DNA of 64,000 nt from Streptomyces sp. NBC_00433 (GTDB lineage: Bacteria; Actinomycetota; Actinomycetes; Streptomycetales; Streptomycetaceae): positions 7,856,001 through 7,920,000 of the forward strand of contig CP107926.1 in assembly GCA_036015235.1 (NCBI GenBank), written 5' to 3'. Both the position numbers and the translations under genes were made by a program. Shown here piece by piece: positions 1-64,000 of the stretch. How positions within the stretch are numbered: position 1 is the stretch's first letter; each line of letters begins with the position of its first letter. The notes below the pieces were generated by a model. The model was given only the letters and a program-made list of their open reading frames with translations. It ran no database searches and was not told where the DNA came from.

Positions 1-14
1 CGCAACCACCTGCT

Positions 15-1496
15 GTGCCCTCCGAGTTCTGGCAGGACGACCGCCTGCGTGCGGCCCTGGACAGTTGGCACTTCGGCAAGGTCTTCTACGCCTATCGAAC
101 GCACCCGTGGCATGAGCGTGTGGTGTCGCAAGAGGCGCTAGCCGGATGGCTGGGGCTTACTCAGGCGCAGCTCAGCCGGATCGAGAGCGCCGGCAATGCG
201 CCGCAAGACCTCGGCAAACTCATGAGCTGGGCGCATAGCCTGCGGATTCCCGCTTACCTACTGTGGTTCAAGCTCCAGCGTGATCACCAGCTCGCCGCTG
301 CCGCTACACCGCGACAAGGGACCGACCGTCAGAAACCGGAGCAACGATCCGAGAGCCCGGGATCGGCGCTGCTTCCGATCGTGGTCAACGGACGACGGGT
401 CTTCGTGCCGTTCGACGCGGACGTGGTGGTGACCGACTGTCTCGGCAGCCTGTCGGTGACACCCGCCGACATCACCATCGTCACGGAAGACGAGGCCATG
501 AGTCCGCTCCACCGCCGAACGCTCCTCAGCGGCGCTGCCGCTGCTGCTTTGCCCGGACCGGGCATGAAAGAACTTCAGCGCGTCGCGAGCGCTCTGGAAG
601 ATTCCCGCCGTTACCAAGGCGGTCCAGCTGCCGACTATTTCCGTACGCGACTCGACGATGCCAAGCACGACGATGGCTCCCTCGGTCCGAAGAAGACCCT
701 GCCTGTGGTGCTCGGGCTGCTGGGGGCCATCGCGCAGCATGCCCGGGACGTGAAACCCGGGGCCCGCCGCGAGCTGCTGTCGGCAGGCGCCGACGGAGCG
801 GAGTTCGCCGGCTGGCTGTACCGCGACATTCACCAGCCCAGTCAGGCCTGCTTCTGGTATGACCGCGCCATGGAGTGGGCGCAAGAAGCCGACGACGCCG
901 CCATGCAGGGGTACGTCCTGCTCAAGAAGTCCCAGATGGCATACGACGAGCGCGATGCCCTGCGGGTGCTCAGCCTGGCACAAGCAGGGAGCCATCAGCG
1001 GTGGCAGTTGCCGCCGCGCGTCCGTGCTGAAGTCACGCAGCAAGAAGCACTCGGCCTGGCCATGACCGGCGAACCGCTGGACGCTGTCCAGCAGAAGCTC
1101 GATGAGGCTCACGAGCTGCTGACCACCGTGCCCGACGATGACTCCACGCTGCTCGGCGCCTACTTCACCGAGGACACGCTGCTCTTGCGGAATGCCGTTG
1201 CCTACACCGAGGCCGGGAAACCACGCACGGCGGTGGAGCTTTTCACCGGGGCGATCGCCACGGGAACGCTGTCGCGCCGTGACACGGGGTTCTTCAACGC
1301 CCGGCGGGCTGCCGCCGTGGCGCTGTGCGGCGAGCCTGACGAAGCCGCCCGGCTCGGCCGCCAGTCTGCCAAGGTGGCTCGCACGATGAAGTCGGGACGG
1401 ACCCTGCGCGTCCTTGGCGAGGTACTGCACACCTTGGACCGCTGGAGCAGCCGGCCTGCGGTCCGAGACTTCCGCGAAGCTCTGCGCGCCTCCTGA
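15..1496 (+). CDS. XRE-family HTH regulator with TPR-like C-terminus (possibly 5'-partial)
   Basis: A 493-residue soluble protein. Residues about 38-64 form a Cro/C1-type helix-turn-helix (SQEALAGWLGLTQAQLSRIE). A linker follows, and residues about 250-480 are helical repeats rich in A/E/L/R that look like tetratricopeptide repeats. An internal HRRTLLSGAAAA stretch near residue 166 resembles a twin-arginine motif but is not N-terminal; similar strings occur in the linker of many actinomycete XRE/TPR regulators. The family usually acts as DNA-binding regulators whose TPR part senses a peptide or partner. The GTG at 15 is the first visible start, but the frame is open to the window edge, so the true start may lie upstream. 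The target is unknown. Confidence 0.75.
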   Translation: MPSEFWQDDRLRAALDSWHFGKVFYAYRTHPWHERVVSQEALAGWLGLTQAQLSRIESAGNAPQDLGKLMSWAHSLRIPAYLLWFKLQRDHQLAAAATPRQGTDRQKPEQRSESPGSALLPIVVNGRRVFVPFDADVVVTDCLGSLSVTPADITIVTEDEAMSPLHRRTLLSGAAAAALPGPGMKELQRVASALEDSRRYQGGPAADYFRTRLDDAKHDDGSLGPKKTLPVVLGLLGAIAQHARDVKPGARRELLSAGADGAEFAGWLYRDIHQPSQACFWYDRAMEWAQEADDAAMQGYVLLKKSQMAYDERDALRVLSLAQAGSHQRWQLPPRVRAEVTQQEALGLAMTGEPLDAVQQKLDEAHELLTTVPDDDSTLLGAYFTEDTLLLRNAVAYTEAGKPRTAVELFTGAIATGTLSRRDTGFFNARRAAAVALCGEPDEAARLGRQSAKVARTMKSGRTLRVLGEVLHTLDRWSSRPAVRDFREALRAS

Positions 1497-1499
1497 CGG

Positions 1500-2321
1500 T
1501 CACCGAGGCGCCGTTACCCATTCGGCCACGGTGCGAATGACGAGCGCCTGCCATTCCTGGCTCTGGGGGTCGAGGTACTGCGGGTCGTCGTGGACGGCGA
1601 AGCCGTGCTGAGAGCCATCGATCTCAACCAGCTCGCAGGGGCCGCCGAATCGCCGGGCTGCCGCCCGGGACGACTCGATGGGCACGAAGGTGTCCGCGGT
1701 GCCGTGCACGATGAGCGTCGGCGCCCGCACACCGCCGAGCGCCTCGTGGGGGCGGAGCCAGAACACCTCGTTGAAGATGGGCCGCCCGTGTTTCAAGGTC
1801 GGCGTGAACTGGATGAAGCCTTCCGACACCAACTGCTGGGCGGCTTCATCCTGGAGGTGGTCGTTCTCCCAATACGCCCGGCTGTCGATGGTGCGCTTCT
1901 TGTAGTCGAGCTGGGGATTGAGAAGCACGACGCGCGAAAGGTCGTCCGGTCGCTGCGCGGCGTAGTACGCACAGATGCCCCCGCCGAAGCTGGCACCTAG
2001 CAGCGTGACGTCCTCGGCCCCGGTAGCTTCCCGGACGTATGCCAGCACGACCCGGATGTCGTTCAGGACGGCGGAGAGCGTCAGGTCTTCCTGGCGCCCC
2101 TCGCTCTGCCCGTGGCCGCGGAGGTCGAAGCGCAGCGAGGCGACGCCCGCGCCGGCCAGCCCGTCCGCGAGGCGTGTGAAGAAGCCACCTTCTTCTCTGG
2201 TGACACCCCCGCCGTGTACGAGCACGACGGCCCGAGAGGTGGGCTTTCCCGGCTCAACCAAGGTGCCGGCGAGGTGGAGACCGTCGAGGGTGCGGACTGT
2301 CACATCTGCAGCGGTGGGCAT
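1500..2321 (-). CDS. Alpha/beta hydrolase (serine esterase/lipase-like)
   Basis: A 273-residue alpha/beta-hydrolase-fold protein. The oxyanion-hole strand LVHGGG is at residues 35-40, the nucleophile elbow GASFGGG puts the serine at residue 111, an aspartate follows in HGTADTFVP, and the catalytic histidine is in SQHGF near the C-terminus, giving a complete triad. It lacks a signal peptide, so it is probably cytosolic; the substrate cannot be read from sequence. The frame is open further upstream, but the ATG at 2321 is chosen because the preceding residues look non-coding and a -10-like TACGCT lies 6 nt upstream, consistent with a leaderless transcript. It converges on the XRE gene with a 3 bp gap. 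Confidence 0.85.
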   Translation of the reverse strand: MPTAADVTVRTLDGLHLAGTLVEPGKPTSRAVVLVHGGGVTREEGGFFTRLADGLAGAGVASLRFDLRGHGQSEGRQEDLTLSAVLNDIRVVLAYVREATGAEDVTLLGASFGGGICAYYAAQRPDDLSRVVLLNPQLDYKKRTIDSRAYWENDHLQDEAAQQLVSEGFIQFTPTLKHGRPIFNEVFWLRPHEALGGVRAPTLIVHGTADTFVPIESSRAAARRFGGPCELVEIDGSQHGFAVHDDPQYLDPQSQEWQALVIRTVAEWVTAPR

Positions 2322-2490
2322 GGAGCAAGCGTAGAAGGATCCGCATGGCGCGCCCACGGCGGTGGCTCCTGCCCGACTCCCGGTGGCGGCGTACCGCTGG
2401 TCTCGCGCTTTCATGAACTCGGGCCGGCCGAAGCGCGGCAGCGTCCCTGGCGCCGATACGTGAACGGGCCGGCTCGATAGCATGCGACGC

Positions 2491-2928
2491 ATGGCCATCA
2501 GACTTGAGAACGTCGCCATCGCCGTGCGCGACCTCGAAGCGACGATCTCCTTCTTCACCGACCTCGGCCTCACGGTCGTCGGCCGTGACACGGTCAGTGG
2601 TGAGTGGACCGACACCGCCGTCGGCCTTGACGGCAATCACGCGAAAATCGCCATGCTCCAGACGCCGGACGGTCACGGTCGCCTTGAGCTCTTCGAGTAC
2701 ATCCACCCCGAAGCGATCGAGACGGCGCCCACTCTCCCCAATGAGATCGGCATGCACCGCGTCGCCTTCTCGGTCGACGACATCGACGAAGCCCTTGAGG
2801 TGGCCGCGAAGCACGGGTGTCATCCGCTTCGCGGTGTGGCGACCTATCAGGACGTCTACAAGCTCACGTACGTCCGCGGTCCCAGCGGCATCATCGTGAT
2901 GTTCGCCGAGGAGCTGAAGAAGGACTGA
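2491..2928 (+). CDS. VOC-fold (glyoxalase/bleomycin-resistance/dioxygenase superfamily) protein
   Basis: A 145-residue single-domain protein with two beta-alpha-beta-beta-beta units typical of the vicinal oxygen chelate fold: ENVAIAVRDLEATISFFTDLG in the first half and GMHRVAFSVDDIDEAL in the second. Possible metal ligands are the glutamate in RLELFEY and the histidine in GMHRV, but the exact activity (isomerase, dioxygenase or binding protein) cannot be assigned. Two ATGs are possible, 2482 and 2491. The second is preferred because TAGCAT at 2478-2483 ends 7 nt before it, which fits a leaderless mRNA, and no Shine-Dalgarno is visible. It is transcribed away from the hydrolase gene. Confidence 0.8.
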   Translation: MAIRLENVAIAVRDLEATISFFTDLGLTVVGRDTVSGEWTDTAVGLDGNHAKIAMLQTPDGHGRLELFEYIHPEAIETAPTLPNEIGMHRVAFSVDDIDEALEVAAKHGCHPLRGVATYQDVYKLTYVRGPSGIIVMFAEELKKD

Positions 2929-2964
2929 CGGCCGATCGCCGCACGGCTCAAGATCGCTGCCGGC

Positions 2965-4626
2965 TCAAGCCGCTGCTTCCGCCTCCGAGGAGGCCTCCGC
3001 GATGTGTTCGCGCACCCGCGCCTCCGGCAGCCGGGCGCGCAGCGCCAGCAGGTAGACGAGGGCGGCCAGTGCCAGGTTCACCACGAAGCCCCAGCCGAGG
3101 CCGATCCAGCCGCGGCCGCCGTCGTAGTCGCCCGCCCAGCTGGTCAGCGCCAGGCCGCCGAGCCAGGGGAGCACCCAGGTCGCGCCCGCCCGCCAGTCCA
3201 GTCGCGGGCTCGTGCCCCGGGCGGTCAGTTCGAGGACCGCGAGCAGGACGAAGCCGATGCCGATGGTCGCGAAGAGCTTCCAGTTGGTGGTCCAGCCTGC
3301 CCAGTAGACGATCAGGTTCGCCGAGTACAGCCCCAGGAAGGGGATCAGGTCGCCGCCGGGGACCTTGAACGGGCGCTCGTGGTCCGGTATTTGCCGGCGC
3401 ATCGCGGCGAGCACCACGGGACCGGAGCCGAAGGACAGCACCGTGGCGGACGTGATGAAGCCGACGAGCTGCTGCCAGCTGGGGAAGGGCAGGAAGACCA
3501 CGAGCCCGAGCACGAACGTCACGACCAGGCTGACCAGCGGGGCCCCGCGCCGGGTGGTGGTCGACAGGGCCTCGGGCGCGTTCCCGTTGCGCGCCATGGC
3601 GTAGGAGATGCGGGCGGTGACCGTCGTGTAGACCAGGCCGGTGTCGGCCGGGGAGATCACCGCGTCGGCGTACAGCAGGTACGCCAGCCAGCCAAGACCG
3701 ACGGCACTGGCGATGGCCGCCAGCGGGCCGAAGTCGTCGGTGAACTCCAGCTGCAGCCAGCCGCCGGAGGACGCCAGGTCGTGCCCGGGTACGGCGCCGA
3801 GGAAGGCGACTTCGAGCAGGATGTAGATCACCGCGGTGAGCAGCACGGCGCCGATGATCGCGAACGGCACGTTGCGCCGCGGGTTGTCCGTCTCGCCTGC
3901 CAGCTCGACCGCCTGCCGGAATCCCAGGAAGGAGAAGGTGATGCCGGCTGTCGAGATGGCGGTGAAGACGCCCTTGGCGCCGCCCGGCGCGAAGCCGCCG
4001 TACTGCCGGGCGGTGAAGTTGTGGCCGTGGAAGGCGGTGATCAGGAAGGCCGCGATCACCAGCAGGATGATCGCCAGCTTCCACCACACCAGCACGTTGT
4101 TGACCCGGGCGAACCAGCGGATGCCGAAGTAGTTCAGCGCCACGAAGAAGGCCATTGCCACGACCGCGACCGCGTAACCGAGGCCGGTCAGCGTGTACGC
4201 CCCCGACTCGTGGTGGTCGGTGAAGTGCGCCCACCGGGTGGCGTACTGCAGCGCGCCCTCCACCTCGATGGGCGCCACGGTGGCCGCCGCGACCCAGGTG
4301 ATCCACCCCATCGTGTAACTGGCGAAAGAGCCGAAGGACAGGTGCGGGAAGCGCACCACACCGCCGGACACGGGGAACATGGTGCCGAGTTCGGCGAAGC
4401 ACAGGCCGATCAGCAGGATCATCACCGCGGCGATCGCCCACGAGAAGATCGACGCGGGACCGGCCACCTTCGCCGCGTTCAGGGCGCCGAACAGCCAGCC
4501 GGAGCCGATGATGGAGCCGACGCCCGCGAAGAGCAGGCTGACCCTGCCCATGTCTCTGCGCAGCCGCGGCGGCCCTTCGGACGGCCCGCCCGAGGACTTG
4601 TCCGTACGCCCGGAAACCGTGGTCAT
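2965..4626 (-). CDS. APC-family amino acid permease
   Basis: A 553-residue integral membrane transporter with about twelve or more hydrophobic helices. The first helix region carries the APC-superfamily signature GVGSIIGSGWLFG at residues about 34-46, the glycine-rich unwound segment that binds the substrate backbone. It probably imports an amino acid by proton symport; the substrate is unknown. Residues near 240-250 (GITFSFLGFRQAVELAGE) match the conserved helix 6 unwound region of the family. The ATG at 4626 is chosen over an in-frame ATG 20 codons upstream because a GAAGGG purine stretch sits about 10 nt before it. It lies downstream of, and on the same strand as, the HTH-receiver gene but 113 bp away. 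Confidence 0.88.
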   Translation of the reverse strand: MTTVSGRTDKSSGGPSEGPPRLRRDMGRVSLLFAGVGSIIGSGWLFGALNAAKVAGPASIFSWAIAAVMILLIGLCFAELGTMFPVSGGVVRFPHLSFGSFASYTMGWITWVAAATVAPIEVEGALQYATRWAHFTDHHESGAYTLTGLGYAVAVVAMAFFVALNYFGIRWFARVNNVLVWWKLAIILLVIAAFLITAFHGHNFTARQYGGFAPGGAKGVFTAISTAGITFSFLGFRQAVELAGETDNPRRNVPFAIIGAVLLTAVIYILLEVAFLGAVPGHDLASSGGWLQLEFTDDFGPLAAIASAVGLGWLAYLLYADAVISPADTGLVYTTVTARISYAMARNGNAPEALSTTTRRGAPLVSLVVTFVLGLVVFLPFPSWQQLVGFITSATVLSFGSGPVVLAAMRRQIPDHERPFKVPGGDLIPFLGLYSANLIVYWAGWTTNWKLFATIGIGFVLLAVLELTARGTSPRLDWRAGATWVLPWLGGLALTSWAGDYDGGRGWIGLGWGFVVNLALAALVYLLALRARLPEARVREHIAEASSEAEAAA

Positions 4627-4739
4627 GCGCGCCGCCCTTCCGCCGTGCAGCCCGCCGCGGACCCGGGGGCCCAGGGCTGCCTTCACTGGGGCGGCCTGCC
4701 CGGAGATCGGCAGGACATGCCGGCGGCGGCGGCCCCGGG

Positions 4740-5549
4740 TCAGTCCTCCTGGAGGGGGATGGTCGCCGTCTCCAGGAAGAACTGGTCGATGCTGCGCACC
4801 GACTGCAGGAAGTCGTCGAGGTTGACCGGCTTGGTCACATACGCGTTCGCGTGCCGCTGGTAGGCCGCGCTCACGTCGTCGGGCGTGGCCGACGTGGTGA
4901 GGACCACGACCGGGATCGTGCGCAGCGCGGCGTCCTCCTTCAGCACCGCCAGGAGTTCGCGGCCGTTCATCCGCGGCATGTTCAGGTCGAGCACGATGAG
5001 GTCGGGCCGCGCGTGCTCGGGATCGCGCAGATATGCCAGCGCCTCGATGCCGTCGTCGGCCCTGGCGATGTCGCGGGCGACACCGCCGTCGGTGAGCGCC
5101 TCCTCGATCAGCAGGGCGTCGGCCGGGTCGTCCTCGACGAGGAGCACGTGGTAAGCGCGTGGGCGGGCGAGGGCATTCACAACGGTGCTCCTGGTGTTCC
5201 GGTCGGAGATCGGGTGGGGCTGCGGTTCCGCGGTGAAGACCAGCCCCGGCCAGCGGCGCCGGGCGCCCTGGCGGGTGATTCCCCAGGCGCGTCCGAGTTC
5301 GGGATAGCCGGCGCCGCCCAGGGCCGCGGCCGACGCGGCCTCCGCGGCCCGGCTCTCGGTCGCGTGCAGGATGTAGGACAGCACCTGGAGCCGGGTCAGC
5401 GCTGTGCCGGGATCAACGTCCTGACCAGGGCTTTTCTGCTCACTCAGCGCCTCGGCGGCAAGCCGGTCCGCGAGATCGGCCACCGCCTGCTCGGCGCGTG
5501 AGACGAACTCGTCATGGCCGAAGCGGAGGTCGGGCGGCTTGCCGGGCAC
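4740..5549 (-). CDS. HTH domain-receiver domain protein (response regulator; possible second start at 5180)
   Basis: The frame reads without a stop from GTG 5549 to 4740 (269 residues). Residues about 1-123 contain a helical region ending in GYPELGRAWGITRQGARRRWPG, a helix-turn-helix-like segment also seen in actinomycete regulators. Residues about 132-260 form a CheY/Rcp1-like receiver: acidic pair VEDD, phosphoacceptor aspartate in LIVLDLNMPRMNG, and lysine in YVTKPVN. GTG 5180 has an excellent AGGAG 7 nt upstream and would give a free 146-residue receiver, so either a fusion, two isoforms, or only the short form is made. It is divergent from the histidine kinase gene and is its likely phosphorylation partner. 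The receiver call is firm; the N-terminal extension is less certain. Confidence 0.7.
   Translation of the reverse strand: MPGKPPDLRFGHDEFVSRAEQAVADLADRLAAEALSEQKSPGQDVDPGTALTRLQVLSYILHATESRAAEAASAAALGGAGYPELGRAWGITRQGARRRWPGLVFTAEPQPHPISDRNTRSTVVNALARPRAYHVLLVEDDPADALLIEEALTDGGVARDIARADDGIEALAYLRDPEHARPDLIVLDLNMPRMNGRELLAVLKEDAALRTIPVVVLTTSATPDDVSAAYQRHANAYVTKPVNLDDFLQSVRSIDQFFLETATIPLQED
5188..5192 (-). promoter_or_regulatory. Internal Shine-Dalgarno for the receiver-only isoform
   Basis: AGGAG on the minus strand, 7 nt before GTG 5180, inside the frame of the HTH-receiver gene. It is the best ribosome binding site in this gene and marks a possible internal start that would release the receiver domain alone. 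Confidence 0.55.
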
Positions 5550-5555
5550 CTGTGG

Positions 5556-5585
5556 ACTATAGGCAGCGTCCGGATCACCTGACAA
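5556..5585 (-). promoter_or_regulatory. Promoter of the HTH-receiver gene (TTGTCA-18-TATAGT), leaderless
   Basis: On the minus strand TTGTCA (plus 5580-5585) is followed after 18 nt by TATAGT (plus 5556-5561), close to the primary-sigma consensus. The -10 ends 6 nt before GTG 5549, so the mRNA would begin at or next to the start codon. The -35 overlaps an inverted repeat at 5581-5596. Confidence 0.6.
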
Positions 5586-5596
5586 CACCAGTTGTC
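5581..5596. promoter_or_regulatory. Inverted repeat GACAAC-4-GTTGTC, candidate operator
   Basis: A perfect 6-bp inverted repeat with a 4-nt centre lies between the divergent HTH-receiver and histidine kinase genes. It overlaps the -35 of the leftward promoter and sits about 8 bp upstream of a -10-like TACGAT (5604-5609) facing right, so one bound protein could control both directions. The N-terminal HTH of the left gene is a natural candidate ligand; this is inference. Confidence 0.4.
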
Positions 5597-5687
5597 CTGT
5601 AGGTACGATGGCGCCGCCGCCGACCACTCGCGGGTCGTCGCCGGGTTCTCCCGCGACGTGGCATGCGTTGCGCAGGAGGAGAGACCA

Positions 5688-7313
5688 GTGACAGTGGCGA
5701 CCGAAGGACCTGAGAAGGCGCTCGGCATCGGGACGGGCAAACCGGCGGCGATGCCCCGCGACACGGGGCGGTGGACCACGCGGCGCTGGCTGACGACCGG
5801 TGTCGCGGTGTCGCTCACCGTCCTGCTCGTGCTGGGGCTCGCGGGCGGCTGGGCGCTCAACCGCGCCACCTCGCTGTCCGGCACGGTGATCGACGAGGAC
5901 ACACCGGCGCTGGTCTCGGCGGTGCGGCTGGAGAATTCGCTGACCGACCAGGAGACCGGGATCCGGGGCTACGGGCTGACCGGCCAGCCCAGCTTCCTGG
6001 AGCCCTACCGCGCGGGTCTCGACGACCAGCGCGCCTACACCACGCGGCTGCGGACGCTGCTGGCGGGCAACGCGGCGGCCGTCGCGGACCTCGACGCGGT
6101 CACCCGGCAGGCCGATGCGTGGCAGCAGCTCCTCGCCCGGCCCGTGGCCGCGGCGCCGCCCGGCGCCCCGGTCGCCCTGGCGGCGGAGCGCGCCGACGAG
6201 GGCAAGCGCGCCTTCGACAGCGTGCGCGCCGCGACCACCGGCCTCGAACAGACCCTCCAGCGGCACCGCGACCACTCCCGCAACGAGCTGAACGCCGCCG
6301 GGCGGGTCCGCGACCGGATATTCCTGCTGATCGCGGCAGTGATCCTGCTCCTGACCGCCGCGGTGTTCGTGGGACTGCGCCGCGGTGTCACCCGCCCGTT
6401 GGGGGAGCTGTCGAGTGACGTACGCCTCGTAGCCGACGGCGCGTTCGAGCACCCGGTGACCCCGACGGGGCCCGCCGACCTGCGCCGGCTGGCCGGCGAC
6501 GTCGAGCAGATGCGCGGCCGGCTGGTCCACGAGCTGGCCTTCACCGACACCGCACGGCAGCAGCTGGACGAGCAGGCCACGGACCTGCGCAGGTCGAACG
6601 AGGAACTGGAGCAGTTCGCCTACGTGGCCTCGCACGACCTCCAGGAGCCGCTGCGGAAGGTCGCGAGCTTCTGCCAGCTGCTGCAGCGCCGCTACGCCGA
6701 CCAGCTCGACGAGCGCGCCGGGCAGTACATCGGCTACGCCGTCGACGGCGCCAACCGCATGCAGACCCTCATCCACGACCTGCTGGCCTTCTCCCGGGTG
6801 GGCCGGCTGCACACCGAGACCTCGCCGGTCGACCTCGAAGCGCTGTTCAACCGCACCATCGACGCCCTCAGCATCGCCATCGAGGAGTCTGGCACCGAGC
6901 TGACCCACGACCCGCTGCCCGAGGTCGTCGGCGACCGCACGCAGCTGGGGGTGCTGCTGCAGAACCTGCTGTCCAACGCGGTCAAGTTCCGCGCCCCGGA
7001 CCGCCCGGCACGCGTCGCCGTCACCGCCTCCCACCACGATGACGGGATGTGGCATTTCGCGGTCACCGACAACGGCATCGGGATCAAGGCGGAATTCGCC
7101 GAGCAGGTCTTCGTCATCTTCCAGCGGCTGCACACCCGCGAGACCTACTCCGGCAACGGCATCGGCCTGGCGCTGTGCAAGAAGATCGTCGAATTCCACG
7201 GCGGGGCCATCGCGGTCGACACCGGCCACGGCCCCGGCACGCGCATCACCTTCACCCTGCCGGGACCCGCTCCGGTCCCGGCGACGGTCGCGACTGAGGA
7301 GAGCCAGGAGTGA
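5688..7313 (+). CDS. Sensor histidine kinase (CHASE3-HAMP-HisKA-HATPase)
   Basis: A 541-residue membrane sensor kinase. A helix at residues about 36-57 and a second at about 209-229 bracket an extracytoplasmic helical CHASE3-like domain ([15 protein letters not shown] is typical). HAMP follows to about 283. The dimerisation/phosphoacceptor motif [14 protein letters not shown] puts the histidine near residue 316; this [16 protein letters not shown] form is shared with Cph1-type phytochrome kinases. The ATP-binding domain has the N box (NLLSNAVKF, about 425), G1 (DNGIGI, about 461) and G2 ([14 protein letters not shown]). GTG 5688 has GGAGGAGAG just upstream. It overlaps the next gene by 4 bp, so the two are translationally coupled. 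The signal is unknown. Confidence 0.92.
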
Positions 7314-8554
7314 CGCAGGCGCAATCCGGTGCGGCAGCGGTGCCGACCGGCGGCAGACTCCGCATTCTGCTGATCGAGGACGATCCGGGCGACGCGCTGC
7401 TGGTCGAGGAATACGTCGCCGAGTCCACCCTGGACGTCGAGATGCGCTGGGTGCAGTGCCTCGCCGACGGCATGGCGGAGGCGGCCCGCAGCACCCCCGA
7501 CTGCATCCTGCTCGACCTGCACCTGCCCGACGCCATGGGCCTGGGAGCGGTCGCCCGGATCCAGGCCGTCAGCCCCGCGGCGGCCGTCATCGTCCTGACC
7601 GGGCTCTCGGAGGACCGGGCAGGTCCGGAGGCCGTCGCCTCCGGCGCCCAGGACTACCTGGTCAAAGGCGCGGTCACCGGCGAACTCCTGGACCGGGCGG
7701 TCCGCTACGCCGTGCACCGCAAGCAGGCCGAGCACACCGCCGCGGAGCTGCGCGTCAACCAGCAGCGCGCGCAGGAGAACCAGCGCCTGGAGCGCGGGCT
7801 GCTGCCCGTCCCGATGCTCTCCCCGGGCGCCCCGGTCCGCCCGACGTCCTGCTACCTGCCGGGCCGCGAGGGGGCGCTGCTGGGCGGGGACTTCCTCGAC
7901 GTGGTGGAGACCGCGGACGGCACCGTCCACGCCGTCATCGGCGACGTCAGCGGCCACGGGCCCGACGAGGCGGCGATAGGGGTGTGCCTGCGCATCGCCT
8001 GGCGCTCCCTGATCCTGGGCGGCCACCGCAACGGCGAGCTGCTCGCCCTGATGGACCGGATCCTGATCGCCGAGCGCCCCTACCCCGCGATGTTCGCCAC
8101 CGTCGCGACGCTCTCGATCGACCGCGCGGTCGGCCGCGCCGACGTCACCCTCGCCGGGCACGACGCCCCGCTGCTCATCGAGAACGGGGTCGCCGCCTCC
8201 GTCGAGGCGCAGCCGGGGATAGCGCTCGGCCTGATCCCCGAGGCGAACGACTGGACCACCACGAGGGTCAAGCTCCCGCCTTCCGGCGCGCTGCTGCTGC
8301 ACACCGACGGCCTGATCGAGGGCCACGCGGGCAGCGGACCCGAGCGGCTCGGGACGGACGGCCTGGTCCGCGTGATCAAGGCGGCGCCGTCCCCGTGGGG
8401 CCAGGCGCTGATCGACCACCTGACCGCCGTCACCCGCGGCCTCGACGGGGGGCGCCACCTCGACGACGTCGCCGTGCTGCTGCTGGGCTGGGGCGCCACC
8501 GGTTCCGACGGCCGGTCCCCGGGGGGCGCTGTCCCGCCGCCGAGGAGCCCGTAG
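7310..8554 (+). CDS. Response regulator with SpoIIE/PP2C-type Ser/Thr phosphatase output
   Basis: A 414-residue protein. Residues about 18-135 form a receiver domain: acidic IEDDPGD, phosphoacceptor aspartate near residue 69 (LLDLHLP), and lysine in YLVKGAV. A coiled linker (residues 140-165) leads into a PP2C/SpoIIE domain with metal-binding aspartates in GGDFLDVV (about 193), GDVSGHG (about 211) and [10 protein letters not shown] near the end. Such proteins dephosphorylate anti-anti-sigma factors (STAS proteins), linking a kinase to partner-switching control. The start ATG overlaps the kinase stop by 4 bp, and the kinase is its evident input. No anti-sigma or STAS gene is in the window, so its target lies elsewhere. 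Confidence 0.92.
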
Positions 8555-8673
8555 CGGCTTTTCCACAGGTTCGGCGGCGGCCTTCGCGGGGAGAGCTTCC
8601 GGCTCGGTACGATTCAGCGGTGCGGCGATGGCTTGCCGCACGGCCTCGTACGACCTCAGTCAGGAGCAGACCG

Positions 8674-10656
8674 GTGTCAGACCTCCGTGTGATCATCAAA
8701 CGCGATTCCGCCGAACCGGAAGAGCGGACGGTCACGACGGGCACGACCGCGGCCGAGCTGTTCCAGGGCGAGCGCTCGGTCGTCGCCGCCCGCGTCGGCG
8801 GCGAGCTGAAGGACCTCGCCTACGCGGTGGCGGACGGCGAGGAGGTCGAGCCGGTCGACATCACCAGCGAGGACGGGCTGAACATCCTGCGGCACTCCAC
8901 CGCGCATGTCATGGCGCAGGCGGTGCAGGAGCTGTTCCCCGACGCGAAGCTGGGCATCGGCCCGCCGGTCAAGGACGGCTTCTACTACGACTTCGACGTC
9001 GACAAGCCCTTCCACCCCGACGACCTCAAGGCCGTCGAGAAGAAGATGCAGGAGATCCAGAAGCGCGGCCAGCGCTTCTCCCGCCGGGTCGTCACCGACG
9101 AGCAGGCCCGCGAGGAGCTGGCCGACGAGCCGTACAAACTGGAGCTGATCGGCCTCAAGGGCGCGTCGGCGACCAGCGACGACGGCGCGGACGTCGAGGT
9201 GGGCGGCGGCGAGCTGACCATCTACGACAACCTGGACGCGAAGACCGGCGAGCTGTGCTGGAAGGACCTGTGCCGCGGCCCGCACCTGCCCACCACGCGC
9301 TACATCCCGGCGTTCAAGCTCATGCGCAATGCCGCCGCCTACTGGCGCGGCAGCGAGAAGAACCCGATGCTCCAGCGCATCTACGGCACCGCGTGGCCCA
9401 CCAAGGAAGAGCTGAAGGCGCACCTGGACTTCCTTGAGGAGGCCGCCAAGCGCGACCACCGCAAGCTGGGCAACGAGCTGGACCTCTTCTCCATCCCCGA
9501 GCAGATCGGCTCGGGCCTGGCCATCTTCCACCCCAAGGGCGGCATCGTCCGCCGGGTCATGGAGGACTACTCGCGCCGCAGGCACGAGGAGGAGGGGTAC
9601 GACTTCGTCTACACCCCGCACGCCACCAAGGGCACGCTCTTCGAGATCTCCGGGCACCTGGACTGGTACGCCGACGGCATGTATCCGCCCATGCAGCTCG
9701 ACGAGGGCACGGACTACTACCTCAAGCCCATGAACTGCCCGATGCACAACCTGGTCTTCGACGCCCGTGGCCGCTCCTACCGGGAACTGCCGCTGCGGTT
9801 CTTCGAGTTCGGCACCGTCTACCGCTACGAGAAGTCCGGCGTCGTGCACGGCCTGACCCGGGCGCGCGGCTTCACCCAGGACGACGCGCACATCTACTGC
9901 ACCAAGGAGCAGATGGCCGACGAGCTGGACTCGACGCTGACCTTCGTGCTCAACCTGCTGCGGGACTACGGGCTCACCGACTTCTACCTGGAGCTGTCCA
10001 CCAAGGACCCGGAGAAGTACGTCGGGTCCGACGAGGTGTGGGAGGAGGCCACCGAGACGCTGCGCAAGGTCGCCGAGAAGCAGGGCCTCCCGCTGGTGCC
10101 CGACCCGGGCGGCGCCGCCTTCTACGGCCCGAAGATCTCCGTCCAGACCAAGGACGCGATCGGCCGCAGCTGGCAGATGTCGACCGTGCAGCTGGACTTC
10201 AACCTGCCCGAGCGCTTCGACCTCCAGTACACGGCGCCCGACGGCTCGCGCCAGCGGCCCGTCATGATCCACCGGGCGCTGTTCGGCTCGATCGAGCGCT
10301 TCTTCGCGGTGCTGCTCGAGCACTACGCGGGCGCGTTCCCGGCGTGGCTGGCCCCGGTCCAGGCGGTCGGCATCCCGGTCGGCGACGCGCATGTGCCGTA
10401 TCTCCAGGAGTTCGCCGGCGAGGCGAAGCGCAAGGGGCTGCGGGTCGAGGTGGACGCGTCCTCGGACCGTATGCAGAAGAAGATCAGGACGCACCAGAAG
10501 CTGAAGGTGCCCTTCATGATCATCGTCGGCGACGAGGACATGACGAACGGCACGGTCTCCTTCCGCTACCGCGACGGCTCGCAGGAGAACGGCATCCCCC
10601 GCGACGAGGCGCTGGCCAAGCTGGTCGACGTGGTGGAGCGCCGGGTCCAGGTCTGA
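8674..10656 (+). CDS. thrS: Threonine--tRNA ligase
   Basis: A 660-residue class II aminoacyl-tRNA synthetase, the usual family length. An N-terminal TGS domain (about 1-62) precedes the editing domain with [11 protein letters not shown]. The catalytic core has zinc ligands in [15 protein letters not shown] and [12 protein letters not shown], and motif 2 around [18 protein letters not shown]. The anticodon-binding domain closes the protein. GTG 8674 is chosen because AGGAG lies 7 nt upstream and the protein then starts MSDLRVII like its relatives; the frame itself is open far upstream. A TACGAT -10-like hexamer at 8608-8613 suggests its own promoter. No T-box-like leader is apparent. Confidence 0.97.
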
Positions 10657-10663
10657 CCGGACG

Positions 10664-10697
10664 GCTGCCCCCGGGCCCTCAGCGGCCCGGGGGCAGC
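10664..10697. terminator. Bidirectional terminator between thrS and the channel gene
   Basis: A perfect 14-bp stem (GCTGCCCCCGGGCC and complement) with a 6-nt loop. It starts 7 bp after the thrS stop and overlaps the last codons of the convergent channel gene, so it can serve both transcripts. Confidence 0.75.
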
Positions 10698-11341
10698 TCG
10701 CCCTCGCGGGCGAAGGTCTGGTAGAGCCAGGAGGAGAAGGAGCCGGTCACCGCGCCCAGCAGCGCCAGGCCCATCAGCATCATGAAGGCCGCGATCGTCC
10801 GGCCCGCCGGGGTGACCGGGGTCACGTCGCCGTAGCCGACGGTGGTGAGCGTCTCGCAGGTCCACCACGAGGCGTCGCCGAAGGTGAGGATGGTCGCACC
10901 GGGGGCGTGCCGCTCCTGCTGGTAGACCGCCAGCGCCCCGGAGAAGCCGAGCAGCACCGCCGCCATGCCCGCGTAGGCGATCACCCGGCCGTAAAGGCTC
11001 AGCCGCGGCTGCTCGCGGCGGCGCTGCACCACCTGGTAGATGTGCACCGCCCGCAGCGGGCGCAGCAGCGGCAGCAGCAGCACGATGGTGTCCAGCAGGT
11101 GCCTGCCGACGTAGCGCGGGCCGAAGCGCCGCCCGCTGAGCCGCACCCGCACCGCGTAGTCCACGGCGAAGACCGCCCAGGCGAAGCCGATCACGGCCAG
11201 CAGCGCGTCGTGCACGGCCCGCGGCAGGCCTTGGGCGAGCACATGGGCCGCGTAGGCGCCGAGAAAGATCATCGACAAGAGGAACAGCGGGAGCTCGCTG
11301 CGGTTCTCCCACCGGACCAGCCGGCCGTCGTCGTCGTCCAT
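10679..11341 (-). CDS. Two-pore-per-dimer / Kv-like potassium channel
   Basis: A 220-residue membrane protein. After a short acidic N-terminus (MDDDDGR) come several hydrophobic helices, an arginine-rich loop, then the pore: outer helix, pore helix, the selectivity filter TTVGYGDVTP at about residues 170-180, and the inner helix MMLMGLALLGAVTG. The TVGYGD filter is diagnostic for K+ selectivity. The layout (four-helix voltage-sensor-like part plus pore) resembles small prokaryotic Kv channels, but S4-type arginine spacing is not clear enough to call it voltage-gated. ATG 11341 lacks a strong ribosome binding site; an in-frame GTG a little upstream is an alternative. It is divergent from the HIT gene. 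Confidence 0.88.
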   Translation of the reverse strand: MDDDDGRLVRWENRSELPLFLLSMIFLGAYAAHVLAQGLPRAVHDALLAVIGFAWAVFAVDYAVRVRLSGRRFGPRYVGRHLLDTIVLLLPLLRPLRAVHIYQVVQRRREQPRLSLYGRVIAYAGMAAVLLGFSGALAVYQQERHAPGATILTFGDASWWTCETLTTVGYGDVTPVTPAGRTIAAFMMLMGLALLGAVTGSFSSWLYQTFAREGELPPGR

Positions 11342-11419
11342 CCGGCCAGGATCTCGGTACGCATACGGCGGCGGGCCCGGCGACACGCGTGCCACCGGCG
11401 AAGTCCTATGCTGATCGGC

Positions 11420-11965
11420 ATGACGAGTGAGCCGCAGCAGGGGCAGGGAGCGGGGGTACCGGACGCCTTCCAGCGACTGTGGACCCCGCACCGCATGGCG
11501 TACATCCAGGGTGAGAACAAGCCGACCGGCCCCGGTGCCGGCGACGGATGTCCCTTCTGTGCGATTCCGGCCGAGTCGGACGAGGACGGCCTGGTCATCA
11601 GCCGCGGCGAGCACGTCTACGCGGTGCTGAACCTCTACCCGTACAACAGCGGCCATCTGATGGTGGTCCCTTACCGCCATGTCGCGGACTACACCGAGCT
11701 GGACGCGGCGGAGACCGTCGAGCTGGCCGGGCTGACCAAGCGGGCGATGACCGCGCTGCGGAATGCGTCGGGCGCGCAGGGCTTCAACATCGGGATGAAC
11801 CAGGGCGACGTGGCGGGCGCGGGCATCGCCGCCCACCTGCACCAGCACGTGGTGCCGCGCTGGGGAGGCGACGTCAACTTCATGCCGGTGGTCGGCCACA
11901 CCAAGGTGCTGCCGCAACTCCTCGCCGACACCCGCAAGATGCTCGCGGACGCCTGGCCGCGCTGA
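11420..11965 (+). CDS. HIT-domain nucleotide hydrolase/transferase
   Basis: A 181-residue histidine-triad protein. The zinc-type CPFC pair (GCPFCAIP) near residue 44 and the catalytic triad HLHQHVVPRWGGD at about residues 136-148 define the HIT/Ap4A phosphorylase-like branch common in actinobacteria. Substrates of the family are dinucleoside polyphosphates or adenylylated amines; the specific one is not evident. Two in-frame ATGs exist (11408 and 11420). TATGCT at 11407-11412 ends 7 nt before 11420 and spans the first ATG, so a leaderless start at 11420 is preferred. Confidence 0.9.
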   Translation: MTSEPQQGQGAGVPDAFQRLWTPHRMAYIQGENKPTGPGAGDGCPFCAIPAESDEDGLVISRGEHVYAVLNLYPYNSGHLMVVPYRHVADYTELDAAETVELAGLTKRAMTALRNASGAQGFNIGMNQGDVAGAGIAAHLHQHVVPRWGGDVNFMPVVGHTKVLPQLLADTRKMLADAWPR

Positions 11966-11984
11966 CCGGGCCGCGCCGACCTGG

Positions 11985-12013
11985 CCCGGCCCGGCCGAAA
12001 GCGCCGGGCCGGG
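11985..12013. terminator. Terminator between HIT gene and the convergent membrane protein gene
   Basis: A perfect 11-bp GC stem (CCCGGCCCGGC and complement) around a 7-nt loop (CGAAAGC), located in the 55 bp between two convergent stops. Confidence 0.65.
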
Positions 12014-12020
12014 CGGAGAG

Positions 12021-13703
12021 CTACGCGTCGTAGGCGTCGGCCTTCCTGGGCTCGACACCCTGGACGAGGCCGCTGAGCAGCGACGAGCGGTTGGTGAAGT
12101 GCGAGGTGTCCACGCCGTTCTCGGCCATCACCTGGATGGCGGCGGCGTGCACCGCGCGCAGCACCGGGGTCGCCGCGCGCAGCGCGTCGTCGGCCATGAA
12201 GCGGTGCTGCCACGGCTTGTCGACCCAGGTGTGCCGCAGCCCGAAGGGCTCGGGCAGCGTCAGGCTGCCGCCGAAGTAGTCCAGGACCGGCGGGAACCAG
12301 GTCAGCGGCGCCCTGGCGGCGAGCCTGGCCACCTCGCCCGAGTCGATCAGCGGCAACTGCACGGTCCTGGTCTCCCAGAACCTGACCGGCTTGCTGACCG
12401 TCTTCTCCTTGGCCGGCGGGCCGTCGTTGAACAGCGAGCTGATCGGGCCGAGCGCGTGCGCGGTCACGTCGACCCGCAGGGTGTGGGCCAGCACCGTCAC
12501 CGTGACCAGCAGGGTGATGACGAGGTTGCCCTCCCACAGGGTGAACTGGATACCCAGGTAGTGCCGGTTGCCCTTGCCGAACTGCTGGGTGTTGCAGATC
12601 CGCTGGATCTCGAAGTCCTTCACCGAGAAGGAGTCGACCTCCGGCCCGGTGGGGCGGACGATCTTCTTGGCGCCCTCTCCTATCGGGGCCACCACCCAGT
12701 GCCGTATGGACGGCTTGGTGAAGCCGCCGGTGTGCAGCGGGCCGCGCTCCAGCATGCGCAGCTTGTCGTGGATCGCGCGGATCACGTCCCAGCTGCGGAA
12801 GGGGTTGATGTCGGTGACGCCCTCCGCCGGGATCAGCTCCTCGGCCATGTGCCAGCTGCCCCAGCGGCTGCCCATGCCCAGTATTCCCTTGGGGCCCGCG
12901 TAGAAGACGACATTGCTGCCCTGCTCGGCCGACAGCTTCGCCAGCGACTGGCGCAGCGTCTCGGCGCGCAGCTGGTTGGGGTTGCGGGGGACCGCCTCGG
13001 GGATCTTCGCGCCGACCGCGGTGCCGGCCAGCAGGCTGCTCCAGCGGTCGCGCAGGTCCTTCGCGGTGCGCTCGCAGATCCGCTTGGCCCAATACCAGCC
13101 GATGATCGGGGCGATCATCATCACCCGGAAATACTGGTGCCAGAAGCCGGAGAAGGGCGGCTTGATCGCGAACAGCACGGCCAGCCCGATGGTGACGGCG
13201 AGGACGGCGCCGCCCAGCGCGCCGTAGCGGTTGCCGCCCGCCTTCAGGGTGGCCAGCGACCTGCGCAGCTGGAAGGCGCCGAGCCAGATCAGCACCCCGG
13301 GCAGGAAGAGCACCCCGAAGATGCCCATGATGAGGGTCAGCCGGGAGTCGCGCTCCTGCCGGATCCGGTTGGCGGCCAGGCAGTGCTCGACCACCGTCTG
13401 CGGTTCGACGCCGAAGGACTGCACCAGCTCCTTGCGGCCGCCGCCGAGCATGCGGACCTGCACGGCGCGGGCGAAGGCCTCGCCGAGGTTCGGCTCGAAA
13501 AGCGACAGCCTGGGCGCCTTGACCGACGCGGCGTCGTTGATGTCGACCAGCGCCTTGACCGGCGTGTCGCGGTAGGCCGCGGACGCCAGCGCCTGGGTGG
13601 CGCCGGTCTCGCCGTCGGTGCCCGTGAGCGGGATCTGCGCCCCTGGGCTGAAATCGAACCCGTTCGTCACCCGAAGCCCCCAGTCCGCCGATACGCCCGC
13701 CAT
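12021..13703 (-). CDS. Uncharacterised membrane protein, 560 residues
   Basis: I do not recognise the family. The N-terminal ~120 residues look globular. A pair of hydrophobic helices follows (about 124-146 and 164-185: LIMGIFGVLFLPGVLIWLGAF and GGAVLAVTIGLAVLFAI), then a third hydrophobic stretch (VMMIAPIIGWYWA) and a long cytosol-like region. A further hydrophobic stretch near 390-410 (NLVITLLVTVTVLAHTL) precedes a C-terminal ~150-residue soluble part. No catalytic motif is evident. The ATG at 13703 is the first start after the EF-G-like gene; both lie on the minus strand, 190 bp apart with a hairpin between, so they may be separate units. Composition matches the neighbours. Confidence 0.75.
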   Translation of the reverse strand: MAGVSADWGLRVTNGFDFSPGAQIPLTGTDGETGATQALASAAYRDTPVKALVDINDAASVKAPRLSLFEPNLGEAFARAVQVRMLGGGRKELVQSFGVEPQTVVEHCLAANRIRQERDSRLTLIMGIFGVLFLPGVLIWLGAFQLRRSLATLKAGGNRYGALGGAVLAVTIGLAVLFAIKPPFSGFWHQYFRVMMIAPIIGWYWAKRICERTAKDLRDRWSSLLAGTAVGAKIPEAVPRNPNQLRAETLRQSLAKLSAEQGSNVVFYAGPKGILGMGSRWGSWHMAEELIPAEGVTDINPFRSWDVIRAIHDKLRMLERGPLHTGGFTKPSIRHWVVAPIGEGAKKIVRPTGPEVDSFSVKDFEIQRICNTQQFGKGNRHYLGIQFTLWEGNLVITLLVTVTVLAHTLRVDVTAHALGPISSLFNDGPPAKEKTVSKPVRFWETRTVQLPLIDSGEVARLAARAPLTWFPPVLDYFGGSLTLPEPFGLRHTWVDKPWQHRFMADDALRAATPVLRAVHAAAIQVMAENGVDTSHFTNRSSLLSGLVQGVEPRKADAYDA

Positions 13704-13778
13704 CTCGCGGCTCCGACCGGCCCATTCCCCGCCGGGGTACGCATCACACGTTCGGAGCAGTCACCAGATTAGCGGCGC

Positions 13779-13807
13779 GGCGGCCCGCGGGGGGCCCGCG
13801 AGCCGCC
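13779..13807. terminator. Hairpin downstream of the EF-G-like gene
   Basis: GGCGGC-C-CGCGGG pairs with CCCGCG-A-GCCGCC, one mismatch in a 13-bp stem, loop GGG. It lies 87 bp past the EF-G-like stop and upstream of the 560-residue protein gene. Confidence 0.5.
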
Positions 13808-13893
13808 AACGGTCCGTCACCGCATGTGCCCCGACGGTGATTTCAGGCCCCGACCGCACAACCGGGGCCTTCGCGGGCGCCGTCGGGCGACGG

Positions 13894-16110
13894 CTACCCG
13901 GCCCGCTCTGCCTCCTCCTCCTGCCGCATCCTCGCCGCCAGCGCCGCCGGCATCGGCTCGTGCCTGGCGTAGTGCCGGCTGAACCGACCGGTGCCGTGCG
14001 ACAGCGACCGCAGGTCCACCGCGTAACGCCCGATCTCGATCTCGGGGACGTCGGCGCGCACCAGGGTGCGCCCCGGCCCCGCGGGTTCGGTGCCGAGCAC
14101 CCGCCCGCGCCGCCCCGACAGGTCGCTCATCACCGGGCCGACATAGGCGTCGGGCACCGTCACCCCGACCTCGGCGACCGGTTCGAGCAGGTGGATGCGG
14201 CAGGCGGCGGCGGCCTCGCGCAGCGCGAGGGCGCCCGCGGTCTGGAAGGCCGCGTCGGAGGAGTCGACCGAGTGCGCCTTGCCGTCGGACAGCGTCACCC
14301 TGATGTCGACGACGGGGAAGCCGGGCACCACCCCGCGGGCGGCCTGGGCGCGTACGCCCTTCTCCACCGACGGGATGAACTGCCGGGGCACCGCGCCGCC
14401 GATGACCTTGTCCACGAACTCGACGCCCGAGCCGACCGGCAGCGGCTCCACCTCGATGTCGCAGATCGCGAACTGCCCGTGCCCGCCGGACTGCTTGACG
14501 TGCCGGCCGCGCGCGGTGGCGGCCTCGCCGAAGGTCTCGCGCAGCGACACCTTGTAGGGCACCGCGTCGACCTGCACGCCGTAGCGGCCGCGCAGCCGCT
14601 CCAGGGCCACGTCGGCATGCGCCTCGCCCAGGCACCACAGGACGACCTGCCGGGTCGCCGGGTTCTGTTCGAGCCGCATCGTCGGGTCCTCGGCGACCAG
14701 CCGGGACAGGCCCTGGGACAGCTTGTCCTCGTCGGCCTTGCTGTGCGCCTCGATGGCGATCGGCAGCAGCGGGTCGGGCATCCGCCAGGGCTCCATCAGC
14801 AGCGGCCGGTCCTTGCCCGACAGGGTGTCGCCGGTCTCGGCGCGGGCCAGTTTCGCCACGCACACCAGGTCGCCCGCCGCCGCGGACGGCACCGGGCGCT
14901 GGAGCTTGCCGAACGGCGAGGACAGCGCGCCGACCCGCTCGTCGACGTCGTGGTCCTCGTGCCCGCGGTCCTCCATGCCGTGCCCGGACACATGCACGGT
15001 CTCGTCGGGGCGCAGGGTGCCGGAGAAGACCCGCACCAGGCTGATCCGCCCCACGTACGGGTCGGAGGAGGTCTTCACGACCTCGGCGGCCAGCGGCCCC
15101 TCGGGGTCGCAGGACAGCGTCGCGCGCCCGCCGTCCAGCGTCGCGACCGGCGGCAGGGGGCGCTCCAGCGGGGTGGGGAAGCCGCCGGTGACCAGTTCCA
15201 GCAGCTCCACGGTGCCGATGCCCTGCCGGGCGCCGTCGGCGGCGGGCGCGGCGGCCACCACCGGGTGGAAGGTGCCGCGGGCGACGGCCCGCTCCAGGTC
15301 GGTGACCAGCGTGTCGACGTCGATGTCCGCACCGCCGAGATAGCGGTCCATCAGCGTCTCGTCCTCGCTCTCGGCGATGATCCCCTCGATGAGCCGGTTG
15401 CGCGCCTCGGTGAGCCGCGGCAGCAGCTCGGGGTCCGGGGCGCGGTCGACCCGCTCGCCCGAGGAGTAGTCGTGCACCCGCTGCGACAGCAGCCCGGCCA
15501 GGCCCGTGACCGGTGCGTGCCCGTCGGGTCCCTCGGGGCCGTGCACCGGCAGGTAGAGCGGCAGCACCGCGTCGGGGTCGTCGCCGCCCAGCTCGCGGGC
15601 GAACTGCGCGGCGGTCTCCTCGATGCCCGCCCGCGCCGAGTCCAGGTGCGTGACGACCACCGCCCGCGGCATGCCGACCGCGGCGCACTCGTCCCACACG
15701 ATGCGGGTCGCGCCGCCGATACCCTCGCCGTCCTGCGCGGCCGAGACCACGAAAAGCGCCGCGTCCGCCGCGCGCAGACCGGCCCGCAGCTCGCCGACGA
15801 AATCGGCGTAGCCCGGGGTGTCCAGCACATTGATCTTGATGCCGCCCCACTCGACCGGCACCAGCGACAGCTGCACCGAGCGCTGCTGGCGCTGTTCGAT
15901 CTCGTCGTGGTCCGACAGCGAGCCGCCGTCCTCGACCCGGCCCGCGCGGTTCACCGCGCCGGTGGTCAGCGCGAGGGCCTCCACCAGTGTTGTCTTCCCT
16001 GCTCCGCTGTGGCCGACCAGCACCACATTGCGCACCTTCTCGGGGCGGTCGGCCGCCGGTGCCCTTCCGGCGGCCCCTGGTTGTCCGTCTCTCCTGTCGG
16101 CTGCACCCAC
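13894..16110 (-). CDS. EF-G-like translational GTPase paralogue (EF-G2/FusA2 type)
   Basis: A 738-residue protein with the five-domain layout of elongation factor G. The P-loop GHSGAGKTTLVEAL and the G3 element DTPGYADF are present, but switch regions deviate: the canonical RGITI is replaced by QRSVQLS, the catalytic histidine of DTPGH is tyrosine, and NKxD reads THLD. Domains III-V are clear (ARGRHVKQSGGHGQFAICDIEV; PLPVGSGVEFVDKVIGGAVP). This is the known EF-G-like paralogue group of actinobacteria and some others, whose role is unsettled. GTG 16110 lies 9 nt after GGAGG; GTG 16116 is a close alternative. It is divergent from the PI-phosphate synthase gene and is not in a str operon context. 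Confidence 0.85.
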   Translation of the reverse strand: MGAADRRDGQPGAAGRAPAADRPEKVRNVVLVGHSGAGKTTLVEALALTTGAVNRAGRVEDGGSLSDHDEIEQRQQRSVQLSLVPVEWGGIKINVLDTPGYADFVGELRAGLRAADAALFVVSAAQDGEGIGGATRIVWDECAAVGMPRAVVVTHLDSARAGIEETAAQFARELGGDDPDAVLPLYLPVHGPEGPDGHAPVTGLAGLLSQRVHDYSSGERVDRAPDPELLPRLTEARNRLIEGIIAESEDETLMDRYLGGADIDVDTLVTDLERAVARGTFHPVVAAAPAADGARQGIGTVELLELVTGGFPTPLERPLPPVATLDGGRATLSCDPEGPLAAEVVKTSSDPYVGRISLVRVFSGTLRPDETVHVSGHGMEDRGHEDHDVDERVGALSSPFGKLQRPVPSAAAGDLVCVAKLARAETGDTLSGKDRPLLMEPWRMPDPLLPIAIEAHSKADEDKLSQGLSRLVAEDPTMRLEQNPATRQVVLWCLGEAHADVALERLRGRYGVQVDAVPYKVSLRETFGEAATARGRHVKQSGGHGQFAICDIEVEPLPVGSGVEFVDKVIGGAVPRQFIPSVEKGVRAQAARGVVPGFPVVDIRVTLSDGKAHSVDSSDAAFQTAGALALREAAAACRIHLLEPVAEVGVTVPDAYVGPVMSDLSGRRGRVLGTEPAGPGRTLVRADVPEIEIGRYAVDLRSLSHGTGRFSRHYARHEPMPAALAARMRQEEEAERAG

Positions 16111-16423
16111 GTGCACTCGCCTCCCGGGTCCTGCCCGCATGGGGTCCGCGCCCCCGTCCGGGAGCGCGCGCCAGGGACGCCACGGGAGACCGCGTACAGG
16201 CGGGGCGGCCTCGACGACGCCCGCGGTCTTTCGACCTTCCCACGCCGCCCAGGCCGCGTCCATACGTGGTAAAGGCGCCGGCCGGCTCGGTCTGCTGTTC
16301 GGACGGTCGCGGCGGGCCCGGCGGTGCCTCGCGCGTCGCCCTGCCGGGGGCTGGCTACGATGGGCCATCCGGTGGCGGCCCTGGGGCCGCCGCGCCCACA
16401 TCCTCCGACCCGTCGGGAAGGCC

Positions 16424-17086
16424 ATGCTGAACAAGTACGCGCGTGCGTTCTTCACGCGTGTTCTCACGCCGTTCGCCGCATTTCTCCTGCGCAAGGGGGT
16501 CAGCCCCGACACGGTGACCCTGATCGGCACCGCGGGAGTGATGGCAGGTGCGCTGGTCTTCTACCCCAGGGGCGAGTTCTTCTGGGGCACCGTCGTCATC
16601 ACACTTTTCGTCTTCTCCGACCTGGTCGACGGCAACATGGCCCGGCAGGCCGGCGTCTCCAGCCGCTGGGGCGCCTTCCTCGACTCCACCCTCGACCGGG
16701 TCGCCGACGCGGGGATCTTCGGCGGCCTGGCCATGTGGTACGCGGGCAAGGGCGACAACCTCCCGCTGTGCGCGGTCGCCATCTTCTGCCTGGCCAGCGG
16801 CCAGGTCGTCTCCTACACCAAGGCCCGCGGCGAGGCGATCGGCCTGCCGGTCGACGTCAACGGACTGGTCGAGCGGGCCGAGCGGCTGGTGATCACCCTG
16901 ACGCTGTGCGGCTTCTCCGGCCTGCACAAGTTCGGCGTGCCCGGCATCCAGTACCTGCTGCCGATCGCGCTGTGGGCGGTCGCCGCCGGCAGCCTGGTCA
17001 CGCTGATCCAGCGGGTGGTGACCGTACGCAGGGAGTCCGCCGAGGCGGACGCGGCGGCGCTGGCCGACCACGGGAGCAGCGCGTGA
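16424..17086 (+). CDS. pgsA: Phosphatidylinositol-phosphate synthase (CDP-alcohol phosphatidyltransferase)
   Basis: A 220-residue membrane enzyme that joins CDP-diacylglycerol and inositol 1-phosphate. The CDP-alcohol phosphotransferase signature is complete: DLVDGNMARQAGVSSRWG followed by AFLDSTLDR (D-DG-AR-G-D-D spacing) at about residues 67-94. Six hydrophobic helices can be drawn. The assignment to the PI-phosphate branch rather than phosphatidylglycerophosphate synthase rests on context: the next genes are a PIM acyltransferase and a PimA-type mannosyltransferase. ATG 16424 has GGGAAG upstream. The stop overlaps the next start by 4 bp, indicating an operon. Confidence 0.9.
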   Translation: MLNKYARAFFTRVLTPFAAFLLRKGVSPDTVTLIGTAGVMAGALVFYPRGEFFWGTVVITLFVFSDLVDGNMARQAGVSSRWGAFLDSTLDRVADAGIFGGLAMWYAGKGDNLPLCAVAIFCLASGQVVSYTKARGEAIGLPVDVNGLVERAERLVITLTLCGFSGLHKFGVPGIQYLLPIALWAVAAGSLVTLIQRVVTVRRESAEADAAALADHGSSA

Positions 17087-18051
17087 AGGACGAGGGCACC
17101 TCACAGGCCGCCAGGCTCAGGGGGAGCCTGATCGACGGCCTGTACGGGGCGGGCTGGGGCGCGGTCAAGACGCTGCCCGAACCGGTGGCCAGGGCGCTCG
17201 GCCGCACCGTCGCCGACGCGGCCTGGCGGCAGCGCGGCAAGGGGGTGCTGCGGCTCGAGTCCAACCTGGCCCGGGTGGTGCCCGACGCGGACCCCGCGCG
17301 GCTGCGCGAGCTGTCCAGGGCCGGGATGCGCTCCTACCTGCGCTACTGGATGGAGTCCTTCCGGCTCCCCGCGTGGAGCAAGGACCGGGTCCGCGGCGGC
17401 TTCGACCCCGTGGACGTGCACTACCTGACCGGCGGCCTCGCCGCGGGCAGCGGGGTGATCCTGGCGCTGCCGCACATGGCCAACTGGGACCTCGCGGGCG
17501 CCTGGGTCACCACCAAGCTGGAGACCCCCTTCGCCACCGTCGCCGAGCGCCTCAAGCCCGAGACGCTCTACGACCGCTTCGTCGCCTACCGCGAGGGCCT
17601 GGGCATGGAGGTGCTGCCGCACACCGGCGGCAGCGCCTTCGGCACGCTGGCCCGGCGGCTGCGCGACGGCGGCTTGGTCTGCCTGGTCGCCGACCGCGAC
17701 CTGTCCACCTCCGGCGTCGAGGTCGACTTCTTCGGCGAGAAGACCCGGATGCCGGCCGGACCCGCGCTGCTCGCCCAGCAGACCGGGGCGCTGCTGCTGC
17801 CGGTCACCCTGTGGTACGACGACTCGCCGGTCATGCAGGGCAGGGTGCACCCGCCGGTCCCCGTACCCGAGAGCGGCGACCGGGCGCACCGCACCGCCGT
17901 GATGACGCAGGCGCTCGCCGACGCCTACGCCTCCGGTATCGCCGAGCACCCGGAGGACTGGCACATGCTGCAACGGCTCTGGCTGGCCGACCTGGAAGCG
18001 CGCCCGGACGGGCCTCCCGCGCCGGCCGCCGGCGGAACGGGGAAAGCGTGA
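17083..18051 (+). CDS. Phosphatidylinositol mannoside acyltransferase (PatA-like)
   Basis: A 322-residue LpxL/HtrB-type acyltransferase. The catalytic H-x4-D motif is LPHMANWDLAG at about residues 128-138, and the downstream block VADRDLSTSGVEVDFFG matches the conserved (D/E)-rich substrate segment of the family. It likely acylates the mannose of PIM1 at the inner face of the membrane. GTG 17083 overlaps the synthase stop (GTGA), and the next gene begins at 18048 with another 4-bp overlap, so the three genes form a tightly coupled PIM-synthesis operon. Confidence 0.9.
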   Translation: MKDEGTSQAARLRGSLIDGLYGAGWGAVKTLPEPVARALGRTVADAAWRQRGKGVLRLESNLARVVPDADPARLRELSRAGMRSYLRYWMESFRLPAWSKDRVRGGFDPVDVHYLTGGLAAGSGVILALPHMANWDLAGAWVTTKLETPFATVAERLKPETLYDRFVAYREGLGMEVLPHTGGSAFGTLARRLRDGGLVCLVADRDLSTSGVEVDFFGEKTRMPAGPALLAQQTGALLLPVTLWYDDSPVMQGRVHPPVPVPESGDRAHRTAVMTQALADAYASGIAEHPEDWHMLQRLWLADLEARPDGPPAPAAGGTGKA

Positions 18052-19208
18052 GGATCGGGATCGTCTGCCCGTACTCCTGGGACGTCCCCGGCGGCGTCCA
18101 GTTCCACATCAGGGACCTCGCCGAGCACCTGATCGCGCGCGGCCACCACGTCTCGGTCCTCGCGCCCGCCGACGACGAGACGCCGCTGCCGCCCTACGTC
18201 GTCTCGGCCGGCCGGGCGGTCCCCGTGCCCTACAACGGCTCGGTGGCCCGGCTGAACTTCGGCTTCCTGTCCGCGGCCCGGGTCAGGCGCTGGCTGCACG
18301 ACGGCGGCTTCGACGTCGTCCACATCCACGAGCCGACCTCGCCGTCGCTGGGACTGCTCGCCTGCTGGGCCGCGCAGGGGCCGATCGTGGCCACCTTCCA
18401 CACCTCCAACCCGCGCTCCCGGGCGATGATCGCCGCCTACCCGATCCTGCAGCCCGCGCTGGAGAAGATCAGGGCGCGCATCGCGGTCAGCGAGTACGCC
18501 AGGCGCACCCTGGTCGAGCACCTGGGCGGCGACGCCGTCGTCATCCCCAACGGCGTCGACGTGGACTTCTTCGCCCGCGCCGAGCCGCGCGCGGAGTGGC
18601 AGGGCGACACCATCGGCTTCATGGGCCGCATCGACGAGCCGCGCAAGGGCCTGCCGGTGCTGATGCGGGCCCTGCCGGCGATCCTCGCCGAGCGCCCCCG
18701 GACCCGGCTGCTGGTGGCCGGCCGCGGCGACGCCGAGGAGGCGGTGGCCGGCCTGCCCGAGCAGATGCGCGGCCGGGTCGAATTCCTCGGCATGGTCAGC
18801 GACGAGGACAAGGCGCGGCTGCTGCGCAGCGTCGACCTGTACGTGGCGCCCAACACCGGCGGCGAGTCCTTCGGCATCATCCTGGTCGAGGCGATGTCGG
18901 CCGGCGCCCCGGTGCTGGCCAGCGACCTCGACGCCTTCGCGCAGGTGCTCGCGCAGGGCGCGGCGGGCGAGCTGTTCGCCAACGAGGACGCCGACGCGCT
19001 GGCCGCCGCGGCGCTGCGGCTGCTCGCCGACCCCGAGGGCCGCACCGCGCTCAGCGAGCGCGGCCGCGCGCACGTACGGCGCTTCGACTGGTCGTCGGTC
19101 GGCGCGGACATCCTGTCGGTCTACGAGACGGTCGCCGACGGCGCCGCCCACGTGGCCACCGACGAACGGACCAGGCTGCGCGGCTTCTTCGGCCCCGCAC
19201 GCCGGTAG
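18048..19208 (+). CDS. pimA: GDP-mannose-dependent PI mannosyltransferase (PimA-like, GT4)
   Basis: A 386-residue GT-B glycosyltransferase. The N-terminal acceptor domain opens with RIGIVCPYSWDVPGGVQFHI, whose glycine-rich turn binds the donor phosphate. The C-terminal domain has GRIDEPRKGLPVLM and the GT4 motif ESFGIILVEAMSAG (E-x7-E) at about residues 276-289. PimA adds the first mannose to phosphatidylinositol; operon position after the PI-phosphate synthase and acyltransferase supports this. GTG 18048 overlaps the upstream stop. It is peripheral at the inner membrane face. Confidence 0.92.
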   Translation: MRIGIVCPYSWDVPGGVQFHIRDLAEHLIARGHHVSVLAPADDETPLPPYVVSAGRAVPVPYNGSVARLNFGFLSAARVRRWLHDGGFDVVHIHEPTSPSLGLLACWAAQGPIVATFHTSNPRSRAMIAAYPILQPALEKIRARIAVSEYARRTLVEHLGGDAVVIPNGVDVDFFARAEPRAEWQGDTIGFMGRIDEPRKGLPVLMRALPAILAERPRTRLLVAGRGDAEEAVAGLPEQMRGRVEFLGMVSDEDKARLLRSVDLYVAPNTGGESFGIILVEAMSAGAPVLASDLDAFAQVLAQGAAGELFANEDADALAAAALRLLADPEGRTALSERGRAHVRRFDWSSVGADILSVYETVADGAAHVATDERTRLRGFFGPARR

Positions 19209-19219
19209 CCTTGCCGCCC

Positions 19220-19771
19220 GTGACCACCACCATCATCTGGATCGCGGTCGCGCTCGTCGCTGTCGGCCTGTATCTGAGCTGGACCGCGGGGCGCCTCGAC
19301 CGGCTGCACGCCCGTATCGACGCGGCCCGCGCCGCCCTGGACGCGCAGCTGCTGCGCCGGGCCTCGGTCGCCCAGGAGCTGGCGACCGCGGGCGTGCTCG
19401 ACCCTGCGGCGTCCATCGTCCTCTACGAGTCCGCGCACGCCGCCCGGCAGGCCGAGCCCGAGCAGCGGGAAGTGGCCGAAAGCGAACTGAGCCAGGCGCT
19501 GCGCGCGGTCTTCCCCGACCCCGAGGCGGTCGGCGAGGTCAGCGGTGCGCCCGGCGGGACCGAGGCGATCGGCGAGCTGACCCAGGCGGTGCGGCGGGTG
19601 CCGATGGCCAGGCGCTTCCACAACGACGCGGTCCGCGCCGCCCGCGCGGTCCGCGAGCACCGGGTGGTGCGCTGGCTGCGGCTGGCCGGGCACGCGCCCT
19701 TCCCGCTGGCCTTCGAGATGGACGACGAGCCGCCGTCACCGCTGACCACCGAGGGCGCGCGGGACCGCTGA
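19220..19771 (+). CDS. LemA-like membrane-anchored protein
   Basis: A 183-residue protein with one N-terminal helix (TTTIIWIAVALVAVGLYLSW) followed by a long alpha-helical region. ARIDAARAALDAQLLRRASVAQEL resembles the LemA-family repeat, and RFHNDAVRAARAVREHRVVR resembles its second half, ending in an acidic tail. The similarity is moderate; function is unknown. The GTG at 19220 has TAGCCT (19206-19211) ending 8 nt before it, suggesting a leaderless transcript separate from the PIM operon that ends 11 bp upstream. Confidence 0.75.
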   Translation: MTTTIIWIAVALVAVGLYLSWTAGRLDRLHARIDAARAALDAQLLRRASVAQELATAGVLDPAASIVLYESAHAARQAEPEQREVAESELSQALRAVFPDPEAVGEVSGAPGGTEAIGELTQAVRRVPMARRFHNDAVRAARAVREHRVVRWLRLAGHAPFPLAFEMDDEPPSPLTTEGARDR

Positions 19772-19779
19772 CCGGTACG

Positions 19780-19807
19780 CCGCCGGGCGCGGGACCGTAC
19801 CCGGCGG
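19780..19807 (+). terminator. Weak hairpin after the LemA-like gene
   Basis: An 8-bp arm CCGCCGGG pairs with CCCGGCGG around a 12-nt loop, 9 bp after the stop. The stem is short for this GC content. Confidence 0.35.
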
Positions 19808-19927
19808 GCGTGGGAGCCACCTGCGGCGAATTGGCCCTTTTCCGCCGCCGCCCGGCGCCGGAAACTGGCATTGGCCCTGGTGGTGAGCCGGGGCGACAAC
19901 TGCCGTTCACCAGCGAGTGAGGTCACC

Positions 19928-20839
19928 GTGTCCACCACACCGTCCGCCACCAGCAGCCCCGAGACCGGCACCGCGCGCGTCAAGCGCGGCATGGCCGAGC
20001 AGCTCAAGGGCGGCGTGATCATGGACGTCGTCACCCCCGAGCAGGCCAGGATCGCCGAGGACGCGGGAGCCGTCGCCGTCATGGCGCTGGAGCGGGTGCC
20101 CGCCGACATCCGCAAGCACGGCGGCGTGGCCCGGATGTCCGACCCGGACATGATCGACGGCATCATCGCCGCCGTGTCCATCCCGGTGATGGCCAAGTCC
20201 AGGATCGGCCACGTCGTCGAGGCCCAGGTGCTGCAGGCGCTCGGCGTGGACTACATCGACGAGTCCGAGGTGCTGACCCCGGCCGACGAGGTCAACCACT
20301 CCGACAAGTGGGCCTTCACCACCCCCTTCGTGTGCGGCGCCACCAACCTCGGCGAGGCGCTCCGCCGGATCGCGGAAGGCGCGGCCATGATCCGCTCCAA
20401 GGGCGAGGCCGGCACCGGCAACGTCGTGGAGGCGGTCCGCCACCTGCGCCAGATCAAGGGCGAGATCGCCCGCCTCAAGGGCCTGGACAACAACGAGCTG
20501 TACGCCGCGGCCAAGGACCTGCGCGCCCCCTACGAGCTGGTCAAGGAGGTCGCCGAGCTGGGCAAGCTGCCCGTCGTGCTGTTCTCCGCCGGCGGCGTGG
20601 CCACCCCCGCGGACGCGGCCCTGATGCGCCAGCTCGGCGCCGAGGGCGTCTTCGTCGGCTCCGGCATCTTCAAGTCCGGCGACCCGGCCAAGCGCGCCGC
20701 GGCCATCGTCCGCGCCACCACCTTCTTCGACGACCCGAAGGTCATCGCGGACGCCTCCCGCAACCTGGGCGAGGCCATGGTCGGTATCAACATCGACACC
20801 CTCCCGGAGTCCGAGCACTACGCCAACCGCGGCTGGTAA
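19928..20839 (+). CDS. pdxS: Pyridoxal 5'-phosphate synthase subunit PdxS
   Basis: A 303-residue (beta/alpha)8 synthase subunit that makes PLP from ribose 5-phosphate, glyceraldehyde 3-phosphate and ammonia. Highly conserved stretches include [31 protein letters not shown], the lysine in VMAKSRIGH that binds the pentose, and the phosphate loop [10 protein letters not shown]. Length matches the family. GTG 19928 is preceded by TGAGG with a 5-nt spacer. PdxT starts 6 bp after the stop, so the two subunits are co-expressed and form the 12+12 complex in the cytosol. Confidence 0.97.
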
Positions 20840-20845
20840 GCACCG

Positions 20846-21436
20846 ATGACCCGTCCCACCGTCGGCGTGCTCGCCCTGCAGGGCGACGTACGCGAACACC
20901 TCACGGCGCTGGCCGCGGCGGGCGCCGCGGCCGGCCCGGTCCGCCGCCCCGAGGAGCTGGCCGGGCTCGACGGCCTGGTCATACCCGGCGGCGAGTCCAC
21001 CACCATCTCCAAGCTGGCGGTGCTCTTCGGGGTGATGGAGCCGCTGCGCGAGGCCGTCCGCGGCGGCCTGCCGGTCTACGGCACCTGCGCCGGGATGATC
21101 ATGCTGGCCGACAAGATCCTGGACCCCAGGTCGAGCCAGGAGACCTTCGGCGGCATCGACATGATCGTCCGCCGCAACGCCTTCGGGCGGCAGAACGAGT
21201 CCTTCGAGGCGGCCGTCGACGTCTCCGGCGTCGACGGCGGCCCGGTCGAGGGCGTCTTCATCAGGGCGCCCTGGGTCGAGTCGGTGGGCGCGCGGGTCCG
21301 GGTCCTGGCCGAATACGGCGGCCACATCGTCGCCGTCCGGCAGGGCAACGTGCTCGCCACGTCCTTCCACCCGGAGCTGACCGGCGACCACCGGGTGCAT
21401 GAACTCTTCGTGGCCGCCGTGCGCGCCGCGGGCTGA
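20846..21436 (+). CDS. pdxT: PLP synthase glutaminase subunit PdxT
   Basis: A 196-residue class I glutamine amidotransferase supplying ammonia to PdxS. It has the oxyanion loop IPGGESTTI, the nucleophile in YGTCAGMI and the histidine-glutamate pair in SFHPELTG. Length is normal. The gene follows pdxS directly, which is the usual actinobacterial arrangement and decides the name. Confidence 0.96.
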
Positions 21437-21502
21437 GCGGATCCCGGTAGGATCGACCGCGCGACGAAGAACAGCACTGGGTGACGCGAAGGAGACTGTC
21501 GG

Positions 21503-22255
21503 ATGTCCGGCCACTCTAAATGGGCTACGACGAAGCACAAGAAGGCCGTGATCGATGCCAAGCGCGGCAAGCTCTTCGCGAAGCTGATCAAGAACATCGA
21601 GGTCGCGGCCAGGACCGGTGGCGCCGACCCCGACGGCAACCCGACGCTCTTCGACGCCATCCAGAAGGCGAAGAAGAGCTCGGTCCCGAACAAGAACATC
21701 GACAGCGCGGTCAAGCGCGGTGCCGGTCTTGAGGCGGGCGGCGCCGACTACCAGACGATCATGTACGAGGGCTACGGCCCGAACGGCGTCGCGGTCCTCA
21801 TCGAGTGCCTGACCGACAACCGCAACCGCGCGGCCTCCGACGTCCGCGTCGCCATGACCCGCAACGGCGGATCGATGGCCGACCCGGGCTCGGTGTCGTA
21901 CCTGTTCAACCGCAAGGGCGTGGTGATCGTCCCCAAGGGCGAGCTGGGCGAGGACGACGTGCTCGGCGCGGTCCTGGACGCCGGCGCCGAGGAGGTCAAC
22001 GACCTCGGCGAGTCCTACGAGGTGATCAGCGAGGCCACCGACCTGGTGCCGGTGCGCAAGGCGCTGCAGGAGGCGGGCATCGACTACGACTCGGCCGACG
22101 CCAACTTCCTGCCGACCATGCAGGTCGAGCTGGACGAGGACGGCGCCCGCAGGATCTTCAAGCTGATCGACGCGCTGGAGGACAGCGACGACGTGCAGAA
22201 CGTCTTCGCGAACTTCGACGTCTCCGACGAGGTCATGGAGAAGGTCGACGCCTGA
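21503..22255 (+). CDS. YebC/PmpR-family protein
   Basis: A 250-residue cytosolic protein starting [22 protein letters not shown], the hallmark of the family. Members were described as transcription regulators (PmpR, YebC) and more recently some are reported to act in translation. Three-domain layout is preserved, with the family motif [10 protein letters not shown] near residue 133. ATG 21503 follows GAAGGAGA. A TAGGAT hexamer at 21448-21453 is a likely -10. It sits between pdxT and ruvC, a conserved placement that says little about function. Confidence 0.95.
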
Positions 22256-22274
22256 CGGTCGTCAACTCGCCGTA

Positions 22275-22317
22275 CGAGGGCGGGCCGGCGGGACATCCCC
22301 CGCCGTGCCCGCCCTCG
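22275..22317. terminator. Terminator after the yebC-like gene
   Basis: An 11-bp outer stem (CGAGGGCGGGC and complement) with a nested CGGCGGG/CCCGCCG stem, starting 19 bp past the stop. It separates this gene from ruvCAB. Confidence 0.7.
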
Positions 22318-22390
22318 TTGTCGGTGCGACCGGCTAATCTCCAGGTGGGACCGACGGTGGTGCGGTCAGCGGTGGCGAGGAGGGGGCGCG

Positions 22391-22978
22391 GTGCGGGTGC
22401 TCGGCGTGGACCCGGGGCTGACCCGGTGCGGTATCGGTGTGGTGGACGGCACCGCCGGCCGCCCGCTGACGATGGCCGGCGTCGGCGTCGTGCGGACCCC
22501 GGCCGACGCGCCGATCGGCGAGCGGCTGGTGCTGATCGAGCAGGGCATCGACGCCTGGCTCGACGAGCACCGGCCCGAGGCGGTCGCCGTGGAGCGGGTG
22601 TTCAGCCAGCACAATGTGCGCACCGTGATGGGCACCGCCCAGGCCAGCGCGGTCGCCATCCTGTGCGCCGCCCGCCGCGGCCTGCCCGTCCACCTGCACA
22701 CCCCCAGCGAGGTCAAGGCCGCCGTCACCGGCAGCGGCCGGGCCGACAAGGCGCAGGTCGGGGCGATGGTCACCCGGCTGCTGCGGCTGGACGCGCCGCC
22801 CAAGCCCGCGGACGCCGCCGACGCGCTCGCGCTGGCCATCTGCCACATCTGGCGCGGCCCCGCCACCGACCGGCTGCGGCAGGCCGTCGCCGCCCAGACC
22901 GCCGCGGCCCGCAGCCGGGGCGCCGCACCCGCGGCCGCCCGCACCGCCGCCGTACGCAACCGGGAGTCCGCCACGTGA
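22391..22978 (+). CDS. ruvC: Crossover junction endodeoxyribonuclease RuvC
   Basis: A 195-residue Holliday junction resolvase. The acidic active site is visible: aspartate in [12 protein letters not shown], glutamate in VAVERVFSQ, and the aspartates in [15 protein letters not shown]. The C-terminus has an A/R-rich extension of about 30 residues beyond the catalytic core, common in streptomycetes. GTG 22391 follows GAGGAGGGGG. It overlaps ruvA by 4 bp and leads the ruvCAB operon. Confidence 0.96.
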
Positions 22979-23586
22979 TCGCCTTCGTCAGCGGCCAGGT
23001 CGCCGCCCTCGCCCCCGACACCGCCGTCATCGAGGTCGGCGGCGTCGGCATGGCCGTGCAGTGCGCGCCGAACACGCTGGCCGCGCTGCGGATCGGCAAG
23101 CCCGCCCGGCTGGCCACCTCCCTGGTGGTCAGGGAGGACTCGCTCACCCTCTACGGCTTCGCCGACGACGACGAGCGGCAGGTCTTCGAGCTGCTGCAGA
23201 CCGTCAGCGGCGTCGGCCCGCGGCTCGCCCAGACGATGCTGGCCGTGCACGCGCCCGACGCGCTGCGGGCCGCGGTCGCCACCGGCGACGAGAAGGCGCT
23301 CACCGCCGTGCCCGGCATCGGCAAGAAGGGCGCGCAGCGGCTGCTGCTCGAACTGAAGGACCGGCTCGGCGCCCCGCTCGGCGGCGCAAGTGCGGTCACC
23401 GCCGCAGGCCAGGCCGCCCCGTCCTGGCGCGAGCAGCTGCACGCGGCGCTGCTCGGCCTCGGCTATGCCGCCCGCGAGGCGGACGAGGCCGTCGCCACCG
23501 TCACCCCGCAGGCCGAGGCCGCGGCCGAGCCGAACGTCGGCGCCCTGCTGCGCAGCGCCCTGCAGTCACTCAACCGCACCCGCTGA
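22975..23586 (+). CDS. ruvA: Holliday junction branch migration protein RuvA
   Basis: A 203-residue protein: N-terminal OB fold ([24 protein letters not shown]), two helix-hairpin-helix motifs ([14 protein letters not shown] and [17 protein letters not shown]), and the C-terminal domain that contacts RuvB ([15 protein letters not shown]). RuvA tetramers hold the junction and load RuvB. GTG 22975 overlaps the ruvC stop (GTGA). Confidence 0.96.
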
Positions 23587-23649
23587 CCGGCACCCCGCCT
23601 CCGCCAGAGCCGCCACCGACCCGACCGCCGCTGACCCGAGAGACCTTCC

Positions 23650-24732
23650 ATGAACTGGGACGACGCCGCACCAGCCGCACCCGACCGCCTGCTCGGCGCC
23701 GCGGCCGACAGCGACGACCAGGCCGTCGAGGCCGCGCTGCGGCCCAAGGACCTGGGCGAGTTCGTCGGCCAGGAGCGGGTCCGCGAGCAGCTCGACCTGG
23801 TGCTGAAGGCCGCACGCCAGCGCGGCGGCACCGCCGACCACGTCCTGCTCTCCGGCGCCCCCGGCCTGGGCAAGACGACGCTGTCGATGATCATCGCGGC
23901 CGAGATGGGCGTCCCGATCAGGATCACCTCGGGCCCCGCGATCCAGCACGCCGGCGACCTGGCGGCCATCCTGTCCTCGCTCGCCGAGGGCGAGGTGCTC
24001 TTCCTCGACGAGATCCACCGGATGTCCCGCCCGGCCGAGGAGATGCTGTACATGGCCATGGAGGACTTCCGGGTCGACGTGATCGTCGGCAAGGGCCCGG
24101 GCGCCACCGCGATCCCGCTGGAACTGCCGCCCTTCACCCTGGTCGGCGCCACCACCAGGGCCGGGCTGCTGCCGCCGCCGCTGCGGGACCGCTTCGGCTT
24201 CACCGGGCACATGGAGTTCTACGCCCCCGCCGAGCTGGAAAGGGTGATCCACCGCTCGGCCGGCCTGCTCGACGTGGCAGTGGACACCGGCGGCGCCGCC
24301 GAGATCGCCGGGCGCTCCCGCGGCACCCCGCGGATCGCCAACCGGCTGCTGCGCAGGGTGCGGGACTATGCGCAGGTCAGAGCCGACGGGATGGTGACCA
24401 GGCAGACCGCGGCCAGGGCCCTTGAGGTCTATGAGGTCGACGCCCGCGGCCTGGACCGGCTGGACCGTGCGGTATTGCGCGCTCTTCTGACCCTTTTTGG
24501 CGGCGGTCCTGTGGGTTTGTCCACACTTGCCGTCGCTGTGGGGGAGGAGCGTGAGACTGTGGAGGAGGTGGCCGAGCCCTTCCTGGTACGGGAGGGGCTC
24601 TTGGCCCGCACCCCCCGGGGTCGGGTGGCCACCGCCGCGGCATGGTCGCACCTGGGACTCGTACCCCCACAGCACAGTGGGGGAGCGGGGCCGGGTACGG
24701 GACCGGGACAGACCGGGCTGTTCGGTCCGTGA
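23650..24732 (+). CDS. ruvB: Holliday junction branch migration ATPase RuvB
   Basis: A 360-residue AAA+ motor. Walker A is [12 protein letters not shown], Walker B is FLDEIHRM, sensor 1 is VGATTRAG, and the arginine-finger region [20 protein letters not shown] is followed by a winged-helix DNA-binding domain. The last ~15 residues are a G/P-rich tail. ATG 23650 begins 63 bp after ruvA in the same operon. It completes the RuvABC branch-migration and resolution set. Confidence 0.97.
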
Positions 24733-24778
24733 CGCGGTCGGACTCGTCGGTTCAGGAACCTCGGTGCCATCCTTGGCG

Positions 24779-24808
24779 TTGTTCCAGCGGCGAGCCAGAG
24801 CTTAGACT
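24779..24808 (+). promoter_or_regulatory. Promoter of yajC-secD-secF (TTGTTC-18-TAGACT)
   Basis: TTGTTC at 24779-24784 and TAGACT at 24803-24808 with an 18-nt spacer, 84 bp upstream of yajC. It fits a vegetative sigma promoter and lies just past the ruvB stop. Confidence 0.55.
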
Positions 24809-24892
24809 CCGCCGACGCCCTTCCTCCGGATCGGCACTCACATCCCGAAACCCAGGCCAGCCACCGTTGGCCGTGCGAAGGAACGCCCCACC

Positions 24893-25366
24893 GTGAATCC
24901 CCTGATCCTCATCTTCATCGTCCTCATCGGCGGCATGCTGCTCATGACCAGGTCGGCCAAGAGCAAGCAGCGCCAGGCCCTGGAGATGCGCAACAAGATG
25001 GAGCCCGGCTCCGGCGTCCGCACCATCGGCGGCATGTACGCCGTGGTGAAGGAGGTCAACGAGGAGACGATCCTCCTGGAGCTCACGGACGGCGTACACG
25101 CGCACTTCACCAAGGGCGCGATCTCGACCGTCCTCAGTGAGCAGGAGTTCAACCGGATCGTGCACGGCATCGAGCCGGAGGACACCGAGGACGACGCCGA
25201 GACCGCGGACGAGGCCCTGGAGACCGACGGGCACACCGCCGCCGCGGTGACCGGCGAGACCGCCGTGACGGACCACGACGCCCAGGAGCCGGATGAGGAC
25301 CGTGTGGAGCTGAAGAAGACCGAGGACGGGTCGGGGCTGGGCAGCACCGGCTCGACCCCCAAGTAG
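24893..25366 (+). CDS. yajC: Preprotein translocase subunit YajC
   Basis: A 157-residue protein with a single N-terminal membrane helix (NPLILIFIVLIGGMLLMTR) and the family core RNKMEPGSGVRTIGGMYAVVKEV. The C-terminal ~60 residues are an acidic tail rich in D/E, typical for streptomycetes. YajC associates with SecDF at the translocon. GTG 24893 starts it; secD follows after 77 bp on the same strand. Confidence 0.94.
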   Translation: MNPLILIFIVLIGGMLLMTRSAKSKQRQALEMRNKMEPGSGVRTIGGMYAVVKEVNEETILLELTDGVHAHFTKGAISTVLSEQEFNRIVHGIEPEDTEDDAETADEALETDGHTAAAVTGETAVTDHDAQEPDEDRVELKKTEDGSGLGSTGSTPK

Positions 25367-25443
25367 GGTCCGGTTCGCGCAACACTCGTCACCACCCGTG
25401 AGCGCGCAGGCTCCGGTGCGGTAGGACAGGGAGAAACAAGAAG

Positions 25444-27234
25444 GTGGCAGCAGCCAAGAAGGGCCGCAGGTTCTCGGGGGGTCAGGGATACCCCGAGCGC
25501 GCTCTGGCCGTGATCCTCATCGCCCTGGTGGCGATGACCGGAGGCATGTTTCTCTCCGGGGACACCACACCCCGGCTGGGCATCGACCTGGCGGGCGGCG
25601 TCAGCATCACGCTGACCGCCAAGCCCAACCAGGGCAGCGCGGTGACCAAGGCGAACATGAACACCGCGGTCAGCATCATCAACAACCGCGTCAACGGGCT
25701 GGGTGTCTCAGAGGCGGAGGTGCAGACCGAGGGATCGAAGAACATCATCGTCAACATCCCCAAGGGCACCAACGCCGACCAGGCGGAGAAGCAGGTCGGC
25801 ACCACGGCGCAGCTGTTCTTCCGCCAGGTGCTCGCCGCGGACATCGGGCAGCCGGCGGCCAAGCCGACGCCGACCCCGTCCGCGACGGGCAGCGTCACCC
25901 CCTCCGGCACCCCGTCGTCGACCCCCGGCAGCACGACGACGCCGAAGTCCACCGCCACCCCCTCGGGCACCCCGTCCGCCAGCTCCAGCGCACAGGGCCG
26001 CGCCGTCACCGGCGCGCTGACCTCCAGCGTGGCCAAGGCGCCCACCCCGCTGCCGACGGCCACCGCGCCCGCGACCGACCCGGGCACCACCGCCCCGGGC
26101 ACCGCGACCGGCGGCGCCGACGTGTCGGTCCCGGCCGACATGCAGGCCAAGTTCACCGCGCTCAACTGCGCCGACGACAAGCAGCGGGCCGCCATCACCG
26201 AGGGCGCCAAGCCCACCCAGAAGGTCATCGCCTGCGGCAGGGAGGGCGGCATCTGGCAGAAGTACGTGCTGGGCCCCTCCCTGATCGACGGCAAGCGCGT
26301 CTCGGGTGCCAACGCCTCCTTCGACACCCAGCAGGGCAACGGCTGGGTGGTGAACCTGACCTTCGACTCCAAGGGCTCCGGCCAGTTCACCAAGGTCACC
26401 GGTGACCTCGCGAGCCAGGCCGACCCGAACAACCGCTTCGCGATCGACCTCGACGGCAATGTCGAGTCCGCGCCCTCGGTGCACGAGGCACTGCCCGGCG
26501 GCAGCGCCCAGATCTCCGGCAGCTTCAAGCAGAACGAGGCCGAGGACCTGGCCAACGTGCTGAAGTACGGCTCGCTGCCGCTGGCCTTCCAGACCTCCGA
26601 CATCACCACGGTCTCGGCCGCGCTCGGCGGCGAGCAGCTGCACGGCGGCCTGATCGCCGGCGCCGTCGGCCTGGCGCTGGTCGTGCTCTACATGTTCGCC
26701 TACTACCGCGGACTGAGCTTCGTGGCCATCGCGAGCCTCATGACGTCGGCCGCGCTGACGTACACGATCATGTGCCTGCTCGGCCGGGCCATCGGCTTCG
26801 CGCTGAACCTGCCGGCGGTCGCCGGCGCCATCGTGGCCATCGGTATCACCGCCGACTCCTTCATCGTGTTCTTCGAACGGATAAGGGACGAGCTGCGTGA
26901 GGGCAGGTCGCTGCAACCGGCGGTGGCCCGCGGCTGGCCGCGCGCCCGGCGCACCATCCTGGTGTCGGACTTCGTGTCCTTCCTGGCCGCCGCGGTCCTC
27001 TACGTGGTGACCGTCGGCAAGGTCCGCGGCTTCGCCTTCACGCTGGGTCTGACGACCCTGCTCGACGTCGCGGTGGTGTTCCTGTTCACCATGCCGCTGA
27101 TGACGATCCTGGCTCGCCGCAAGTTCTTCGCCCAGGGCCACAGGTGGTCCGGTCTCGACCCGAAGAGCCTCGGAGTCAAGGCGCCGCTGCGCCGCGTCCG
27201 CCGTACCAACAGCTCCGAGACGAAGGAAGCCTGA
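25444..27234 (+). CDS. secD: Protein translocase subunit SecD
   Basis: A 596-residue inner-membrane protein that with SecF uses the proton gradient to pull preproteins out of the Sec channel. The first helix is followed by GIDLAGGVSITL, then the periplasmic P1 domain, and five C-terminal helices from about residue 400 with motifs ANVLKYGSLPLAF and GITADSFIVFFERIRDE. A P/T/S-rich low-complexity segment of about 95 residues interrupts P1 (roughly residues 138-232). GTG 25444 follows a purine-rich AACAAGAAG. The stop overlaps secF (TGATG). Confidence 0.95.
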   Translation: MAAAKKGRRFSGGQGYPERALAVILIALVAMTGGMFLSGDTTPRLGIDLAGGVSITLTAKPNQGSAVTKANMNTAVSIINNRVNGLGVSEAEVQTEGSKNIIVNIPKGTNADQAEKQVGTTAQLFFRQVLAADIGQPAAKPTPTPSATGSVTPSGTPSSTPGSTTTPKSTATPSGTPSASSSAQGRAVTGALTSSVAKAPTPLPTATAPATDPGTTAPGTATGGADVSVPADMQAKFTALNCADDKQRAAITEGAKPTQKVIACGREGGIWQKYVLGPSLIDGKRVSGANASFDTQQGNGWVVNLTFDSKGSGQFTKVTGDLASQADPNNRFAIDLDGNVESAPSVHEALPGGSAQISGSFKQNEAEDLANVLKYGSLPLAFQTSDITTVSAALGGEQLHGGLIAGAVGLALVVLYMFAYYRGLSFVAIASLMTSAALTYTIMCLLGRAIGFALNLPAVAGAIVAIGITADSFIVFFERIRDELREGRSLQPAVARGWPRARRTILVSDFVSFLAAAVLYVVTVGKVRGFAFTLGLTTLLDVAVVFLFTMPLMTILARRKFFAQGHRWSGLDPKSLGVKAPLRRVRRTNSSETKEA

Positions 27235-28418
27235 TGTCCAAGCTCGGCACTCTCGGTCACCGGCTGCACCGCGGCGAGGTCAGCTACGACTTCGTGGGCA
27301 AGCGCAAGCTCTGGTACGGGGTCTCGATCCTGATCACGGTCGCCGCGGTCGTCGGCCTGCTGGTGAACGGCCTCAAGCTCGGCATCGAGTTCTCCGGCGG
27401 CGCGGTCTTCACCACGCCCAAGACCTCGATCTCGGTCAGCGACGCGCAGGACAAGATCGCCGGCGACACCGCGGGCCACCACGCCACCATCCAGAAGCTG
27501 GGCAACGGCGGCCTGCGCATCCAGGTCAGCGACATCACGACGCAGACCTCGAAGGACGTCCAGCAGAAGATCGCCGGCGACCTCAAGATGACGCCGTCGA
27601 AGATCGACGCGGAGATCGTCGGCCCCAGCTGGGGCAAGGAGATCTCCCAGAAGGCCCTCAAGGGCCTGATCATCTTCCTGGTGCTGGTGGTCATCTACCT
27701 GGCGATCGCCTTCGAGTGGCGGATGGCCGCGGCGGCGCTGGTCGCGCTGCTGCACGACATCACCATCACCACCGGCGTCTACGCGATCGTCGGCTTCGAG
27801 GTCACCCCCGGCACGGTGATCGGCCTGCTCACCATCCTCGGTTACTCCCTCTACGACACCGTCGTCGTCTTCGACGGTCTCAAGGAAGCCACCAAGGGCA
27901 TCACCAAGCAGAACCAGCGGACGTACAGCGAGTTCGCCAACCGCAGCCTCAACGGCACCCTGGTGCGGTCGATCAACACCACCGTGGTGGCGCTGCTGCC
28001 GGTCGCCGCGCTGCTGTTCATCGGCGGCGGCCTGCTCGGCGCCGGTGTCCTCAACGACATCGCGCTCGCGCTGTTCGTCGGCCTCACCGCCGGCGCCTAC
28101 TCCTCGATCTTCATCGCGACCCCGATCGTGGCGGACCTCAAGGAGCGCGAGCCGCAGATGCGGTCCCTGCACAAGCGGGTGCTGGCCAAGCGGGCGTCCG
28201 ACGCGCAGAAGGCCCGGGAGGCCGAGGCGCGCGGCGAGGACCCGCAGGACGCGGTCGGTGACGACGCAGAAGGCCCGGAGGACGGCGACGAGGCCACCGC
28301 GACAGCGGCGGCCGGCGTGGTCGCCCCCCGCGGCCAGGGCGCCGCGCGCAGCCCGCGCACCCAGCCGACCGGCCGCGGCAGCCGCGGCAGGAACCGGCCC
28401 TCGGGCAAGCGGCGCTGA
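27234..28418 (+). CDS. secF: Protein translocase subunit SecF
   Basis: A 394-residue partner of SecD. Residues 1-330 carry the six helices and the conserved LGIEFSGG, FEWRMAAAALVALLHDI and YDTVVVFDGLKE motifs. The last ~65 residues form a charged, R/A/E-rich cytosolic tail ending in an arginine-rich GSRGRNRPSGKRR. ATG 27234 overlaps the secD stop by 1 bp, so the two are coupled. Confidence 0.95.
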   Translation: MSKLGTLGHRLHRGEVSYDFVGKRKLWYGVSILITVAAVVGLLVNGLKLGIEFSGGAVFTTPKTSISVSDAQDKIAGDTAGHHATIQKLGNGGLRIQVSDITTQTSKDVQQKIAGDLKMTPSKIDAEIVGPSWGKEISQKALKGLIIFLVLVVIYLAIAFEWRMAAAALVALLHDITITTGVYAIVGFEVTPGTVIGLLTILGYSLYDTVVVFDGLKEATKGITKQNQRTYSEFANRSLNGTLVRSINTTVVALLPVAALLFIGGGLLGAGVLNDIALALFVGLTAGAYSSIFIATPIVADLKEREPQMRSLHKRVLAKRASDAQKAREAEARGEDPQDAVGDDAEGPEDGDEATATAAAGVVAPRGQGAARSPRTQPTGRGSRGRNRPSGKRR

Positions 28419-28447
28419 GCACGGGCTGAGCAGCACAGGCAGGCATC

Positions 28448-28480
28448 CGAGCCGCCCGGCCGTCACGGCCGGGCGGCTCG
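28448..28480. terminator. Terminator after secF
   Basis: A perfect 15-bp stem (CGAGCCGCCCGGCCG and complement) with a 3-nt loop, 29 bp past the secF stop. Confidence 0.8.
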
Positions 28481-28544
28481 TGCGTGCCGTACGGGGGACA
28501 ATGCCGGGGGAGACGTCCAACAGGAAGCCGAGGGAAAAAGCGCG

Positions 28545-29105
28545 ATGACCACCACGCGGACCGCGTCCGCCGAACTGCGCGAGCTGCTGCTCGCCCACAT
28601 CAGGGACGTACCGGACTACCCGGAGCCCGGCGTGATGTTCAAGGACATCACCCCGCTGCTGGCCGACGCGGAGGCCTTCGGCGCCCTGGTGGACGCGCTG
28701 GCCGCGCTGTGCGCCGAGCGCGGCGCCACCAAGGTAGTCGGCCTCGAAGCGCGCGGCTTCATCCTGGCCGCCCCGGCGGCCGCCCGCGCCGGCCTCGGCT
28801 TCGTCCCGGTGCGCAAGGCGGGCAAGCTGCCCGGCGACACCCACGGGCAGGCCTACCAGCTGGAGTACGGCACCGCCGAGATCGAGGTGCACACCGACGC
28901 CTTCGCGCCCGACGACCGGGTGCTGGTGATCGACGACGTGCTGGCCACCGGCGGCACCGCGGAGGCCTGCCTGGAGCTGGTGCGCCGCACCGGCGCCACC
29001 CTCGCCGGAGTGGCGGTGCTGCTGGAGCTGACCTTCCTCGGCGGCCGCGAGCGGCTGCTGCCGGCCCTGGGCGACACCCCCCTGGACGCACTCGTCACGA
29101 TCTGA
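28545..29105 (+). CDS. apt: Adenine phosphoribosyltransferase
   Basis: A 186-residue type I phosphoribosyltransferase salvaging adenine to AMP. The N-terminal hood has [18 protein letters not shown] and the PRPP-binding loop is [16 protein letters not shown]. Length is normal. ATG 28545 follows a purine-rich GAGGGAAAAAGCG. Apt upstream of rel is a conserved pair in Streptomyces, linking purine salvage and the stringent response by position only. Confidence 0.96.
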
Positions 29106-29170
29106 CACCGGCCCGCCCGCGGCCCTGCAAGGGCGTCCGGGGCGCCCCGGCGGCTCTCGCCCTCCCCGGG

Positions 29171-29194
29171 CGCCCCGCACGCCCCTGCGGGGCG
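29171..29194. terminator. Hairpin between apt and rel
   Basis: A 9-bp perfect stem CGCCCCGCA/TGCGGGGCG with a 6-nt loop in the GC-rich gap after apt. Confidence 0.45.
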
Positions 29195-29319
29195 CTACGG
29201 GCGGCGCAGGCGTCCCAGCGGCCCCGCCGGCCCCGCGCCGGGGGCGCCAGGGGACTCCGCGCGCCCCGGTGTCGGCGCAGGTCGATACCATGGGAGTCCT
29301 ACCCGCACGAGGAGCGCTC

Positions 29320-31779
<2,460 letters not shown>

Positions 31780-31811
31780 GCCGCCCCGGCGCGGCAGCGC
31801 CGCGCAGACGC

Positions 31812-31845
31812 GAGCGGCCCCGGCACGCAGGTGCCGGGGCCGCTC
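31812..31845. terminator. Bidirectional terminator between rel and the DUF349 gene
   Basis: A perfect 15-bp stem (GAGCGGCCCCGGCAC and complement) with a 4-nt loop between convergent stops. Confidence 0.85.
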
Positions 31846-31857
31846 TGCGGTACGGGT

Positions 31858-33087
31858 CTAGCCGCCGAACTCCTGCAGGCCCTTGAGCGCCTGGTCCAGC
31901 AGCGCCTGGCGCCCTTCGAGCTCGGCCGCGAGCTTGTCGGCCTTCGCCGTGTTGCCCGCGGAGCGCGCCGCGTCGACCTGGTCGCGCAGCTTGTCGACGG
32001 CCGCCTGGAGCTGACCGGTCAGACCCGCCGCCCTCGCCCGCACCTCGGGGTTGGTGCGCCGCCACTCGGCCTCCTCGGAGTCCGCCAGCGCCCGCTCCAC
32101 GGTGTGCATCCGGCCCTCGATACGCGGCCGGGCGTCCCGCGGCACATGGCCGATGGCCTCCCAGCGCTCGTTGATCGTCCGGAAGGCGGCCCGCGCCGCC
32201 TTGAGGTCGGTCACCGGCAGCAGCTTCTCCGCCTCGACGACCAGCTGCTCCTTGGCCGCCAGGTTGTCCCGCTGCTCGCCGTCGCGCTCGGCGAAGGCGT
32301 CGGCGCGGGCGGCGAAGAAGACGTCCTGCGCACCGCGGAAACGATTCCACAGGTCGTCCTCGGCCTCGCGCTGCGCGCGCCCGGCCGCCTTCCACTCCGT
32401 CATCAACTCCCGGTAGCGGGCCGCAGTCGGCCCCCAGTCCGTCGAGTCCGACAGCGCCAGCGCCTCGGTGACCAGCTTCTCCTTGGTCCGCCGCGCCTCC
32501 TCGCGCTGCGCGTCGAGCGACGCGAAGTGCGCCTTGCGGCGCTTGGAGAAGACCGAACGGGCATGGCTGAAGCGGTGCCACAACTCGTCGTCGGCCTTGC
32601 GGTCCAGACGCGGCAGGCCCTTCCAGGTGTCCACCAGCGCCCGCAGCCGCTCACCGGCGGTGCGCCACTGCTCGCTCTCGGCCAACTGCTCGGCCTCGGC
32701 GACCAGTTGCTCCTTGGCGACCTTGGCCTCCTCGCTCTGCTTGGCCCTGGCCACCCGGCGCTCCTCGCGCCGGGAGTCCACCAGCACCACCAGCGCGTCG
32801 AGCCGGGCCCCCAACGCCGCGAGATCGCCCACCGCGTGGGCCTCGGTCACCGAGGTCCGCAGGTGCTCGATCGCCGCCAGCGCCTCCTTCGGGGCGAGGT
32901 CGGTGGTCTGCACCCGCCGTTCCAGGAGGCCGATCTCCACGACGAGACCCTCGTACTTGCGCTCGAAATAGGCGAGCGCCTCCGCGGGGGAGCCCGCCTG
33001 CCACGAACCGACCTCCTTCTCCCCGTCGGCCGTACGCACGTACACGGTCCCCGTCTCATCGACGCGGCCCCACGGGTCGCTGCTCAC
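31858..33087 (-). CDS. DUF349 repeat protein
   Basis: A 409-residue, almost entirely helical, highly charged cytosolic protein. After a short N-terminal beta-like part (SSDPWGRVDETGTVYVRTADG) come several ~70-residue DUF349 repeats, recognised by W-x-LPRLDRKADDELWHRFSHA and AGRAQREAEDDLWNRFRGA. The function of DUF349 proteins is not settled. GTG 33087 is used because GGAGGAGG lies about 6 nt upstream; an upstream in-frame ATG (33141) is less likely. It converges on rel. Confidence 0.88.
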   Translation of the reverse strand: MSSDPWGRVDETGTVYVRTADGEKEVGSWQAGSPAEALAYFERKYEGLVVEIGLLERRVQTTDLAPKEALAAIEHLRTSVTEAHAVGDLAALGARLDALVVLVDSRREERRVARAKQSEEAKVAKEQLVAEAEQLAESEQWRTAGERLRALVDTWKGLPRLDRKADDELWHRFSHARSVFSKRRKAHFASLDAQREEARRTKEKLVTEALALSDSTDWGPTAARYRELMTEWKAAGRAQREAEDDLWNRFRGAQDVFFAARADAFAERDGEQRDNLAAKEQLVVEAEKLLPVTDLKAARAAFRTINERWEAIGHVPRDARPRIEGRMHTVERALADSEEAEWRRTNPEVRARAAGLTGQLQAAVDKLRDQVDAARSAGNTAKADKLAAELEGRQALLDQALKGLQEFGG

Positions 33088-33233
33088 AGCGCCTCCTCCA
33101 CGTGATGCCCTGCCGGCCGGTGGCTGACGGGCATCGTCCACAGTGTCTCTCCGGCCGGGCTGTACGCCCTGGCCGGTCCAACGCCAACATAGGCGACCAT
33201 CGCCCCGGCTGTCCGCATCCGATGCGGGGGGAA

Positions 33234-34079
33234 TCAGGATTTGGTGACGGTCGCCTTGTTGATCACGGCCGTGGCGTTCGGAGCGCCGTCGCCCTGCCCG
33301 CCGCTGTTCTCACCCGCGGCGGCGATCTTGTTCAGCACCTTCAGGCCGTCGGCGCTCATCGTGCCGAACGGAGTGTAGTTGGGCTGCAACGGGCTGTCCT
33401 TGTAGACCAGGAAGAACTGGCTGCCGCCGGTGTTCGGGCCGCTGTTGGCCATCGCGACGGTGCCGGCCGGGTAGGTCACCGAGCCCTGCGCGTCGGCCTT
33501 GCCGAAGGCCTTCAGGTTCTCGTCCGGCAGGGTGTAGCCGGGGCCGCCGCTGCCCGTCGCGGTCGGGTCGCCGCACTGGAGCACGAAAATGCCGTTGGTG
33601 GTCAACCGGTGGCAGCGCGTGTGGTCGAAGAAGCCCTTGTCGGCGAGGAACTTGAACGAGTTCACCGTCGCCGGCGCCTTCGCCGCGTCCAGCGCGATCG
33701 GGATGTCGCCGCACGTCGTCTTCAGCGTGAAGGTGTACTTCGCGCTCTTGTCGACCGCCATCGCCGGCGCCTTCGTCCACTTCGCCGTGCCGGGGCTGCC
33801 CGCGGCGGGCTTCTCGCACGGGTCGGCCGCGTGCGTCGCCGCGGGCGTCGTGGGCGCGGACGCGCTCGGGGAGGCGCCCGCCGCGTCGTCCTTCTTGCTG
33901 TCGCTGTCGAAGGCGCCGGCCGCCCACGCGGTGCCGCCGGCGGCGACCACCACCGCGATGACCGCGGCGATCACCGCGTTGCGCCGCCGCGACCTGCGGG
34001 TGTGATCCACCCTGCGCGCCTGCTGCCGCTCGAACTTCTCCCGGGCGAGCTGCCGCCGCCGCTGATCCTTGGTGACCAC
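33234..34079 (-). CDS. Membrane-anchored cyclophilin-type peptidyl-prolyl isomerase
   Basis: A 281-residue protein. A basic N-terminal segment (residues 1-33, RRRQLAREKFERQQARR) leads into one membrane helix (about 34-55), then an alanine/serine/threonine-rich linker. A cyclophilin domain occupies about residues 105-275, with FFDHTRCHRLTTNGIFVLQCGDP and PNTGGSQFFLVY. The canonical active-site arginine motif FHR appears as CHRL. It probably folds exported proteins on the outer face of the membrane. GTG 34079 has GGAG 8 nt upstream. Confidence 0.9.
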   Translation of the reverse strand: MVTKDQRRRQLAREKFERQQARRVDHTRRSRRRNAVIAAVIAVVVAAGGTAWAAGAFDSDSKKDDAAGASPSASAPTTPAATHAADPCEKPAAGSPGTAKWTKAPAMAVDKSAKYTFTLKTTCGDIPIALDAAKAPATVNSFKFLADKGFFDHTRCHRLTTNGIFVLQCGDPTATGSGGPGYTLPDENLKAFGKADAQGSVTYPAGTVAMANSGPNTGGSQFFLVYKDSPLQPNYTPFGTMSADGLKVLNKIAAAGENSGGQGDGAPNATAVINKATVTKS

Positions 34080-34374
34080 TTCGCCGTCTCCCGGTCGCTC
34101 GTGTCGTCTGCCGTGTGATGAGTCTGGTGCGGTGTCCGCCGCCCTGTGGCGTATTGTGCCGCAGGCCGTGTGAGCTGTGCGTTTGCTGTGCGCACACGAC
34201 GCGGTCGCGCGTCGCGGCACGGTGTGTGCGCAGATCTTGGCGTCCTGTGGCGGGTCCAGTCCAGTCCGCCAACGCGCCGATACCCGCCCGATACGTGTTC
34301 GCGACCGCGATGTGCTCGCCGGTAGGCTCGTGAACAGCCGACACCGACCGCTCGCGGACGACATAAGGACGAAC
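34080..34374. other. Divergent control region between the cyclophilin and metallo-hydrolase genes
   Basis: 295 bp without a gene. It is less GC-rich than its surroundings and carries repeated TGTGCG elements: TGTGCGTT at 34176, the palindrome TGTGCGCACA at 34187-34196 and TGTGCGCA at 34225. A TAGGCT -10-like hexamer lies near 34323. No protein could be assigned. Confidence 0.4.
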
Positions 34375-35088
34375 GTGCTCATTGCCGGGTTCCCCGCCGG
34401 GGCCTGGGGGACCAATTGTTATGTGGTCGCCCCCGCCGCCGGTGAGGAGTGCGTGATCATCGACCCGGGCCACCTCGCGACCCAGGGCGTCGAGGACATC
34501 ATCGCCAAGCACCGCCTCAAGCCCGTCGCGGTCATCCTCAGCCACGGGCACGTCGACCATGTCGCCTCGGTGGTCCCGGTGTGCGGCGCGCGGAACGTGC
34601 CCGCCTGGATCCACCCCGAGGACCGCTACATGCTCAGCGACCCGGACGGGGCGCTCGGCGGGACCATCGGGCAGCAGCTGCTCGGCGAGTTGACCGTCGG
34701 CGAGCCCGACGACCTGCGGGAGCTGGCCGACGGCGGCACCCTGCCGCTGGCCGGCCTGGAATTCGCCGTCGCGCACGCGCCCGGCCATACCAGGGGGTCG
34801 GTGACCTTCCGGCTGCCGGAGGCCGCGGACATCCCGTCCGTGCTGTTCTCCGGCGACCTGCTGTTCGCCGGCTCCGTCGGACGCACCGACCTGCCCGGCG
34901 GCTCCACGGCCGAGCTGTACGAGTCGCTGGCCCGCGTGTGCCTGCCGCTCGACGACTCCACCGTGGTGCTGTCGGGACACGGCCCCCAGACGACCATCGG
35001 CCGCGAGCGCGCCGCCAACCCCTATCTGGGCGAGGCGGCCCGCGGCTCAGGAGCCCCGCACCCGGCGGCTCCGCGACGAGGATTGTGA
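34375..35088 (+). CDS. Metallo-beta-lactamase-fold hydrolase (glyoxalase II-like)
   Basis: A 237-residue MBL-fold protein. Zinc ligands are seen in [11 protein letters not shown] (H-x-H-x-D-H) near residue 62, the histidine in APGHTRGSV, the bridging aspartate in [16 protein letters not shown], and the histidine in [10 protein letters not shown]. This matches the glyoxalase II/persulfide dioxygenase-like branch; the substrate is not established. GTG 34375 has AAGGA with a 5-nt spacer. The stop at 35088 overlaps the first possible start of hisS, a conserved pairing. Confidence 0.92.
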
Positions 35089-35099
35089 CGACTGCTGAC

Positions 35100-36362
35100 G
35101 TGAGCACGTTCCAGGCCCCCAAGGGCACCTACGACCTGCTGCCGCCCGACTCGGCGACATATCTCGCGGTGCGCGAGGCGATCGCGGCACCCGCCCGCCG
35201 CGCGGGCTACGGCTATGTCGAGACCCCCGGTTTCGAGACCGTCGAGCTGTTCTCCCGCGGGGTCGGCGAGTCCACCGACATCGTGACCAAGGAGATGTAC
35301 ACCCTCACCACCAAGGGCGGCACGCAGCTCGCGCTGCGCCCCGAGGGCACCGCCTCGGTGCTGCGCGCGGCCCTTGAGGCCAACCTGCACAAGGCCGGCA
35401 ACCTGCCGGTCAAGCTCTGGTACTCGGGCTCCTACTACCGCTACGAGCGCCCGCAGGCCGGCCGCTACCGGCACTTCTCGCAGGTCGGCGCGGAGGCGAT
35501 CGGCGCCGAGGACCCGCTGCTCGACGCCGAGCTGATCATCCTGGCCGACGAGGCGTACCGCTCGCTGGGCCTGAGCGGCTACCGGCTGCTGCTGAACTCG
35601 CTCGGCGACCGGGAGTGCCGCCCCGCCTACCGGACCGCACTGCAGGACTTCCTGCGCGGCCTGGACCTGGACGAGGACACCCGCCGCCGGATCGACATCA
35701 ACCCGCTGCGGGTGCTCGACGACAAGCGCGAGTCCGTCCAGCGCCAGCTCGCCGGGGCGCCGCTGATCGTGGACCACCTGTGCGAGGCCTGCAAGGCCTA
35801 CCACGAGCAGGTGCGCGAGCTGCTCGCCGCGGCCGGGGTGGCCTACGAGGACGACCCGCGGCTGGTGCGCGGCCTGGACTACTACACCCGCACCACCTTC
35901 GAGTTCGTCCACGACGGGCTCGGCTCGCAGTCCGCGATCGGCGGCGGCGGGCGCTACGACGGCCTGTCGGAGATGATCGGCGGCCCGTCGCTGCCGTCGG
36001 TCGGCTGGGCGCTCGGCGTGGACCGCACGGTGCTCGCGCTCAAGGCCGAGGGCGTGGACCTGGCGCTCCCGGCGGTCACCGACGTCTACGCGGTGCCGCT
36101 CGGCGAGGAGGCGCGGCGGGCGCTGTTCACCGCGGTCACCGCGCTGCGCAGGGCCGGCGTCGCGGCGGACTTCGCCTACGGCGGCAAGGGCATGAAGAAC
36201 GCCATGAAGTCGGCCAACCGCTCCGGCGCCCGCTTCGCGCTGGTCGCCGGCGAGCGGGACCTGGCCGAGGGCGCGGTGCAGCTCAAGGACCTCGAAAGCG
36301 GCGACCAGGTGGCGGTGCCGCTCGACGGGATCGTGGCGGCCGTCAAGGAGCGGCTCGGGTAA
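35100..36362 (+). CDS. hisS: Histidine--tRNA ligase
   Basis: A 420-residue class II synthetase. Motif 2 is [21 protein letters not shown]; the histidine-specific motifs are [15 protein letters not shown] and GGGGRYDGL; a C-terminal anticodon domain follows. GTG 35100 gives [14 protein letters not shown] and the usual length. GTG 35085, overlapping the upstream stop, is the alternative and lies only 2 nt after GAGGA, too close for an ideal ribosome binding site. Either way it is translated in the wake of the metallo-hydrolase gene. Confidence 0.95.
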
Positions 36363-36466
36363 ACCCCTCATCCGTGTACGAGGGCGGTACGGGCTTATTC
36401 CAACCTGACCGCGCTCGTGCACAATGAATGGGTGCCCGCCCACCACGGACCTAGAGATCGGCCATC

Positions 36467-37126
36467 ATGACGACTTCCGCTCTGGACGAGACGCGAACGG
36501 ACGGCGAGAGCGAGCAGCGGCGCCCCGCCGACGGCATCGCGGCGGGCAAGCCCTTCGCCTGGCTCCTGCTGATCTGTGGGGCGCTTGGCCTGCTCGCCTC
36601 CTTCATCATCACGGATGACAAGTTCCGGCTGCTCCAGGCGAAGGTCGACGGCAAGACGCTGCACCTGTCGTGCAGCCTCAACCCGGTCATCTCCTGCGGC
36701 GACGTCATGCAGAGCGACCAGGCACATGTCTTCGGCTTCCAGAACCCGATCATCGGCCTGGTCGCCTTCCCGGTCCTGATGACCCTGGCCATGGGCATGT
36801 TCGCGGGCGCGCGCTACAAAGCCTGGTTCTGGTACGGCCTGCAGGCCGGCGGCCTGTTCGGCGTGGGCTTCATCTCCTGGCTCCAGTACCAGACGATCTA
36901 CAACATCAACGCGGTCTGCCTGTGGTGCTGCCTGGCCTGGATCGTCACCATCGCCACGTTCTGGTACACGGCGGTGCACAACATCAAGCACGGCCTGATC
37001 AAGGTCCCCGCCAAGGCCCGCGCCCTGGTGCTGGAATTCCACTGGGTCGTGCCGGTGCTGTGGTACGGCGTGATCATCATGCTGATCCTGGTGCACTTCT
37101 GGTACTACTGGAAGACCGTCATCTGA
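36467..37126 (+). CDS. Vitamin K epoxide reductase (VKOR) family protein
   Basis: A 219-residue membrane protein with four or five helices. The loop cysteine pair is in LSCSLNPVISCGDV and the CxxC redox centre is in NAVCLWCCLAW, with an extra cysteine adjacent. Bacterial VKOR homologues replace DsbB, re-oxidising a periplasmic thiol oxidase with quinone as electron acceptor. No DsbA-like domain is fused. ATG 36467 starts it, with a CACAAT hexamer about 45 bp upstream as possible -10. Confidence 0.92.
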   Translation: MTTSALDETRTDGESEQRRPADGIAAGKPFAWLLLICGALGLLASFIITDDKFRLLQAKVDGKTLHLSCSLNPVISCGDVMQSDQAHVFGFQNPIIGLVAFPVLMTLAMGMFAGARYKAWFWYGLQAGGLFGVGFISWLQYQTIYNINAVCLWCCLAWIVTIATFWYTAVHNIKHGLIKVPAKARALVLEFHWVVPVLWYGVIIMLILVHFWYYWKTVI

Positions 37127-37159
37127 CCGTCAGTCCGACGCCGCCCGATCTTCTGCCGC

Positions 37160-37197
37160 CCGCGCCGGCCGCCCCCCCTGGTGGGCGGCCGGCGCGG
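37160..37197. terminator. Terminator after the VKOR gene
   Basis: A perfect 15-bp stem (CCGCGCCGGCCGCCC and complement) with an 8-nt loop followed by TTGTC, 34 bp past the stop. Confidence 0.8.
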
Positions 37198-37227
37198 TTG
37201 TCGTAGCGGTGACCTACGCTGCAAGAC

Positions 37228-38580
37228 GTGGAACCAGACCTCTTCACCGCCGCAGCCGAGGACCGCAGGGAGCGCGACCCCGGGTCCAGCCCGCTCGCCG
37301 TAAGGATGCGCCCGCGCGTCCTGGACGAGGTCGTCGGGCAGCGGCACCTGCTGCGGCCCGGATCGCCGCTGCGGCGGCTGGTGGGGGACAGCGGCGGTCC
37401 CGCCGGGCCCTCGTCGGTGATCCTGTGGGGTCCGCCCGGCACCGGCAAGACCACCCTGGCGTATGTGGTCAGCAAGGCCACCGACAAGCGCTTCGTGGAG
37501 CTCTCCGCGATCACCGCGGGCGTCAAGGAGGTCCGCACGGTCATCGAGAGCGCCAAGCGCCAGTCCGGCGGCTTCCAGCGCGAGACCGTGCTCTTCCTGG
37601 ACGAGATCCACCGCTTCAGCAAGGCGCAGCAGGACTCGCTGCTGCCCGCGGTGGAGAACCGCTGGGTCACCCTGATCGCGGCCACCACCGAGAACCCGTA
37701 CTTCTCGGTGATCTCCCCGCTGCTGTCCCGCTCCCTGCTGCTCACCCTCGAACCGCTCACCGACGACGACCTGCGCGGGGTGCTGCGCCGCGCGCTGGAC
37801 GAAGAGCGGGGCCTGGCGGGGGCGGTGAGCCTGCCGAAGGACGCCGAGGAGCACCTGCTGCGGGTCGCCGGCGGCGACGCCCGCCGCGCGCTGACCGCCC
37901 TGGAGGCCGGCGCGGGCTCGGCGCTGGCCAAGGGCGAGGACGCGATCACGCTCGCCACCCTGGAGGAGGCCGTCGACCGGGCCGCGGTCAGCTACGACCG
38001 GGACGGCGACCAGCACTACGACGTGGCCAGCGCCCTGATCAAGTCCATCCGCGGCTCCGACGTGGACGCGGCGCTGCACTACCTGGCCCGGATGATCGAG
38101 GCCGGCGAGGACCCCCGCTTCATCGCCCGCCGGCTGATGATCTCGGCCAGCGAGGACATCGGCCTCGCCGACTCCACCGCCCTGCCGACCGCGGTCGCCG
38201 CCGCGCAGGCGGTGGCGATGATCGGCTTCCCCGAGGCGTCGCTGATCCTCTCGCACGCCACCATCGCGCTGGCGCTGGCCCCGAAGTCCAACGCCGCCAC
38301 CACCGCGATCGGCGCCGCGCTCGCCGACGTCAAGGAGGGCAAGGCGGGCCCGGTGCCCGCGCACCTGCGCGACGGGCACTACAAGGGCGCGGCCAAGCTG
38401 GGCCATGCCCAGGGCTACGTCTACCCGCACGATGTGCCGGGCGCGGTCGCCGCCCAGCGGTATCTCCCGCAGGAGCTGGCCGGCCGCCGCTACTACGAGC
38501 CGACGCGCTACGGAGCCGAGGGGCGCTACGCCGACGTCCTGGAGTGGGTGCGCGAGCGCCTCGCGGGCAGGGGCGAATAG
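37228..38580 (+). CDS. rarA: Replication-associated recombination protein A (RarA/MgsA AAA+ ATPase)
   Basis: A 450-residue clamp-loader-like AAA+ ATPase acting at stalled forks. Walker A is [12 protein letters not shown], Walker [15 protein letters not shown], sensor region IAATTENP. The C-terminal tetramerisation part has SAEDIGLAD-like [11 protein letters not shown] and [17 protein letters not shown] 37228 has TACGCT (37215-37220) ending 7 nt before it, so the mRNA is probably leaderless. It converges on the DUF2470 gene. Confidence 0.95.
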
Positions 38581-38602
38581 CCGCCCCCCGTAAAGCCGCC
38601 GC

Positions 38603-39397
38603 TCAGTCCGCGCGCGCCGCCGCGAACAGCTCGCGCATCGCCCGCTGCGCGCCGTGCGGGCCCTGCACGGGCTCGGGGAAGTCGAAGCGCGCGTCGAAGG
38701 CGCCGTCCTCGGCGCGGAAGCGGACCCGCAGGCCGAAGCGGTCCAGCGCCACCGGCACCGCGCCGGTCGTGCAGCGGCCCGTGCCGGACACCAGGGAGCA
38801 CAGCGCGCCGACCTCGTCGGCGTGCGCGGCCGCCAGGTGCTGCAGGATCTCCGCCTCGTGCGCCGCCAGCGGATCGGCGGCGGCGTCCGCGAACTCGTCG
38901 GGGTCGACCTGGGCCGCGCCCCACAGGTCGTCGAGCGAAATCTCGCCGGCCTCCAGGCGCAGCAGCTCCGCGCCCGCCTCGAACGAGCCGCCGGGCACCG
39001 CGGTCAGCCAGCCGGCGACCCACGCCCTGCCGCGGATCCGGTAGGGCACCGCGACCGGGGCCACATCAGTGACCTCCAGCACAGCCGCCGCCTCGTCGTC
39101 GGCGGCCGCGCGCACCGCGCGGACGGCGGGCGAATCGCGCGGGAACAGCAGGAAGACGTCTCCGGTGGGTCCCACGGAGTGCCGCAGCGGCACCAGAGGG
39201 GCGGTGGGCGCCGGCGCCAGACCGGGAATGACCAGCGCGGGGGACGAGTTACCCTCGACCAGAGTGCGTGCGCGTTCGGCAGCCGTGGGCTGCCGGGGCG
39301 CTTCTTCCACTTCGGGACGCGGCTGACCGTGCGGCGACCGCTCCGCCTGCTCCTGCGGGCCGGACACGTCGGGTACGGGGTTCCCGGGTCGAATCAT
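38603..39397 (-). CDS. DUF2470-domain protein
   Basis: A 264-residue soluble protein. The N-terminal ~45 residues are proline/glutamate-rich and disordered. A middle beta-rich part resembles the split-barrel of pyridoxamine-phosphate-oxidase-like proteins (GDVFLLFPRDSP; RIRGRAWVAGWLT). The C-terminal ~80 residues fit DUF2470 (AEILQHLAAAHADEVGAL), a domain also found in some haem-degrading HugZ-type proteins. ATG 39397 has GAGGAG with a 5-nt spacer. An iron-box-like palindrome lies immediately upstream, which would suit an iron- or haem-linked role; that link is inference. Confidence 0.8.
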   Translation of the reverse strand: MIRPGNPVPDVSGPQEQAERSPHGQPRPEVEEAPRQPTAAERARTLVEGNSSPALVIPGLAPAPTAPLVPLRHSVGPTGDVFLLFPRDSPAVRAVRAAADDEAAAVLEVTDVAPVAVPYRIRGRAWVAGWLTAVPGGSFEAGAELLRLEAGEISLDDLWGAAQVDPDEFADAAADPLAAHEAEILQHLAAAHADEVGALCSLVSGTGRCTTGAVPVALDRFGLRVRFRAEDGAFDARFDFPEPVQGPHGAQRAMRELFAAARAD

Positions 39398-39410
39398 GCG
39401 CACTCCTCAG

Positions 39411-39430
39411 TTAAGGTAAGCCTTACCTAA
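39411..39430. promoter_or_regulatory. DtxR/IdeR-type iron box between the DUF2470 gene and rpsD
   Basis: TTAAGGTAAGCCTTACCTAA contains a perfect AGGTAAG-C-CTTACCT palindrome that closely resembles the actinobacterial DmdR/IdeR operator (TTAGGTTAG-type half sites). It sits 2 bp before the Shine-Dalgarno of the leftward gene, overlapping a possible -10 (TAAATT, minus strand), and 22 bp upstream of the rpsD start. Confidence 0.6.
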
Positions 39431-39452
39431 TTTACACGGAGGTTCGACGCAC

Positions 39453-40067
39453 GTGAATCAGTCGCGTCCCAAGGTCAAGAAGTCCAGGGCGCTGGGCATC
39501 GCGCTCACCCCGAAGGCGGTCAAGTACTTCGAGGCCCGCCCGTACCCGCCGGGTGAGCACGGCCGTGGTCGCAAGCAGAACAGCGACTACAAGACCCGCC
39601 TGCTGGAGAAGCAGCGGCTGCGTGCGCAGTACGACATCAGCGAGCGGCAGATGCAGCGCGCCTACGACCGGGCCAAGAAGGCGTCCGGACTGCGTACCGG
39701 CGAGGCGCTGATCATCGAGCTGGAGCGCCGCCTCGACGCCCTCGTCCTGCGCTCGGGCCTGGCCCGCACCATCTACCAGTCCCGGCAGATGGTCGTGCAC
39801 GGCCACATCGAGGTCAACGGCCGCAAGGTCGACAAGCCCTCCTACCGGGTGCGCCCCGACGACGTCGTCCAGGTCCGCGAGCGGTCCCGCGAGAAGACCC
39901 CCTTCCTGGTCGCCCGCGAAGGCGGCTGGGCCGGCGACGGCGAGGCCCCGCGCTACCTGCAGATCAACCTCCAGGCGCTGGCGTTTCGGCTGGACCGCGA
40001 CCCCAACCGCAAGGAGATCCCGGTGATCTGCGACGAGCAGCTGGTCGTGGAGTACTACGCCCGCTGA
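39453..40067 (+). CDS. rpsD: 30S ribosomal protein S4
   Basis: A 204-residue primary rRNA-binding protein of the small subunit. The S4 RNA-binding domain is at about residues 92-155 ([27 protein letters not shown]). It lacks the N-terminal CxxC zinc site and is therefore the zinc-independent form. GTG 39453 has GGAGG 10 nt upstream. Unlike in many bacteria, it is alone here and not in the rpoA operon, which is normal for Streptomyces. Confidence 0.97.
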
Positions 40068-40092
40068 CCGCCGCACCACCCCGCAGCACCCT

Positions 40093-40124
40093 CAGCCCGC
40101 CGCCTCAGGAGAGGCGGCGGGCTG
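40093..40124 (+). terminator. rpsD terminator
   Basis: A perfect 14-bp stem (CAGCCCGCCGCCTC and complement) with loop AGGA, 26 bp past the rpsD stop. Confidence 0.85.
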
Positions 40125-40358
40125 GGGCCTGTCCGGCAAATCCCGTCTGGCTGGCGGGGCGTGGCACGCACGCTCTCCCCCTGCCTTCGGCGGGAGGTGC
40201 CCCCAGCGTTGTCGGTCGTCGGCGCGGCCCGCTGCGCTCTGTCCCCCTGGGCCTGGCGGCCCGGGTGGTGCCCCCACCCTCCGCCTTGCGATGGCACGCA
40301 CCAGACTCCGCCAGCCCCGCCCCAACGGGGCGGACGATGCTATTTGCCAGACAGGCCC
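40125..40358. repeat. Element bounded by 17-bp inverted repeats
   Basis: GGGCCTGTCCGGCAAAT at 40125-40141 and its complement (one mismatch) at 40342-40358 bracket about 200 bp of GC-rich non-coding sequence. An internal copy of the CTCCCCC...CTTCGG...CCCCC motif lies at 40174-40204. The right end contains the last codons and stop of the NB-ARC regulator gene. No transposase gene is inside; it resembles a small non-autonomous repeat. Confidence 0.5.
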
Positions 40359-42481
40359 TCGTGCGTACGCGGCGCGGGCGCCCGCACCGGGCCGTGCTGC
40401 TCGCCGCGCACCGCGCCGCGCGGCCGGTTCAACACCCGGTGTGCCGCCGCGTCCAGGCCGAGCCGGCCGCCCTCGCCCAGTGCCGCCGCGTAGGCCGCCT
40501 CGCCCAGCACCGCCCGCACCCGCTGCTCGCACGCCGCGTGCGGGGCGTTGAAATACCGCGAGCCGAACAGCCGCAGGCCCACCGACTCCCACAGCCGGCC
40601 CGCCGCGCCCTGCAACACCGCCGCCTCGTACGGCGCCCCCTCGCCCTCGGTGATCAGCGCCAGCAGCTCCAGTGCAAGCACCGCGCCCACCAGGTCGTCG
40701 AAGGAGTGGTCGATGGCCAGCGACTCCTCGGCCAGCCGCCTCGCCCGCTGCGGTTCACCGCCCAGCCAGGCCGCGTAGCCCAGCACGTACAGCGCGTACG
40801 CCAGAGCCCAGCGCTCACCGTGGTCCCGGCAGATGTCCCTGACCTCCTCGGCCAGCAGCACCGCCTGCTCCACATCGCCCTGGAAGGCCACCGACATCGC
40901 CAACTCGACCTGCGCCATCAGCACGTTGCTGTTCAGCTCGCCGATCGAGCGGTAGCGCAGCAGGGCGTCGTCGATGAACCGCTCCGCGCGCGGCATGTCG
41001 TCGGAGACCAGCGCCAGGCAGCCGAGCCGGTGCAGCGCGTACGCCTCCGCCACCGCGTTGCCCGCGGCCCGCGCCTCGTCGCGGCACTCCTGGAGCACCG
41101 CCAGCGCCGCCGCCGAGTCGCCCTGGAGCAGCGCCACATAGCCGTAGACCCACATCACCTTCGCGCGGGCCTCCGACCGCTCGGCCGGCAGCTCCAGCGC
41201 CCGGCCCAGCCAGTGCCTGCCCTCCGCGAGCCGCCCGCAGCCCACCCAGCAGAACCACAGGGTGCCCGCCAGGTACTGGCCCACCGCCGGGTCCTCCGAC
41301 GGCTCGCCCGGAATCCCGTCAAGGCTGAACTCCAGCGCCAGCCGCAGGTTCGGCAGGTCCGCCGCGACCCGCTCCGCGACCTCCGCCTGCCGCGGGCTGA
41401 ACCAGTCCAGCTCGCACCAGGTGGCCAGCCCCAGATACCAGTCCCGGTGCCTGCGCCGCACCCTGCCCTCGTCGCCCAGCGCGGCCAGCCACCCGGCGCC
41501 GTACTCCCGGACGCTGTCCAGCATCCCGTAGCGGGCCGGGCCGCCCCCGGCGACCTCCTGCCGGCTCAGCACCGACTGGTCGACCAGAGCGGCGACCGCC
41601 TCCACGACCTCGTCCTCGGGAATGCCGCCGCCCACGCACACGTACTCCACCGCCTCCAGGTCGAAGTGGCCCGCGAAGACCGACAGCCGCGCCCACAGCA
41701 GCCGCTCGGCCGGGCTGCACAGCTCATGGCTCCAGCCGATCGCGGTACGCAGCGCCCGGTGCCGCGCGGGCGCGCTCGGGTCGCCGCCGGTCAGCAGCCG
41801 GAAACGGTCGTCGAGGCGTTCGAGCACCTGCTCCACCGACAGCGCGCGCAACCGCACCGCGGCCAGCTCCAGCGCCAGCGGCAGCCCGTCGAGCCGGGCA
41901 CACAACTCGGCCACCGCGGCGGAATTCCCCGCCGTCACGGCGAAACCCGGCAGCACCGCCGCCGCCCGCTCGGCGAACAGCCGCACCGCGTCCGAGCCGA
42001 CGGGCAGCGGCTGGAGCGGCAGCAGCTGCTCACCGGTGATGCCCAGCGGCCGCCGCCCCACCGCGAGCACCCGCAGCCCCGGCGCCCGCCGCAGCAGATC
42101 GGCGGCCAGCTCCGCACACGGCCCGGCCAGCCGGTCGAACCCGTCGAGCACCAGCAGCAGTTCGCGGTCGGCCAGATGCTCGGCCAGCGCCTCCCGCGGC
42201 GCCCTGCTGGTGTGGTCGGGCAGCCGCAGCGCCTCGGCGACGGTGTGGTCCACCAGATCGGCGCCGTGCAGGGCGATCAGCTCGACGAGCCAGACGCCGT
42301 CGCGGAAACGGTCCTGCACGGACCGGGCGGCGCGCAGCGCCACCCGGGACTTCCCGACCCCGCCCGCCCCGGTGACCGTCACCAGTCGCGATCCGGCCAC
42401 CAACGCGCTCAACCGATCGACTTCCGACGTCCTACCGACAAACCCGGTCAGCTCGGACGGGAGGTTACCCTCAGTCTCCAT
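40340..42481 (-). CDS. NB-ARC-type ATPase/TPR regulator lacking a DNA-binding domain
   Basis: A 713-residue protein. Residues about 10-300 form a STAND/NB-ARC ATPase: GFVGRTSEVDRL, P-loop VTVTGAGGVGKSRVALR, LLLVLDGFDRL, and GLPLALELAAVRLR. The remainder is TPR-like helices up to about 690. Related Streptomyces regulators often carry a LuxR- or SARP-type DNA-binding domain, but none is seen here, and the last residues fall inside a repeat element. It may signal through a partner or be truncated. ATG 42481 lacks a Shine-Dalgarno; TACGCT ends 9 nt upstream. Confidence 0.8.
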   Translation of the reverse strand: METEGNLPSELTGFVGRTSEVDRLSALVAGSRLVTVTGAGGVGKSRVALRAARSVQDRFRDGVWLVELIALHGADLVDHTVAEALRLPDHTSRAPREALAEHLADRELLLVLDGFDRLAGPCAELAADLLRRAPGLRVLAVGRRPLGITGEQLLPLQPLPVGSDAVRLFAERAAAVLPGFAVTAGNSAAVAELCARLDGLPLALELAAVRLRALSVEQVLERLDDRFRLLTGGDPSAPARHRALRTAIGWSHELCSPAERLLWARLSVFAGHFDLEAVEYVCVGGGIPEDEVVEAVAALVDQSVLSRQEVAGGGPARYGMLDSVREYGAGWLAALGDEGRVRRRHRDWYLGLATWCELDWFSPRQAEVAERVAADLPNLRLALEFSLDGIPGEPSEDPAVGQYLAGTLWFCWVGCGRLAEGRHWLGRALELPAERSEARAKVMWVYGYVALLQGDSAAALAVLQECRDEARAAGNAVAEAYALHRLGCLALVSDDMPRAERFIDDALLRYRSIGELNSNVLMAQVELAMSVAFQGDVEQAVLLAEEVRDICRDHGERWALAYALYVLGYAAWLGGEPQRARRLAEESLAIDHSFDDLVGAVLALELLALITEGEGAPYEAAVLQGAAGRLWESVGLRLFGSRYFNAPHAACEQRVRAVLGEAAYAAALGEGGRLGLDAAAHRVLNRPRGAVRGEQHGPVRAPAPRTHEGLSGK

Positions 42482-42595
42482 GGTGCACGCAGCGTACTTG
42501 ACCGTCAACGCTACGTACAGCGGGCCTCGGGCCCCGTAAGGAGGTTCTCCCTTGCCCTGGGGGCGCCTCCTTCGCGCCCCCCGCGGCCGGTGTGC

Positions 42596-42841
42596 TCCGT
42601 TCTCCCCCGGTGCTTCGCGTGGGGGTACCCCGCGCGCCCCTGGGCGGGTGCCTCGTCCTGTCGCGTTCACAGTCGTGGTTCGCTGCGGCTGGTCGCGCAG
42701 TTCCCCGCGCCCCTTTGGGTCCTGCGTCCTCCTGCGCCCGGCGTTAGCCCCTGGCGGGGGCCGGGCCCTCCGCGCAGGAGGACGACCGTCTTTCAGGGGC
42801 GCGTGGGGGTACCCCCACGCGAAGCACCGGGGGAGAACGGA
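42596..42841. repeat. Long inverted repeat, arms about 47 bp
   Basis: The left arm (42596-42642) and right arm (42794-42841) match as reverse complements apart from about two differences near the inner end. Each contains CTCCCCCGGTGCTTCGCG and GGGGGTACCCC. The loop is about 150 bp. Confidence 0.75.
42801..42820. repeat. 20-bp perfect palindrome GCGTGGGGGTACCCCCACGC
   Basis: A perfect palindrome centred on GGTACC inside the right arm of the long inverted repeat. The left arm carries a degenerate version at 42618-42633. Confidence 0.8.
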
Positions 42842-43044
42842 ACGCCCCGCCGGCGAGGTGGGAAAGGCGAACGACCACCGCGAGTGGCAATCACCCAGGG
42901 GTGCGGGGAAGTGCGCGAGAAGCCCCCACCCGGGGAGGGTCCGGGTGCGACCCGGGCGCACCCGGGAATGCGGTACGGCCCGAACCTCGCGGCGCGATAG
43001 GCTCGGAAGCCAACCGACCTGGTGACGAGAGGGAGCGCGGCAAG

Positions 43045-43464
43045 GTGTCCGGTGGAGAAGTGGCCGGCGTGGCCGGCCTCGTCGTCGCGGTGTTCTGGGC
43101 GATCCTCGTAGCGTTCCTCGCCGTCGCGCTCGCGCGCCTGGCCGGGACGCTGCGGCGCACCACGGAGCTGGTCGCCGGGATCACCGAGCAGGCTGTACCG
43201 CTGCTCGGCGAGGCCTCCGACGCGCTGCGCTCCGCGCACACCCAGCTCGACCGGGTGGACACGATCACCGCGGACGTCGCCGAGGTGACCGCGAACGCCT
43301 CCGCGCTGTCCTCCACCGTCGCCAGCACCTTCGGCGGCCCCCTGGTGAAGGTCGCGGCCTTCGGCTACGGGGTGCGGCGCGCGGTCGGACTGCAGGCCGG
43401 CGGCGCCGGCAAGGTGCTGCCCGCCGCCCGACGCGCCCGCCGCCGCAACCGCTCGAAGGACTGA
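43045..43464 (+). CDS. DUF948-like small membrane protein
   Basis: A 139-residue protein with one N-terminal helix ([22 protein letters not shown]) and a long amphipathic helical region with heptad-like leucine/valine/threonine spacing ([20 protein letters not shown]), as in DUF948 proteins, ending in a basic [11 protein letters not shown] tail. Function unknown. GTG 43045 has GGGAG about 9 nt upstream. It is 6 bp ahead of the next gene and then alaS, a conserved trio in streptomycetes. Confidence 0.82.
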
Positions 43465-43470
43465 GGCCCC

Positions 43471-43800
43471 ATGTTCCGCCGTCTGTTCTGGTTCCTGACC
43501 GGTGCCGCCACCGGAGTGTGGGCCACCACCAAGGTCAACCGCGCGCTGCGCCGGCTCAGCCCGGAGAGCCTGGCCGCGACCGCGGCCGACCGCGCGCTGG
43601 AGACCGGCGCGCGGCTGCGCACCTTCGCCCACGACGTCAGGGCGGGCATGGCGCAGCGCGAAGGGGAACTGCAGGACGCCCTCGGGCTGACCGGCGCGGA
43701 CGACACCCGCCGCGCCGCCCCGCGGGAGCTGGACACCGACCTCCCGGCACCGCGCCGGGGCATTGCGTACAACGCGTACGACCGGAAGGACGATCACTGA
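43471..43800 (+). CDS. Small conserved protein (DUF6167-like)
   Basis: A 109-residue protein beginning [22 protein letters not shown], one short hydrophobic segment followed by a charged helical region ([22 protein letters not shown]) and a flexible acidic end. No known function. It overlaps the alaS start (TGATG), so it is translationally coupled to alaS. Confidence 0.82.
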
Positions 43801-46469
43801 TGGAGTCGGCAGAAATCCGCCGCCGCTGGCTGCGCTTCTTCGAGGAGCGCGGACACACCGTTGTGCCGTCGGCGTCCCTCATCGCCGACGACCCGACGCT
43901 GCTGCTGGTCCCGGCGGGCATGGTCCCCTTCAAGCCGTACTTCCTCGGCGAGGTCAAGCCGCCCTTCCGGCGTGCCACCAGCGTCCAGAAGTGCGTGCGC
44001 ACCCCGGACATCGAAGAGGTCGGCAAGACCACCAGGCACGGCACGTTCTTCCAGATGTGCGGCAACTTCTCCTTCGGCGACTACTTCAAGGAAGGCGCCA
44101 TCCGCTACGCCTGGGAGCTGCTCACCACGCCCCAGGACAAGGGCGGTTACGGCCTGGAGCCGGAGAAGCTCTGGATCACCGTCTACGAGCAGGACGACGA
44201 GGCCGAGCGGATCTGGCGCGACGAGATCGGCGTGCCCGCCGAGCGCATCCAGCGGCTCGGCATGGGCCCCAACTTCTGGTCCATGGGCGTGCCGGGACCC
44301 TGCGGCCCCTGCTCGGAGATCAACTACGACCGCGGCCCGGAATTCGGCGTCGAGGGCGGCCCCGCCGTCAACGACGAGCGCTACGTGGAGATCTGGAACC
44401 TGGTCTTCATGCAGTACGAGCGCGGCGCGGGCGAGGGCAAGGAGGACTTCCCGATCCTCGGCGACCTGCCCGCCAAGAACATCGACACCGGCCTCGGCCT
44501 GGAACGCCTCGCGATGATCCTGCAGGGCGTGCAGAACATGTACGAGACCGACACCCTGCGCGTCGTGATCGACAAGGCCACCGAGCTGACCGGCGTCCGC
44601 TACGGGCAGGCGCACGACACCGACGTGGCCCTGCGGGTCGTCGCCGACCACATGCGCACCTCGATGATGCTCATCGGCGACGGCGTCACCCCCGGCAACG
44701 AGGGCCGCGGCTACGTGCTGCGCCGCATCATGCGCCGTGCCATCCGCAACATGCGGCTGCTCGGCGCCCACGACCCGGTCGCCGCCGAGCTGATCGACGT
44801 GGTCCTCAAGACGATGGGCGAGCAGTATCCGGAGCTGCTCACCGACCGCAAGCGGATCGAGACCGTCGCGCTCGCCGAGGAGGCCGCCTTCCTCAAGACG
44901 CTCAGGGCCGGCACCAACATCCTCGACACCGCCGTCACCGAGACCAAGCAGGCAGGCGGCACCGTGCTGTCCGGCAGCCAGGCCTTCCTGCTGCACGACA
45001 CCTGGGGCTTCCCGATCGACCTCACCCTGGAGATGGCCTCTGAGCAGGGCCTGTCCGTGGACGAGGACGGCTTCCGGCGGCTGATGAAGGAGCAGCGCGA
45101 CCGCGCCAAGGCCGACGCCCGCGCCAAGAAGACCGGCCACGCCGACCTGTCCGCCTACCGCGAGGTCGCCGACCGCACGGGCGGCACCGAATTCGTCGGT
45201 TACACCCACGACCACAACGAGGCCACCGTCGTCGGCCTGCTGGTCGACGGCCTGCCCTCGCCGGCCGCCACCGAGGGCGACGAGGTCGAGGTCGTCCTCG
45301 ACCGCACCCCCTTCTACGCCGAGGGCGGCGGCCAGCTCGCCGACACCGGCCGCATCCGGGTCGAGGGCGGCGCCGTCGTCGAGGTCAGGGACGTCCAGCA
45401 GCCGGTGCCCGGCGTCAGCGTGCACAAGGGCGTCGTCCAGGTCGGCGAGATCACCGTCGGAGCCACCGCCCTGGCCCAGATCGACCTGGTCCGCCGCCGC
45501 GCCATCGCCCGCGCCCACAGCGCCACCCACCTCACCCACCAGGCGCTGCGCGACGCCCTCGGCCCGACCGCCGCCCAGGCCGGCTCGGAGAATTCCCCCG
45601 GCCGCTTCCGCTTCGACTTCGGCTCGCCGACCGCCGTCCCCGGCGGCGTGCTGACCGACGTCGAGCAGAAGATCAACGAGGTGCTGGCCCGTGAACTGGA
45701 CGTCACCGCCGAGGTGCTGCCCATCGCGGAGGCCAAACGGCAGGGCGCCATCGCCGAGTTCGGCGAGAAGTACGGCGAGCACGTCCGGGTCGTCACCATC
45801 GGCGACTTCTCCAAGGAGCTGTGCGGCGGCACCCACGTGCACAACACCGCCCAGCTCGGCCTGGTCAAGCTGCTCGGCGAGTCGTCGATCGGCTCCGGTG
45901 TACGCCGGGTCGAGGCCCTGGTCGGCGTGGACGCCTACAACTTCCTGGCCCGCGAGCACACCGTCGTGGCCCAGCTGACCGAACTGGTCAAGGGCCGGCC
46001 CGAGGAGCTGCCCGACAAGATCTCCGGCATGCTCGCCAAGCTCAAGGACGCCGAGAAGGAGATCGAGCGCTTCCGCGCCGAGAAGGTGCTGCAGGCCGCC
46101 GCCGGACTCGCCCAGACCGCACAGGACGTCAAGGGCGTCGCCCTGGTCACCGGTTCGGTGCCGGACGGCACCGGCGCCGACGACCTGCGCCGGCTGGTGC
46201 TCGACGTGCGGCAGCGCATCACCGGCGGCCGCCCGGCCGTCGTGGCGCTGTTCACCGTCGCGGGCGGCCGCCCGCTGACCGTGGTCGCCACCAACGAGGG
46301 CGCCCGCGAGCGCGGCATCAAGGCCGGCGAGCTGGTCCGTACCGCCGCCAAGGCACTCGGCGGCGGCGGGGGCGGCAAGGACGACGTCGCCCAGGGCGGC
46401 GGGCAGAACCCGGCCGCCGTCCAGGACGCCGTCGAGGCCGTGCAGCGGCTCGTCGGCGAGAAGGTCTGA
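43800..46469 (+). CDS. alaS: Alanine--tRNA ligase
   Basis: An 889-residue class II synthetase. The catalytic domain begins [19 protein letters not shown]. The editing domain has [11 protein letters not shown] and the cysteine/histidine in [11 protein letters not shown], which complete the zinc site. A C-Ala domain follows, with a glycine-rich stretch ([10 protein letters not shown]) near the end. ATG 43800 overlaps the preceding stop by 1 bp. The downstream ruvX starts 2 bp after the stop. Confidence 0.97.
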
Positions 46470-46471
46470 CG

Positions 46472-46984
46472 GTGGGCGGAACTGCGGACGAGGACGGCAC
46501 CGAGCCGGGCAGGCCCGCCATGCGGCGCGGCCGCCGGCTCGGTGTCGACGTCGGGGACGCCAGGATCGGGGTCGCCTCCTGCGACCCCGACGGCATCCTC
46601 GCCACCCCGGTCGAGACGGTGCCGGGCCGCGACGTGCCCGCGGCCCTGCGCAGGCTCGCCGACATCGTCACCGAGTACGAGCCGATCGAGGTCGTCGTCG
46701 GGCTGCCGCGCTCGCTCAACGGCACCGAGGGCCCGGCCGCGGCCAAGGTGCGGACCTTCGCGCGAAGTGTGGCGAAAATCATCGACCCGGTGCCGGTGCG
46801 CCTGGTGGACGAGCGGATGACGACCGTGACGGCCACACAGGGGCTGCGGGCGTCCGGTGTGAAGGCGAAGAAGGGACGCTCCGTAGTCGACCAGGCTGCG
46901 GCCGTCATCATTCTGCAGAGTGCGCTGGAGACCGAGAGGGTGTCGGGTAAAGCTCCTGGGGAGAGCGTCCAATCCTTCATCTGA
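46472..46984 (+). CDS. ruvX: RuvX/YqgF-family Holliday junction resolvase-like nuclease
   Basis: A 170-residue RNase H-fold protein. Conserved elements are RLGVDVGDARIGVA (first aspartate), VVVGLPRSLNGTEGPAA, VRLVDERMTTVTA and the aspartate in RSVVDQAAAVIILQ. The family processes rRNA ends and/or branched DNA. GTG 46472 starts it directly after alaS; an in-frame ATG at 46520 would remove a short flexible N-terminus. Confidence 0.92.
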   Translation: MGGTADEDGTEPGRPAMRRGRRLGVDVGDARIGVASCDPDGILATPVETVPGRDVPAALRRLADIVTEYEPIEVVVGLPRSLNGTEGPAAAKVRTFARSVAKIIDPVPVRLVDERMTTVTATQGLRASGVKAKKGRSVVDQAAAVIILQSALETERVSGKAPGESVQSFI

Positions 46985-47013
46985 TCGCGATACGGTAACG
47001 TTCCGCGCGACAC

Positions 47014-47035
47014 GGCGGCGCCTTCTGGCGCCGCC
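47014..47035 (+). terminator. Terminator after ruvX
   Basis: A 9-bp perfect stem GGCGGCGCC/GGCGCCGCC with loop TTCT followed by CGTTT, 29 bp past the ruvX stop. Confidence 0.65.
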
Positions 47036-47085
47036 CGTTTCGCAAGGTCGGCAGACCCGACGCCGACCGCGTACCAAGGGGACCG

Positions 47086-48942
47086 ATGACTGACTATGGC
47101 CGGGGCTCCGGCTCCGAACCGTGGCACCCGGACGACCCGCTGTTCGGCGATGCGTACGACCAGGGCCAGGGGTACCCGCAGCAGCCGCCGCAGCCGCAGG
47201 GAGGCGAGTGGCAGGACCCGTACGCCACAGGTCAGCATCAGCAGCAGTACCCGCAGCAGGGCACCGGCCAGTACCCCCAGCAGCAGTACCCGCAGCACCA
47301 GCAGCAGTACCCGGTGCAGCAGCCGCAGCAGCACGACACGGGCCAGTACCAGCAGCAGCCCCAGCAGCAGTATCCGCAGCAGGGCGGCTACGGCTACGAC
47401 ACCGGCTCGCACGCGACGTACGACACCGGTTCGCACCCGACCGGCGGCTACCCCGCCCAGGACCCGTACGGCGGCCAGCAGCCCGACTACTACGGCCAGG
47501 GCGGCGGCTACCAGCAGCAGCCGCAGCAGTACCACCAGCAGCCTGGCCCCGGTATGCAGCAGCCCCAGCAGCCGGGCCCCGGCATGCAGCAGCCGCAGCA
47601 ACCCCAGCCGTCGCAGGGCCCGCAGCCAGGCCACCCCGCAGCGGGGCAGGCCGGACAGGCGCGGCTCCAGCAGCCGGGCCCCGGCGGGCGCCCGCAGGAG
47701 CCGGGCGCCAGGCCGCTGCGCACCGCCCCCGGCAATACCGGCGAGTGGAATCCCGACGAGGACTCCGACCCGCGCGAGCACGCCTTCTTCGCCGACCGCG
47801 ACGACCACGACGATGACGACCACACCCCGGCCGGCGGCGAGAGCGGCGGCCGGCGGGCCGGCAAGAACCAGCCCAAGGGCGGCAAGAAGCGCCGCAGCGG
47901 CTGCGCCTGCCTGACCGTCCTGCTGGTGCTCGGCGGCGGCCTCGCCGGCGGTGTCTACTACGGCTACGGCGTCTACCAGGACCACTTCGGCCCCGCCCCC
48001 GACTACTCGGGCAACGGCACCGGCTCGGTCCAGGTCGAGATCCCCAAGGGCTCGACCCTGACCACCATGGGCAACCTGCTCAAGAAGGCCGGCGTGGTCA
48101 AGAGCGTCGACGCCTTCACGGCCGCGGCCCGCGGCAACCCCAAGGGCCAGAGCATCCAGGCCGGTGTCTACCTGCTCAACAAGAACATGTCCGCGGCGGC
48201 GGCCGTCACGATGATGCTCGACCCCAAGTCGCAGAATTCCATGATCATAAGCGAGGGCATGCGCGACAAGCAGATCTACGCCGCCATCGACAAGCAGCTC
48301 GCGCTCAAGCCCGGCACCACCGAGGGCGTCGCCCACGCCAAGGCGAAGAGTCTCGGCCTGCCCGACTGGGCCGACACATCGAGCAAGGTCAAGGACCCGC
48401 TGGAGGGCTTCCTCTTCCCGTCCCGCTACAGCGTGGCCAAGGGCATGAAACCCGAGGACCTGCTGAAGCAGATGATCGGCTCGGCCAAGGAGCAGTTCGC
48501 GCAGTTCGACCTGGCCGGCGAGGCGAAGAAGCAGGGCCTGAGCAGCCCGTACCAGCTGCTCACCGTCGCCAGCCTGGTGCAGGCCGAGGGCAAGACCGAC
48601 GACGACTTCCGCAAGATGGCCAAGGTCATCTACGACCGGCTGCTGCCCAGCAACAAGCAGCAGACCAACTTCCTGCTGCAGTTCGACTCGACGTACAACT
48701 ACATCAAGAACACCAGCGACACGTCGATCGCCCTCAAGGACATCCACGGGCTCAAGGACACCTACAACACGTACCGGTACAAGGGCCTGACTCCGGGGCC
48801 GATCGGCAACCCCGGCATCAAGGCGCTGAAGGCCGCGATGGACCCGGACTCCGGGCCCTGGTACTTCTTCATCTCGCTGGACGGCAAGACCACCCGGTTC
48901 ACCGAGACGCTGGCCGAGTTCAACAAGATCAAGGGCGAGTAG
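47086..48942 (+). CDS. mltG: Endolytic murein transglycosylase MltG
   Basis: A 618-residue membrane protein that cuts nascent peptidoglycan strands. Residues about 22-205 are a cytosolic, Q/P/Y/G-rich low-complexity tail. A basic patch precedes the single helix [21 protein letters not shown] near 275. The extracytoplasmic YceG domain has the catalytic glutamate in SLVQAEGKTDDDFRKMAKVIYDRL and the family end motif YNTYRYKGLTPGPIGNPG. ATG 47086 follows AAGGGGACCG. It sits between ruvX and aroE, as is common in actinobacteria. Confidence 0.94.
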   Translation: MTDYGRGSGSEPWHPDDPLFGDAYDQGQGYPQQPPQPQGGEWQDPYATGQHQQQYPQQGTGQYPQQQYPQHQQQYPVQQPQQHDTGQYQQQPQQQYPQQGGYGYDTGSHATYDTGSHPTGGYPAQDPYGGQQPDYYGQGGGYQQQPQQYHQQPGPGMQQPQQPGPGMQQPQQPQPSQGPQPGHPAAGQAGQARLQQPGPGGRPQEPGARPLRTAPGNTGEWNPDEDSDPREHAFFADRDDHDDDDHTPAGGESGGRRAGKNQPKGGKKRRSGCACLTVLLVLGGGLAGGVYYGYGVYQDHFGPAPDYSGNGTGSVQVEIPKGSTLTTMGNLLKKAGVVKSVDAFTAAARGNPKGQSIQAGVYLLNKNMSAAAAVTMMLDPKSQNSMIISEGMRDKQIYAAIDKQLALKPGTTEGVAHAKAKSLGLPDWADTSSKVKDPLEGFLFPSRYSVAKGMKPEDLLKQMIGSAKEQFAQFDLAGEAKKQGLSSPYQLLTVASLVQAEGKTDDDFRKMAKVIYDRLLPSNKQQTNFLLQFDSTYNYIKNTSDTSIALKDIHGLKDTYNTYRYKGLTPGPIGNPGIKALKAAMDPDSGPWYFFISLDGKTTRFTETLAEFNKIKGE

Positions 48943-48973
48943 CCCAGGCGGCGGCAGGCAGGAAGCAACGTCA

Positions 48974-49822
48974 GTGAACAGCACAGCTCCGCCTTCGGGC
49001 ACCCGCCGCGCCGCCGTTCTCGGCTCGCCCATCGCGCACTCGCTGTCCCCGGTCCTGCACCGGGCCGCGTACGCCGCGATGGGCCTGGCCGGCTGGCGCT
49101 ACGACCGCTTCGAGGTCGACGAGGACGCCCTGCCCGGCTTCCTCGACGGCCTCGACCCGGCCGAGTGGGCAGGCCTGTCGCTGACGATGCCGCTCAAGCG
49201 GGCGGTGATCCCGCTGCTCGACAGCGTCAGCGACACCGCCGCCTCGGTGGAGGCCGTCAACACCGTCGTCCTCGGCGCCGACGGCCGCCGCAGCGGCGAC
49301 AACACCGACATCCCCGGCATGCTCGCCGCCCTGCGCGAACGCGGCATCACCACGGTGCCGTCCGCAGCGATCCTCGGCGCCGGCGCCACCGCGTCCTCCG
49401 CGCTGGCCGCGCTCTCCCGCATCTGCACCGGCGAGGTGACGGCGTACGTACGCGGCCCGGCGCGCGCCGCCGAGATGCGGGAGTGGGGTACGCGCCTCGG
49501 CGTCACCGTACGCACCGCCGACTGGGCCGATGCCGCGAAGGCGCTGGACGAGCCGCTGGTCGTCGCCACCACCCCGGCCGGCGCCGCCGACCACCTGGCC
49601 GCCGCCGTCCCCGACCGCCCCGGCGCCCTCTTCGACGTCCTCTACCACCCCTGGCCGACCCCGCTGGCCGGCGCCTGGACCCGCCGCGGCGCCCCGGTCG
49701 TCAGCGGCCTCGACCTGCTCGTCCACCAGGCCGTACTCCAGGTCGAACAGCACACCGGCCACGGCGACGTACCACTGCCGGCGATGCGCGCGGCCGGCGA
49801 GTCGGCGCTCGGCGGGCACTGA
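48974..49822 (+). CDS. aroE: Shikimate dehydrogenase (NADP+)
   Basis: A 282-residue enzyme converting 3-dehydroshikimate to shikimate. The substrate end has VLGSPIAHSLSPVLHRAAY and the catalytic lysine in LTMPLKRAV; the dinucleotide fold has ILGAGATASSALAAL. Length is normal. GTG 48974 is the start. It is the first of five shikimate genes on this strand but is separated by 111 bp from aroC, which may have its own promoter. Confidence 0.94.
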   Translation: MNSTAPPSGTRRAAVLGSPIAHSLSPVLHRAAYAAMGLAGWRYDRFEVDEDALPGFLDGLDPAEWAGLSLTMPLKRAVIPLLDSVSDTAASVEAVNTVVLGADGRRSGDNTDIPGMLAALRERGITTVPSAAILGAGATASSALAALSRICTGEVTAYVRGPARAAEMREWGTRLGVTVRTADWADAAKALDEPLVVATTPAGAADHLAAAVPDRPGALFDVLYHPWPTPLAGAWTRRGAPVVSGLDLLVHQAVLQVEQHTGHGDVPLPAMRAAGESALGGH

Positions 49823-49933
49823 CGCCCGCACGCCCCGGGCCGCGTCCCGCACCCTGGACGCCGGTCCTGGCGGCCGGGGGAAACGTGGGAGGATCGAAGC
49901 GAGAGACGGCAGGGCGTTTTCGAGGGAGCACCG

Positions 49934-53209
<3,276 letters not shown>

Positions 53210-53260
53210 CCAACGCCCCGGGAGGGTGCCCCCCAGGGGCGCAACCACCCACCGGCCCGT

Positions 53261-53354
53261 GGTCCGGCACGGACCGATCAGCCCCTTTCGGGTCGGTGGC
53301 GACGTGCGGCTTGTCGCGGGCTGGTCGCGCGGTTCCCCGCGCCCCTGAGGGGCG
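53261..53354 (+). repeat. Interspersed repeat, copy A
   Basis: About 93 bp with high similarity to copy B at 53513-53604, ending in the CCCCGCGCCCCTGAGGGG core. Confidence 0.65.
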
Positions 53355-53512
53355 CTGTCTGCCGCAGAGAGCACCATCCGGGGGCGCGGGGCTGTATCCG
53401 ATCTGCGGCTGGCGCCGCTTGGGTGCGTTCAACCACTTGCCGTTGTGTGTCGACGGACCGGCACCACCCCGGGGGCGCGGGGAGCGGCGCGAGCAACCAG
53501 CCACCGTCCGGT

Positions 53513-53604
53513 GGTCCGGAGCGGACCGAAGAGCCCTTTCGGGTCGGTGACGACGTGCGGCTTGTCGAGGGCTGGTCGCGCAGTTCCCCGCGCCCCTGAA
53601 GGGC
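53513..53604 (+). repeat. Interspersed repeat, copy B
   Basis: Direct repeat of copy A, with scattered substitutions and the same TTCCCCGCGCCCCTGA core. Confidence 0.65.
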
Positions 53605-53783
53605 ACCCCCTTGCCGGAGGGGAAGCGCGGAACCCCCGCGCCCGGAAAGGGCGAACCCTCCCGCGCGGAGCGCGTGGGCACTCGGGAGGATTCCCGGGCG
53701 TTCACCAAAGGACGCACGGGGACGGTACCGTTCCATGTCAACCCGCGCGGCAGCGCACACCGCACGAGATGGAGTCGGCCGAC

Positions 53784-54485
53784 ATGCAGCACGCTGTGGG
53801 GGCGCCGCAGCCCGGCGGGGGGCCGACGCCGCCCGTCGTAAGCGTCACCGGGCACTTCCCGCTGCCCGCGGCGGCCCCCGTGCAGATGCCCGCGCCGGAA
53901 GGCAACGGCTCGCTGTCCGGCGGCGCGCACGGCCCGGTGGCCGTCCTGCTGATCGGCGCCGCGGGCGCGGGCAAGACCACGATCGCCCGGCACTGGGCGG
54001 ACCACCGGGGCGCCCCGACCGCGCACATCAGCCTCGACGACGTACGCGAATGGGTCCGGGCCGGCTTCGCCGACCCGCAGGCCGGGTGGAACGAGCACTC
54101 CGAGGCGCAGTATCGCCTCGCCCGCCGCACCTGCGGCTTCGCGGCCCGCAGCTTCCTGGCCAACGGCGTGTCCTGCATCATCGACGACGCCGTCTTCCCC
54201 GACCGCCCCGCGGTCGGCCTCGGCGGCTGGAAGCGGCACGTCGGCCCCGGCCTGCTCCCGGTGGTCCTGCTGCCCGGCCTGGACATCGTCCTCACCCGCA
54301 ATGCCGAGCGCACCGGCAACCGGCGGCTCTCCGACGAGGAGGTCGCCCGTATCCACGGGCGCATGGCCGGCTGGTACGGATCGGGCCTCCCCATCATCGA
54401 CAACTCCCACCTCGACGTCGCCGCGGCCGCCGCGGCCCTCGACCGCGTCGTGGCCCGCAGCATCCAGGGCCCCCCGGTCTGGTGA
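53784..54485 (+). CDS. P-loop kinase-like ATP-binding protein
   Basis: A 233-residue protein. The first ~45 residues are a P/G/A-rich flexible leader. Walker A is LLIGAAGAGKTTIARHW, followed by ISLDDVREWVRAGFADP, a pattern of zeta-toxin/polynucleotide-kinase-like small-molecule kinases; NAERTGNRRLSDEEVARIHGRM is a lid-like arginine segment. The substrate is unknown, and no antitoxin gene is next to it. ATG 53784 is chosen because GGAG lies 9 nt upstream; ATG 53769 has no ribosome binding site. The gene lies between direct and inverted copies of an interspersed repeat. Confidence 0.8.
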   Translation: MQHAVGAPQPGGGPTPPVVSVTGHFPLPAAAPVQMPAPEGNGSLSGGAHGPVAVLLIGAAGAGKTTIARHWADHRGAPTAHISLDDVREWVRAGFADPQAGWNEHSEAQYRLARRTCGFAARSFLANGVSCIIDDAVFPDRPAVGLGGWKRHVGPGLLPVVLLPGLDIVLTRNAERTGNRRLSDEEVARIHGRMAGWYGSGLPIIDNSHLDVAAAAAALDRVVARSIQGPPVW

Positions 54486-54504
54486 CGCCCCCGGACGCGC
54501 AGAG

Positions 54505-54660
54505 GGCGCCCCTCAGGGGCGCGGGGAACTGCGCGCTCAGCCGTCGGCAAGCCGCACGTCGTCACCGTCCGAAAGCGGCTGTCCGGTCCTCCCCCAGAGC
54601 TTCGCCCGGGGGTACCCCCATCTCCTTCGCTCCGGACCACCAGCCGATGGAGGGCTGAGC
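54505..54660 (-). repeat. Interspersed repeat, inverted copy C with GGGGGTACCCCC element
   Basis: The complement of copies A/B (GCGCGGGGAACTGCGCG, then GCAAGCCGCACGTCGTCACC) is followed by CTCCCCCAGAGCTTCGCC and GGGGGTACCCCC at about 54589-54620. It fills most of the 309-bp gap (54486-54794) before the PepP-like gene, in which I see no coding sequence. Confidence 0.6.
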
Positions 54661-54794
54661 GGGCAGCCCCAGGCGCCCCGAAGGGCACCCCTGCGCAGGG
54701 GGAACCGCACACCCCCCGTGCCCGGGGGAGGGGACGCGACCCTCCGGGGCGCCGAAAAGGGGCGGAGGGAGGGTGGGCGCCATAAGCTCACGGC

Positions 54795-55901
54795 ATGGCC
54801 GAGGTGCATGCGACCCGCAGGGACCGGCTGCGCGAGCGGTGCGCGGCGGCAGGGCTGGGTGCCGCGCTGGTGACGCGGCCGGCGAACGTACGGTATCTGG
54901 CCGGGTGCGCGCCGCCCGGGTCCGCGCTGCTCGTCGGGCCGGGTCCCGAGGACACCCTCGTGCATCTGCGGCCGCCGCCGGACGACCAGGGCGAGGCCGA
55001 CCCGGACGACCTGCGCTCGACGGTGCTGGCGTCGCCCGACGGCGACGCGGCCGTCGCCGCCGCGACACTGGCCCGGGAGCAGCACGCGGACTCCCTCGCC
55101 GTCGAGGAGCACCACCTCACCGTGGCGCGCCACCGCGCCATCGGCTCGGTGGCGGACGCCCTGCTGCTGTCCGACCTCGGCGGAGCCGTCGAGCAGCTGC
55201 GGCTGGTCAAGGACGAGCACGAGATCGCCGCGCTGCGGATAGCCGCGGAGATCGCCGACCAGGCGCTCGGCGAGCTGCTGGAGTCGATCCTGGTCGGCCG
55301 CACCGAACGGCACCTGGCGCTGGAGCTGGAGCGGCGGCTGGTCGACCACGGCGCCGACAGCGCCGCCTTCCCCACTTCCGTGGGCACCGGCCCGCACTCC
55401 GGGACGGCCCGGCACGTGCCGACCGACCGGCGGGTCGAGGAGGGCGACTTCCTCACGGTCCGCCTCGGCGCGTGCTACCGCGGTTACCGCTGCGAGGTGG
55501 GCCGCACCTTCGTGATCGGTACGGCTCCGGCCGGCTGGCAGATCGATCTGTACGACCTGGTCTTCAACGCCCAGCGGGCCGGCCGTGAGGCCCTGGCACC
55601 CGGTGTGGCCTGCCGGGACGTCGATCGGGCGACCCGCCAGCCGCTGGTCGCCGCGGGGCACGGGGACGGGGTGGCGCAGTGGTCGGGGCACGGTGTGGGC
55701 CTGGAAATCGACGAGGACCCTCAGTTGTCACCTGCGGCCATGGGTAAACTGGACGCTTGCGTGCCGGTCACCGTCGAACCGGGGGTCCACCTTCCGGGCC
55801 GCGGCGGCGTCCGCATCGACGACACACTCGTCGTACGCCCCCTGGCGGACGGCGGGCCCGAGCTACTCACCATCACGACCAAGGAACTCCTCGCCCTGTG
55901 A
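54795..55901 (+). CDS. Aminopeptidase P-family protein with altered metal ligands
   Basis: A 368-residue protein with a creatinase-like N-terminal domain (about 1-130) and a pita-bread C-terminal domain. The usual dimetal ligands are only partly kept: the first aspartate position reads TVRLGACYRGY, the second reads YRCEVGRTF (Glu instead of Asp), the histidine in SGHGVGLEI and the glutamate in TVEPGVHLP are present, and the last Glu is Asp (VRIDDTLVV). It may be a modified or non-peptidase member. TAAGCT (54783-54788) ends 6 nt before ATG 54795, so the mRNA is probably leaderless. It precedes efp by 54 bp. Confidence 0.85.
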   Translation: MAEVHATRRDRLRERCAAAGLGAALVTRPANVRYLAGCAPPGSALLVGPGPEDTLVHLRPPPDDQGEADPDDLRSTVLASPDGDAAVAAATLAREQHADSLAVEEHHLTVARHRAIGSVADALLLSDLGGAVEQLRLVKDEHEIAALRIAAEIADQALGELLESILVGRTERHLALELERRLVDHGADSAAFPTSVGTGPHSGTARHVPTDRRVEEGDFLTVRLGACYRGYRCEVGRTFVIGTAPAGWQIDLYDLVFNAQRAGREALAPGVACRDVDRATRQPLVAAGHGDGVAQWSGHGVGLEIDEDPQLSPAAMGKLDACVPVTVEPGVHLPGRGGVRIDDTLVVRPLADGGPELLTITTKELLAL

Positions 55902-55955
55902 CGGGCGCGGGTCTCCGCGGTCCCCGAAGCAGCACTTTCAGGAGATTCCGCAACC

Positions 55956-56522
55956 GTGGCCACCACGAACGACCTCAAGAACGGCCTCGTGCTCAAGCTC
56001 GACAGCGGCCAGCTCTGGACCGTAGTCGAGTTCCAGCACGTCAAGCCCGGCAAGGGCCCCGCCTTCGTGCGCACCAAGCTGAAGCACGTGCTCTCCGGGA
56101 AGGTCGTCGACAAGACCTTCAACGCGGGTGTGAAGGTCGAGACCGCCAACGTCGACAAGCGCGGCATGCAGTTCTCCTACAAGGACGGCACCGACTTCGT
56201 CTTCATGGACACCGAGACCTACGACCAGATCACGGTCACCCCCGAGGTCGTCGGCGACGCCGCCAACTACCTGCTCGAAGGCTTCGAGGCCGTCGTGGCG
56301 ATGTACGAGGGCGCGCCGCTCTACATCGAGCTGCCCGCCTCCGTCGAGCTGGTCATCGAGTACACCGAGCCCGGTGTGCAGGGCGACCGCTCCACCGGCG
56401 GCTCCAAGCCGGCGCGGCTGGAGACCGGCTACGAGATCGGTGTCCCGCTGTTCATCACCACGGGTGAAAAGGTGAAGGTCGACACCCGTACGGGCGACTA
56501 CCTCGGCCGGGTGAACAGCTAA
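55956..56522 (+). CDS. efp: Translation elongation factor P
   Basis: A 188-residue three-domain (KOW-OB-OB) factor that relieves ribosome stalling at polyproline. The tip loop reads [15 protein letters not shown], an actinobacterial form rich in proline around the lysine, and the C-terminal signature [13 protein letters not shown] is intact. GTG 55956 is preceded by AGGAG. NusB follows 2 bp after the stop, so the two are co-transcribed. Confidence 0.97.
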
Positions 56523-56524
56523 CC

Positions 56525-56950
56525 GTGGCTGCCCGGAACAAGGCCCGCAAGCGTGCCTTCCAGATCCTCTTCGAGGCGGAACAGCGGGGTGCAGACCCGG
56601 TGACCGTCATGGCGGACTGGATCCGGCTCGCCCGGACCGACGACCGGCAGCCGCCGGTCACCGAGTACACGATGCAGCTGGTCGAGGGGTACACGGCACA
56701 TGCCGCGCCGATCGACGACCTGCTGTCCGCGCACGCGGTGGGCTGGGCGCTGGACCGCATGCCGGTGGTGGACCGCAACGTGCTGCGGCTCGGCGCCTAC
56801 GAGCTGATCTGGGAGGACGACGTCCCGGACGCGGTCGTGCTGGACGAGGCGGTGCAGCTCGCCAAGGAGTTCTCCACGGAGGAGTCGCCGTCGTTCGTCA
56901 ACGGCCTGCTCGGCAAGCTGATGGAGCTGAAGCCGACACTGCCGCGGTAG
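56525..56950 (+). CDS. nusB: Transcription antitermination factor NusB
   Basis: A 141-residue all-helical protein that binds boxA RNA with S10 during rRNA antitermination. Conserved parts are NKARKRAFQILFEAE at the start, YELIWEDDVPDAVVLDEAVQLAK and SFVNGLLGKL. GTG 56525 lies 2 bp after efp. Confidence 0.96.
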   Translation: MAARNKARKRAFQILFEAEQRGADPVTVMADWIRLARTDDRQPPVTEYTMQLVEGYTAHAAPIDDLLSAHAVGWALDRMPVVDRNVLRLGAYELIWEDDVPDAVVLDEAVQLAKEFSTEESPSFVNGLLGKLMELKPTLPR

Positions 56951-56971
56951 CCACCCGCACCGTGCCCCTTG

Positions 56972-57019
56972 ACCAGGCCCGACAGCAGAAGGTGAACAAT
57001 ATTCTGCTTCGGGCCTGGT
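56972..57019 (+). terminator. Long terminator hairpin after nusB
   Basis: ACCAGGCCCGA-C-AGCAGAA pairs with TTCTGCTTCGGGCCTGGT: 18 paired bases with a single bulged C and an 11-nt A/T-richer loop, starting 22 bp past the nusB stop. It lies just upstream of the next gene's -10 and could double as an operator. Confidence 0.7.
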
Positions 57020-57053
57020 GTCCGCCGCGGGTCCTGGCCTAGATTCCTGCCGC

Positions 57054-58511
57054 ATGGACCATGTGGCGGGACCCGGCGGCGACGACTCGATCCTGGCCCG
57101 GCTCGACCGGCTGCGGGCCGCCGACCTGCCGGTGCGCGGCGGCCGCACCATGGCCTACGTCTACGACTCCGGGCTCGCCGGGCTCGACGAGCTGGCCGCC
57201 CGCGCCCAGGCCGCCTTCGCCGGCGTCAACGGCCTGGACATGACCGCCTTCCCCAGCGTCGTCGCGCTGGAGAACGACATCGTCGGGCAGGCCGCCCGGC
57301 TGCTCGGCGGCGGCCCCGCCACCGCCGGCACCTTCACCAGCGGCGGCACCGAGAGCTGCCTGCTCGCCGTACTGACCGCCCGCGAGCACGCCGCCAGGAC
57401 CCGCGGGGTCGCTGCGCCCGAGATCGTGCTGCCGCAGACCGCGCACGCCGCCTTCCACAAGGCCGCCGCCCTCTTCGGCCTCACCGCGGTCACCGTCCCC
57501 GTCGACCCCGGCACCTTCCGGGTACGGCCGCAGGACGTCGCCGCCGCCCTCACCCCGCGCACCGCCCTCGTCGTGGCCTCGGCGCCCTCCTACGCGCACG
57601 GCGTGATCGACCCGGTGCGGGAGGTCGCCGCCGCCGCCGCGGAGCGGGACGTGCTGTGCCATGTCGACGCCTGCATCGGCGGCTGGTACCTCGGGCACCG
57701 CGCGCTCGCCGACGGCATCGCACCGCCGCCGCCCTTCGACCTGGCGGTGCCCGGCGTCAGCTCGCTCTCCGTCGACCTGCACAAGTACGGCTACACCCCC
57801 AAGGGCGCCTCCGTGCTGCTCTTCCGCGACGCGGAACTGCGCAGGCACGGCTGGTTCGCGCACGCCTCCTGGCCCGGCTACCCGGTGGTCAACGCGACGC
57901 TCCAGGGCACCAAGTCCGCGGGGCCGCTCGCCGCGGCCTGGGCGGTCACGCACAAGGTCGGCACCAGCGGATACGTCGAGCTGGCCCGGCGGGTGCACGA
58001 GGCGACCAGGCAGCTGGTGGACGGCATCGCCCGGATCGACGGGCTGCGGGTGCTCGGCGAACCCGACGCCTCGCTGGTCGCGGTCGCCGCCGACGACCCG
58101 GCGCTCGACCCCTTCGTGGTCGCCGACGAGATGCGGCTGCGCGGCTGGTACCTCCAGCCGCAGCCCGCCTACGCAGGCTCGCCGCCGAACGTGCACCTCA
58201 CGGTGACCGCGGCCGTCGCCGACCCGGCCCGTATCGCCGACCTGCTGGCCGAACTCGCCGCCGCTGTGGACCGGGCCCGCGCCCTCGGCCCGGCCACCGT
58301 CGACCCGGGCATCGCCGAGATCGCCGCCGCCCTCGACCCCGCGACCCTCGGCCCCGCCGAGGTCGCCCTCGCCCTGGAGGTCGCCGGGGTCGGCGCCGAC
58401 GGCAGCCTCCCGCAGCGGATGGCGCCGGTGCTCGCCGTACTCCAGGCGCTGCCCGCACCCCTGACGGAGCGTCTGCTGCCCGAGGTGGTCTCCCGGCTGT
58501 ACGCGGGCTGA
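57054..58511 (+). CDS. PLP-dependent group II decarboxylase/sphingosine-phosphate-lyase-like enzyme
   Basis: A 485-residue fold-type I PLP enzyme. The cofactor phosphate loop is TSGGTESCLLAV, the aspartate that holds the pyridine nitrogen is in CHVDACIGGWYL, and the Schiff-base lysine is in SVDLHKYGYTPKG. This pattern fits glutamate/aspartate decarboxylase and S1P-lyase relatives; the natural substrate is unknown. TAGATT (57040-57045) ends 8 nt before ATG 57054, suggesting a leaderless mRNA. The C-terminal ~80 residues are an alanine-rich helical extension. Confidence 0.85.
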   Translation: MDHVAGPGGDDSILARLDRLRAADLPVRGGRTMAYVYDSGLAGLDELAARAQAAFAGVNGLDMTAFPSVVALENDIVGQAARLLGGGPATAGTFTSGGTESCLLAVLTAREHAARTRGVAAPEIVLPQTAHAAFHKAAALFGLTAVTVPVDPGTFRVRPQDVAAALTPRTALVVASAPSYAHGVIDPVREVAAAAAERDVLCHVDACIGGWYLGHRALADGIAPPPPFDLAVPGVSSLSVDLHKYGYTPKGASVLLFRDAELRRHGWFAHASWPGYPVVNATLQGTKSAGPLAAAWAVTHKVGTSGYVELARRVHEATRQLVDGIARIDGLRVLGEPDASLVAVAADDPALDPFVVADEMRLRGWYLQPQPAYAGSPPNVHLTVTAAVADPARIADLLAELAAAVDRARALGPATVDPGIAEIAAALDPATLGPAEVALALEVAGVGADGSLPQRMAPVLAVLQALPAPLTERLLPEVVSRLYAG

Positions 58512-58839
58512 GCGCCCGCCGGCCCACCGGAAAACCGGGTGCCGCGCCCACCGCGACCGGTTACGCTCCCCGTGGAATCGCGCGCCGACAGCCTTGTGCG
58601 GCACGCCCGTTGACGAGTGAGGGGAGCCGGCCGTGCGCAACCGCACCGCTGCTGTCGTCCCCCCGTCGCGGCACGAGGTGATCCTGGTGTCTTCGCGCCT
58701 CCGGCGCCGGCTGCGCGGCCGGCCCCGGACCCCCTGACACACCCGCTGGAAGGCCGGCTCCCGGCCGGTACCGCAGGACCGGTGTGCCCGGGGAATCGCG
58801 CCCGCCCCTTTCCCTGATCATCCCGAAAGGCCCAGGGCC
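58512..58839. other. 328-bp leader region of the EF-G paralogue gene
   Basis: It contains a -10-like TACGCT (58562-58567), the 34-codon ORF at 58633-58737 with a strong ribosome binding site, and GC-rich hairpins. GGCCGG at 58717-58722 (in the last codons of the small ORF) and at 58752-58757 can each pair with CCGGCC at 58761-58766, giving alternative structures. Confidence 0.5.
58633..58737 (+). CDS. Candidate leader peptide (34 residues) upstream of the EF-G paralogue
   Basis: GTG 58633 follows AGGGGAG with a 6-nt spacer, one of the better ribosome binding sites here. The product starts MRNRTAAVVPPSRHEVILV and ends with an arginine-rich SSRLRRRLRGRPRTP. It ends about 100 nt before the downstream GTG. 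Size, position and overlapping hairpins suggest an attenuation leader, and the SRHEVILVSSRL part loosely recalls the RRHVDLxRV pattern of actinobacterial leader peptides, but it lacks their cysteines. Coding status is unproven. Confidence 0.5.
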   Translation: MRNRTAAVVPPSRHEVILVSSRLRRRLRGRPRTP

Positions 58840-60888
58840 GTGCGAAGCACCCACGACCGCCAGACCGCCAACCCGCTCGCCGCCGTCCGCAACCTCGGCA
58901 TCCTCGCCCACGTGGACGCGGGCAAGACCACCCTCACCGAGCGGGTCCTCTACCTCACCGGCGCCATCCACAAGCGCGGCGAGGTCCACGACGGCACCAC
59001 CGTCACCGACTTCGACCCGCAGGAGCGCGACCGCGGCATCACCATCTCCGCCGCGGCCGTCAGCTGCGACTGGGACGGCCACCGCGTCAACCTCATCGAC
59101 ACACCCGGGCACGTCGACTTCGCCGACGAGGTCGAGCGCTCGCTGCGCGTTCTCGACGGCGCCGTCGCCGTCTTCGACGCCGTCGCGGGCGTCGAACCGC
59201 AGAGCGAGTCGGTGTGGCGGCAGGCCGACAGGTACGCCGTCCCGCGGATCGCCTTCGTCAACAAGCTGGACCGGGCCGGCGCCGACCTCGACACCGCGGT
59301 CGGCTCCATCAGGCGGCGGCTGCACACCGTGCCGCTGGTCGTCCAGCTGCCGATCGGGCGCGAGGACGGCTTCACCGGTGTCGTCGACCTGCTCGCGATG
59401 CGTGCGCTGGTCTGGGCCGACGGCGCCGACACGTACACCGTCGGCGACGTGCCCGGCGACCTGCTCGCCGAGGCGCGGCTGCGCCGCCGGCTGCTGGAGG
59501 AGACGGCGGCGGAGATGCACCCGGCCGCGCTGGAGGAATTCTGCGCGGGCGGCTCCGTGAGCGCGGCGACGCTGGCCACGGCACTGCGCGACCTCACCCG
59601 CGGCGGCGAGGCCGTGGTGGTGCTGTGCGGCTCCGCCTACCGCAACCGCGGTGTCGAGCCGCTGCTCGACGCCGTCAACGCCTACCTGCCCTCACCGCTG
59701 GACGTCCCCGCGGTCAGCGGCACGGCGGGCGGCCTGCCCGCCGAGCGGCCCGCCGACCCGGCGGCGCCCTTCGCCGGCCTGGTCTTCAAGGTCGGCGCCA
59801 CTGCCACCGGGCGCCTGACGTACCTGCGGATCTACTCGGGAACACTGCGGAAGGGGGACACCGTGCTGGACGCCGGCACGCGCAGGAACGAACGCGTCGG
59901 CCGCATCCTGCGGGTCCAGGCCGACCGGCACGCGGAAATGGACCAGGCGGTCGCCGGCGACATCGTCGCGCTGGTCGGGCCCAAGGCCGCGCGGGCCGGC
60001 GCCACGCTCTGCGCACCGGACGCCCCGCTGGTCCTGGAACCGCCCGCGGTGGCCGCGCCCGTCGTCGCCATGGCCGTCGAGGCCGGCCGCGACGCCGACA
60101 CCGAGCGGCTCGTCGGCGCGCTGGCCCGGCTGGTCGAGGAGGACCCGTCGCTCGCGGTGCGCACCGACCGGGAGACCGGGCAGCTGGTGCTGGCCGGCAT
60201 GGGCGAGCTGCACCTGGAGGTCGCGGTGGAGAAGATCCGCCGCGCCCTCGGCATCCAGGTCGCGGTCGGCCGCCCGCAGGTCGCCTACCGGGAGACCGTG
60301 CTGCGCGGGGTGACCGGCCACGTCCACCGGCACGTCAAGCAGGACGGCGGGGCGGGGCAGTTCGCCCACGTCGTCATCGACGTGGCGCCGCTGGCCGGGG
60401 ACGGCTTCGCCTTCGCGTCCACCGTCACCGGCGGGCGGGTGCCGCGCGAGTACGTGCGGGCGGTCGAGAACGGCTGCCGGGACGCGCTCGCCGAGGGGCC
60501 GCTGGGCGGCCACCCGGTCACGGGCGTGCGCGTCACGCTGACGGACGGGGCGACCCACCCGAAGGACTCCTCGGAGATGGCCTTCCGCACGGCCGGCCGC
60601 TTCGCGCTCCAGGCGGCACTTCGCGCCTGCGCGATGCGGTTGCTCGAACCGGTCGTCGAGGTCACCGCCACGGTGCCGGACGCTGCGCTGGGCGCCGTAC
60701 TCGGCGACCTCGCGGGCCGCCGCGCGCGGGTCGGCGGCTCCGTCGCCCTGGCGGGCAGCACGGTCGTCACGGCGACGGTGCCGCTGGCTGCGCTGTTCGG
60801 TTACGCCAGTGCCCTGCGTGCTCGCACGCAGGGCCGCGGGACCTTCACCACCCGCCCCACGGGTTACGCCCCTACCGGGCCCGCCTAG
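58840..60888 (+). CDS. EF-G paralogue (FusB-like translational GTPase)
   Basis: A 682-residue five-domain translational GTPase. All G motifs are canonical: [41 protein letters not shown] and a CGSAYRNRG near the end of the G domain. Domains II-V follow ([30 protein letters not shown]). It resembles EF-G more than tetracycline-resistance TetM, but it is not in an rpsL-rpsG-tuf context, so it is a secondary EF-G of the kind found in streptomycetes, possibly for antibiotic or stress conditions. GTG 58840 is chosen by alignment to the family start; the ribosome binding site is weak. Confidence 0.88.
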
Positions 60889-60896
60889 CGCCCCCT

Positions 60897-60936
60897 GGCG
60901 CCCCTTCCCCCCGGCCCCCCGGGGGGAAGGGGCGCC
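60897..60936. terminator. Terminator after the EF-G paralogue gene
   Basis: A perfect 18-bp stem (GGCGCCCCTTCCCCCCGG and complement) with a 4-nt loop, 8 bp past the stop. Confidence 0.85.
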
Positions 60937-61009
60937 CCGTGCGGTGCCGTTGCTTGCCTGCGGCCCGGTGGGTGGCTTGTCTCGCAGTTCCCCGAGCCCC
61001 TGGGTGGCT

Positions 61010-61052
61010 GCCTCTCGCTGTGGCGTTCACCGTTGCGGTTCGCTGTGGCTGG
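61010..61052 (+). repeat. Copy of the intergenic repeat seen at 42650-42692
   Basis: GCCTCTCGCTGTGGCGTTCA and following bases match 42650-42692 with scattered changes, next to a CGCAGTTCCCCG core at about 60982. It lies in the 290-bp gap between the EF-G paralogue and bldD, which holds no gene. Confidence 0.5.
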
Positions 61053-61087
61053 GCCCCCACCGGGCCGCGAGGTGAAGGCACGCCTGG

Positions 61088-61115
61088 GAAAAGGGGCGCC
61101 CGGGGCGGGCGCCCC
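61088..61115 (-). terminator. bldD terminator
   Basis: On the minus strand a 9-bp stem GGGGCGCCC/GGGCGCCCC with a 5-nt loop is followed by a TTTTCCC tract, a classical intrinsic terminator 64 bp past the bldD stop. Confidence 0.75.
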
Positions 61116-61178
61116 GGGGTAGGGGTGGCCCGCCCCGGGCGGCGGGACGTTTCTGCAGGTTCCGGAAAAAGCGGAACG

Positions 61179-61679
61179 CTAGTTGTCGTCGTGCTGGACG
61201 GCCCGCCTGGCGTCGGCGTCGAGGACGCCCCACCCGATGAGCTGCTCGGTCAGGACCGACGGCGACTGGTCGTAGATCACGGCCAGCGTCCGAAGATCGT
61301 CCTGCCGAATCGACAGCACCTTCCCGTTGTAGTCGCCGCGCTGGCTCTGAATCGTGGCCGCGTAACGCTGCAGCGGCCCGGCCTTCTCCGGCGGGACCTG
61401 GGAGAGGCGCTCAAGGTCGAGCACGAGCTTCGGCGGCGGCTCAGCGGCCCCGCCGGGGGTCGTGCCCGGCAGCAGTTCCTGAACGGGCACGCCGTAGAAG
61501 TCGGCTAGCTCGGCGAGGCGCTGCACGGTCACGGCACGGTCGCCGCGCTCGTACGACCCCACGACCACTGCCTTCCAGCGGCCCTGGGACTTCTCCTCGA
61601 CACCGTGCAGAGAAAGGCCCTGCTGCGTGCGGATGGCGCGGAGCTTGGCTCCGAGCTGTTTGGCGTAATCGCTGGACAT
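61179..61679 (-). CDS. bldD: Developmental master regulator BldD
   Basis: A 166-residue transcription repressor of vegetative growth. The N-terminal XRE-type HTH (about 8-70: KLRAIRTQQGLSLHGVEEKS, YERGDRAVTVQRLAELADFYG) binds palindromic BldD boxes. The C-terminal domain carries the cyclic-di-GMP signature R-G-D-x8-R-Q-D-D (RGDYNGKVLSIRQDD, about residues 114-128), which dimerises the protein around a tetrameric c-di-GMP. Sequence identity with S. coelicolor BldD as I recall it is very high. ATG 61679 has GGGGAG upstream. Its own promoter carries a BldD box, indicating autoregulation. Confidence 0.97.
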   Translation of the reverse strand: MSSDYAKQLGAKLRAIRTQQGLSLHGVEEKSQGRWKAVVVGSYERGDRAVTVQRLAELADFYGVPVQELLPGTTPGGAAEPPPKLVLDLERLSQVPPEKAGPLQRYAATIQSQRGDYNGKVLSIRQDDLRTLAVIYDQSPSVLTEQLIGWGVLDADARRAVQHDDN

Positions 61680-61701
61680 ATGGCTCCCCGGACGGAAACT
61701 C

Positions 61702-61716
61702 GGTGACTCACTGTGA
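61702..61716. promoter_or_regulatory. BldD box(es) at the bldD promoter
   Basis: On the minus strand AGTGAGTCACC (plus 61702-61712) matches the AGTGA-n-TCACC BldD consensus, and TCACTGTGA (61708-61716) is an overlapping perfect palindrome. They cover the transcription start region. Confidence 0.7.
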
Positions 61717-61745
61717 GGTTACGCAGCGTAATCCGTGCTCGTCAA
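61716..61745 (-). promoter_or_regulatory. bldD promoter (TTGACG-18-TAACCT)
   Basis: Minus-strand TTGACG (plus 61740-61745) and TAACCT (plus 61716-61721) are 18 nt apart. The predicted start near 61709 is covered by the BldD box. Confidence 0.65.
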
Positions 61746-61819
61746 GCCGAAAGGGTCCGACCGGTCCCTGACCTGCGTGGTCTGTGTCACCTGATACCGT
61801 GATGCCGTACGCCCGACGT

Positions 61820-61850
61820 CCTTTAACACCGTCCCGTGAGGCGGGGAAGG
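61820..61850 (+). ncRNA. PyrR-binding RNA loop in the pyrR leader
   Basis: The core GTCCCGTGAGGC at 61831-61842 matches the PyrR anti-antiterminator loop (UCCNGNGAGG type). A lower stem CCTT (61820-61823) with AAGG (61847-61850) and an upper CCG/CGG stem enclose it. AAGG is part of the AAGGAGG Shine-Dalgarno of pyrR, so PyrR-UMP binding could block translation. Confidence 0.65.
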
Positions 61851-61863
61851 AGGTCCCCGACCC

Positions 61864-62466
61864 ATGGTCGACGACCGCATGACAGCAGGACCGCAGGACC
61901 GCCCGGTGCTCGAAGCGCCCGACATCGCCCGGGTCCTGACCCGTATCGCCCACGAGATCGTCGAGCGCGCCAAGGGCGCCGACGACGTGGTGCTGCTGGG
62001 CATCCCCACCCGAGGGGTGTTCCTGGCCCGCCGGCTCGCCGGCAAGCTCGCCGAGATCACCGGCCGCGAGGCCGCCGTCGGCTCGCTCGACACCACCATG
62101 TACCGCGACGACCTGCGGCTGCACCCGCCGCGGGCGCTGGCGGCCACCGACATCCCCGGCGACGGCATCGACGGCCGGCTCGTCGTCCTGGTGGACGACG
62201 TCCTGTTCTCCGGCCGCACCATCCGCGCCGCCCTGGACGCGCTCAACGACATCGGCCGCCCCCGCGCGGTGCAGCTCGCCGTGCTGGTCGACCGCGGTCA
62301 CCGCGAGCTGCCGATCAGGGCCGACTACGTCGGCAAGAACCTCCCGACCTCGCAGCGCGAGACCGTCAGGGTCCTGCTCGCCGAGCACGACGGGCGCGAC
62401 AGCGTCCTGCTCGGCCAGCGCGAGCCCGGCGCGGGCGCGCGCACCGGCAGGGCCGCGGACGAGTAG
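61864..62466 (+). CDS. pyrR: Pyrimidine operon regulator / uracil phosphoribosyltransferase PyrR
   Basis: A 200-residue type I PRTase-fold regulator. The PRPP loop is [19 protein letters not shown] and the preceding [14 protein letters not shown] is typical of PyrR. It binds RNA in the presence of UMP and lowers pyr expression. ATG 61864 has AAGGAGG inside a PyrR-type RNA hairpin just upstream, suggesting translational autoregulation. It is divergent from bldD; pyrB follows 91 bp downstream. Confidence 0.96.
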
Positions 62467-62557
62467 CTCCGCCGTGCCACGACCCCGGCCAGGGGTCCCG
62501 CGCGCCCGCATGCCCGCTCGCCGCCCCGCCAGGCCCCCAGCACCCCCGGAGACCCCG

Positions 62558-63541
62558 ATGAAGCGCCACCTGATCTCGGCCGCCGACCTCACCCGTGACG
62601 ACGCCCTGCTGATCCTCGACACCGCCGAGGAGATGGCCCGCGTCGCCGACCGGCCGATCAAGAAACTCCCGACCCTGCGCGGCCGTACCGTCGTCAACCT
62701 GTTCTTCGAGGACTCGACGCGGACCCGTATCTCCTTCGAGGCGGCCGCCAAGCGGCTGTCCGCCGATGTGATCAACTTCTCGGCCAAGGGCTCCTCGGTG
62801 TCCAAGGGCGAGTCCCTCAAGGACACCGCGCTGACCCTGGAGGCGATGGGCGCCGACGCCGTCGTCATCCGGCACCACTCCTCCGGCGCCCCGCACCGCC
62901 TGGCGACCTCCGACTGGATCAACGCCTCGGTCGTCAACGCCGGCGACGGCACCCACGAGCACCCCACCCAGGCCCTGCTCGACGCCTTCACCATGCGCCG
63001 CCGGCTGTCCGGTGTCGGCCGCGACCTGGAGGGCCGCCGGGTCACCGTCGTCGGCGACATCCTGCACAGCAGGGTCGCCCGCTCCAACGTCCATCTGCTG
63101 ACCACCCTGGGCGCCAGGGTCACCCTGGTGGCGCCGCCGACGCTGCTGCCGATCGGCGTCGAGACCTGGCCCTGCGAGGTGTCGTACGACCTCGACGCGG
63201 TGCTCGCGAAGTCCGACGCCGTGATGATGCTGCGCGTGCAGCGGGAGCGGATGAACGCCGCCTATTTCCCCACCGAGCGCGAGTACGCCCGCCGCTACGG
63301 CCTGGACGGCCTGCGGATGGCGGCGCTGCCCGAGCACGCCATCGTGATGCACCCCGGGCCGATGAACCGCGGCATGGAGATCACCGCCGAGGTCGCCGAC
63401 TCCCCGCGCTGCACCGCGGTCGAGCAGGTCGCCAACGGCGTCAGCACCCGGATGGCGGTGCTCTACCTGCTGCTGGGCGGCTCCGAGCCGGCCATCAGCA
63501 CCGACCGATCCGACAGCGCCCGCACCGAGGAGAGCAAGTAA
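62558..63541 (+). CDS. pyrB: Aspartate carbamoyltransferase, catalytic subunit
   Basis: A 327-residue enzyme of UMP synthesis. The carbamoyl-phosphate signature [19 protein letters not shown] is at about residues 50-68, the conserved lysine is in [14 protein letters not shown], and [14 protein letters not shown] and [11 protein letters not shown] complete the site. ATG 62558 has GGAG 5 nt upstream and gives the family start [11 protein letters not shown]. It is followed 2 bp later by pyrC. Confidence 0.97.
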
Positions 63542-63543
63542 CC

Positions 63544-64000
63544 ATGAGCGAGATCCTGATCCGCGGGGCGAAGATCCTCGGCGGCGCCGTCCAGGACGTG
63601 CTGATCGGCGGCGAGACCGTCACCGCGGTGGGCGCGGCCCTCGAAGCACCCGGCGCCACCGTCGTCGAGGCCGCGGGACACATCCTGCTGCCCGGCCTGG
63701 TCGACCTGCACACCCACCTGCGCGAGCCCGGCCGCGAGGACTCCGAGACCGTGCTGACCGGCACCCGCGCCGCCGCCGCGGGCGGCTACACCGCCGTGCA
63801 CGCCATGGCCAACACCTTCCCGGTCGCCGACACCGCGGGCGTGGTCGAGCAGGTCTGGCGGCTCGGCAAGGAGTCCGGCTACTGCGACGTGCAGCCGGTC
63901 GGCGCCGTCACCGTCGGCCTGGAGGGCAGGCAGCTCGCCGAACTGGGCGCGATGGCCGACTCCGCCGCCCAGGTGCGGGTCTTCTCCGACGACGGCAAGT
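63544..64000 (+). CDS. pyrC: Dihydroorotase (5' part, cut by window end)
   Basis: The first 152 residues of a type I dihydroorotase, open at the right edge. The metal-binding motif LPGLVDLHTHLREPGRED is at about residues 52-69, followed by GTRAAAAGGYTAVHAMANT. ATG 63544 lies 2 bp after pyrB, so the genes are one operon. Confidence 0.96.
   Translation, partial: MSEILIRGAKILGGAVQDVLIGGETVTAVGAALEAPGATVVEAAGHILLPGLVDLHTHLREPGREDSETVLTGTRAAAAGGYTAVHAMANTFPVADTAGVVEQVWRLGKESGYCDVQPVGAVTVGLEGRQLAELGAMADSAAQVRVFSDDGK

Follow-up and report, generated by a model that had tools for sequence, protein, structure and literature searches.

How does a gene operate in which a helix-turn-helix (HTH) part is fused ahead of a receiver, with a second start codon lying between the two? 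We addressed this question for a gene of Streptomyces sp. NBC_00433 located in a 64,000-nucleotide stretch of DNA (the window; positions 7,856,001–7,920,000 of the 8.99-Mb genome), from an organism whose nearest named relative among the genomes scanned is Actinacidiphila cocklensis. The HTH-receiver gene (4740..5549, minus strand) encodes a long form of 269 residues. Its frame begins at GTG 5549 and runs uninterrupted to a stop at 4740, which confirms the preliminary description, and it comprises an HTH part and an intact receiver. Pfam Response_reg matches both residues 135–251 of this long form (E 7.4e-23) and the 146-residue short form that would start at GTG 5180 (4740..5180, minus strand; E 2e-23), with a score of 81.3 bits against a gathering score of 30.2, and residues D140, D141, D188, T218, Y237 and K240, among them the acidic pair D140/D141 and the phospho-acceptor D188, are each present in all 45 fused rows of the alignment. 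The receiver is thus C-terminal, the opposite order to that of classical DNA-binding response regulators (OmpR, NarL and NtrC types), in which the receiver comes first. The nearest NCBIfam models to the receiver, EpsW and CheY, both fall far below cut-off; residues 1–123 match nothing in Pfam or NCBIfam (E up to 1), and no Pfam domain besides the receiver is found in the long form at E up to 1, Clp_N included.

An open frame is weak evidence here, and we did not accept it as proof of a gene: upstream of GTG 5549 it continues without a stop as far as 7229 (829 aa), where it runs antisense to the kinase. This longer frame (4740–7229, minus strand) results from G+C-rich codon use, and would lure a gene caller to a far-upstream start. 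What carries weight is conservation: relatives repeat the V/M-P-G start, the promoter spacing and the fused frame. In particular, four close relatives (L002–L005) are fused at the same place, which makes a sequencing error hiding a stop between the domains very unlikely.

Upstream of GTG 5549, the only sigma-70-like match within 4500–6000 (5585–5556; mean 0.0 in 50 shuffles) consists of a -35 TTGTCA (5580..5585, minus strand) and, 18 nt on, a -10 TATAGT (5556..5561, minus strand). The GTG begins 6 nt after this -10, so the long-form mRNA should be leaderless. To place these elements in context we examined 129 loci, 77 distinct ones of which carry this HTH directly before this receiver. The spacing recurs among them: in 70 of 76 loci a TAnnnT lies 17–18 nt past the TTGTCN arm, and in 66 of 76 the first ATG/GTG follows that -10 by 6–7 nt. 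The -35 lies within the right arm of a palindrome, the putative operator GACAAC-N4-GTTGTC (5581..5596), which reads GACAAC-TGGT-GTTGTC from 5596 to 5581, occurs in exact form once in the 8.99-Mb genome, and precedes the HTH with at most one mismatch in all 77 loci (70 exact). A chance palindrome was rejected: the best sites in random 155-nt stretches mostly had 4–6 mismatches, and the 75 of 3000 stretches with 0–1 mismatch include the operators themselves, as the stretches were drawn from the fetched loci.

The same palindrome also adjoins a second, divergent gene. A kinase with CHASE3, HAMP, HisKA and HATPase domains by Pfam (5688..7313, plus strand) starts, by our reading of the sequence, at GTG 5688 behind AGGAGG, and its stop is overlapped by a gene for a receiver-SpoIIE (PP2C-type) phosphatase (7310..8554, plus strand; Pfam). 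Divergent CHASE3-HisKA kinases are found in 57 of the 58 named loci listed, the 58th being cut by a contig end, and a receiver-SpoIIE homologue in 46 of these 58. A putative -10 for the divergent kinase promoter, TACGAT (5604..5609, plus strand), has counterparts in the other loci: kinase-facing TAnnnT motifs 8–10 nt from the operator gave 59 hits in 77 loci, compared with at most 3 at any one offset in shuffles. For this kinase-facing promoter we spotted no good -35. Separately, in one genome (G018) an exact operator (L139:1549-1564) precedes a CHASE3-type kinase that stands alone, the 3.1 kb retrieved around it containing no receiver gene.

From this arrangement we infer a scheme of binding, repression, phosphorylation, two products and an effect of the free receiver, and we think it likely, though well short of certain, that the gene encodes a receiver-bearing self-repressor acting on the 5581–5596 site and also yielding a free receiver. 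The putative operator would most likely be gripped by the HTH-receiver protein itself, its N-terminal HTH, of the ClpC2/RelI kind, binding the single palindrome as a dimer. Bound protein would mask the -35 element of the leaderless promoter from which it is itself expressed and abut the divergent kinase promoter and, since the site covers the one and adjoins the other, the long form would be expected to damp its own synthesis and probably that of the kinase. Phosphorylation of the C-terminal receiver by the kinase would then alter dimerisation or DNA binding and so readjust how much of the system is made. Translation initiated internally, at AGGAG/GTG 5180, would additionally yield the receiver alone, which does not contact DNA but may take a share of the phosphate or dimerise with the long form, and could thereby unload phosphate or form half-dead dimers. 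The preliminary description had proposed the domain order, the leaderless long form from a consensus-like promoter and the inner-start short form, all of which our analysis supports as sequence-based readings; it did not mention the operator, the kinase gene on the other side of it or the kinship of the HTH with that of ClpC2, and it is these three that suggest that the DNA-binding part serves mainly to repress its own gene.

Several observations count against the self-repressor reading. Seven of 21 further HTH copies have no such site, 32 of the 77 loci lack the covalent link, and Foldseek returned no significant solved fold for the HTH model, as detailed below; furthermore, among 19 receiver loci that are linked to a kinase but have no intact HTH, 5 keep the site. 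The operator is centred at -39.5 from the start codon in 39 of 76 loci and at -40.5 in 19 of 76, with tight phasing to the -10, and -39.5 is also a class II activator position. The long form might be a self-activator that recruits RNA polymerase from the same site in class II fashion, with phosphorylation switching the system on, and a kinase-facing promoter with a -10 and no evident -35 would suit such a role. We nevertheless judge this unlikely. The studied relative, ClpC2, acts as a repressor in the portions of its description available (PMC10030653), and the HTH-less loci also bear on the point: in the 14 that have lost the site, none keeps GACAA and 9 keep TTGTC together with a -10, so the promoter appears to outlive the HTH and not to need it, which argues for repression over obligatory activation.

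We next consider the inner start, which lies in a stretch predicted to be disordered (residues 107–128; 5166..5231, minus strand; pLDDT below 50 in the fusion model), the flexible linker between the two domains. The Shine-Dalgarno motif AGGAG (5188..5192, minus strand) is placed 7 nt ahead of GTG 5180. GGAG or AGGA occurs 3–11 nt before the receiver start in all 45 fused genes, against an average of 0.17 expected under synonymous codons for the same residues, and other in-frame ATG/GTG codons of those genes have such a motif in only 25 of 474 cases. On these counts the inner start is kept for its own sake in fused genes, and the receiver alone is probably made as well as the long form. An alternative holds that only the fusion is made and that the inner motif is a relic of a split ancestor; such an ancestor is possible, given that 32 of the 77 loci are split, but a relic would scarcely be expected to persist in every fused gene across two fused groups, nor to be spelled in the window with the rare codon AGG, and we regard this alternative as unlikely.

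Comparison of the loci also answered the question, raised at the outset, of whether HTH and receiver are ever separate genes. They are fused in 45 of 77 loci (a biased share, since the fused protein served as the query in locating them and at most 80 loci from named genomes were taken), in frame with a stop between them in 11, and out of frame in 21. In the receiver tree, 26 fused rows including that of the window group together with weak support (77/88), 18 form a firm clade (100/98), and one (L063) sits beside a split row, with all phases mixed among the split rows. The linker measures 90, 96, 99, 102 or 105 nt in one fused group and 78 or 81 nt in the other, all multiples of three, compared with 12 different lengths in every phase among split loci (L099 was left out of the linker and HTH alignments, and L027, L051 and L091 have no linker length), so the fused frame is maintained. 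Some orthologues of the receiver lack the HTH. In split genomes the two parts are encoded by overlapping genes, which shows the covalent HTH-receiver link to be optional, and since 32 of the 77 loci do without it, phospho-control of DNA binding in cis is not essential.

To assess which protein goes with the site, we searched genomes for the HTH and the exact palindrome. Across 35 genomes of the genus, 14 had both, 2 the HTH only, 2 the site only and 17 neither; the corresponding counts for 200 genomes of the family were 40, 8, 17 and 135 (p = 1e-20, with p values that treat genomes as independent and leave relatedness uncorrected). All 8 family genomes with the HTH only have a one-mismatch site at the HTH. 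The 27 exact sites in the genus were distributed among HTH-receiver genes (16), receiver-only paralogues in HTH-bearing genomes (4), a stand-alone kinase of the CHASE3 type (1) and other places (6). As for the 5 HTH-less kinase-linked loci that keep the site, three (L131, L135 and L086) have an HTH elsewhere in the genome, L109 looks like a recent HTH deletion, and L019 belongs to a genome without the HTH at the search cut-off. The exact site is likewise kept, in HTH-bearing genomes, by three receiver-only paralogues that have no kinase beside them (L132, L133 and L134). Note additionally that these counts contain duplicates in upstream DNA (L015 equals L062, and L087 equals L133).

Some of these data would fit a palindrome that is read by another regulator and merely accompanies the gene, for instance the 17 of 200 genomes in which an exact site occurs but no strong HTH match, and 7 of 21 further HTH copies that have no such site within 400 nt. 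Each of these 7 is a second copy, and the first copy in its genome does have the site. Against this reading, HTH loss accompanies site loss at the same locus, the receiver-only loci L132–L135 keep the exact site with the HTH elsewhere in the genome, and clpC2 has its own variant of the palindrome, making a different regulator quite improbable. The 7 palindrome-less copies lie in six loci (L148, L149, L152, L155, L158 and L159), some behind a shared GACCAGTA-type promoter, and may use another operator. In a further locus (L169) an HTH copy with an exact operator looks frameshifted, its halves lying in two frames, and the receiver gene near it (L086) has its own exact operator and no HTH.

The AlphaFold2 model of the HTH region (residues 1–114; 5208..5549, minus strand) has a mean pLDDT of 87.3 and comprises two long helices followed, by DSSP, by the helix-turn-helix proper (residues 82–99; 5253..5306, minus strand), with helices at 82–89 and 93–99 separated by a turn; Y82, G86, R93, Q94, A96 and R97 are invariant in 67 sequences. 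Against a ClpC2 profile built from 7 sequences only, the HTH profile aligned over 45 columns with an hhalign probability of 92.3 (E 5.5e-7), and the best solved relative was RelI (PDB 9sdc; E 5.4e-5, profile positions 46–102), so the HTH is related to those of ClpC2 and RelI. In the window genome, the gene clpC2, encoding a Clp_N protein, holds the only other relative of the HTH at E up to 0.05, and both genomic copies of GTCAAC-N5-GTTGAC lie directly upstream of it. Other searches returned little: Foldseek with the HTH model gave 0 matches at E up to 0.001, the 67 HTH members had only weak scattered matches in Pfam and NCBIfam (HTH_23 in 11 of 67, best E 0.03), and the HTH was unmatched among 72,556 plasmid records. 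The best VIA-align match, a Plasmodium surface protein (Z 5.0), was taken as a shared helix arrangement only. That the HTH frame goes untranslated and the gene is a lone receiver started at GTG 5180 is scarcely credible, for although HTH-less orthologues exist and G+C bias opens the frame anyway, 14 HTH columns are invariant across the 67 sequences, the fold is modelled confidently, and the start codon and leaderless promoter are conserved.

We also observed this HTH in other protein contexts. In L183 (1027-1959) and L184 (1076-2008) the same kind of HTH is fused ahead of a methyltransferase in genes whose start looks leaderless, with GGCAAC-N4-GTTGCC directly upstream of the L184 gene and a stretch resembling it in L183. 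Four loci (L170–L173) encode uncharacterized HTH proteins of about 200 aa, at whose starts between one and three palindromes (GACA..TGTC or CAAC..GTTG) extend up to the start codon. Finally, in five loci (L164–L168; genomes G180, G192, G176, G164 and G089) this HTH lies at the C-terminus of apparently TetR-like proteins, a label given by our own reading of the sequence, with two GACAAC-N4-GTTGTC palindromes at the 3' end, the first overlapping the stop codon.

Each ingredient has been seen before: receivers, HTHs of the ClpC2 type, leaderless genes, internal starts. What is new to us is finding them combined, together with the private operator and the record of fused and split loci. Among the CC-licensed PMC papers that our searches listed, we found no description of a system with an N-terminal HTH and a C-terminal receiver, nor any account of the palindrome, of receiver isoforms, or of CHASE3/SpoIIE proteins in Streptomyces that matches this one. 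A broader reading, which we put forward tentatively and hold to be possible rather than probable, is that ClpC2-type HTHs form a large class of private actinobacterial self-repressors, of which this gene is the two-component member with a translational switch. Each HTH would then be paired with a near-unique leaderless palindrome of the form xxCAAC-gap-GTTGxx and a plug-in sensing domain (Clp_N, receiver, methyltransferase or others). This gene alone would add a switch by which one mRNA gives a DNA-bound long form and a free receiver, the latter an antirepressor or phosphate sink for the former, reached or kept in two fused clades, with other lineages running overlapping genes. If true, nature would here offer a compact design for comparing fused with split versions of one regulator across dozens of species, the conserved operator, promoter and kinase permitting a direct test of what covalent linkage of DNA binding and phospho-reception adds. 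ClpC2 would go from a single case to one of a class of self-operator modules, and the operator code, GACAAC-N4-GTTGTC vs. GTCAAC-N5-GTTGAC, would be of use for work on protein-DNA specificity.

Among known systems, the receiver resembles single-domain response regulators such as CheY and EpsW in having all phospho-transfer residues, and differs from them in that a DNA-binding part precedes it here in fused lineages; Rcp1 is another single-domain response regulator. The closest precedent for the isoforms is AerR of Rhodobacter capsulatus, a signalling regulator which, in the sections of its description available, has long and short forms of opposite effect through an internal start (PMC6199135). 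It is, however, an unrelated B12 photoreceptor whose forms differ by 41 residues from an inner CTG start, and it acts through CrtJ without an HTH of its own, again according to those sections (PMC6199135). RelI shares the HTH match given above; it is the antitoxin of RelS-RelI in M. tuberculosis, a toxin inhibitor with no receiver, and the excerpted account relates it to the ClpC2 HTH and leaves a transcriptional role open (PMC13284704). ClpC2 differs in several respects, as far as the available excerpts of its description go (PMC10030653): its partner domain is the cyclomarin-binding Clp_N and not a receiver; its palindrome has a gap of 5 and outer letters GT..AC, compared with a gap of 4 and GA..TC here; two sites touch its start codon, against one at -40; and those excerpts mention no inner start such as the one predicted here. 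The likenesses are a related HTH and near-identical palindrome letters, with a CAAC-gap-GTTG core over the elements of its own leaderless promoter; in the same excerpts ClpC2 has an apparently leaderless gene and CGTCAAC-n5-GTTGACG sites, and is proven to repress itself, as is proposed here (PMC10030653).
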